This document shows, in pieces, positions 1-64,000 of a DNA stretch of 64,000 nucleotides. The translations under genes were made by a program, and so were the position numbers. The notes beneath the pieces were generated by a model. The model did no database searches. It was given only the letters and a program-made list of their open reading frames with translations, and had not been told where the DNA came from. Each line of letters opens with the position of its first letter. Positions within the stretch are counted from its first letter, which is position 1. Location: contig NC_135561.1 of the NCBI RefSeq assembly GCF_964340395.1, positions 11,751,461-11,815,460 of the forward strand, given 5' to 3'. Source of the stretch: Glandiceps talaboti. Taxonomy: Eukaryota; Hemichordata; Enteropneusta; Spengelidae.

Positions 1-954
1 TAAATAAAGTGTTCTGGTGAAATTTAGGTTTTGGAATCCTGTTCATAGTTATTGCATCATCCCACAATAATGTGTATACTAGTACAACAGGCTACTTAGT
101 GTAGACCCCCACCCACCGCCACCCACAGTGATGCATAGTGCAAGAGGCAAAACATAATAATAATAAATAGTAATAATAAGCAAATTTATAATGCACCTGT
201 TCTCAAAGAGCTCCAGACACAGACACAGAACTACGAACAAAATGAAAGGATACAGAGAAACAATTTGAGAACATGGAAGGATGTAGAGAGAAGTGTTAAA
301 AGTGTGTGAGAGTTAAAGATTGAAATAGGTAAACACAGTATAATAGTGTTATGATTGGAATATCATGTAAAACTATTAACATTGAAGCAAATTGCGCGGA
401 AAGTTTTACCAAAATGTGAAACCAATGATTCGAGCCCTTTTTTGTACTCGGTCAAAGCTGATAATCTATAACTTGAACACATCAGCCTATCAGTCAATAG
501 GACAATTATTTACAAGTAAAGAATAAACCTGAGGAAATTTGAAGGGGTTTGTACATTTTTGGACATACTTTTTCTGCATATTTAAAAGATATTCACAGTA
601 TTCTACTTATTGAAGCATACCTAACCATCACTTGCAATTGACTGAATTCAAATCTGGTAAGGGGTGAGATCAGTACTTCAATGTAGGATAAAAAAAGTTT
701 TTTTTGTTTTGTTCTTTTGTTTGTTTGTTTGTTTGTTTGTTTGTTTTTTGGGGGGGTGTCTAAGTATAAACATTTATTTTATATCCTACATTGAATTACT
801 GATCTCAACTCTAATGAGATTTAATTTAAATTATACATGATCTGATCAAGTAATTTATTATATATATATAAAAACAGGAATGAGATCTCTACCATTCATC
901 TAACTGTTAACAATGCCAGAAAACAAATGTCATAGAAGACATGCCTCGACATTA

Positions 955-1003
955 ACATACAATACAATACAATACAATACAATACAATACAATACAATAC
1001 AAT
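955..1003. repeat. (AATAC)n microsatellite
   Basis: About nine nearly perfect copies of a 5-bp unit in the gene-free left flank. A (TTTG)n run lies shortly before it at about 713-745. Confidence 0.9.
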
Positions 1004-2003
1004 GCAACACTAGAATAGTTTATTCAAGGGCTTATGTAAGTATTTCCACCTGAAGGCTTATCCACCCTCAATTTGTGCCACTTAATGTATGGCAACATTG
1101 AGAGCAACAATTTGCATATTCTCCTATATTTTTTAATTTGCATTTTACAAAGTCACTTAACCCATTTCAAAAATATTTATATCAAAAGTGAATTTCAGTC
1201 AAGCAGTTTTTTTTATCAAATATGATGCAGTATTAATTTTTCATATTTTTATGATGGACCTCTTCTGCTGGGCAGGACAAACATGCTTCATAAGTTATCG
1301 TTCTCTGTCATATTTTAATACTTTTCCACAGTACTTCACATATTAAAGCTTTAGTTATACAAATTCAATTCACCACAAATGTGAATATTAATACTGACGT
1401 TCAACTTTTTCTAAAAAAAGTCAACATTTTGGAATTTTAATATCATTTATCTTTAAATTTTTGAGAACTTTTACCGCTTTTGGAAAAACAGACATAATTT
1501 TCATGATTTCCTTCGCTTGAATGTGGTTTTGTTAAATAAAAACACCCAGTGAATCAGATTTAGAAGTATATTAATGTATTTCGCAGTATAACTATTTTCT
1601 TTAAAACTATTTTTTATCTGTACATGTAATTCCAAGTGTTTGTTGTATATTCGTTTATCAGTTAATAAATACTAATATTTATGTGACTTGTTTCAAGAAA
1701 AAAATGGAAAGTTATTTTATGTGTGCATATCTATCATGTGTATTGTGAAATATATGAATTTATGAGTACTAAAATATTAACCAATACACACATGCTTTTT
1801 GATAAGCTGAGAGCTCTTGACTGCAAACTGTCCATCTTGTTCACTCCATGATAGAGGGCGCTGTTCATAAGCTGAGTGCTTTCAACTACAAACTGTCTTG
1901 CTGATAGATTTTGACTTTGACTATGTACATAAACATTGGATATCAGTGTTAAAATTTCACCTCTGAAGACCTGACATTTAACTGCTTTAGAGCATTTGTA
2001 ATT

Positions 2004-2135
2004 AGGCCTAAAAAAATTGTTTGGTTTAGGTTACCAGACCCCACCTAGTTTTCAGTGCTGACCCTAAACATTTTGTTTATTCAAGAAAAAAAATACTAAA
2101 ATCACAAAAATTATGAAGGTTCTTGAGAAATACTA
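2004..2135 (+). mobile_element. Inverted-repeat element, family A, left-end fragment
   Basis: It begins AGGCCTAAAAAAATTGT and continues with a TGGTT..GGTTACC..ACCCCACCTA stretch. The same start is seen in the copies at 30774 and 54243. The matching right end (ACCACACAATTTTTTTAGGCCT type) was not found, so this looks like a truncated copy of a non-autonomous DNA transposon (MITE-like). The family assignment rests only on the shared ends and interior. Confidence 0.6.
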
Positions 2136-2935
2136 ATCAAGAAACACAATCAGGTTTCTGAAATGAAAGAAAGAAGCTCCTATGTAATTTTGAATTTTTA
2201 TTCCATTGTTGTTCATTTGTTACTGTTTAATCTCTGTATTTTTCAATTATGTACATCAATAATATGTACGTGTTCAATTTATCAATGCATCTTTGCATTT
2301 TTTGGTTGAAAGAAACGAAGTAATAATTTCATTCAAAAAAGAGAAGTCAAAGAGCCATAAAAAAATAGCATGCAGTTTTTACTCCCATAAGGGGAAGTAA
2401 TGAAATGGCAGTGTGCGTGTGTATGTGTGTGTTTCTGTGTGGCTGTCTCTCTGTATCATTGATTTCTCTAAAACAGCTTGATCAACTCAATGGCAGTTCT
2501 GATGTAGTGCTGATGGTGACACAAAAATATTACAAAACATTATCATAGATGTGACTACCACCAAAATGTTTTCTTTTCATAAATTTTCTAACATTTTCAC
2601 TTTACTTGTAATTACCAACCCTTTGTCCGTTAAATTAAACATTCAGTTTAGGGAACAAGCCTAATATACAGTTCTTAATTTGAACCAAATCAAATGCTCT
2701 CTCTCTCTCTCTACAGACAACTTCATGTTCTGCCAAAAGGTGGCGCTACATACACATTCATGCTTCAGTGGCCAGCAAATGATCTGGACAGATAATGCAC
2801 GAAGGCACACACACAAAAAATCCTTTTTTTTTCTTAGTAAAGGAGAAATTCAGTTTCCATTTGATCGATTTTTGAGTTGTTACTTACACATCTACATTAT
2901 ATTCAGTTTACATCTTGATGAGCTAGTTGTTCACA

Positions 2936-2937
2936 CA

Positions 2938-2986
<49 letters not shown>

Positions 2987-3010
2987 ACACACACACACAC
3001 ACACATACAC
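2936..3010. repeat. (CA)n microsatellite
   Basis: A run of about 75 bp of alternating C and A with two short interruptions. The His/Thr-rich frames it creates are not coding. Confidence 0.95.
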
Positions 3011-4130
3011 CAGACAGATGGACAGTCACTACTTATCATACCCATAGTACAACTGAGCCAGAGTTCTGTTCTGCTAAATAACTGTACATACTATTCAAAT
3101 GATTGTTTAATTATGAATTTTATTCATTAGCTGGAAAAAACCCAATGATTTCAAGATATGCAGATAATGTGGGCAAAGAGAATTGTACACTCGACTAAAT
3201 ATAAGCTTCTGAGTACATAGTCAATTGAAATCACATCATCTACATATACATGTATTATTAGCCATTGTGAAAGAATCAATTTCCAATTCTCCTCATTTTT
3301 ATATCAGGGTGTGGTTGCAAAAAGTATTGTATATTAACTTTAGCTATTACTTTGTTTAAGGAAAGCCCTACCCATTCTCAGTCAAAATGATGAATAAAAT
3401 TGAGGGATTGTCATGCCATTTATTGCAATAGAGTAAAATGACTAAAAAATCTAATTAAAAAATATAACAAAAGTTTACAACAATAATAGTTTAAACATTC
3501 AGGTGGTTGCTAAATCATAGTTACTATACAGTATGCCTCTCAACCAGAACCAGGTCAAAGGTTACTTGTAAGTAATAAGCCATAATTCTAGACTGGTAAC
3601 AGGAAATTGAGAATACAGCGCCCTTGCTCAATTAAATTGGGGTATCATCACCTCACAGCTCCGTTTCTTGAGAGCTTTGTCCCTCATCTAGAAAAGCGTG
3701 CCTTTTGAGACCCATCTTTCTAAGGACTGTAGAATACTGTGCAAAATTATTCCTTGGGTATTTATGGTTTTAGTGTCTCACATGTAAAGTAAAAGAATGT
3801 CAAAGATTACTATGTATCTACGATGGGAAGCGAACAACTTATGGAATACAACACCAACATTGCAGTATTTTCAAGGGAGTTATGCTCAGATAAAATTTCT
3901 TGTTCTGAATGGCCCTCATTCACAAAGATATAATGAACGATTTTTTAGCAAGATTTGTAGCCCTGTGTCTTCAAATCTCATACTATTCAAATGAAGCTAT
4001 TGTTAATTTATGGTTTACTGACTAGATACATGTACACATGTTCAAGGATAGACATAGTATACATTATGTGCTTTCCAGTATTGCCAAATATACTGTAAAC
4101 CTAGGCATTTTCACCACTAGAAAATTTTGT

Positions 4131-4335
4131 GATTTTACAGTCTTCAGCTAGTTCTCAAAGCCTAATTTTTACTAATTACCAGACTGGTACACAGTGTGTT
4201 GACGTACAAGAAGGTATTTTAGTCATTGGAAAAATGATGCGATTTACAGTCTTCAGCTAGTTCTCAAAGCCTAATTTTTACTAATTACCAGACTGGTACA
4301 TTGTGTTTATGTACAAGAAGGCATTTTAGTCAGTT
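4131..4335. repeat. 113-bp tandem duplication, two copies
   Basis: The segment with TTACAGTCTTCAGCTAG, CTAATTTTTACTAATTACC and a GTACAAGAAGG(T/C)ATTTTAGTCA end occurs twice in direct order about 113 bp apart, with few differences. It lies just downstream of the BLOC1S5 stop codon and may be in its 3' UTR. Confidence 0.8.
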
Positions 4336-4451
4336 ACGTTTTTGTCTTCCAGCGAAATAACCCAAAATAAGTCTTTAGCGAAACTTTCCATGATTAAAAT
4401 ATTCTATGACAATTTACTGACAAAGAACCCAACTGAACATTATCATAAATA

Positions 4452-7400
4452 TCAAGTCTGTACATTTTTTAGTAAAGTTTTGTTCATTTCTTCATAGTGT
4501 TCATTGATGTCTTTCATTCTTTGTACATGTTCCTTATCTACAGCTATACTTTTCTCTCCTTGATGTTTGGTAAAGTCTGACCACTGTCGATATCTCTCAG
4601 TCTTCTTGTCTTTCAGGGGATCAGTCTACAAGACACGTACACAAATTTGTTACAGTGGACATATGGATAAGGATTGGGTATTTATGTTGGATTTATAATT
4701 TATATAAAAAATTTTATCATGGCTTTCTCTACTTGTGAAACAACATTGACCAAGTCCAATCTAACATAAATACCAAATCCTCATCCATAAGACCATTTTA
4801 AATATGTACAATATACTTATATATTCAATTCCACCTCCTTGAAAAAGCCTGCTAAGGTGTGATGATCCTCAAGTCATTTTCAAGTTGATCCATGTCATTT
4901 TTGTACAAAATTGAAAGATATAATATTAATACCACATTTCACAGACTTTTGTATTATATGTGGAATCACCTTCATCTGATCTTTGGTTGAAACAGAAATT
5001 CAAATTATTCAAGGCAAATCTGAAAACATTCATATTTCGTCAATGTTATTGTTGAAGTGGTTGTGTCTTAATTTTTATGGATATAATGTTAATGTCGATG
5101 CATGTCTTCTCTAACATTACAATTCTCTTCTGGTATTTTTAGAATAGTTGATTACATAGTAAGAATTTCCTGAATATTTTTATGCAATGCCATATAATAA
5201 ATAAGTCATCGGATCATTTACAAGTTATACTAATACCAGATCTGAGTTCAGTTAGTTGCAAGTAAAGGTTTATACTCACAGCATTCCTTTGTTCTTCTTT
5301 TACCAGAATTCTGGAACACATTCTGTTTGCACCAGTTACTGATTTTAACAAAACAAAGAGATTAAAAATTCTAAAAAAATTAAAAATATCTGCTTTATAG
5401 GTACGCTTTTCACAATAAAGTGTGTTTTCAGATGAGACATAAATGGAAATCAAATGTTGGAAGCACGGTGAATCCATTAAAGCAATTCTAAATTTTTGAG
5501 CAATAAAATAAAATTATAAGTTTCACCCTTATATGCACTTTTGGTTTCAGCATCTTTCCATTAGCGATATATTGACTGTTTCAAACCTTGCCATAGAGGG
5601 CTCCAATTTCTAGTCACATTCTATATATATAGGATTGGTTGGGTCTTAGGAAATATACAAATAAAAAGAACTACTGGACTTTTCATGTACTTACATTGTT
5701 CTCTGAGATCTGGTAGTTGCTACTTACATTGTTCTCTGAGATCTGGTAGTTACTACTTACATTGTTCTCTGAGATCTGGTAGTTACTACTTACATTGTTC
5801 TCTGAGATCTGGTAGTTACTACTTACATTGTTCTCTGAGATCTGGTAGTTACTACTTACATTGTTCTCTGAGATCTGGTAGTTGCTACTTACATTGTTCT
5901 CTGAGTTCTGGTAATTGCTAACATACATTGTTCTCTGAGATCTGGTAGTTACTACTTACATTGTTCTCTGAGATCTGGTAATTGCTACTTACACTGTTCT
6001 CTGAGATCTGGTAGTTGTTTTTCCATCAATGTCACATTTTCAGGAATAAATCTTTCATTTGTATCAGTCATCTGATTTAGAATCTTCTTCAGTCTGTCAT
6101 ACTCTCTGTCATTTCTTTTGGTCTGTTAAAAACAGATGAGGCATAACTTAGGAACAAAATCAATAGTTTGAATGAGCAGATTTTGAACCATTTTAATGGA
6201 ATCTGTTTTATACCCTTAAATACAAATATTTTTGTATTTTTTTAGGTCTGCTGTACATTAAGGGGTAATGTATGCTGGGAAACAAGCATTTAGTTAGGAG
6301 CTTCACATCTCTGTAAACAATAGCCTTAGTATTGTCAGTGCATGGATTATGTAAGGTGTGAAGATCCTAAATATGTTTGTTTCCCAGAATGCCTCATCCT
6401 GTGCAAGTCTCTTCCATGACAGAGCTCACTGAATAATCAATATGTGTGTGGGTTTTTAAATTAATTAGATGTTATCCCCCAATGTTATTCTTTGTTCAGC
6501 CAAGGAAAATATGAGTGATCTAAGGGGCCTTGTCACTACAAGTCGCTAGATGAGTAATGACAACCCTTAGGTCATGAGTGTTATCTGGCTGAATGAAGAA
6601 AAATATTGGAGAATAACATAATTATACCAGTGCCAGTATTAAATGTCAAAGAAAAATCAGGGAAAGCAATGGCAATTTTGAACGTGTTGACTCGTAATTT
6701 CAAACACAGCTGAACCAGTGATATTACATGCACATTGTCGTGATGTGTATATATTCCATACTTTTTTTTTGTTCAACTTGGCTCTAGCATGGCTTATTGG
6801 ATAATACTTACCTCAAATTCCTTGACAAAATATTTGAGTTCACCTTGAAGTATTGGTCTGTGGTCCAACAACCGTGCATGTATCTGACCCGTGTCTGTTT
6901 GTACATTAGAAGGACATAGGTTTATATTGCATGTTTATGCACGAGTCAATGTAATGCCCGAGGGACCCCGCCTCGGGTGATACGGGACAAATGTGGGGGA
7001 TTAGACCGTGTTTGCCATGAAACAATGCCCGAGGGGGTGGGGCAATTGCCTCATATTGACCTCCCTAGTCATTTTCACGGACGTAAAAGAGTGGTTGTGT
7101 GTCAGTCAAAATTTCTGAATGCCCCACCCATTGGGGTGGGGGAAATGTTGGGAGTTTTACTTGTTTTAGGTGGGGATTTTCCAGAATGTCTTGCCCCAGG
7201 GGGTGGGGTATAATTTCACAAGACTAATTTCCAAATCCCCCACTATGCCCCGAGGTGGGGAGGGTGGGGGTTGACATTGACTCGTGCATTATACACAGAT
7301 AAACAAAAATAAATTCCTACTCATTACTATAGCTGTCAACCATTTAGCCCTGCTTGCAGACGGTGTACGGTACGCGATACTGACAATGTCCCTCGTAAGG

Positions 7401-7817
7401 AGAGGGACAATATCAGAATCGAGTTCCGACTTACTCCGTCTGCAAGAATATTCTGTATCCACCATTATAATGGTATCATTAAAAATATTCATAATATAAT
7501 GTATATGAATACAAACTATTTTACACAAAAAAATCACACAAAACATATGAATTATAAACTTGACGAGTTCTGAATCCTACAAATATCTTAACCTAATGGC
7601 AGTATAAGCAAATTTTGTAACAACGCTATTATGACCAATCGACCACCACCCTCTTCGCGACTTCGGTGAGTGGAACTCGGACAGAAATTAATCGAATCGC
7701 GGTTTACAATGTGTTGCCTGCAAGCAGGGTCACCCTTAATTCTATTTTAATAGTTTTCTTTGCTCAAAAGATCGCAAATACGTAGTTGAACTTACCTTTT
7801 ATGATATTTTCCACCAT
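4452..7817 (-). CDS. BLOC1S5: Biogenesis of lysosome-related organelles complex 1 subunit 5 (Muted)
   Basis: Subunit of BLOC-1, the cytosolic octamer that sorts cargo from endosomes to lysosome-related organelles. Minus-strand coding exons: 7817-7796, 6894-6812, 6122-5993, 5338-5280, 4625-4452. They total 468 nt, 155 aa, with phases closing throughout. Residues 4-35 (IIKDTGQIHARLLDHRP...KYFVKEFE) closely match the human hallmark IIKDLGEIHSRLLDHRP...RYFVKEFE. The rest is charged and helical, as expected of a BLOC-1 coiled coil, and ends ..YEEMNKTLLKNVQT. Human Muted has about 187 aa; the difference is mostly a shorter N-terminus. The start is supported by an in-frame TAA upstream in the genomic sequence. 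The exon 3 donor lies in a 33-bp tandem array that repeats it, so splice-site choice there deserves care. The gene is head-to-head with ADAT2, 186 bp between start codons. Confidence 0.93.
5691..6018 (-). repeat. 33-bp minisatellite, 10 copies, built on the BLOC1S5 exon 3 donor
   Basis: Ten direct copies of a 33-bp unit. The rightmost copy is the real exon 3 end: minus-strand CTACCAGATCTCAGAGAACAGT, then GTAAGT. The other nine lie in intron 3 and repeat about 22 nt of exon plus the donor as AACAATGTAAGTAGTAA; one has TATGTT at the donor instead. Because 33 is divisible by three, the array is open in another frame on both strands, but these are not genes. In the exon's own frame each unit carries TAG, so use of any inner donor would end the protein. 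Confidence 0.95.
6468..6755 (+). mobile_element. Foldback repeat with conserved tail (family B), copy 1
   Basis: It opens GTTATCCCCCAATGTTATTCTTTGTTCAGCC and closes its first half with the inverse, GGCTGAATGAAGAAAAATATT..GAATAAC, making a foldback of about 145 bp. The centre holds AAGGGGCCTTGTCACTAC. A tail of about 120 bp follows (AAAAATCAGGGAAA..CCAGTGAT..TTGTCGTGATGT). Related copies lie at 19607, 39645 and 56271. It sits in BLOC1S5 intron 2. No coding capacity is visible. Confidence 0.75.
6938..7288. mobile_element. GC-rich inverted-repeat element (MITE-like)
   Basis: Perfect 15-bp terminal inverted repeats, TGCACGAGTCAATGT and its complement, bound a 351-bp segment. It is far richer in G and C than its surroundings, with many G runs (GGGGGTGGGG, GGGGTGGGGG). 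TTA flanks both ends (6935-6937 and 7289-7291), which would fit the 3-bp target duplication of PIF/Harbinger elements. The superfamily is inference. It lies in BLOC1S5 intron 1, on the opposite side of the promoter from ADAT2. Confidence 0.75.
7343..7446. mobile_element. Short foldback element (family C), copy 1
   Basis: CTTGCAGACGG near the left end and CCGTCTGCAAG at the right end are inverted repeats. Inside, GAGGGACAATATCAGAATCGAG is shared with the copy at 29090. No coding potential. Located in BLOC1S5 intron 1. Confidence 0.55.
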
Positions 7818-8003
7818 TCTGTTGGAATCTGTATCAGATCGTATTTACGTACGTAAACACTTCCGCCTTTTGACCTGATATGACCTTTGAACTAGCGAGC
7901 GAGCGTTACCTATCCGTGGTGATTATTGGTCAGCTACCCAACCCTTACGGACGATAAACCAATCAGAGAGTTCGTTTCGTAGAGACGACAATAACAACAG
8001 AGC
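7818..8003. promoter_or_regulatory. Bidirectional promoter of BLOC1S5 and ADAT2
   Basis: Only 186 bp separate the divergent start codons, so both 5' UTRs and the core promoter must lie here unless there are undetected upstream exons. An inverted CCAAT box (ATTGG, 7925-7929) and a direct one (CCAAT, 7959-7963) are about 30 bp apart, the usual style of NF-Y-driven housekeeping promoters. No convincing TATA box was seen. The region is richer in CpG than the neighbouring introns. Confidence 0.8.
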
Positions 8004-11100
<3,097 letters not shown>

Positions 11101-11309
11101 TGAATAGGTACCAGTATAAAATCATTAGGTTTCCAAGCAAAACATGGAAATAATTCAGTCTCTGAATCTAGACTTTCTGGTTTTGGCTGATATAGATTTT
11201 GTTTTAATCTTACAGCAATAAGAGACATCATTTTACTTTTTTTCCAGGCACTGGTATAGCATTTGCCTGAAGATAAAACAAACAGTAAAAATGCTCCTGA
11301 GAGCTTTTT

Positions 11310-11505
11310 GCCTTCAGATAGTCATGAATAATCATGTCTGCTAAAGACCCATAATGCAATGGTGTTCCACTGAAAGAACAATGAGGTGAAGAAGAGTTTC
11401 AATTTGGTGTTTCTTGGCAACTGAGTGAAAATTATGTGATGTGAAATCATGAAATGACTCTCCATAACCCAAAGTTTATGAAAATATCTGTATTTCCTGT
11501 TCCTA
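11310..11505. repeat. Dispersed repeat, related to 37140-37660
   Basis: The segment with CATGTCTGCTAAAG, GTTTCAATTTGGTGTTTCTTGG and TATGAAAATATCTGTATTTCCTG shares these blocks in the same order with 37480-37655. The right edge resembles the end of the foldback family at 40674 (AAAATGTCTCTATTTCCTGG). It is probably a degraded non-autonomous element. Confidence 0.5.
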
Positions 11506-11779
11506 AGTGTTGTTTGTTTGCTGATAAACATGATATGTTGCATCGTGATCTTACGCCCATACCAAGTTGCAATCACCATGGTGATTTCTGTCTTCTACAT
11601 AAGTTCACTTTGGGAAATGTCTTTCTATATTTCTGCCCAGAAACAAATTATTTTTCAATTTCCTTAAAATCTGGGTTTGTGTAGTGAGGGACATGAAAGA
11701 GTGTATGATTAAAACATAACAGTTGCACTGTAAAAATTACTGTCACAAAGAAGTCAAGCTGGAAAATGTTTGATGTGAA

Positions 11780-11785
11780 AATAAA
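11780..11785 (+). terminator. Candidate ADAT2 poly(A) signal
   Basis: AATAAA about 680 bp past the ADAT2 stop codon, followed within 40 bp by a GT-rich stretch (TGTTCTGTGTCATCATTGTGTGTG) of the kind that supports cleavage. No transcript evidence. Confidence 0.45.
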
Positions 11786-14660
11786 TATTTATATTCTGTA
11801 TGTTCTGTGTCATCATTGTGTGTGTATATTTCTTTCAAAAGTGTTCACTTTCATCATGTAAATACTCAGTTTGCAGTGCACCCTCACACACTGTGTTTGA
11901 GGTTGGCTTATGTAAATTTGTACATGCTTCGTCTTGGTTACCCAGACTCCTCTGATTTCAACTGCCACCACAAAATCTGGGGAAATGTTGCACAAGTGAT
12001 TCACATATCAGAGGGCAACTGTCACTGGACTCTGTCATTTTGATTTAACCATAGATATCTTTGATTTTACTAAAATAGTCTTTTGAGTTGTCACCATGTG
12101 ATTTTATACTAGAGGTCATGTTGTGGGTCTGCTTCTGGGAGCAGCCATCTTGTTTCAACTCACTTCTCCCAGGCTCTCTAGAGCCGATGGAAGTCAGAGT
12201 AAATGATTGGTATTTGGAAGGCATGTTGTTTTGGTGTACCTGTGTGTAATCATGTTCTTGTCATATCCATGGTTGAAATATCAACATCATCTTTGAGCGG
12301 CTTCATTTCTCAAAAAATGTAGAGTTCCATGTTGGATTAGGTAGGGATAAGGATGTGAAGTATTAAGACTTTCCTGGCAGAGTTATTCATGGGGTTGGGA
12401 TGTATTTATGTGACTATCCTAGGGGCACACATAGAAATAGAATATGACATACACAAAGAGTTCAGCACCTCTCGCTGATGGGGGGGGGGGGGGGGGGTAT
12501 TTCTGTTGAGGGGGCTCTGCAAATACAAACTAGAGTAAAATTGCATTCAAAAGGTTCAGCAACTCTGGGTCATTGATGTGTGTGTGGGGGGGGGGGTGTA
12601 TTTCAGTGCCTAGCCTAGGGGATCCTACATATATTCAGTATACCATTCAAAGGGTTTAGCACCTCTATCTTGATGAAGAATTATAACTTTACAAAATCTG
12701 TAATATGTAATGAACCTTTATTTCTCATTATTGAAAATTCATAATAAATCTACAAAGATTACTTTCACAGAGAATATCATTATCTTACAATTTTAAAACA
12801 GGAATGGTTTTTTTTCTGTCTTTTAATTTATAATAAAAATGCAAGGAATTGGCAAAGTTATTTCTTTTGCTCTAAAAAGTGCCTCTACTTATACATATAA
12901 CCATAACTTATATTTTTTACACTTTTCATATATTTTTTTTTCTTTCAAATATAGAAACAGTTAACACTTGAATTAAATAGAACAAAAAAAAATGCAGAAA
13001 AACAACAACAAAAGCATTACCGGTAGGTACCACCAACACCAATAATGTTCTCCGCAAGCATTATGCAAGGAGTTGATCTGACCCCGTGTATTTTTTCTCC
13101 ATGGGGACAAAACAGGAACAGTGATACAATGTTGTATGCTACTTTTATTGTACACTCTCCCCAAGTTTTGCAGTACTTTTGCTAAGTTTCGGAACCTTGG
13201 TAACAGAGGGAAAAGCCAGTAAACTGTGCACATATTTCCATACATGTATTTGGTACTATACAATTGTTTTGAAGCTCTAGTGACTCTGGTAGATTTTACC
13301 AACTCACTCACAAGACAACCCTAGCAAAATACTGGGTATTAGTCTTTGATTGATTGAATACACTTGCGTATTGAGAGAATCAATTTCTCCAAACTATACA
13401 TTTTCTACTCTGTACAAAAACAACCAGGAGAATTTCCATAAAGAATATACAATTCTGGAATTTATGAGAAAATTCATAGGTTGAAGACAGTACATCTATT
13501 ACTATGGAAACCAAGATATCGACAAACATAGATAAACACAATCTAGCACTTAGTTGTTGCATGTGGTGGATTGCGTTAATGGGTGAAAGCGATGCCTTGG
13601 TTTAAAATCTCACCCTGTATCAAGAATGTCAACGATGGGAGTTTCTCGTAAACTTGACCAGTTTGTACTAAAGTGAGAAAATAAAGTTGAATTTGCCACT
13701 TGACAGAAACTCGTTATCAGAGATGCTGCCCTACAGTGAGTATAATAGTCGATTTTCCAGTTCCAAGATGCAATGCACGAGGGTGTTGCTTATGTTGTTA
13801 CATTTAGTCTTGATTACGTTTGAAATAATATTTTCATCAAGAAATGACGGAAAGACATGTTGATCTCTTTGATTATGAGAGATTTTATAGAACAAAGACT
13901 AATCGCCATTCAATGACAGACAGAGATTTTACGGGTGAAACCAGGGTAAAGTCTGGTGACAACCATCCACCTGAGTAGCTCAGTTCGTGCAAGCCCCTCA
14001 GTGTGTACACAATACATGGCTTTGTATGGAGAGACTCACAGTGCATATTGTAACTGGCAGCAGGTCTATTACATCAACATCCCTTGATATTGTGTCTGTG
14101 TTAAGCATGTGTCCTGCGACATTTAAGACTCATCTGTTGAAATGCTATGTGGTACAATGTAAGTATTTACATACAGCTTGCATCTAATATACAACCCTTT
14201 CATTTACTTGTTTTACTTTTGTTATACCTCCTCACTGAATGATTGGTTGTTCCTGATTATCACAGATGCAAAGAAGTCATTTATTTTTCATCAAATAAAA
14301 AACCTCAAAATCACCATTTTAACAAAAAAAAATGTTATTCTCTCTTTGTGCAACTTTGTACTTTTTAAAAAGAATCTGTACAGTAATCGGCAAATAATTG
14401 AATCATACACAAGACTGGTTGAGATTGAATGTGGCACAAATTATAATATTACCAAATTGTCTTCGATTTTTAAATATCTGATTGTAATTATGAATTTAAA
14501 AAACAAAGTAAAGTTTAACAGAATCAGAAATAAATGATGTATGTTGGCGAGATGATGTCTGTGCTTTGGGGGTTGCTGAATCAATCTGAAAGATGATGGG
14601 AACTTATCTAGTGCCCTCAGTGGTGACCTCTGGTTGTAAAGAAAGCAGCTAGACGAGCAG

Positions 14661-15077
14661 CTAGTCTTGCATTCTAAACTGGTACAGTGTATTACATATC
14701 AAAAACTTAATTACACTTCTCCAGTCTAGTCAAGACGGTTACAAAAGGTGTTAAATTGTGGTGCTCTCCTGTGGTGAACGAAGCAGCAAAGGGTGCATGT
14801 CAGTAGTAATCCATCACAAACTGACAGGTTTTTGACTTTTGTAACATTTCTAGGACTGCAGTGATATGCAAATGTCCAACCAGGAGTCCACCTCCAGTCT
14901 GTTTAAACTAAAATCACATGGGGATGCGATGACGTCAACCTGTTTATATGAATGCTGTGGGAGAGGGAGGGGGAAGCACTGATTGCTGTGTTCAAACAAC
15001 AGTCTTGACTACACTGGAGAAGTGTCATATGAAGTTTTTACTATACAATACACTGTACCAGTAGACTACTAGACTAG
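14661..15077. mobile_element. Foldback element (family D), copy 1
   Basis: Imperfect terminal inverted repeats of about 75 bp. On the left are GGTACAGTGTATT and ACACTTCTCCAGT; on the right their complements ACTGGAGAAGTGT and AATACACTGTACC, with CTAGTCT/AGACTAG at the rims. The interior (GCATGTCAGTAGTAATCCA..CAAACTGACAG, then CTGTTTATATGAATGCTGTG) is shared with 39989-40352. Non-coding, MITE-like, downstream of E2F. Confidence 0.75.
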
Positions 15078-15469
15078 GTTGGGTGAGGGCGAGTATTAGC
15101 ATTCATCATAATTAGTTCAGCCCTCTGTCCCTCAGATAGAAAGTGGCACACGACATTACGACATACTCCTGCCAGTACTAGTTTAAATAACCAAATCACT
15201 GCAAAAAGCAAAAGAAACTAAAAAGAAAAAGGGAGAAAACAAGTTTCGAACACTTGGTTGATGTGTGTTTTACCAAACCTAAAAAGTAACTTTCCTAAAT
15301 TTGGGGTTTGTATTTTACACTATTTACAAATAATTATCTGTGTAGGTTAAATGATTGCGATGTCTCACAGCTAATATTGTGATAAGGACATCAGTGTATA
15401 CATTGCTACATATTGCTACTTTGTATGCAGACATCCATTGTTACACCAAATATGTACAGTACAAAAACA

Positions 15470-15800
15470 GTGCAAAATTGGCAACATTTCATTGCTATGT
15501 TGTGAATCGTATCAAAATTGCAACATTTCAGCTCTATGCCGTGAGCCTTGTTCAAAATTGCAAAGTTTTGTGTCTACGCTGTGAATCACGTCAAAATTGC
15601 AAAGTTTTGTATCAACGCTGTGAATCACATCATAATTGCAACAATTTGTAGCTAGGTTGCAAATCCTGTCAACATAGCAACATTCCATAGCTATGTTGAC
15701 AACACTGTCAAACTAGGTAGCAAATCATTTAGCTATGTCTTGTGAAGCGGCAAAATTGCAACATTTATTAGCAACTTTCGTGGTATCAGTTAAATATTGC
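15470..15800. repeat. Degenerate minisatellite of about 50 bp, roughly seven copies
   Basis: Copies of the form CAAAATTGCAACATTT..GCTATG.TGTGAATC recur at about 50-bp spacing and decay toward the right. It lies in the likely 3' UTR of the minus-strand E2F gene. Confidence 0.75.
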
Positions 15801-16379
15801 AACGTTTTCTAGCTACATAGTAGCATGCACTGAAAAAAATAAAACTGCCATATGGTCATTCCTATTTTGTGACGTGGGGTGAAAAACTAATAATTGGAAC
15901 ATTTCATTCCCATTTTGCAATACCCTAATAACTTGGTGAAGTTGAATACCTCGTACGTCTTCACAAAATATGTATTCTCTCTTATGTTGATAGTCTTCTT
16001 AGCATGACTTTTTTTAAAATTCAAAACCACAGTAGTCCAATATGGTGTCTTTTTGTGTACAACATTATAGCTGTATACTGAAGGGTGTATATCTTCTTTA
16101 TATTCCTACCCCTAAAAAGACCGGGTTTTACAACAGTATAAATTCATTCCCTTATAAGCACATTTTCAATCACTGAACTTCATCAGCCTGCATAGCACCA
16201 AACACAAATATATTGATGTGTGCTTCCAAACCGAGTAGAATTTGGAGTCGGATACACTGTGGGGCCACTTTTGGAATAACCTTCATGTACACTGCTGGGA
16301 AGTAAGACGTCCAGCCAACATAACATAACGACCCTTCTTTGGAAAGAGTTGCCCCTCGTTATAATACTTCGTCAGATAA

Positions 16380-16450
16380 CAAGGTATAAAAATCTTCCTT
16401 GTGATGCTTGGCAGTTGATAATGTTGCTATGACAACACTACTATGGAAAA
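16380..16450 (-). repeat. Decayed duplicate of the E2F C-terminal coding end
   Basis: On the minus strand this reads GCAACATTATCAACTGCCAAGCATCAC, close to the real last codons at about 16580-16620 (..GCAACATTATCAGCTGCCAAACATCAC then TAG). The offset is about 180 bp. The duplicate lies after the stop codon, so it is UTR, not protein. Confidence 0.75.
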
Positions 16451-16577
16451 CCTCTACAACCTTCACAGTTGGGAAAGTAATTGTCTATCCAACATTGCAT
16501 CCCTTGAATTTTTTTTTTAAAAATCTCCACGTTCTCCCACAAAGTTTTCATCAGATTCCAAGGGACAAAAAGTCACC

Positions 16578-19500
16578 CTAGTGATGTTTGGCAGCTGATA
16601 ATGTTGCCGTGGTAGCACTAATTCCTGAGGTGGTTGTAGATGTGTTATCAGCACTCCCCCATAGATCATAGGCATCAAACAAGTCCATCAGACCTTCGTG
16701 TTCAGCCAGAGAAAACGGGTAATCGTCCTCCATGATTGGCGGAGACAACTGTACAAATGGCATATCAATATCATCACTACTTGTGTGCTGGTCCTCCGTC
16801 TGTAGAAGTAGGGTTCGTTCTAAACTCAGAGGTGATATGTCGTCCTCGTCTATGGTAGCTGATTTCAGTGGGGGGTCACCTGTACAAGAGACAGCAAAAA
16901 AAAAAACATCTATGAAACTGGGCATGTTGCCATCCACACTGAGTCGGCTCAGATACAATGCAGGACCCACACTCATGCATTCCACTGAGTCCAATGCTTG
17001 TTTTGAGCTCTGGCTCTCACTTCAAATTCCCCCTTTATACTTTGTATTTGACAAATCAGAATAGCCCATCAGCTGACTGACAACAATGAAATGCCAAGAC
17101 ATGACAGATTTGTACATAATGGAGGTGGCAATCCAGTTGCTCAAATAGAGGTACATGTTTTTAACGAAATCTGTAAAATATGAACAAAAAACTTGACATT
17201 TTCATCAGCATTCATTCATGTACCTCTAGAAATGCCTGGATGTAAACTTCCGTCATCACAGACAGGTCATGAAAGTGGCAGAACTGCTAGGTGAGGAGAG
17301 GAACTTATTGATTATGATTCCAATGAGGAAGTTAACCTCCAGGGTCACACAAATGTCAAGTATCAAAATGGTGAATTCAAACTTACCTTTGAAGCTATTG
17401 GGTGAGGAACTTGTTGATTCTGATTCCGATGAGGAAGCAATGCTGCTACTGTCATTGTCAGAACGAGCCTCCTCAGGACATAGATAGACTTCTATCGGTC
17501 CCTTTGTACTTTTCAGCCAGATTTGAATACTCTACAACAAGACAAACAGCAGTGGCATGTTTTATTAGGGACTGGTTGATATGAAGCTGAGGTCAGAAGA
17601 ATCTATCTATGTTTTAAAACAACTTATTTAATTATGTACACAGTATAGAGAAATTACATCCTCTTTCCACATACAAACACTGAAAATATAGACGGGGAAA
17701 TCAAACATCTTTTTTTTCCTTTAAATTTATGATATTACACCACACAAACTTTCCAAATACCTCCTGAGGTATAATAAACAAAATACAACATACAGGACAA
17801 GTACAGTAGATTTGAAATACAGTAAGTAAAGCAAATCAAGCCTTCTTCTTGATCACATTTTAATCTGGTTGCATCAGCAGCAACCATGTATCTGTCAGCA
17901 TGTACCTCTCTTGTATGTTGACTGATATTTAGCTTATTGCCCAGTTATGAGGGCTCTAGTAGATGTCTATTACCCTGAGGACTGTTGCATAGCAACTCTT
18001 TCTCCCAAGGCTACACGCCAAGGATAATAGTTTTTACATACATGTACATAACAGCACAAAGGGTAATATGACATCTACTAGTGCCCAAATAAGGCCAGGC
18101 AATAAGTGTTTTATAACATGTCACATTTTCAGGCACATATTCTTTCTGTGGTCAATGCAAATCACAAATAAGACTCCTGTGACATTAGAAATAGGACCCT
18201 AGGGAAAATAAGTGCCCTCTGTATGCAAATTAAGGGTACTTGACCATCCCATGTGATGTGATCTGAGCCAATCACTGAAGGCTATATGAAATCAATATGT
18301 TATACATGACATTATTCTTACCTCTGTTGGGTCAGGCACTTCAAGTCTTGTTTCTGGTGGTGCCTTGATTGCAATAACTGTTTGTTCATTAAAACTTTTG
18401 ATTCCTCTGATGTCTTGGTAGGTAACGTAGGCATGCGTAAGAACGGTTAAGGTGCAAACATACACATCAATCAATTTATTACCAAGCAGGCTTACTTTCA
18501 AAATATAATTCCACATTTATAAATAATACCTCGAAAATGATGGTGGAGGGTGTATGGTTAGGAAGGAAAAAACGAGCAGACATGAACGTGTTGGGGATAC
18601 TTTCAAAATCAGAAATATATTTTTAATTGGCTTTGATGCCCTAGAAATGACAATTAATGTCAGAAGAATATTTCAACCCATATATAAATATATAAGGGGC
18701 TAGACAGCTCTCCAGGGAGGGTTTGCACAAAAGGAGAGTTTTCAATCAATGTCACCAAGTAATAATAATAATGTTAATAATGTTGGTTTCTTATATAGCG
18801 CTTTCCCACTCCGTGCTCAAAGCGCTTTACAATTATTACCCCTGGCTCGGATCAGAACAGCACAACGGCCCTTTAGTCTTCCTCAACTCCCCGGGGAGCA
18901 TACAATCCATTGCAGCCATTTAAGCGCATAGGATTAAAGCCTTCACATTGCAACCTACATCCTACCAGGTCCCCAGTTATACAGCTGGGTTGACTGAGGC
19001 ACAGTCGTGGTTCAAATCTTGCCCAAGGACTTTAGCCACTCAGAAACAAACAGCAGGCAGCGACGGGGCTCGAACCTGCAACCTGTAGATTCCAAGCCGG
19101 TCACGCTAACCATTCACCCATCATGACTCCACAGTACAAGAAAGGGTGTACTTTTTTATGATGAAGTGGTACGAGAAGGGGTTAATAAGCCCAGCATCAT
19201 CACCCCCCCAAAAAAACCAAAAAAACAAAAAAAAAACAACCAAAAACTTTGAAAACAGTTCATTCATTGTTGGGGTTCTAGGTATGCACAGTTACTCATG
19301 GAGATAGAGCCACCCCACCCCTACCCCCAAATTCTAAACATTGACTAACACTTAGTGTGTACAAATCATATATGTATTATAATATAGAAAGGATATCTGC
19401 CATTGCCAACATCTTCTGTTAACATTTTCAACTGCAGTGTACAACTCTTGATTAAGTCATCTAGTCGGTTTTCTTTGGCTTCTAAATCTACTAATTCTGA

Positions 19501-22500
19501 AAGAAAAGAAAACAGAAACCATATTAACGTCAATTTGATGGACACCTGAGAAAACGCTACCATGTGAAGTATTACATCAAACATAAGCCATAAATATTGA
19601 ATATACACCCAGGTCGTTTTACGTCACAACAACGTGTGTTTATGTCACTAGTTTTGCCGTGTACAAAATATGAGTCAAAATGGTCAAAATTACCATTACT
19701 TTCCCTGATTTTTTAAAAATATTACTCGCACTGGTATAATTATGTTATTCCCCAATATTTTCCTTCATTCAGCTGGAAAAATAGTTGTGACCTATGTGTT
19801 GTCACTACAACTCATAGTGACAAGGCCCCTTAGGTCAGTCACATTTTCCTTGGCTGAACGAAGAAAAATATTGGGGAATAACATCTAAAATGCACTAGTC
19901 ACCAATATCGCACTTGTCTGGTATACAAAACTACTAGTATACAAAAACATGGTTCTAAACAAAAGAATGACCCCATTTAATTTTTCCAACTCCACTGATA
20001 AGATGACACTAATCTGACACCATGGGATTCAAACATCGAAGTTTAAAGGCCAAGGTTTCAATCCCAGGTTCTCGCATTAGTGTTATCTTGGCAGTGGAGC
20101 TTTATGACTCCATCAATAACAAAGTAATAAAAAAGGCCATGGGCATCAAACATTGGGGTTTAACAGATTTCTGTGAATATCTTACCTGAATGCAAATCAA
20201 CAGTGTCTGCACTTATACTGCCCTCTTTGTTATTTGAGGCTAACGAATTCCCTGACCCTCTGGAAAAAAAAGAGAGCATTTTCTTTTATTTTTCCAGACA
20301 AAGTAAATTCATTCTGTTACAATGCTTCATTCATTTCAGTTGTTCACATTAATATTAATTTGCATATCATTAATTACACACAATTAGGGACCCCAGACTT
20401 CAAGTATTGTCTTGACTAAAACGAACTGCTGTTTGTTTTCAACTCGTCAATATGTAGCCAAGGACAGAGAACCAGGGTCAGTAGACTGTCCTACTTTTTT
20501 GGCTGGCTGGTGACTGAGTTACTTTTTTTAAAGTGGTCCCTTGATACAGGAAGTGATATATCACAGAGTCCCCAGGTAGACGATAAACGAACAAAGCCCA
20601 CATGGAGTGGTGTGATGTGCAGTAGTGAGACCATAGGGGTCAGCAATCAATGAGAACAAAAGGATGGCAATGCTGAATGTCAACCGAACAAAAGCACTCT
20701 CGGCAGTTCTCACGATTTAAGATTCACTGGAGTGGACTTCAACTAACCTACAAGGGTCATTAAACTGTCTGCCAATCAGATTCAATTTCATGTTTCTTAT
20801 GTACTATTATGTTTGGATGTAAAGAACTCTCCACTAGGCAGAGTGCCCTCTAATGACACCCAAATTTTGTTGTTGTGAGTGAAAATGATAAAAACTAGCA
20901 TTTCTAGCATTTCTTGTAAAGTCACCACATAATAAGAGATCGGGGAACACCAAATTTTAGTGTGTCACTAGAAATTGTGTGCGTCAGCAGCATGTCAAAT
21001 TGGCTTAGATGACACACTGCCACAAGGCTTACCCCAAAAAGGGAAACAAATACAGATTTTTTAAATGTAATATAAACTCATACAACAGAAATAAAATATA
21101 ACTATATTATTTCTCACAGCAATTCTTCTTTGATTTTAATAATGTATCTACTATCTAGGAAATACAAGAGTCGTTGAATGAAATGGGTTCAAATGTTTTG
21201 AAAAAAAAAGAACTTTTGAAAAAAAATTAAAAGCAAATAATAATATAATACATGATAAAAACAGTACGAATGAAAAAACTTAAACGCATTGAGAAAAAAA
21301 AATAAAACCAGACTTACTTCCATTCTATATTATTTTTTGATTTCTTGGCAATTAAATTAATTCCTTCTAAGACATTTGTGATGTCATAGATGCGTCTCTT
21401 TTGGACTTCTAAAACTTCAGCTGCATAATTTAAATCTAAAACACCCTCAGGAGCACTGCGTAGTAAGCCTACAAACTTCTTCGTTAGTAGACCCAGGGAG
21501 GTGTCGTATCTCGTCCTCTCTGTTGGTGACCGTGCTGTATGAAAAAAAAAAATTATTGACAATTTTTGATAAGTTATGGTATACTGCAAGGTAGTCATGT
21601 TCTTTGTTTTTCGCCAAGAGACTTTGCTGTCTGGTTGGGCAATGTTTTGCATACACAGTCACAAATACTTCCTTATTGGTTTGTGCTTGCTTCTATCAAA
21701 CAGAGCCAGTGAACACTAATAATGAAACAGGCAGTACCATCATCTTGATACTTGGATCAATAAACACAAACACACAAATGAAAACAAACTACATATAACC
21801 ATAGTCCCTCCACAATGTAACCACAGACCCTCCAGGGCTCGAAATTAACATTTTCTTTGGCAGTCCTAGTACTAGTAGGCTACCAGTTTCAGAAATTGGT
21901 AGCCCAAGGATGGTGACCTGTAGTTCGATATTCCTGAACTGAAAACATAGTTCCTCTATTTGTATGATTAAAATACTTTCATGTCCGTAAATCATTCCAT
22001 CCATCATCACACAATCAGTGGTAGCCTGAGTGGCCTATCAGCTGTAAATTATATGGTAGCCCCATGACCAGAATTGGTAGTCCATGGGTATGGGACTACT
22101 GTTAATTTCCAGCCCTGCCCTCTATGGAACACATTGTCAGCACTAAAGGTACTGAAATCTGTAGTCATATGAATTCTTAACGATATGTGGGTGACGTCAC
22201 ATTAGTTATGATGTCATTCTGTTGTCTTTGTTCAGTGCAGTGTTGGTATTTTATGTTTACACACTTAAACTTCATGCATATAATATACCAGGCTACTAAA
22301 CAGTGTGTTACGTTACTCCTACAATTTTGTATTCATTTGGAATGGATTGGCATGTCTGAAGAGTTGCCCTATCCACCCATATTGTAGTGTCGAAGACACA
22401 AATGCGTGTGATGCAGTATTGATGATGTCTGATGAAATGAACTCTAAATTGTAACGATATCAGTCCCTGTGGTCTCTCCTAGGAATTTCAACAAAACACC

Positions 22501-25139
22501 ATATGCTTTCCACCCTAGTACACGGTTAAAACAGCATTAAACAATATTACACATAATGATGTTTATAGACTAAATTCAACCATGTATACCCTACACAATG
22601 CATGGCTTAGTTTATGCAAATATATCTTTTATCCATGCCAACCAAAACACAGAAACAAACACACAATAGACACCCTATTGTGATCTTCAGAAAACATAGA
22701 AATCTCCATTAACATTCATTGCTGCTAGCAAAACAGTATTGTATATGTCCTAATAATAAAGAAATACCGAACAAGTTCATTCTAATCGTATCATGATTAA
22801 GTACTTCTTCAGATTGTCTGTTTGAAATTTATAAATTATTTCTGATGATAATTTTATCAGTTCATTAGAATTTGTTATCCTCTTTGTGTGAATGTTCTCA
22901 GTTAATATTATCATCAAGAATTTCATGGAAAAGAAACAGGTGTTTATTCCGGACCCAAAGGTACAAAATGAATATCTGCAAATTTTTTTTATAGGTAACA
23001 AAAATTACATGATTTCCTTCTACTGGAGTATAGATGTTGCTAACCTGTTACCCAGACCACGTTTCTAACAACCCTGTTTAGGTGCCAACCTGGAGTTTAT
23101 TCTAATAAGGGTCAAATCCCTACTGTGTGTATGTGCATACTGAAATATGCTCTGCTATGCATCACAAAAGATGCATTTTTATAGCCAGAACAGTCAACAG
23201 CTTGGAACTGCCTTACCTGTACCCCGGGGACTAGGTTTCGGCTTCTTTCGCCCTCCTCTTGGGCTCTTAAATCCATCATCCAACATGGCTGCCGTTACAT
23301 CGAGTTCGAGCTTCCTCTTTGCCTGAAAAAATTATAGATGATTTTTTTAACGATGTTTTAAGAATGCAGACATTCCAGTTGACCTTCTCTTGAGTAAATC
23401 ACTTCATCAACCGCTTTCAATATTACCTGCTAAGCTGTGAAGAATCAATGTACCAAAAAATTGTTTTGTTATGATCATATTTATTGATTCAAAAAAACAT
23501 TATTTGAAAGACTAATGCATGTTTCACATAAGGTAACATATGACCTGCAAATAAGCAGTCCACATCCTGCAATAAAACAGGCAGAAATTCCCACCTCGTG
23601 AAAAATCCCCCGACAAACTCAAACTGCAGGAAATCACTTACAAAACACCAATATGAAGTCACACATTCTTTGGTTCTATGAAAACCAGATACATTATCAG
23701 GACACCCGATGTCAATCCAGGGTCATACCACAATAATGAAGAGGAAATGACCCCATTTAACCAGCCAATCAAAATTCACATGCTTATGTCAAAGTTCAGC
23801 ATCCAAGGCTACGAAAGCATGGATCAAACTGGGCAAATTATAGCCTATGTGGCGAAATTCATAGACAGATATTTACCCCAGACACCAAAAACACCCAATT
23901 CAACTCTTTTTGTCTGTTTGTTTGTTTGTTTGCATGTGTGTGGTTTGAGAAATTCCTGAACCAGATTAATTGATTGATGGGCTGATCTTTCCAAGGCCAA
24001 CCATTTATCATGAAATTTATTTTAGCATAATAAATCGGAGGCTACATTATCATGATTACTATAGGATTTGTGCATTTTGTTATGTAATAGGGGATAAGCT
24101 TTGTCAATAGCAATGCAATCATGTCTGACTTAGCATTAGTCTACCTATATGCAGTGAATGACTAAAATATGCTATTTCAGTGGCTATGTAGGCAATGGTA
24201 TTTTCTACTACGAAGTACTGTTTATGTTTATACCATTTTTCATTTGGTGTATACAAGTTACGTGTATTGATCATGAAAATAGGTTTGCAATAAAATTATA
24301 GCATTTTCTCTACATATTGACAGCTGTATCATTGCAAAAACATAGCCAAAAACATGAAATTTTTTTTTTTTTTAAATGCTGTGGTGTTGGATTTGATTTT
24401 GAATAGTTTTCAATAAAATATTTCTGCGATGGGGTGAGATATATTTGCATTTAGGAACAAGAAGGATCCTGATTTGTCCTTTCTGAACAAATACCCTGCA
24501 TGCAGCCTATCAGCATGTCTTTTATATATGTTCTGGTACCACTCAAACCTCTAACTCCCCAGATTTGGGTTTTCACAATTTTCTCAACTCTCTTGTTGTG
24601 AATACGTAGACTGATGCTATTTCTTCTAAAATTGAGGGTATTGGTAGTCTTTAGAGGGTAAATGCCAAAAAAAAGCCTCAATATTGATTTTAAAGATATT
24701 TGGTTTCTGTTTTGATAGGCTGATACAAAAAACATAATAATCTGTGCATTACTGCAATTTTACATACCAACTGGGTACTGGAATGACACTAGGTTGGTTT
24801 GAATTTCATCATTGTGCTCTTTCTGTTGTATGTCCTTGGTTTAAATTTTACAATTTAATAGTAGAAATTCAAATATTTTCTTCTTGGCCAACTTTATTAT
24901 GATCAGTTTGGTAGAATTAGGTTATTTGATGTCATAACAAACAATTTACTCCAAAATGCCTTTGAAGAATATTCAAATCAACAGTGTCAACTTATGTACT
25001 AATAGACATGTTGTGTTGTTAGCCCTATCAGGCTGTGATGAGTGTTGGCTGATAACGTGGCACGAATGTCTGTATCTTATAGACTAATGTTCTGGTATCA
25101 GGGATTTGTTGTCATGGTAACATGCCTTCCTAAGTTCCA

Positions 25140-25183
<44 letters not shown>

Positions 25184-27510
25184 GTATATATAAATGTGGT
25201 GAAACGACCCACACATTTTCTAATTTTCTAAATGTATTCCTCAAGCTGACAGAGAATAAAGCGAACACATATCTATGTTGGGATAAAACCAGTGAAATGT
25301 TTTCTTAAGAAGGTACATGTGTGGTTTTGTTCAACTTGTTACTGCATAACTAACACATGTAAATTGGACCTCACAAAATACCCCATGCCACTCTATTCTT
25401 CTTTCAGATCAAAAGTGAAAGGAACTCCAAGCAGTCATTTTAGCACCCTGTTGGCATGTATAATATGCATGATAGAAAGAGTACACAGGCCCTCATGAAT
25501 TATACTGTGAGAACAAAACCTGACTGTGGCTGTGAAATAAACTCCTGCTCCAGTTAGCACATGGTCACACTTTATGCTCCAAAGAAATGGGTTGTGTACA
25601 TTGTAATTAATTCACCTGTTTAAAGTTTGTCACCTGTTCTACAAATTACTAGGGTATGACTTGAGATTTCAGGGCTAGCAGGATTCCAGGACACATAGCT
25701 AGGCTAATTTCAACAAGCAAAGGTTAGATTCAAATCAGATTCTTACATGTAGCCCCCCCCCCCCCCCCCCCCCCCATAAGTTACAGGAAATTGAACAGGA
25801 ATTTGTAACGTTTACCTAGAAACATGTGACCAATGGAAGATTCATCTGGTTATATTTATGCAGATTAGTTTGTTTAGAGGATGTTACTTTCAATTTTGGA
25901 GAAAACTGAAAAAAAAATGGTGGTTGCACATGGCACACTTTTTGGATCAACCAGAAGGTACAATCATACATGACCCCTAATGTATGGCTTTATTCTTGTT
26001 AACCTCCATTCCTGCATTTGAAGTAGTTCCATTTTTTAACATGGTAGTTCAGTTCTGTACCTCCTTCTCCCAGATCTGATTTGGGTGACATCATGTTCAT
26101 TTCTCAGTCCTAATTACACAAGAAGTGTTGTCAATTTCATATCCTTCAGTTTCCATTGATCAATTTCCACACACAAACAAATTCTTAACATGCTATCAAC
26201 AAAATAACACACATGTTCTTAAAAAAGAATCAAGTATGTTGAAATTCAATTTGTAATAATTACTATTACGAAACATTTCCAAAAAGGTTGCCAGCAAAAT
26301 TACATTCCCATTTCAAATTCCTTTGTCAGTTTGTGTTCTTAAGGTTTGAAATTCTTCAGCATCACTGTAACATAGCAACTTGATGCAGTTGTGTTTAAAA
26401 TTGCTTATTTCTCCCTCTCTTCAAATTATAGAAGTTAAAAAGTATTACTAGCTGGGAACTTATTTATTTCTAAAATCTTGAGATGACAAAAAGAAATGAA
26501 AAATCCTTTGTTTTCGAAAATTTGCTAATTTGCATACGGCGGGAAACAAGTTCTAAACAAGCAGGCCAAATGATGCTTATGGGCGGAGACATCACAGTTA
26601 TGACAGCCAGGCCTAGTCACATAAACAGTTGTTGGCTATTACTCCAGATCTTTATCACTGGAACAAATATAGCGCGCGAGATTATCGCATGTCCGAACAG
26701 ACCCTTTAAATAATCAAGTTACGACAAGAATCAAAATTCCGAGGGAAAAATTGTGAAAATAAAATGGGTATTTCTGAAAGATGCATACAAATGTGTGAAT
26801 ACTTCCTTTTCTAAAGCGGTTGGTTACCAAAACAAAGAAAGGAAGACCGCAAACCAAAACCAGCTGCAAACAAAGACAACCAATTCCAAGATCGAAAAAG
26901 CAGGGCTAAACCAGCGTCACATTTAGGGACATGTTGCAGCAAGTTTTAAATTCCTTCTCGCTGTACAAACTGTTTACTACAAATTTAAAGAGACTGGTTT
27001 GCGGAGCAAAAGTTAAACGAATTGTAGCGTTATTCTGCAATTTTAATCGTGATCATGAAAACTGCAAGTGAAAGTGAAAAAAAAATTAGAGACAAAATTA
27101 TAAAATTATAATATCCTGTTGTCCCATATTCGAAATTATTTTCTACATTAATTTGGGGTTTGCATTAAAAAGACATTATTTGATTACGGTTTTTTGAAAA
27201 AATAAAAAAAAGATGAGCAGAGAGAAGTTTTTTTAATTCTGCATACCTGAGGAGGTCGTCCGACTGTGGGTTTGGTAACCTTTGTTTGGAAGTCCGGCGT
27301 ACAACCGATTTGACCAAGGACTTGTTGTTGCTGCAAAGTTTTTGTGTTACGGGCTTCTGATTCGAGCACACGGGTCATTCCTTGAGCCGTGAGAATTTCT
27401 GAAACCTGGCCATAGCTTGCTGTTACTAGAGTTGGTGGTCTTTTCTGAATAGGAATTGTGGCTGGCACAGCAACGCGACGAACTGCTTGCAAGGGTTGGC
27501 CTCTTGGCAT
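16578..27510 (-). CDS. E2F3-like: E2F1/2/3-class transcription factor
   Basis: Cell-cycle transcription factor that pairs with DP proteins and is restrained by the pRB pocket. Minus-strand exons: 27510-27247, 23322-23217, 21534-21318, 20259-20186, 19496-19397, 18436-18322, 17531-17387, 16879-16578; 1323 nt, 440 aa (human E2F1 437). In order: a Gln-containing N-terminus; cyclin A-docking motif AKRKLELD (89-96); winged-helix DNA-binding domain (about 127-196) with [12 protein letters not shown]; leucine-rich dimerisation helix (about 221-250); marked box (about 255-315, [28 protein letters not shown]); and the C-terminal pRB-binding core [17 protein letters not shown] (393-409). Cyclin A motif plus pRB core exclude E2F4/5, E2F6 and E2F7/8. 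Intron 5 is AT-AC U12-type. An in-frame TGA precedes the chosen ATG. I cannot choose among E2F1, 2 and 3; invertebrates usually have one ancestral copy. Confidence 0.96.
17291..17336 (-). repeat. Decayed duplicate of the E2F exon 7 end inside intron 7
   Basis: On the minus strand CTTCCTCATTGGAATCATAATC and AATAAGTTCCTC match the exon 7 Ser-rich stretch (CTTCCTCATCGGAATCAGAATC, AACAAGTTCCTC) at about 17402-17442, offset about 107-111 bp. In the exon frame the copy has a stop (TAA), so it is not an alternative exon in that phase. Confidence 0.75.
17933..18108. mobile_element. Short foldback element in E2F intron 6
   Basis: TTATTGCCCAGTTATGAGGG..CTAGTAGATGTC.ATTACCCT on the left is the inverted match of AGGGTAATATGACATCTACTAG..CCAGGCAATAA on the right. 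The inverted repeats are about 45 bp around a centre of about 85 bp. Non-coding. Confidence 0.75.
18437..19396 (-). other. U12-type AT-AC intron in E2F
   Basis: Minus-strand intron with donor GGCAG|ATATCCTTTC, an exact minor-spliceosome AT-AC start. The branch site CCTTAACC (18452-18445) lies about 10 nt before the terminal CTTAC|G. No AG lies between the branch site and exon 6, so a GT-AG reading fails. With this intron the protein reads ..[16 protein letters not shown].., which lines up with human E2F1 ..TDSQRLAYVTCQD. E2F genes are known U12-intron hosts, so conservation is expected. Confidence 0.93.
18749..19135 (-). mobile_element. tRNA-derived SINE
   Basis: Read on the minus strand it starts with a tRNA-like head. 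The A box TGGTTAGCGTGACCGG is at 19112-19097 and the B box GGTTCGAGCCC at 19076-19066. A body with ACTGTGCCTCAGTCAACCCAGC follows. The tail contains AAAGCGCTTTGAGCAC and AAAGCGCTATATAAGAA, ending in an ATT-rich repeat. Such tails are widespread in marine invertebrate SINEs. The clear A and B boxes suggest a fairly young copy. It lies within the AT-AC intron of E2F. Confidence 0.88.
19607..19886 (-). mobile_element. Family B foldback repeat, copy 2
   Basis: Same element as at 6468 but inverted. Tail first (CGTTTTACGTCAC..ACTAGTTTTGCCGTG..TTTCCCTGATTTTT), then the foldback pair GTTATTCCCCAATATTTTCCTTC and GAAGAAAAATATTGGGGAATAAC. Its inverted repeats are the best preserved of the four copies. 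In E2F intron 4. Confidence 0.8.
19989..20101. mobile_element. 113-bp foldback element in E2F intron 4
   Basis: TCCACTGATAAGATGACACTAAT at the left and ATTAGTGTTATCTTGGCAGTGGA at the right are inverted repeats of 23 bp with a few mismatches. A related end (GTTAGTGTTATCTTATTTATAGTGCCAG) occurs near 36483. Confidence 0.7.
21834..22125. mobile_element. Inverted-repeat element in E2F intron 2
   Basis: AGGGCTCGAAATTAAC on the left pairs with GTTAATTTCCAGCCCT on the right (14 of 16). The interior has several GGTAGCC/GGCTACC pairs. Similar AGGGCT(C/G)GAAATTAAC ends are common in aquatic animal genomes. No clean target duplication. Confidence 0.65.
25141..25178. repeat. (AT)n microsatellite
   Basis: Uninterrupted alternating A and T of about 38 bp in the first intron of E2F, likely length-variable. 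A poly(C) run follows at about 25753-25775. Confidence 0.95.
26538..26546 (-). promoter_or_regulatory. E2F consensus site in E2F intron 1
   Basis: GGCGGGAAA, the reverse complement of TTTCCCGCC, matches the TTTSSCGC consensus. It is about 700 bp inside the first intron of the E2F gene itself. Alone this is a short motif and could be chance; it gains weight from the pair at 27788-27808. Confidence 0.45.
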
Positions 27511-28315
27511 ATTGGACTTCCTTCAGCTGTCGACCGGGATTCGAATCACAAGTGTTTACAATAAAAATGTCTGGAATATCGGGCGAACTGGTAATCGTAT
27601 TAAAAAACTACCAGCAGATGACGAAAGTATGTTATCAGAGCTACTCTTTTGAGTGATTTCTTAGCGAAGACAAAGTGTGGAAAGACAAAGATGCCGGGGG
27701 ATTTAAACAGATGTCGTCGTGGAGGATGACCGAACTGCTAACAGCTGCAAATCAATTCGACCGTCTGAACATTTGAAGTGTGAAAGCGCGCGAAATCATA
27801 TTTCCCGCCAGCTGAGATCACGTGCGAAACACCCGGCAAATTTTTTAGGCCACATACCCAGGGTTTTTATCAGAAGAAACCCACTTTACACAAGCTTTAA
27901 TAGCATCAACGCTTAACCTTTTACGAATTAAACTAACCCAAACATTTTTTTTTACTTTTGGATAGTTTGAGAGTTCATTTTTAGTTGCGATCTAAAATTG
28001 ATCGAAATTACAGTGGGTAATGTTCAGTTTGTATTCAGAGTTTGGGCCTGAATGGGTCCCTTTGCAGCAAGGTTTTGCACTGTTTGCGAAATAAAACTAT
28101 AAGATTGTTTTGAATATAGATAAAGACAATATCAATTTACGATTCAAAATGGTAACTAAATAAAAAGAATCGATCTGTGTAAAGTACTGAACAAAATATA
28201 AGCGTTGGTAAAATGATATGTTATGAATGATATGCTAATAGGAAGGTCACAGACAGCCAATGGTGTTGCAGCTTATTACTCAGCTCGGCAGCCATCTTGG
28301 TGACCACTTATCAAC
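27511..28315. promoter_or_regulatory. Bidirectional promoter of E2F and MBOAT
   Basis: 805 bp between divergent start codons. Two canonical E2F sites sit 5 bp apart: GCGCGAAA (27788-27795, TTTCGCGC on the other strand) and TTTCCCGC (27801-27808). Near the MBOAT start are a CCAAT box (28257-28261) and two YY1-like motifs, CCATCTTGG (about 28292-28300) and AACATGGCG at the start codon (about 28313-28321). No TATA box was recognised. Transcription start sites cannot be placed from sequence. Confidence 0.75.
27788..27808. promoter_or_regulatory. Paired E2F binding sites upstream of E2F
   Basis: TTTCGCGC (minus strand) and TTTCCCGC (plus strand), both fitting TTTSSCGC, about 280 bp upstream of the E2F start codon. 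Vertebrate E2F1 is known to be regulated through paired E2F sites in its promoter, so autoregulation is the simple reading. The divergent MBOAT gene could also respond. Confidence 0.7.
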
Positions 28316-30349
28316 ATGGCGCCTGGGCTGTGGTCGCTCATGCAACATGCGTCGGAGCGAACAGGACTGTCGATTGATCGGGTAAGGATATAGTGTTTTT
28401 GTTTCACGTTGGAAGATACCATAATGATTTTCTATCTTCTTAGCTTGAAATTAGACAAATTTGACTTCGAAATTCAACTTGGGACACGCCTTTTAAATTT
28501 GCATACAGATAGCACCGTCGGACTGTCCCAGCCAACATCGCACATGTGTAAACATAGTCCTGCTTCCATGACGGTGCACGAGTCTGTATTACTGACTTGA
28601 CTCTAAACACCGTCATGCAAAGAGCAATAGAGTTTGCCTATTACTACACCGCCAGCAAAATGTACCCGCGCCAATTGCAAAAGAATTACCTACCGACCGA
28701 TCAAATATTTGCAACCGATCGAATATCTACGCCATTTCGATTCCTCTGACGGTAGTATTCCCTGCTCAGATCACAAAAAGCGTCGAAATCGGACCTTTTC
28801 AAGTGCGAACTGCAACATTCAAGTAACCCTCGTAACACCGCCACATTTGATATCATCGAGTGAATGAATAATTACCCAGAGACACTTGCGCCGACGTACG
28901 TAAGGAGAAGTGATTAAATTTACGATAGAATTTGAAAAGTTCCGATTTTGATAGTTTTGGTCATCTGCTATAGGACTTTTGCAGTCAAAATGAGGTAAAC
29001 CGACTAAATAATAGATTTATTGCTAATATTTGACCACTGGGCGATTTTATTCCTTAGTTACCGGCATTTTTTGTAAGTCCGTATTTCACGGCTGGCTCTT
29101 CGCAGGACGGAGGGGGAGGGACAATTGTCAGAATCGAGTCCCGAATTCCTCCGTTTGCAAGCAGGACTAGTGTAAACATAAATCAACACACACAGTATCT
29201 TGACAACTGCTTAAGTATTTTCTTTTATATCGTAATGTTATATCTATATGGGTAAATTAGCGCTGGAATCTATATTTGGATTAGGAAATTTCTTCTTGGT
29301 AGTGCTTGGGCACTTATTATCGTAACAAAAACAGATGTCATAATTAGCTAAAGGTCAACAAACTTCCTCCGTGATTATTTCGCACGTGCGTCGTATTGAT
29401 ACCACTGTTGTGAACCTTACACTCTAGCTATTGTTGGCTTCGATGTTTGTATAGCGGAAACAACTGCTTGAAAAGCCAGGCCGTTCCGTATCAAAGTGGA
29501 GTTTCCAAATAAATATCATGGCGAGATGTGTAACACTCTGTTGTTTACACATTCGTGATTATGGCAGATATCAAAAGGGGTGTGGCATCTCTTGTCGCCC
29601 GCTTGACATTCTATTTCTGCTTTCACATAAATATATTGCATCGTTATACCAACATATCAGTAGTGAACATCCCAAATATGAACAATTTTCAATTGTATGT
29701 TTTCTAAAAAAAAAAATGATCTCATATTTATAGTATATGGTAATTGATTCAAATATTAGCAATTTGATTGAACATTAAGCATATTTGGAGTGGTGGTCTG
29801 TTTAAAATTAATAATGACAACGTTTTGTTTTCTCTACTTTATATCATTAATTGCCTATCTACCTTTATCTATTAACTGATAGTAGTTAAACTTTTACAAA
29901 CTGACTTGTCAAGTTGTCCCAAATGAAAAATGGTTTATCTTTGCATTGTTTATCATATTGCTAAGTGCTAGCTGATATGATGAACAATGAAAATATGGAT
30001 GATTTAAATCTGGGCATTTATCTCACATGACTTTTTATGTAGCTTGTGCAGATGAGTTGGCAAATAAAAAAAATGTTTTTTTATGATAACCTAACTGACA
30101 CTTAACATTTGTATTTACAAAAAGACAATATGTGAGAATTTATTTTTCAAATTCCGTGATGTTAATTTTAAGTCTAATTTTTATACCATATCTTTGGCTA
30201 CTCTTTTAATCTCATTCAGAGAAACTTTGTCTTTTTTTAGACTGTGAGTTAAATTTTGACAGCAAAATCTGTGTTTGTCTGCCTTAGTTACCTAGGTATT
30301 GTGACCAACAAGTATCTTGGATTTAGGGCAAAGCAATTTCTCAAAAACT

Positions 30350-30389
<40 letters not shown>

Positions 30390-33300
30390 AACACCATCCC
30401 AATCTACCTACCCAATTTTCTGATGTCATGTTATCAGGAACAAAATATTTTTAAACATGAATAAATTATCTTGTGTGTAATGCATATAACTTAGTCTGTA
30501 AGGTACGGCGCGTCTGGGCACCCTCACACATTGGCCAACCCGAGAGGAGGCCGGTGAGGGCGAAACGTCACAACAAATGTTAACTTTGTTAATATTAAAT
30601 GATATATTAGGCACATTTTCAAACGCCAAGCCCAACAGCCCAACCTAATCGCTAACCATGTATTATTAGGTTTCAAAAGTTATGGTCTGTTTTATGACTG
30701 TGGATGAATCATAGAGGCCCAAATAATGTAATCAAAATCATACAAGGAAATGTCCGCATACCTGCAGGCTGATAAGCCTAAAAAAAATAGTTGTTTGGTT
30801 CCGGTTACCCGACCCCACCTACTTTTTCACAGCCGACCCCAAATTTTTTTAACATATTTGAGAAAAATAAAATAAAATTTAGAAGTCTTGCCAGAAATAC
30901 TGGATGCGGAAACAGGCATCAACTTCAAAGACAATATAAAACTGTTCTTCCAATCTGTAATGGCTGTACATCTGATGAGAAGAAACCAATAACACAGAGA
31001 ACATATGGAAAACAACGAAAACATAACTACCTGAACTATACACTCACACATGAAAAAAAAAATAATACAATAAATTAAAATTGAGTGTAACTGAAACCAC
31101 ACAATTTTTTTAGGCCTAAGCCTGGGCTGATGACATCATTACAGTCTACTTTCATATGTGAATTTGAACCAAATTTAAAGTGATAATATTTTTTACATAT
31201 AAAATACACTGGAATTCATGTGAGTAAATCTGGTGCCATCATAACTGACTTTTCCTGCTATCTTGCACTCAGTGTAACTGGAGTATGATTTTTTTGATGA
31301 GACAACCAACAATATTTTCACAGAAAATTTTTAAAATACCAAAAATTAGACATTATATAATGTTAATTAGAGTTCTATTATATCTATGCATAGTATTGTA
31401 ATAAGTTGAAATCATGATTTATTTTGGGTGCTGATTTTTTGGGTGTGGACTCTAAAATCGCTAAGATTGGATATATTACACCATACTATCTTTACAGCTA
31501 CACAGATATGTCAATGAACAAGTAATTCAATACTTTTCAATGTGTATGGTTTTACAAGTACAATCCATTGATCTAACAAAAAAAATTATTTGGTTCTTGT
31601 AACCCAACCTATTTTTTTTTGACTGTCAGACATAAATATTCTTTTTTTAGGTAATTTGAAAAAAAAAAACCAACGAAAAATTGAAAAAATTTGCAGTCAA
31701 GCGAGAAAGTGAGATTTGAAGATGTCTTCACCTCATGTGATCCAAACAACATGATGGAATACAGTACCACCTGGTGTCTTCTCTGTACCATACAGAAACT
31801 GCGATCACATCTATGATTTAAAAATTAAAAAAAAAAAAATCTTACGTACCCACCCTACTGTGAAATTGGGTGTTACCAGAACCACAATTTTTTTTTATTT
31901 GGTCTCATCTCACAAAACTGTTAAAAAAACTGTTCCATTCGCAGCTTTGAAGGGAAAATTTATAAAATGAGTCTGGAATTGTTGTCAGTTGGTAAATTGT
32001 GTGATTTGTTCTAAAATTAGACTCTGGTGAAGTCAACCTTTTTAAACTGCAGATGTTGCTGGTACGCATTCAGTACTGTTTTTCATTTGTTGTAAGGAGC
32101 AGATTTTCTCCGGGTGACTGCCCATAGAAATTTCTAGTCATAAATGGGTCAAAGTAGCAGTTGCATTCAAGAATTATGAATTTGAATAATTTATTTGGTT
32201 GGTCTATAAAACTACGGACTTTACTACGTGTGTTGATCTCATAGTTTCGAGTGGTGACCTGTAGTGCCTACACTAATCATTATTTGTGTACACTTGAAAC
32301 AAATACCGCCTTAGTTACATGTTGGATTTTGGAACATGTTTCAGTTTAGTTCAAATCAATGCATGTAATTCTTGCATTGAAACAAAAATAACTCAGAAAT
32401 AAATAGGTTCACATCTGGCCCATGTTCCTTGAATTAAAGGAATTTTTTAAAAAAATTATCAAATTCCAAAGCTGTAGCCATTTCCGACAACAAACAAAAC
32501 AGAAAACTGCATCTAGCACAATACAATGATGTCTGTTCATGTTTATTTACGTACTTTTCACATTTTTTTTTCTTGCAGTTCAATTTTATATTTTTCCAGA
32601 TTTCCAGTCTGATCTTAGCTGTAATTTTCAAAGTGTTTCTTCACCCCCACCATGTCAGTCCCAAAGTCAGACATTTTGTGGCAGCGGCCTTTGGTCTGTA
32701 TATTGGATGGTTCTCGTATTCATGGTGAGTACAGATTGAGTAAAGTTTCATGTCAAATAGTTTTGACTATTGTCAGCCATCCATCAAACTCAGACCACTA
32801 ACGAATATTTTTAGTGTTCTGAGGCAATACCTGGGAGTTTGGATTACCCCCCCCCCCCCCCCCCCCTTCACACACACACTAGACTTTTGACTCATTGGTC
32901 AAGCATTATGTAGAAGTTTGACCCCTTTTTGAAAGCATGTATAACCACACGTATATTTGGGACCATGTAGTTTCCAAATTGCTAATTTCCAAATAGTTAA
33001 GAATTTTCAAAAAAAAATTCTGAGATTTTTCACTCCTATTTTGTGGCAGAATGTAGATAGATATTCAATCCTTAGATTCTGGCTGAAATGTGGAATTTTG
33101 ACCTGTCCCTTGTAAGTTGTAGTTGTTACATTTTTTTGTAGCTTTTGTGCTTTTAAATTGAATATGTTATGGTACACCCATCACCCAACCCAGTCCACCC
33201 CTCCCTTCCCCTCCCCTCCCCTGCCCTCCCAATTATCTACCTCCCACCCCAGGCCTCCCAACCCCTCCCCATGCACTCAAGCAGGCTGGACTTCAGACAC

Positions 33301-36300
33301 AGCAGTGTTCTTGGTCATCATAAATTGTTCAACATGGCAACGTGTCTACACTGTATAGAGTATCAATCAACCTTTGGCTAATGTAAATGATAGCCTAACT
33401 ATGTTGTGAGGTCACTACATGCAATTTCAACTTTGGAACTCATTATCAACTATTAGTTTCTATGCCACTGCACTGATAACCATGTGACTGGTATTAAAGA
33501 GACTTGTTTTAAAGGTCAAGGTGATATAATGATTAGAAGAATGGTTACACAATGGAACTAACATGCCTAAACTTGACCATGGACACATACACTCTAAAAT
33601 GCTAAATCAAGACAAACGTTGACATAATACATGGTTGTCTTACAACACCAAACACTGTTTTCTATTATAAACTTTGAATAACAACGGGATGTTTTAGAAG
33701 TCAAGTTTTGTTTCGAACTTTAGTCTTGACTATTTTGTAGGTGTAAAGAGTGATCTCTTTGACTGACTGGTTTTGATTGGCATTTTGTTTAAATCCAAGG
33801 TGTCAATGATAGTCTGTGTACTTTTGTGAAGTGGTTTGTTTTTTTTGGAGAAAATTACCCTATACATATACCATACTTCCATGCATATATACATACTTTG
33901 ATTGTCCGGGTGTTGACTTGGTAATGACATGACTTTGTATTTAGGTAGGTAAAATCACAGAAGGTATTAAAAGGTATTCTTTTCTCATAACGCCTTTAAA
34001 AAATGGGTCAGTTGGTCAGGTAAAAAAAATTTAAAAGTCAAAAAAAGTAAGTGTGTATGCGTACATGTTGGTAATACTTTCAATGTATAATTATACGTTT
34101 TACATTCTGAATGACTCAGAAATGACAGTTAAAGTGACTGAGAAAGAAACTTTGAACCATTTAAAGTTCCCAAACATTTGTAACTCTCAAATTTCAGCAA
34201 TGTATGTCAGTTTTTACTCAGATACGTAGTCATTGGTTTGCCAACTCACAGTCAGGGACAGTAGGATTTTTTTTCTAATCCTGCTACAGAGGGCATTTAT
34301 TTATTTTTTTTTTAATTGCTAGAGTGAAGAAATGTAGGGTCGGTCAGGTCATGAGAAACATAGAATTGAGTAATCAATAGCATGTCATATTTCTCAGATC
34401 TGTGATTCCGATTTGGTTTTATAAATTGATCATGATGGAAGTAGCTGAATCAGAGTCTGAGATCCGCAACATAGACAGGGGAGAGGTAGTCATGTAAAAT
34501 GTACACATGATTATCTAACAAGATATTGAAATAATGAAATGATGTTAACAGATTAATGTGATTTGAATATCGTACACTCAATCCGATTGGTTTGAAAAAA
34601 AATGCACTCAATCTGATTGGTTTGAAAAAAAATGCAATCAATCTGATTGGTCACAATGGGGAGTGATAAAATAGGGCTATTATTCAAATGAAGTCAATAT
34701 GTAGACCACAATGACATCATTTACATATAGGAAATATTATGTTAATATTTACAAACAGGCATGTTGATAACTGCCATTGGGGGGCTTTGCAAAGTAAATC
34801 AGTAGGCAGCTGCTGATAGCATTACAAGTGGTTTGTGAAGTCAGGAAGTAGAATCACAGATCGCTATGTAAAGACATACATGACCAGGTATATTTGCTAT
34901 TTAAATTGAGCCTTGGTCTGATTGTCATCCGATTGCTTAGCACAATGAAATCATTATTCTGCAACTCATTTCATTTTGTTCAACCACACCCAGAATACAT
35001 TACATTACATTATCAGAACTGAAATTCAGCAATAGTCAAGTACACATAGGTAATTATCTTGACTACCAAATTGTATGTTGGTATAGTCTGTTAGACCAAT
35101 GGAAATGAATAGGAAATTGTTGCTGAAACAATTCATATTGCTAAATCTGACTGCCAAATGCAGAAGTTGAATTCTAGCCCAAATTTTTTGTTTTGAGGAA
35201 TTACATGTATATTGGCAAATACACGTATTGTACTGTGTAATGTCTGTGGTTACACAAGAATGTCACCTTACTACGTACGAACAAAAGCACAAGGTTAGTG
35301 TACCCGTTAGGCGTACATGTTATTTGTCAAACACCTACAGTTTGGATATGTAAAGACAGGTTACCAGACTATTGTTGTAGTCTTTCTTTGTTAGGTCGAC
35401 ATCGTTTTTAATGTAGTTGTCGTGACATGACCAATTCTCTGCTCTAATGCAAAAAGTGTTCACTGGTTTTTTGTTTTTTTAAAGGGCAGCAGTCGTTCAA
35501 TTCATACATTTTATGCCTACCTAGGGGGTCCCACTGTATATTCAAACCTAGCTAGTAACTAAGGACTCTCATACAACACTTAGTTTCTAAGCAGAAACTT
35601 ATGTGAAGTACATGGTTTATGAAAGACTTGTTTCACCCGTGAACTCTGGAATCATGCAAATATACTGAATACAATAGGGATTAGAATTTTGATATGTTTG
35701 TCGAGGCTATTCATTGCTGCCTTGAATGGCCGCCAGATTTGCCGTATCAGAGAGTTAATATCGCCCATTTACTACTTTTTTGTCTGGGTTTCCTCTGGTT
35801 TTTGAAAATTCTTCGTAAATTTACTAATTGGGTCCAAAAAAGTTGGAGTAAATTTCAGAACTCATTAGTAAACTTAAGGTTCATGGAAAATGTCAAATTT
35901 AGATGACATTGTATGTATGTATGTAACAATTAATGGACTGTTCCAGCCAATTTGCTTCAAAGTGCATGTATCGATATTTGAAAAGAGTCCATTCCCGAAA
36001 TATTGATTTGAGCCTCTGGACCTTTCAAAGTACTAACTGTATGTGTCGAAAGATGCACTGAAAGCAACTGTTTTCCATTACATGTGTTGTTTGTCATTCA
36101 GTACTTTGGGAGGCATTACCAATTTCTTCTAGGTTTTCTGATCAGGATTTTATTTGAGATTTCTTAAGAAAAAAACCATACAAATGGATTATATAAATTA
36201 AAATATTGATGTGAGTAAATTGTTAAAAGTATCACATGATTCAATTGAACAAAAAATATGAAAATCTCTCCCAGCAAAAAGAAGCGATTGAATTTACTTT

Positions 36301-39300
36301 CTTTGAATGCGGTGTATCTTCAGCTTTATTTGGAAATATTTCGGCTTATTTCATGTTGACTTCAGATGACTTCTATGATTATTTTGCCTTCGGCGTATTT
36401 CTGTGTTGTACAATAACTTGTAAGCAACCGACCGATATGTGTAGGTGTTCCGCATGATTCAATCCTGGCCAGGTTTTCACCGTTAGTGTTATCTTATTTA
36501 TAGTGCCAGTGGGATTATACTTTTGTATGGGACCAGCATTTTCTATATTTCTACCAGATAACTGTATTTCGCACCCAAATTGTACAGTTCTTTTAAGGGG
36601 AATGCCACTCCATGAAATAAAAGTATTTTAATTAAGGCGCCGTCAATGAAGTTATTTGTTTGCTTCTCTGCGTACAGACGTTGAGGTTTGTTGGAAGATA
36701 TAGAAAAAGCAAATACATTTCGTTTTACTTAAAATTTCTGCACAAGACCGTTCAAATATCTTCAGAATGACTTCACTTATTTGATAACTGTATTTCTCAC
36801 CCAAATTGTACAGTTCTTTTAAGGGGAATGCCACTCCACGAAATAAAAGTATTTTTATTAAGCCTCCGTCAATGAAATTATTTGTTTGCTTCTCTGCGTA
36901 CGGATGCTGAGGTTTGTTGGAAGATTTAGAAAAAGCAAATACATTTCGTTTTACTTAAAATTTCTGCACAAGACCGTTCGAATATCTTCAGAATGACTTC
37001 ACTTATTTCTAAATAGTTGATTAAGACAATCAAACTTTGGACTCTTATATTTCACCAGTGTAGTAGATTTACAATGTAGGTACAAACATAAAATGAATGA
37101 ACAGAGAGGTGAATTTTACATGACATGCTAATATTGTGTTGTTTGTCTTTCTTGCCCGTCTGCCTTGTTGTTTTGGTGAAATTAATTGATGGAGCCTAAC
37201 TGTGGATTCGGGAGAATCATTTCCTAATTTTACATCAATAATTTTTACTTGGTTGCCAAGAAACACCAAACTAAAACTCTTTTTCACCTCAGTCGTTCTT
37301 TCAGTGATGCACTGATGGGTCTTAGCAGACCTGAATATTTATAAATGTATCAGATGTCGATAAATAAATAAATAAATAAATAAGTGAATTAGATGCACTC
37401 TGAATATTGATGACTCATAAGAGCTTACTTCCTCCAGATAAATAGTCATGAATATTCAGTGTACATCTAATAAATATTCATGTCTGCTAAAGGTGCATGA
37501 GGTAACAGTATACCACTGAATTAATAATATAGACTGAGGTGAAAACGAGCTTCAATTTGGTGTTTTCTTGATAATCCAGCGAAGTATAGTTGAGGTGAAA
37601 TTATCAAATGACGCTCGAAAAACACAAATTTTATGAAAATACCTGTATTTCCTGGAATGGCATTAACAAAGAATTAATTAACTACCATTATTAATCGAAA
37701 CATGCCTGATCACTAACTAACAAGCAAGGCTCTTTTAAAAACATACACAGGGTTCTTTCACACACTTTGTGTTCATGATTTCATGCATGCCCATATGATC
37801 AGTGACCATTTCCCAATTTTAGCCTTCATTTTTTTCAAATCTAGACTTCTATTATTTGATGCCTACATGCAAATTGGCCAAATCTTTGATAACCGGAATA
37901 TGCCACATGTTTTTGATATTTTTCAGGTCCTTTTTACATCTGCTTACACAGTCCACAATACCGTATATCATGATGCGAACTATGAGTCCCAGAGTCATGC
38001 ATAAATTTGTCTTCACGTTTGCCGTGGTTTACATGTCAGGAGTTCATATCAGTCAGCAGATGAAAAGTGTCAACATTTACCTAATGGATCACATTGGGTA
38101 AGTGAATCATTGATTTAACATTTGTGTAAGTAACACATTGGGTAAGTGAATCATTGATTTAACATTTGTGTAAGTAACACATTGGGTAAGTGAATCATTG
38201 ATTTAACATTTAGTGTAGGTAACACATTGGTGAAGTGAATCAATGACCTAACATTTAGTGTAGGTAACACATTGAGTAAGTGAATCATTGACCTAACATT
38301 TAGTGTAGGTAACACATTGAGTAAGTGAATCATTGACCTAACATTTAGTGTAGGTAACACATTGGGTAAGTGAATCAATGACCTAACATTTAGTGTAAGT
38401 AACACATTGGGTAAGTGAATCAATGACCTAACATTTAGTGTAGGTAACACATTGGGTAAGTGAATCAATGATTTAACATTTAGTGTACATTGTAGGTAAC
38501 ACATTGGGTAAGTGAATCATTGACCTAACATTTAGTGTAGGTAACACATTGGGTAAGTGAATCAATGACCTAACATTTAGTGTACATTGTAGGTAACACA
38601 TTGGGTAAGTGAATCAATGACCTAACATTTAGTGTAGGTAACACATTGGGTAAGTGAATCAATGACCTAACAGCATCTGTTGTGCTATGCTAATGGAGGG
38701 ATGTCGGAGCCATCATTTGTTTTTCTTGACCACCAAGGACCAGATTCAATAATTGAATGAGTGTCTTGCATTGAGTGAATAACACACGTCTTACTTCAGT
38801 CATGTCTATAAGAATATCCTGTGGAAAGTTGACAAAATATTTACATTTAGTGAAATTTTATTTCTTATTTTTTGCAGCCCCATGATGGTTATGACAGAGA
38901 AAGTGACTAGTCTGGCCTTCAGTCTAAGAGATGGTAAGTTAATATTTATCATTCAGTGTATTTGTCCAGTCAGACTTCGTAATTACCACTGTAAACTTAC
39001 ATATGATTTTGGGTATTGAAGTAGCATGATGTCACATAAGCTCAATGAATGAACTTTGTTTATTTACATGGGGGGGGGGGTTCATCCTAAACGAACAAAG
39101 TATAAAGTCATGTGCAACATTGTGCGACCATCCCTAAATTGCACAACTTTTAAATCTTGTAAAGAAGATATACTGCAGTCAACATTCAGCCATTTGTTTT
39201 TATTTCCTGCAAGGGATTATGGGAATATATAATGACATCACATTTGTTACAGTTGTGTTGACTTGACACGTTTCGTAGTTGTCAAGAGAGCTATACATAC

Positions 39301-42300
39301 AACACATGTTATGCTATGCTAGAACCGGGTAGTCTGTATTGTTATATAGGTCTTAGATGTGTTATACAGAATGAACCTTCCCACCATCTAATAGATTATC
39401 AGTCAGGGACCTGACTACAAGCAAGCACAAATAAGGAGAGAGAAACATCTACCCTTGAGTCATAAGAGTCTTTGTATTTCCAAAATATGTACCGTTACTA
39501 TTTTGTTGACATCAAATATTGATTTTTTTCGCTAGGTTTAACAAGAGATGAGAGTGAGTTATCACCACTACAGAAAAAGATGGCGACGAAGTAAGTCTTT
39601 CATATTTATTTTGTTTTTATACTGTAAGTACAATTGTATATTATTCACCAATATTTGCTTTGTTCAACTGAGGAAAATATAAGTATGAGTGAACTAAGAG
39701 GCCTTGTCACTATGAGTCACTAGGCAAATAGCAATAAACCCTTAGGTCACGAGTATTTTCCTGCTGAGTAAAGAAATATATTGGTGAATAAAATAATTCT
39801 ACCTTCTCAAGCATAATTTAATGAAAAATCAGGAAAAATAATGGCGATTTGTAATGTTTTGACTCATATTTCGAGCACCGCAAAACCAGTGATGGGCACA
39901 CAAGCTGTCGTGACGTACAATGACCAGGGTTTAAAATCCATATTTTCTGTTCAAAGACAATAGCTTGGCTTGATTGTCATTAAATATAATCTAGTTCATA
40001 TACGATATGAGTTACGATAACTACGATCATCTCCACTCACATACAGTCAGTGTCCATAAAACTGTTAATCTGGCTAAATTGCCTGCTGGGCCAAGGGTAA
40101 ACATTGCATGTCAGTAGTAACCCATCACAAACTGACAGACAGTTGTAATTGGTTACTTTCTTCAGATAATTGCTAATTGCAATAATATTTACTAAGGAAC
40201 TCTACATATATCGTGGGGACGCGGTTACATCATCATGTTTATTTGAACGCTGTCAGGGGTAGCACAGATTTCTGTGCTAGAGTAAAGACTTTGACTCTGC
40301 ATGAGTGGAGATGATCGTAGTAATTCTAACTCATATTGTGTAGGAACTAGACTACATTAAACATGATGTACACATTAGTAGGTGGGTTTTACGTATTAAT
40401 GTGACCATTTGGATGACAAATGGATATTTATTTTGGATTTTTTAATTTGATAAAATAACCTTACTATATTTTTCTACATGGGAAAAGCAATGCGAAACAG
40501 TATACACAAAGTCCTTGTTTGTGATTTAATAAGTTGCAAAACACTTAGCAACTTAGTTTGTTATGGTACATACAACAAAATACATTTTACACATTTGTCA
40601 ATGTTTCGCAATTTATTGAGGACTTGGCGCATTTTCTTTCACAATGTATTTCCAAGTAGAAAAACAAAGTAGAGGGGAACGCCACGCCAGGAAATAGAGA
40701 CATTTTCATAAACTATGGGTTCTAGAGAGTCATTTCATGATTTTACATCACCTACAATTACTTATAATTACAGGTATCTTTGCTAAGGGCTATTGCATTA
40801 TGGGAGATGGCAGATACTTTATTCAATGGTTGAACACTAGATATCTACGAAAGTTGTTTCACACTGAAGTCTATAGCATTTTGTCCTCATGAATAATATA
40901 TTTCTACTCTCTCCCATGATGCAATAGCCCATAGCATAGATACCCTATAAATGCACAACATCAACTTGATGTTTCTCTGACATCGCAAATAATTGTAGGT
41001 GATGATAAGAAAATGTCTCTATTTCCTGGAGTGGTGTTCCGCTTTAAAAATCCAAAGTAACTAGCTGTATAGAAGAATTGGATTAAAACCACACCAGAGA
41101 TAAATCGGATTAATTATTGCAATTTGAGGAAAAGGATGGATGCTTGCTGTTTTTTTACTCGACAGTAAAACTGTTTTTGTGATTTCATTCACAGGAGAAT
41201 GCCAACAATTTTAGAATATTATAGCTACATATTTTATTTCCAAGCCCTTGTGGTGGGTCCAGTCTGTTTTTACAACAACTACATAGATTTTATTGAAGGC
41301 AGGCATATTGTTCCTTATGTTTTAAAAACTAAGGACGGGAAAGAAATTGTAGTGCACAAAGAGCCTCCAGTGTGGGTGAGTAAAAAACCTGATAGCCAGT
41401 AGTGTTTTTTAAAAATATGTATTTATTTCAGCCTGAACAAAATGTGACAAATTGTTCTTGAAATATGGTTATCACGTAAGACTTTCTGAGGTCAAGGCGT
41501 GAAATGAAAAAAATCAGCACTTCAGCAATGTATGCCAGTAAATCCTACCAGTAACATGTAATGTGTAGCTGTTCTATTACTTGTACTAGGTAACTGGGAA
41601 AAAAATTGACGGATGCGGTTCATACTACCCACAAAAGAAAACTTCCAATGTACCACACCCTTTATTGCTTTCATTCACAGACTAATCAGTTCTATATTTG
41701 GACTGTCGAAGGGAAGTAAGGTAAACCAACACAGGTCAATATCACTTATACTGTTTTCTTTTTCTGTCTTTTTTTTTCTCTCTCTCTCCCTTTTTCTCTC
41801 TCCTACACTGGAATTGTGATTTCTTCTACCAGAAAGTTGTTTTTGGAAAACTCCTGTTTAGCATAGCTATGGCTGCCATTCTACTGAAACTGGTACCCAG
41901 ATATCCGCTTATGGGTAATGTCAGTAAGTATGAACATTCTTTGTTTTAAAGTTTTATTGTAAGCACATTCCAGGCTTTGAATTTAGCTGTCACCTTGAGT
42001 CTGATGGCCACTGAATTTTTGACTGTTATATCTCATGTCTCACCCTTCAAAGTCTAAGCTTTCACAGCTAAATATGTTAGTACGCCCTCAAACAATTACA
42101 AGCTGCCATTGCCCAGCAACAAATTGACCAATCATAGAGTTCCTTTTATACTATCCATGTCAGCTGTTTTATCCTAACATGGCTGCCTCCAACATTGAAA
42201 TTAAAGAAGGTTGAAAAGTAATTTGAAATACACGACCTTAGGAGTAAAAATTAGACAATTCAGACAGTTTTGGATCATCACAGAATCAACAACAAGGTAT

Positions 42301-42597
42301 TGGCATTTGTATTTTACAGTCTGTAAGTCACTATGGTCAGGTGACAACTAACATTACAGTCAGTCATATAATGGATTTACATAAAGTCAAAATATAAGGT
42401 ACCTAGTTATTCATCGTGTGAATATTGCATTGTTGTACAATCAACTTTCAGATAACACGGAAGTCTTCAATTCATCTTTATTGTATAAATTTTGGTATGT
42501 ATGGGTGTCTGTCGAAGTTGCCAAATCCAAGTACTTCTTTGCATGGATCTATGGTGAGTTTGTATTGCATTGTAGTCACGACAATAGACAGACAGAA

Positions 42598-42628
<31 letters not shown>

Positions 42629-42663
42629 TGAATTTATGGTTAGTTGGTGACACAGACAGACTT

Positions 42664-42741
<78 letters not shown>

Positions 42742-45636
42742 TTGGTAGGTAAAACATACCCAAGATCCTCCTTCCTCCCATCCTACATATTTTAGCAAGA
42801 TGTTCTGATGTACTTAGGTCCAAACTTGTGGTAGTACCATCGAATCTAGAAATGGATACCTTTACCGATGTATCCCTTCTGTATTGGGGTTCCCAAATTT
42901 CCCCTACTGTTGCAATTCACACAAATATTTGCAAAAAATCACTCAAAAAACTTACATGTAGACAAACTCAAAATGTACACAAACTCAAAACGCAATGACA
43001 GTCTCACATTTGCCCCCATACCCACCCCACACATGCATAATCACACGCAATCACTAAGACAGGACTTATGCAGTGTTACACTCTCTGATTTTACCTGTAA
43101 AACGGTATGTATGTATGTCTGCACCAATATAGGATACCACGGTTATTGCTGTGTTCCTTTTTATTTCCATTCAGCTGATGCTGTCAACAATGCATCGGGT
43201 CTTGGATTCAATGGTTATGATGAAAAAGGCACTGCGAAATGGGATCTGGTAACAAATATTGATGTCAAAGGCTTTGAGGTACGTTTATGGGTTTTCCCAT
43301 CTCTTTGTTATTGTCTTTGTCTCCTCAGTTCATTTTTCCCTCTCTGTTTTTGAGTTTCCACTGTTGGCAACAGTTGCAAAAGATGAATTGATATGATGAA
43401 GATAATTCATAAATTTATGTATTACTTCTGTGTTCAAAGTGCTGTGAATTCATTCAAAGTGCTGTGAATCTCATGCAGTATTTAATGATTTTCATCACTG
43501 ATATTTTTCTTCAGACGGCAACTAGCTTAAAAGTTCTCATTGACTGTTGGAACAAGCAGACCAATGTTTGGCTACGATATGTGTGCTACGATCGTGTTCC
43601 CTTCCAAAAGACGTTATTAACATTCATTTTGTCGTCAATGTGGCATGGTTTTTTTCCTGGCTATTTCTGGACATTCATACAAGGTGCCTTCATAACTGCA
43701 GCTGGCAAACGGGTAAGTGAACTGTGTAACAAAATAGTAAGATTTTATGTAAACCTTCATGCATTGTCCTTGAGAAATTGTTTGATGGAACCCACTATTC
43801 TACATAGGCATTGAGATAACTCTGTAAATCATAGGGTGGAACCCAGTACGTTTTAGTCCCAGTGAGAACCCTGATTATTAAGTGAAATCAAAGGGTTGAA
43901 CTCAGTACTCCATAGGCCCAGTGAGAACCCTGATTATTAGGTGAAATCATAGGGTGGAACCCACTACTCTATAAAGGTCTGGGGAGTACCCTGATTATTA
44001 TAGGTGAAATCATAGGGTGGAACCCACTACTCTATAAAGGTCTGGGAGTACCCTGATTATTAGGTGAAATCATAGGATGGAACCCACTACTCTATAAGGT
44101 CTGAGTAGAACCCTGATTATTAGGTGAAATCATAGGGTGGAACCCACTACTCTATAAAGTTCTGGGTAGAACCCTGATTATTAGGTGAAATCATAGGGTG
44201 GAACCCACTACTCTATAAAGGTCTGGGTAGAACCCTGATTATTAGGTGAAATCATAGGGTGGAACCCACTACTCTATAAAGGTCTGGGTAGAACCCTGAT
44301 TATTAGGTGAAATCATAGGGTGGAACCCACTACTCTATAAAGGTCTGGGTAGAACCCTGATTATTAGGTGAAATCATAGGATGGAACCCACTACTCTATA
44401 AAGGTCTGGGTAGAACCCTGATTATTAGGTGAAATCATAGGGTGGAACCCACTACTCTATAAAGGTCTGGGTAGAACCCTGATTATTAGGTGAAATCATA
44501 GGGTGGAACCCACTACTCTATAAAGGTCTGGGTAGAACCCTGATTATTAGGTGAAATCATAGGGTGGAACCCACTACTCTATAAAGGTCTGGGTAGAACC
44601 CTGATTATTAGGTGAAATCATAGGATGGAACCCACTACTCTATAAAGGTCTGGGTAGAACCCTGATTATTAGGTGAAACCATAGGGTGGAACCCACTACT
44701 CTATAAAGGTCTGGGGGGTGAACCCTGATTATTAGGTGAAATCATAGGGTGGAACCCAGTATTCTATAAAGGTCTGGGTAGAACCCTGATTATTAGGCAA
44801 AAACCTACTACTCTATTTAAATAATTGTTTAAATCTAACTTTTTTGGAAACTGGAAAATGTGTATATAGCCCTGATAAACAAATCCTGCCTTATTTTTTC
44901 TTCTGGGTTCTTAATATTTTTGGCACTTTGTAAAAATTACCTAACTTCCCACTAACGTTTAGAATAGTGAATAATGATTTATTACCATAAAGTAATATTT
45001 TATTTGGTGTACAGTAGCACAAATGAACCAGAATATAAATATTGTTGTTGTAACTTGTTCATGTGACTGATAATGACATAATCTTGTGCCCATCGTTTCC
45101 CTTTCAGATACGGCAAAACATCAGGCCATACTTCCAGGGGTCAAAGGGCACAAGAACATTCTATGACATCGTGACTTGGTTTGGTACTCATATCGCGTTA
45201 GCTTATCTCATCCTACCATTTACATTACTGAAGAATGATGTCATCATAAACTATTATTCGTAAGTGAATCCTGTTTTTTCAACTTGTATTATGTTTACCG
45301 ATATGTTACTCAGTTCTGTGCAGAGTGTACAATATTATTACAACTATTAAAGTCATTTTATCTAACAAAACAGTTTTTTTTTTAAAACTTTCTATTTGTA
45401 GCCAGTACAGCTGTAATGATAATTTATAATTTGCTATTTTTTCCAACAGGTCAATGTATTTTTCAATTCACATCATAGCCCTGTCTGCTTTACTATGTCT
45501 TCCCATGAAAAAACCACCAACAAAGAAAATCACTGCAGATCAAGGGATCATTGAGGATGTCAAAGCCACTGGAAACGGCCATCTTGTCGTCAAAGCCAAT
45601 GGTAATGGAACCCTGGACGCTAAGAAACGACAATGA
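28316..45636 (+). CDS. MBOAT2-like: Lysophospholipid acyltransferase, MBOAT1/MBOAT2 type
   Basis: ER multi-pass enzyme that re-acylates lysophospholipids (Lands cycle). Exons: 28316-28381, 32579-32724, 37927-38097, 38878-38933, 39536-39590, 41195-41375, 41833-41923, 42452-42553, 43175-43278, 43515-43712, 45108-45259, 45450-45636; 1509 nt, 502 aa with all phases closing. Several hydrophobic helices are visible from residue 24 on. Family blocks: GPMMVMTEKVTSLAF (128-142), RMPTILEYYSY (166-176), DAVNNASGLGFNGYDEKG (about 291-308), WNKQTNVWL (336-344, expected catalytic Asn337) and SSMWHGFFPGYF (364-375, expected catalytic His368). These match human MBOAT2 (DAINNAAGFGFRGYDENG, WNIQTALWL, SAIWHGVYPGYY). 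The C-terminus KKRQ fits a KKXX ER-retrieval signal. The exon 3 donor is copied in a 13-unit array. MBOAT1 versus MBOAT2, and so substrate preference, cannot be decided. Confidence 0.95.
29090..29165. mobile_element. Family C foldback element, partial copy 2
   Basis: GGGACAATTGTCAGAATCGAG and CTCCGTTTGCAAG match the right half of the element at 7343-7446. In MBOAT intron 1. Confidence 0.5.
30347..30390. repeat. (CAA)n microsatellite
   Basis: About 14 CAA units in MBOAT intron 1. Confidence 0.93.
30774..31117 (+). mobile_element. Inverted-repeat element, family A, complete copy
   Basis: It starts AAGCCTAAAAAAAATAGTTG..TTGGTTCCGGTTACC and ends GTGTAACTGAAACCACACAATT..TTAGGCCT, inverted copies of each other. 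The interior of about 280 bp (AACTGTTCTTCCAATCTGTAATGGCTGTAC) is shared with 54243-54636. No transposase, so non-autonomous. In MBOAT intron 1. Confidence 0.8.
31576..31898 (+). mobile_element. Inverted-repeat element, family A, diverged copy
   Basis: It begins AAAAAAATTATTTGGTTCTTGTAACCC and ends GTGTTACCAGAACCACAATTTTTTTTT, the same inverted ends as the family without the outer AGGCCT. The interior is largely different or decayed. It lies 460 bp from the complete copy, in the same orientation. Confidence 0.6.
32847..32866. repeat. Poly(C) run
   Basis: About 20 consecutive C just inside MBOAT intron 2. Similar runs occur at 25753 (C), 12480 (G) and 51350 (G). Length in the assembly is unreliable. 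Confidence 0.85.
34578..34650. repeat. 36-bp tandem repeat, about three copies
   Basis: Copies of ATC.GATTGGTTTGAAAAAA followed by AATGCA(C/A)TCA, near-identical, in MBOAT intron 2. Confidence 0.85.
36556..37007. repeat. 226-bp tandem duplication
   Basis: Two direct copies of a 226-bp segment, from ATAACTGTATTTC(G/T)CACCC to CAGAATGACTTCACTTATTT, at roughly 95% identity. The unit includes GGGGAATGCCACTCCA, the end of the family E foldback (40674). It looks like a recent duplication inside an older element in MBOAT intron 2. Confidence 0.9.
38090..38680 (+). repeat. 44/45-bp minisatellite, 13 copies, starting on the MBOAT exon 3 donor
   Basis: Copy 1 begins with the last 8 coding bases of exon 3 (CACATTGG) followed by the donor GTAAGTGAATCATTG. 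Twelve further copies fill the start of intron 3 at 44-51 bp spacing. Twelve of the thirteen keep GTAAGT; the fourth reads GGTGAAGT. Most units also carry GTGTAGGTAA or GTGTAAGTAA. Reading past the true donor meets TAA at once (GGG TAA), so use of an inner donor would end the protein. Confidence 0.95.
39645..39930 (+). mobile_element. Family B foldback repeat, copy 3
   Basis: TTATTCACCAATATTTGCTTTGTTCAAC and its inverse AAAGAAATATATTGGTGAATAA flank a centre with AGAGGCCTTGTCACTATGAGTCACTAG. The conserved tail ends GCTGTCGTGACGTACAATGACCAGGG. In MBOAT intron 5. Confidence 0.8.
39989..40352. mobile_element. Foldback element (family D), copy 2
   Basis: Inverted repeats of about 65 bp: ATCTAGTTC..ATATGAGTTA then CTACGATCATCTCCACTCA on the left, TGAGTGGAGATGATCGTAG..TAACTCATAT..GAACTAGA on the right. 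The interior GCATGTCAGTAGTAACCCATC..CAAACTGACAG is shared with 14661-15077, although the terminal repeats differ. In MBOAT intron 5. Confidence 0.8.
40674..41042. mobile_element. Near-perfect foldback element (family E)
   Basis: Left GGGGAACGCCACGCCAGGAAATAGAGACATTTT and right AAAATGTCTCTATTTCCTGGAGTGGTGTTCCGC are inverted at about 30 of 33 positions. The inner arms also pair (GGGCTATTGCATTATGGGAGA with TCTCCCATGATGCAATAGCCC). Nearly the whole 369 bp can fold on itself. Fragments occur at 36597, about 37640 and 62700. In MBOAT intron 5. Confidence 0.85.
42585..42738. repeat. (CAGA)n and (CA)n compound microsatellite
   Basis: A CAGA run at about 42585-42628 and a CA run of about 75 bp at 42664-42738, directly after MBOAT exon 8. 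The open frames it gives on both strands are not coding. Confidence 0.95.
43804..44810. repeat. 61-bp minisatellite, about 16 copies, in MBOAT intron 10
   Basis: Near-identical 61-bp units containing GGGTGGAACCCACTACTC, TATAAAGGTCTGGGTAG and AACCCTGATTATTAGGTG. It starts about 90 bp after the exon 10 donor. Inner copies are nearly identical and edge copies more diverged, the usual sign of ongoing homogenisation. The collapsed length in an assembly may be wrong. Confidence 0.95.
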
Positions 45637-47569
45637 GAGTTTATTGCTTATTTACACAAGATTTTGAAATCAACCCAAGATGTAGTCAGCTTTTGAGTCT
45701 GTATCACCGAATGCTTTTTTTTTGCCTAATGGATGTATATTATTGAAAGATCATTTCAATTGCTGCCACTAGGTGGCGCTGTGCTAAAAATCCCATATTT
45801 GTTCATGCAAATTCCACGAATGCTAATTAGATGTCACTGGCTGATTGATGTACAAAACATGCAAATGAGTCCAAGTGTGAAAGTAGCCAATCAGAAGTCA
45901 TTAAACAGGATGTGAAGAGCAGGATTTCCTTTGATAAGAAGATAAGAGGTTCTGAAGAAGGCAGAAAGGAAAAAAAAAAAAGACCACAGCGTATTACAAA
46001 GTTGATGCAAGACATTTTGTTCAGGGAGCTTTTGTCATTTTGTGCTGTTATTACTGATTGGTATTTCTTGTTTACCAATCTGTGTTGTTTTTTACAAACA
46101 TACTTTTAGCATAATTTTGACTTAAATTTTTTTTAGAAGTCTGCCATGTTGTAAAAATTGCTGTTTTCTGATGCTAATTACATATTTTGTCATGTAAACA
46201 GTTGAAAAAATTGAAAACAATGACAAAATGATAATTTAAGCAAATTTGGTCAACAAACCGACACATTATTTAGAAAATGGTCACAAAATTCAAGTGTTTC
46301 TTAAAACAATGGTGGTGATGCCGATGACAATGACATTGGTGCCGATAAGAGCAATACATACTGATACAGTCATTAATTAAGTAAAATTTGACTTCAGTAC
46401 TTTTGCAAATTTTCTTGTGCTCTACTTTTTCTTGAATTTCCTTTCAACCTCCTTTCTTCCTCTTCAAATTTATGCTTGACCGAGTGCATCACCTTTTGAA
46501 ATATTTCAGTTTGCTTTTTTGTACCAAAATTTATCAAATTTCAAGCAAAATCAAACATGGCCGCTACTTGTTGACCTTTGAACTTAAGAGTTGAATAACC
46601 ATTGGTTACCAGAAAATATTTGTGATCGTGACACATTCATACAAAAGTTACAGGTAGTGTGGTCAATATAATATGATATAATTTGTTCACCTTAATTTCT
46701 TGCCATATGTTTTTGACCATCTAGACTGTCTGAAACCTTTCTAAAAACAATTAAAACGACAAAACAGGCATGGTCCTTTTGCTAAAGTTTTGGAACCCTT
46801 GCAACTCAGAAAATGTTGTCACTTTTTGTAGATTTCTAGACCTTGTGCCATAATAGAGAGATTAAGCATGTGCCGCATGTCATCAAAATGTGCAGATGTA
46901 AGACATTCGATTCTCCTCAGTGAGTCGTATTTGACAAGAAACCAGCAAGTTTATTATAAGTGAATACGAGAGCTTATATGGCATAAGTACCCCCTGTTTA
47001 CCGTCAAATTTCACCAAGAATTAATTGAAAATATACTTCAACTAATTTGTAAAGAAATAAGTGCGATTATAACGTGATCTACTAAAAAATCTAAACGTGA
47101 AATACCTGTGGTACAAAACGTAGTGCTGCGATCATCTTCGTTTCCAGTGTTAATGTTCAAATTCAGGTTAGCACTTTGGAAGTGTTGCTTAATCACTTTT
47201 GCCATAACGAGATGGAGACGAGAAGCCGTTTGTCATGTCTAGTTCCCATACTTTTTTTTTTCTCTTTAACAAATTTTATTCAAATTTTCATACTAGTTCT
47301 CATATTAGCACTGCTTAATCTCTGTAATGTTGGTGACGAAACGTTTTCAAAAACTTGGGCTATGCAGGTAGATTTTACCTACTCACCGCAGTTTAGAGGA
47401 AAAGTCCAATCAGACTTATTGAATTTACATAAATAGCATCAACTGCAGCTGCCTTGAAAGATAAACCTGACGTCATTTTTTTTATTATTAGTCCTGGTGC
47501 ATAGAAAAATGTAGTATATAAATTCTTTCCTTTACAAGGAATAAGAAGAAAAAACTAACAAACAGCTCA

Positions 47570-47930
47570 TCTAAGGATTATTTACAATCACAGAATTGTC
47601 TGCCAAAGCAACTGAGAAAAAAGAGTACTTTTATAGATAATAATTATAACAAAAAGATTGTTTTAGATGGCTTGCGAGGTCAAAGGTTAAAGTAGAAAGA
47701 GTTGGCGAGTCAAAAATTGTCAGCCAAAGCAGCAGAAAACATGTACTTTGATAGATCATAATTTCAGTGTAAACAAAAAGATTGTTTTAGATGGCTTGTG
47801 AGGTCAATGGTTCAGAAGAAAGAAAAAAAAGCATGCAGCTGGAAATGAGTACTTTTACATGTTATAATTTCAATGTAAACAAAACGATTGTTTTAGATGG
47901 CTTGTGAAGTCAAAGGTTAAAGGGTGCATG
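47570..47930. repeat. Tandem repeat of about 115-120 bp, three copies
   Basis: Three diverged direct copies share AACAAAA.GATTGTTTTAGATGGCTTG(C/T)GA.GTCAA and AGTACTTT.ATAG.T.ATAATT, downstream of MBOAT. Confidence 0.8.
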
Positions 47931-48545
47931 AAGAATTTGCTGATGACACAGAAGATTATATCTTGTAAAGATAATAATATACTGTGCGTTATTCAGAAAT
48001 CGGATTGCCCTGCCCTTGACTGTGAAATTGTTGACATTTGTGTACAACTCCACTCTTCCAGTATGTTTAACAACTGATGAAACCTTCAAAATATAAAATG
48101 ATAATATATACTTAATAAGTAACAACTCATCTTCACTGATTTAGATATGTGTTCAGTAGATACAACTCACTAAGTCTTAACAGAGTAGAAATCTTTTTGA
48201 AAACAGTTCAGTACAACTCGGTAACAGCACAAATTTTGTAAAAGTGTTCAAGAACATACAATTCAGTAAAATAGTAAAAATTTTTGTAAAACCATTCCCA
48301 CCTTGTATGTTGGAATGCTGTGATTAATATATTGCACCTGATTTGTGATGAATTGGTCATGTGACCATGTGATAGTTTTTGATCTAATTTATTGGTTAAT
48401 ATCAGTCATGTGATTTCTGTTTGTTGTCATGTGACAAATTTGCTTGTGCTCATGAAATGATCTTGTGATAATCTTTTAGTTTGTTTTTATTGGTCTTCTG
48501 ATTATTGTGTTATTTATTGTTTAAGATGTCAGTCATGCGATGCCA

Positions 48546-48770
48546 ATTAGTAGTCATGTGATCACTGCATTTTCATTGGTTAAGAGATGAGCATGTAACC
48601 TTTATTGTCATGTGATCACTGCATTTTCGTTGGTTAAGAGATGATCATGTGATAACCTTTATTGTCATGTGATCACTGCATTTTCATTGGTTAAGAGATG
48701 ATCATGTGATCACCTTTATTGTCATGTGATCACTGCATTTCATTGGTTAAGAGATGATCACATGATACCC
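48546..48770. repeat. Minisatellite of about 57 bp, four copies, with TCATGTGA motifs
   Basis: Units contain GTCATGTGATCACTGCATTT, CATTGGTTAAGAGATGA and ACCTTTATT. With neighbouring sequence from 48355 there are about nine TCATGTGA or close E-box motifs in 400 bp. The motif equals the M-box of MITF/TFE factors, but here it comes largely with the repeat. Confidence 0.85.
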
Positions 48771-49503
48771 TTTCAATTTACATGATGATTAATCAATTTC
48801 AAATAATTACTTTAAGGCATGTCTTCCATGTCTGGTATCTTATGCTAGGTTGCCAGAATTGTTGTTTTGTTCGGCTTTATCTCTCTCTGCAATGAGTACA
48901 GGCGTACATTAGTGGCATGGCATGACATGGCATTTCTTACAGAGTGTTGTCCACCTTGGTTAGTCGAGTTTCCTGTTTAGTCACCTTGATTCCACCATTA
49001 AAGTCACTTCGGGAGGGTTAGGGACGATCTCACAATGTCGCACAAGCTCAATAAACGAACATTGTTCATTTAGCACAAAAACCCCTCCCCCTCCCCTACA
49101 GAACATTCACAAGTGCGATACATCATGTAAAAAATCAAAGCACTATTGAGGCCCAAGGATTTGGAAGATTTGTGAGAGTTTTGAAATTGATTACTATGAT
49201 CATGGCACGATAATTAATTGAATGTAAATGTATTGTAATTAGGAAATTGCTTGATTTGTTCTCAGGATTGGCACATTACTTCAAATGCCACAAGTATTAG
49301 TATGTAGATGTATTTACATAGATGGAGTGTATCAATATACGTAGAATCAAAAAGTAGTTCTAATGATGACCAACTAATGCCACAACAGTATGGGAAAGTG
49401 TCAAGAAAGTAATGGACACATTTCACAACAAAAACAGAAATCCGGATATTTTATTTTTTTGATTGCGTACGAAATTAAAATCTTTAGCTGTGTTACTTAT
49501 TCA

Positions 49504-49882
49504 GGGTATGGTAGTTGAACATCTAAGGTTTTATACCCATATATGGGAGTTGAACATCTAAGGTTTTTGTACCCATATATGGTAGTTGAACATCCAAGGT
49601 TCTTATACCCATATATGGTAGTTGAACATCCAATGTTCTTATACCCATATATGGTAGTTGAACATCTAAGGTTTTATACCCATATATGGTAGTTGAACAT
49701 CTAAGGTTTTATACCCATATATGGTAGTTGAACATCTAAGGTTTTTGTCTAAGGTTTTTGTACCCATATATGGTAGTTGAACATCTAAGGTTTTATACCC
49801 ATATATGGTACTTGAACATCCAAGGGGTCTTATACCCATATATGGTAGTTGAACATCCAAGGGATCTTACACCCATATATGG
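49504..49882. repeat. 33-36-bp minisatellite, about 11 copies
   Basis: Units of the form GGTAGTTGAACATCTAAGG followed by TTTTATACCCATATAT. The open minus-strand frame it makes is not coding. Confidence 0.92.
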
Positions 49883-50439
49883 TTAGATAAATGGTCAGTA
49901 ATTTACATAAAACTGTTTGTGGTGTACATTGTACAGTGCCAATAATTATGTCTTTCCATGTGGCTCACACACAAATACTGTTTTTGTGACACGATTCCGT
50001 GCATTGCGTTTTGTGTTGGACCTTGCTTCCATTTCATGTGTTTCAAGACACAAGAGTGAACATTTAGTCTGACAAACTATCACTCAAATATCCACAAGAC
50101 AAATAAATTATTGAAAGGAAATAAGTTGTGGCATTATTTGGAACCGAAGTGTGTTACATGTAAATCTAAATTGCTTCCATTTAGTAATAATAGTGAGAGG
50201 TATAGTATTTTCTACAGTGATTGTATCACATTGTATTTTGTGGTGTGCGTGTGTATTTTTATAAATTTGTAAGTATTAATAGATAGAGGGGTGGTATAGA
50301 AAAGACTGCGGAGAAACAGTCAAGGAAGATTAAGACAGACCTTGTTATAGTTACAGTAAATTTTGATCCAATCTAGTGTCCTAGATTTAAAACGCAACCA
50401 TCAATAAACCAACCATCAATAGAGTTCATATAAAGTGTA

Positions 50440-50860
50440 GATGTAGAGTACGCAAGGCAGGAGAAGCTAACTTTTGTTTCACTCACCTCCCTGCAAACTT
50501 AGCCTTCAGTACAGAATCCTTAAATGTGTCTCTATCAGTATAGCGCCCTCACAGGACATGTATACATAAGTTGAGAGCCTGATGCCTCACAGTAATGTGT
50601 CCATTGTGAAAGTGCCCTTACAGGGAAATGTGTACATCCGTATAGCGCCCTCACTGGAGAGACATGTCAATAGTAAAATTGTAGTGAAATATGTACTTCA
50701 GTATACTGCCCACACAGCTAGAGTATGTGTATACATCAGAATACCTCCCTTTAGCATTAGTGTACAGTGCCGTCACAGGAAATTTGTTCATCAGTACTGT
50801 TTGACGCCCTCACAGGGAATGTGTTCATCAATACTGTATAGCAATGAAAATATTTTTAGA
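50440..50860. repeat. Degenerate tandem repeats with GCGCCCTCACAGG motif
   Basis: Irregularly spaced copies of TATAGCGCCCTCACAGGGAA..GTGT.CATCAGTA, about 30-60 bp apart. Strongly diverged. Confidence 0.65.
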
Positions 50861-53635
50861 ATAGCGTGTCATAAGGTTTCACATTGTGTAGTCTTGCCAT
50901 GTACAGTCCAAATATAGTTGTGGGTGCCAGAATAGCACCTTGAATAGTTAGTGCTCATGGAATTAGATTGTATTCATATTACAGGGCCTGACATATTTAA
51001 TATGTAAACAGAGAGAAATGTTACGCTTCTGAATTGTCAATGTTTTGTGTTAATTTTATGTATAATAATAATTTATTTGATTGTAGAAGTTACGCACAGC
51101 ACTCTAATTTAGTATTACCTTTGTACCAGAAATTACTTGCACTAGTGCATACACAAACTAGCAGTATACCAAAAATGTTCTTGCATACCTGCATGCAAAT
51201 GAGATGCTAATGATAGCGTGATTATTTGCTATACACGAAAGCACCCTGATTACACAGTATCATTGGAAATGTGCTGTTGTGAATAACATGAATTATGTAA
51301 TAATAACTAACGGAACCCCCATACTGTTTGATTGCCAGTGTGTGTACTTGGGGGGGGGGGGGGGGGGTATTTGAACTTGTGCTTGCAGTGTTTTCTGTCG
51401 CACTTTCACTCACTATCCTTGTTAAGATATGGTGTCGGAGAACACAATAAGTACTTGCACAAATACCAGGAGTACGCTACACTTGCAGTCACATGTCATT
51501 GGGTTCTGTCATAGCGTTGTCATGGTAATGATTAATTTATGATACATGCTGTTTCTAAAGCTGAGAGTATTTTATGAAAATTGTTGTTTATTTTACCATA
51601 GCCATATTTTTACACACGATAATTCATGTTGTACGTAATATACAGGATATACATTTGATAAGATATTTTATATAGAATATGTACTATTAGAATTACTTTT
51701 AGTTGCTAAGCAATGTTGTATGTTGCTAGGATAATTGTGGCATTTACTAGAGAGCTATTTTATTGTTGCAAGACAGTTTGTCCATTGATGGGCATTTTTG
51801 TCAGTTGCTTGGCAGTTTTTAGGTAGTTTGTCATATTTGATTTGCATTTTTGTTGGTTGCGAGGTAATTTTGTCAGCTGCTAGGCAGTTTTGTCACTGTT
51901 GTTAGGTAATTCTTACAGAGTATGAATTGTGGTATATTCTGATTAGATGGACTGTGATTGGATGATGAAGACCGATCTGATCAGATAAAAGATAAAAGAA
52001 AACTGCTAATTTTGTTTTCCAAATTGTTGTGTTTTCATTCTAAATGATAATTTAACATTCTGAATGTCATAGAGATAAGCAAAGTCAGGAGGAAACTTCA
52101 AACGATTTGTTTTATCAAATTTCCCCGAATTTCAGCAGTGAATGATAATTTTGCTCAGATATGACCTCCTGGGGTTGCCACCTGACAATAAGTAATGTTT
52201 TAATTTTTTTTCTAATCACGCTGTACTGTAGGAGGGTTCTGTACTCTGGTACATACAGCATTATATCCAGACTCCAATCAGTTTGTTCTTTTCTGTCTGT
52301 ACACAGTACTGTAAATTTTTCATTCTCCCATACAAAAATTGTTTTCAGTTTGAAGAGTTGTCAAGTACTTTTTCACCCCATCTTACATATCATGTACATG
52401 TATGTCAAATTAGTGTTTTTGTGAGATTTTTACAGAGGATTGGACGAAATAGTCCAGCCCGTAAAAATGTGGAATGATGTTTATTTCTTTGGATGGTATA
52501 ATGACCAGAGACTCTGGTTTACTAAGGTAGACACCAACTAAAACTATTGTTCTTCAATGTGGTAGATTACACGAGTGGGTGATAGTGGTTCCCTTGTTGT
52601 GCTATTCTAACCACCCTGTGATAAATGTAGCATAAACATTGGAAGTCTTGAAACAATAAACTGCAAGTTTATGGAACTAGTTTTCAGAGAGCTGCCATAC
52701 TGAGACTGTATAATCATGGAAGTATAAGTGGGTTATACTTCCATGCTGTAATTAAACCAATGTCCATTCAATAGCTTATCACTGTTGTATCAACACATTG
52801 CGATAGTAGTACTGGTTTTAGTTTTAGTGTCTATCTTGGTAAACCGAATATTTCAAGGTACTAATTCTTGCTACTGTACATTGCCCAAGGTATATTACCC
52901 AACCTGTGCCACCTAGGTTGGTCATAAAAAAGCACAAATTCTCATTTGGTAACCCCACCTAGGTTGGTCATAAAACCACATTTAAGTTAGTACCCGCATT
53001 GGTAAAACAAGTTATGAATGAAGGTGCAAAAATATGACATCAGAAACTGATCAGTGCTGAAAGGTCGTCTCGTCTCAATGTTCATTGATTGATGTACAGT
53101 GGGAGTTGTTGGTCTGATGACCCCCTAGCACAATGCAAATCCTACCTTATGAAGCAAGAATGCCAATTAATCACCTGATACACTAGAAATTGATTCCAAA
53201 AGAGAAATTGTCGAAATTAGAAAAAATAAGAAAACCCTTCCATTCATATGTTGCTCACCCCTCTTAATATAATAGAATATCCCTTCTTTGCTAACAACAA
53301 TAGGACTGTACCAATAGACAAGAATACAGGGGATTATGTTAGATAATTAAGTCATATTGTAGATGGTAATCTTGCACTTCCAAAGTGTTATGTTTTTTGT
53401 AATTTCATGTTTTTAGTGTGGGTAGTGTCACATGTATGGATAATTATTTTTAATTTAAAACCCCGATTGAAATATTGTAATCAACATCATTTGTCATTTT
53501 GATTGTATTGATGTCTTTGTGTGTGTGAAAAAAAAGTAAATTTTCCTATAAAATTGAAATAAGTAAATAAATCACAATGTGTTCATAATTAATACATTCT
53601 GTATTTGGTACTTATTTGTTTGCTAGACTAAGGTT

Positions 53636-53852
53636 GTGTGCATGTTTGTTTGTTTGTTTGGGTGACAAGCTTGTCCATGATCGTACGTACGTACGTACGT
53701 ACGTACGTACGTACGTGTACATACGTATTTACATATGTGCATGCGTATGTATGTATGTCTGTCTGTCTGTCTGTCTGTCTGTATGTGTGTGTGCGTGCTT
53801 GCGTGCGTATGTATGTATGTATGTATGTTTGTTTGTTTGTTTGACTAGCACA
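53636..53852. repeat. Compound tetranucleotide tract with (ACGT)n
   Basis: TTTG, then a self-complementary (ACGT)n run of about 35 bp (53682-53716), then GTAT and GTCT runs and a final TTTG run. The open frames here are translations of the repeat. Confidence 0.93.
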
Positions 53853-54242
53853 TAGTATGTATGTTTTTAGTCCCCAACAGGCACCACCAAATGGATTGGC
53901 TGGAAAGACGGAGATACTTTTGCTCTTGCAGGAAAACCTTTTCATATTTACAGGGATGTGGCCATTTTCAAGACTACAGTGAAATGTAACTGAAAAAGTG
54001 GTGATATCTGGCAACGACAGTCATCTGTGTAGCAATGGAAATATACTGGTTAAAACAGGTTTTTAAAACAAAAACTTGAAAAAGTAGCCGACAAAACTTG
54101 CAAAGAACCCGGTTGTTACCGGCTACCCACCCTTGTTGACCACGTAGTATTTCTACAGGCTAAAATATAACAAAGGTTCTGACTTGAATAAATTTCCCCT
54201 ACCTTATGGAATTTGAAAGAACACTGTTTGTGCTTATAAATT

Positions 54243-54636
54243 AGGCCTGAAAAATAATTGCTTGGTTCCGGTTACCTGATCCCCACCTAGCTTTTCACTG
54301 CCTATCCTTAACTTTTTTTTTCAGTATTTGAAAAAAAAATTAAATAAAATCACAAAAATTGTAAAGTCTCACAAGAATTAGTGGATGCAGAAACTGACAG
54401 CAACTTAAAAAAAAAAAAAACTTCTTCCAAACTGTAATGGCTGTACCTTCATACTGTACATCTGATAGGAAGAAATAAACAACACAGAGACCATTTGGAA
54501 AACAATCATGACAATGGAAAACCTGAACTAGACACTCACACAAAAAAATATAATAAAATATAATTAATAAAGAAATCTAGCTCCCTATTGTAAAATTGAG
54601 TGTAATCAGAACCACACAATTTTTTTTATTAGGCCT
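54243..54636 (+). mobile_element. Inverted-repeat element, family A, complete copy
   Basis: Begins AGGCCTGAAAAATAATTGCTTGG and ends GTGTAATCAGAACCACACAATT..TTAGGCCT. The interior matches 30774-31117 (TCCAAACTGTAATGGCTGTAC, CATCTGATAGGAAGAAA). It lies about 320 bp upstream of the GGT7 start codon and so may touch its promoter. Confidence 0.8.
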
Positions 54637-54951
54637 TATTATATTATAATACTATTTTATAGAGCTTATATTGAGATATTTATAGTAGCAGGATTCGTGT
54701 GATATTTTCCTAAGGAAAACAATAGTCTAAACAATGATATTGTCCCTGTGTCAACTACGTACATCTCTGTGTTAACGACAAACTTGCTGTCATTCAAGTG
54801 TTGTTTTTATGCAAATATACCTAATCTGCATATAACTGCCTAAATCTCCGTTAAAGGTCAGAAGTGCATGACCTCGCTTTCATTTTCAACTCGCCGATGA
54901 AATTCTAAATTCTGTGTCGTCTCGCATCGCCAGCTGATCGTTGCCAAGGAA

Positions 54952-64000
<9,049 letters not shown>

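Follow-up and report, generated by a model that had tools for sequence, protein, structure and literature searches.

A 13-copy minisatellite in an MBOAT-like gene whose first unit spans a putative exon-donor junction

Here we describe a tandem array in an MBOAT1/2-like gene whose first copy combines the coding end of an exon with the putative 5' splice site that follows. The array is likely a minisatellite that arose from a duplicated exon-intron junction and was lengthened on the intron side, with the first donor used and the additional donors passive, which would make it a mirage as known from amphioxus. The window, i.e. the whole stretch of 64,000 nucleotides analysed, covers positions 11,751,461 to 11,815,460 of contig 14 and has a G+C content of 35.5%; the assembly comprises 47 contigs with a total of 590,416,875 bases. 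The array and its immediate surroundings comprise the following features.

37927 to 38097, plus strand: coding exon of the MBOAT1/2-like gene (exon 3 of the preliminary description), ending in GG; predicted from its open frame, the acceptor at 37927 and the donor at 38098.
38090 to 38672, plus strand: 13-copy tandem array with units of 44, 45 and 52 bp, the first unit comprising 8 exonic bases and the donor (TRF, unit alignment).
38098 to 38103, plus strand: authentic 5' splice site GTAAGT, predicted from frame continuity with 38878; U1 duplex energy -11.1 kcal/mol (12-nt site).
38142 to 38655, plus strand: 12 downstream donor copies, 11 with GTAAGT and 9 at the true donor's U1 score (U1 scoring); first bases at 38142, 38186, 38231, 38276, 38321, 38366, 38411, 38456, 38508, 38553, 38605 and 38650.
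38878 to 38933, plus strand: next MBOAT-like exon, predicted from splice sites and frame, with donor GTAAGT at 38934.

The preliminary description claimed a 13-copy array that starts on the last eight coding bases and GTAAGT, with 12 copies keeping GTAAGT, and both TRF and the unit alignment confirm it; anatomy, exon phase and copy counts were as stated. The copies lie head to tail, and TRF assigns them a score of 879 with a period of 45, 12.7 copies and 91% matches. When the array is cut at CACATTG, eight copies measure 45 bp, two 44 bp and two 52 bp, and the last is truncated at 31 bp. The extra 7 bp in both 52-bp copies is the insert TACATTG. The "44/45-bp unit" given earlier thus describes most copies and omits these two, and the earlier extent of 38090 to 38680 keeps its start, with the end moved to 38672. 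A 13-fold array of a 45-bp unit at 91% needs no shuffle control; what chance could explain is its position on a donor, rather than the array itself.

Copy 1 opens with CACATTGG, the final 8 bases of exon 37927-38097, and continues with GTAAGT, 14 bases in all, with the donor G at 38098. The array takes up 575 of the 780 nt of the following intron. GTAAGT is found in the donor register of 12 of the 13 copies, or 11 of the 12 beyond the authentic donor. Copy 4 reads GTGAAGT at this position, and copies 5 and 6 have A, not G, immediately before the donor. GTAAGT occurs 15 times in the array in total, with a second occurrence in three copies. Later copies also contain CCTAACATTTAGTGTAGGTAACACATTGG before GTAAGT, a branch-like CTAAC and an AG. 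The units were set aside as micro-exons by eye, given the short distance from A to AG and the lack of a pyrimidine tract ahead.

The MBOAT domain is found by Pfam in later exons of the same gene on the plus strand, at 41169-41402 (27.2 bits, cut-off 27) and 43413-43814 (40.3 bits). A structure-sequence search with the region 43413-43814 returned lysophospholipid acyltransferase 7 (E 0.00024) and one chance-level match. Exon 37927-38097 itself matched no Pfam family, and its predicted coding status rests on the open frame, splice sites, phase and position before the MBOAT exons. It ends in GG, and exon 38878-38933 opens with C and then CCC ATG, so that splicing from 38098 would give Gly-Pro across the junction. 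The frame at 38090-38101 reads CAC ATT GGG TAA, with the TAA at 38099-38101, which rules out the array as coding sequence. Any downstream donor would carry the GG GTAA of copy 1 into the message as GGG TAA, an immediate in-frame stop. Since this holds for every downstream donor, the first donor alone would be productive among the 13 copies. We regard a 121-aa open frame on the minus strand (38151-38516) as a by-product of the 45-bp period. Two further repeats lie in or near the gene. Upstream of exon 37927-38097, a 226-bp unit is present as two head-to-tail copies that are 95% alike (36557-37008), and a later intron contains a 15-copy minisatellite of 61 bp (43865-44797), which begins about 150 bases past the donor at 43713 without touching it.

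Donor strength alone would not account for use of the first donor, because nine of the 12 downstream decoys equal its U1 duplex energy; the remaining three score -6.4 (two copies) and -6.2 kcal/mol. A second, weaker donor-like site is present in 12 of the 13 copies (U1 -6.7 to -8.3). Hiding of the decoys by RNA structure was likewise rejected: all 13 sites are predicted to be mostly paired and the true donor is not the most open of them. In the shortest of the three folding windows used, its 9-nt site is unpaired with a probability of 0.022, and those of the 12 copies with 0.005-0.1. Nor does the strong hairpin predicted across the exon-donor junction, described below, favor use of the true donor. 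In experiments with duplicated donors, the intron-proximal one of equal donors is often preferred, and wrong copies would therefore be predicted to be in use unless exon definition dominates. One suggestion of the preliminary description was that the outermost donor wins and that arrays of this sort are tolerated for this reason. As a prediction this fits the sequence, in which a downstream donor would lead to an in-frame TAA, and it fits the undisturbed splicing reported for amphioxus mirages. The array amounts to a natural 13-way test of donor choice among near-equals, with wrong choices marked by an immediate stop codon.

Variation among the copies carries marks of turnover. Copy 1 is identical to copy 2 and copy 5 to copy 6, while copy 3 is mixed, its first half resembling copies 1-2 and its second half most of the others. 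Copies 9 and 11 have the 7-bp insert in common, so that a 52+45 pattern in copies 9-10 is repeated in 11-12. The identical neighbors, the mixed copy and the repeated pattern show turnover by local duplication or exchange. Changed cells, counted by hand from the copy alignment, number 2 of 78 in the donor motif vs 22 of 493 in the rest of the unit (Fisher p 0.76). The donor motif thus shows no excess of conservation over the remaining bases, and high identity throughout accounts for its retention; most simply, the copies would be young and similar over their whole length. Within the array, TRF rows with 60-62% matches give a shorter period of about 16 bases, a hint at an older, smaller duplication. 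The exon (38072) and copy 1 share the 7-base match AACATTT, 45 bases apart, which may come from an earlier, larger duplication; 3 of the 10 bases between this match and CACATTGG match the unit. The idea that the unit tail is a relic of the right flank was rejected, as its local score of 4 was equalled or exceeded by 67% of random 24-mers.

The preliminary description also placed a second donor-based array in a different gene. It is present on the minus strand, again with its first copy on a putative donor.

5688 to 6016, minus strand: companion array of 10 copies of 33 bp (one of 34), with about 24 exonic and 9 intronic bases (TRF).

Nine of its 10 copies have GTAAGT, and the first copy lies on the putative donor 5992 of exon 6122-5993. 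The gene is called Muted/BLOC1S5-like from a Pfam Muted match at 4452-4625 on the same strand as the array. Exon 6122-5993 does not join in phase to the exon at 4625, which leaves at least one intervening exon unlocated. The true donor reads AGT/GTAAGT and the nine further copies AAT/GTAAGT (one AAT/GTATGT). Against U1 the copies score -5.1 (one -1.9), weaker than the true donor at -6.1.

The Muted and MBOAT matches come from a Pfam scan of 20 stretches, in which 9 had a match at or above the cut-off, 3 only below it and 8 none. We read the gene content as that of an animal. Other genes with matches were as follows.

8513 to 8716, plus strand: deaminase, below the family cut-off; taken, with the next, for ADAT2.
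9326 to 9532, plus strand: deaminase, above the family cut-off.
18292 to 18516 and 21314 to 21658, minus strand: E2F, above the cut-off.
19366 to 19623, minus strand: E2F, below the cut-off.
58942 to 59130, 60677 to 60865 and 61328 to 61618, plus strand: gamma-glutamyltranspeptidase.

A long TGATGA repeat lies between the gamma-glutamyltranspeptidase exons (59398-59574). Rfam and tRNA scans of the window gave no hits. A DNA search of the same genome matched one place, the locus of the MBOAT array itself, in a search that skipped common words and so leaves uniqueness unproven. One 24-letter unit pattern had no exact match in prokaryote genomes or IMG/VR contigs, as expected for an animal intron.

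We propose that a small tandem duplication of DNA straddling the exon end and its donor would have seeded the MBOAT minisatellite, which slippage or unequal exchange would then have lengthened. The junction would have been copied since it happened to lie there, with no purposeful copying of donors. Growth would have been on the intron side, leaving copy 1 to provide the exon end and donor, and the exon would pair with the nearest donor. The array would be tolerated because of this intron-side growth, an intact first copy and splicing with the nearest donor, and the additional donors would probably be passive decoys that are not used and not under selection. We give very little chance to the alternative that the repeated donors are functional, either by bringing extra U1 near the exon for exon definition or a block on early polyadenylation, or by producing a regulated unproductive splice form through the stop. 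Retention of GTAAGT in 11 of the 12 downstream copies, the nine copies that match the true donor's U1 score, and the stop that any downstream donor would introduce are consistent with such a role. Against it, the donor motif is not conserved beyond the other bases of the unit, and the BLOC1S5-like copies score below their true donor.

The preliminary description also suggested that exon-donor junctions seed tandem duplications in this genome. Preferred seeding, for example through R-loops, pausing or a quasi-palindrome that provokes slippage, seems unlikely to us, and the placement of arrays does not establish it. Seven minisatellites in the 64 kb have a unit length of 30 bp or more and 3.5 or more copies (starting at 5688, 15473, 38090, 43865, 48553, 49507 and 60923), and two of these start on donors. 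In a test set up after the fact, with the donor number an estimate (15 putative donors were listed), random placement gives two or more in 0.4%, 1.5% and 3.5% of cases for 20, 38 and 60 assumed donors, which speaks for a preference. Counting acceptors along with donors gives 1.8%, 5.3% and 11.8%, respectively. A set of 10 arrays, which adds those at 4134, 34575 and 36557, gives 1.7-12.6% for donors but 6-33% for donors and acceptors. Arrays of 1-6-base units or built of them had been left out beforehand (e.g. 53682-53840, 57597-58091, 59398-59574 and 61853-62010, whose longer periods of 9-40 bases arise from a short motif). Also left out were rows overlapping listed arrays and units below 30 bp with 2 to 3 copies (11073, 12038, 42956, 43433, 50390, 55670 and 60155). 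The test is compatible with both the presence and the absence of a real donor preference. The occurrence of such arrays in several amphioxus genes also favors preferred seeding, while the absence of GTRAGT on either strand from 8 of the 10 listed arrays argues against it. A local structure at the MBOAT junction also bears on this question.

38074 to 38104, plus strand: predicted RNA hairpin of 13 bp (two G-U pairs) and a 5-nt loop, spanning the authentic exon-donor junction (folding).

The predicted energy of this hairpin is -15.8 kcal/mol, and the left edge of the array, 38090, lies in its loop. Of 31,986 31-mers sampled from the window, 27 have a fold at least as stable, and 26 of 3000 random GT sites reach its energy. 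Among the 15 putative donors examined, the MBOAT junction alone falls below -8.0, and none of the 27 other GTAAGT sites outside both arrays attains the hairpin's energy (lowest -7.1). It is missing from the inverted-repeat listing, which we attribute to its two G-U pairs. The BLOC1S5-like junction reaches only -1.4 kcal/mol, which rules out an exon hairpin as the common seed of both arrays. We give the hairpin little weight, as it is a post hoc observation and has no counterpart at the companion array. It is quite improbable, in our estimate, that donor-junction arrays recur in an animal outside the cephalochordates, with 5' splice sites as general hot spots of minisatellite birth and the exon-proximal donor winning among about a dozen near-equals. 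A limited literature search found no report of mirage-type arrays outside lancelets. Should such arrays be frequent at donors here and the host be no amphioxus, exon ends would be hot spots of repeat birth beyond the one described lineage.

Intron gain by tandem genomic duplication, described as duplication of AGGT-bearing exon segments (PMC3443670), resembles the MBOAT array in that a tandem duplication copies a splice signal. In that account, however, a new intron forms within an exon, whereas the MBOAT array lengthens an existing intron. Nor does a duplicated AGGT supply both splice sites of a new intron: the unit contains the donor TTGG/GTAAGT, but the acceptor TGCAG/CCCC (38878) falls outside the array and by eye shows no likeness to any part of the unit.

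Amphioxus mirages are minisatellites that duplicate exon/intron boundaries with splicing reported as undisturbed, and are known from Adh3, troponin C, the globins BflGb6 and BflGb9, and PGBD5 (PMC3087553, PMC3902484). One paper describes duplicated 5' and 3' boundaries in the globin genes, where regular splicing seems undisturbed and array length varies, and cites Adh3 (PMC3087553); a second reports PGBD5 arrays with units of 60 and 108 bp that abut splice sites, and refers to troponin C (PMC3902484). Unit lengths given there are 10-72 bp for Adh3, 60 and 108 bp for PGBD5 and 150-160 bp for the globins (PMC3087553, PMC3902484), a spread that takes in sizes like the 45 bp found here. Length variation is reported for the amphioxus arrays, while the MBOAT array is known from one assembly and has its internal marks of turnover alone. 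The BflGb6 array lies on a 3' boundary rather than a donor, but its neighboring copies are homogenised and those at one edge are distinct, as are copies 1-2 here. In these mirages the terminal unit holds the real junction and the splice signals recur in many units. The terminal unit of the 38090-38672 array likewise spans an exon/intron boundary, putative through the frame continuity of 38098 and 38878, and the splice signal is found in many but not all units (12 of 13). By its anatomy, and with the boundary as predicted, the array would belong to this already known kind as a further mirage.
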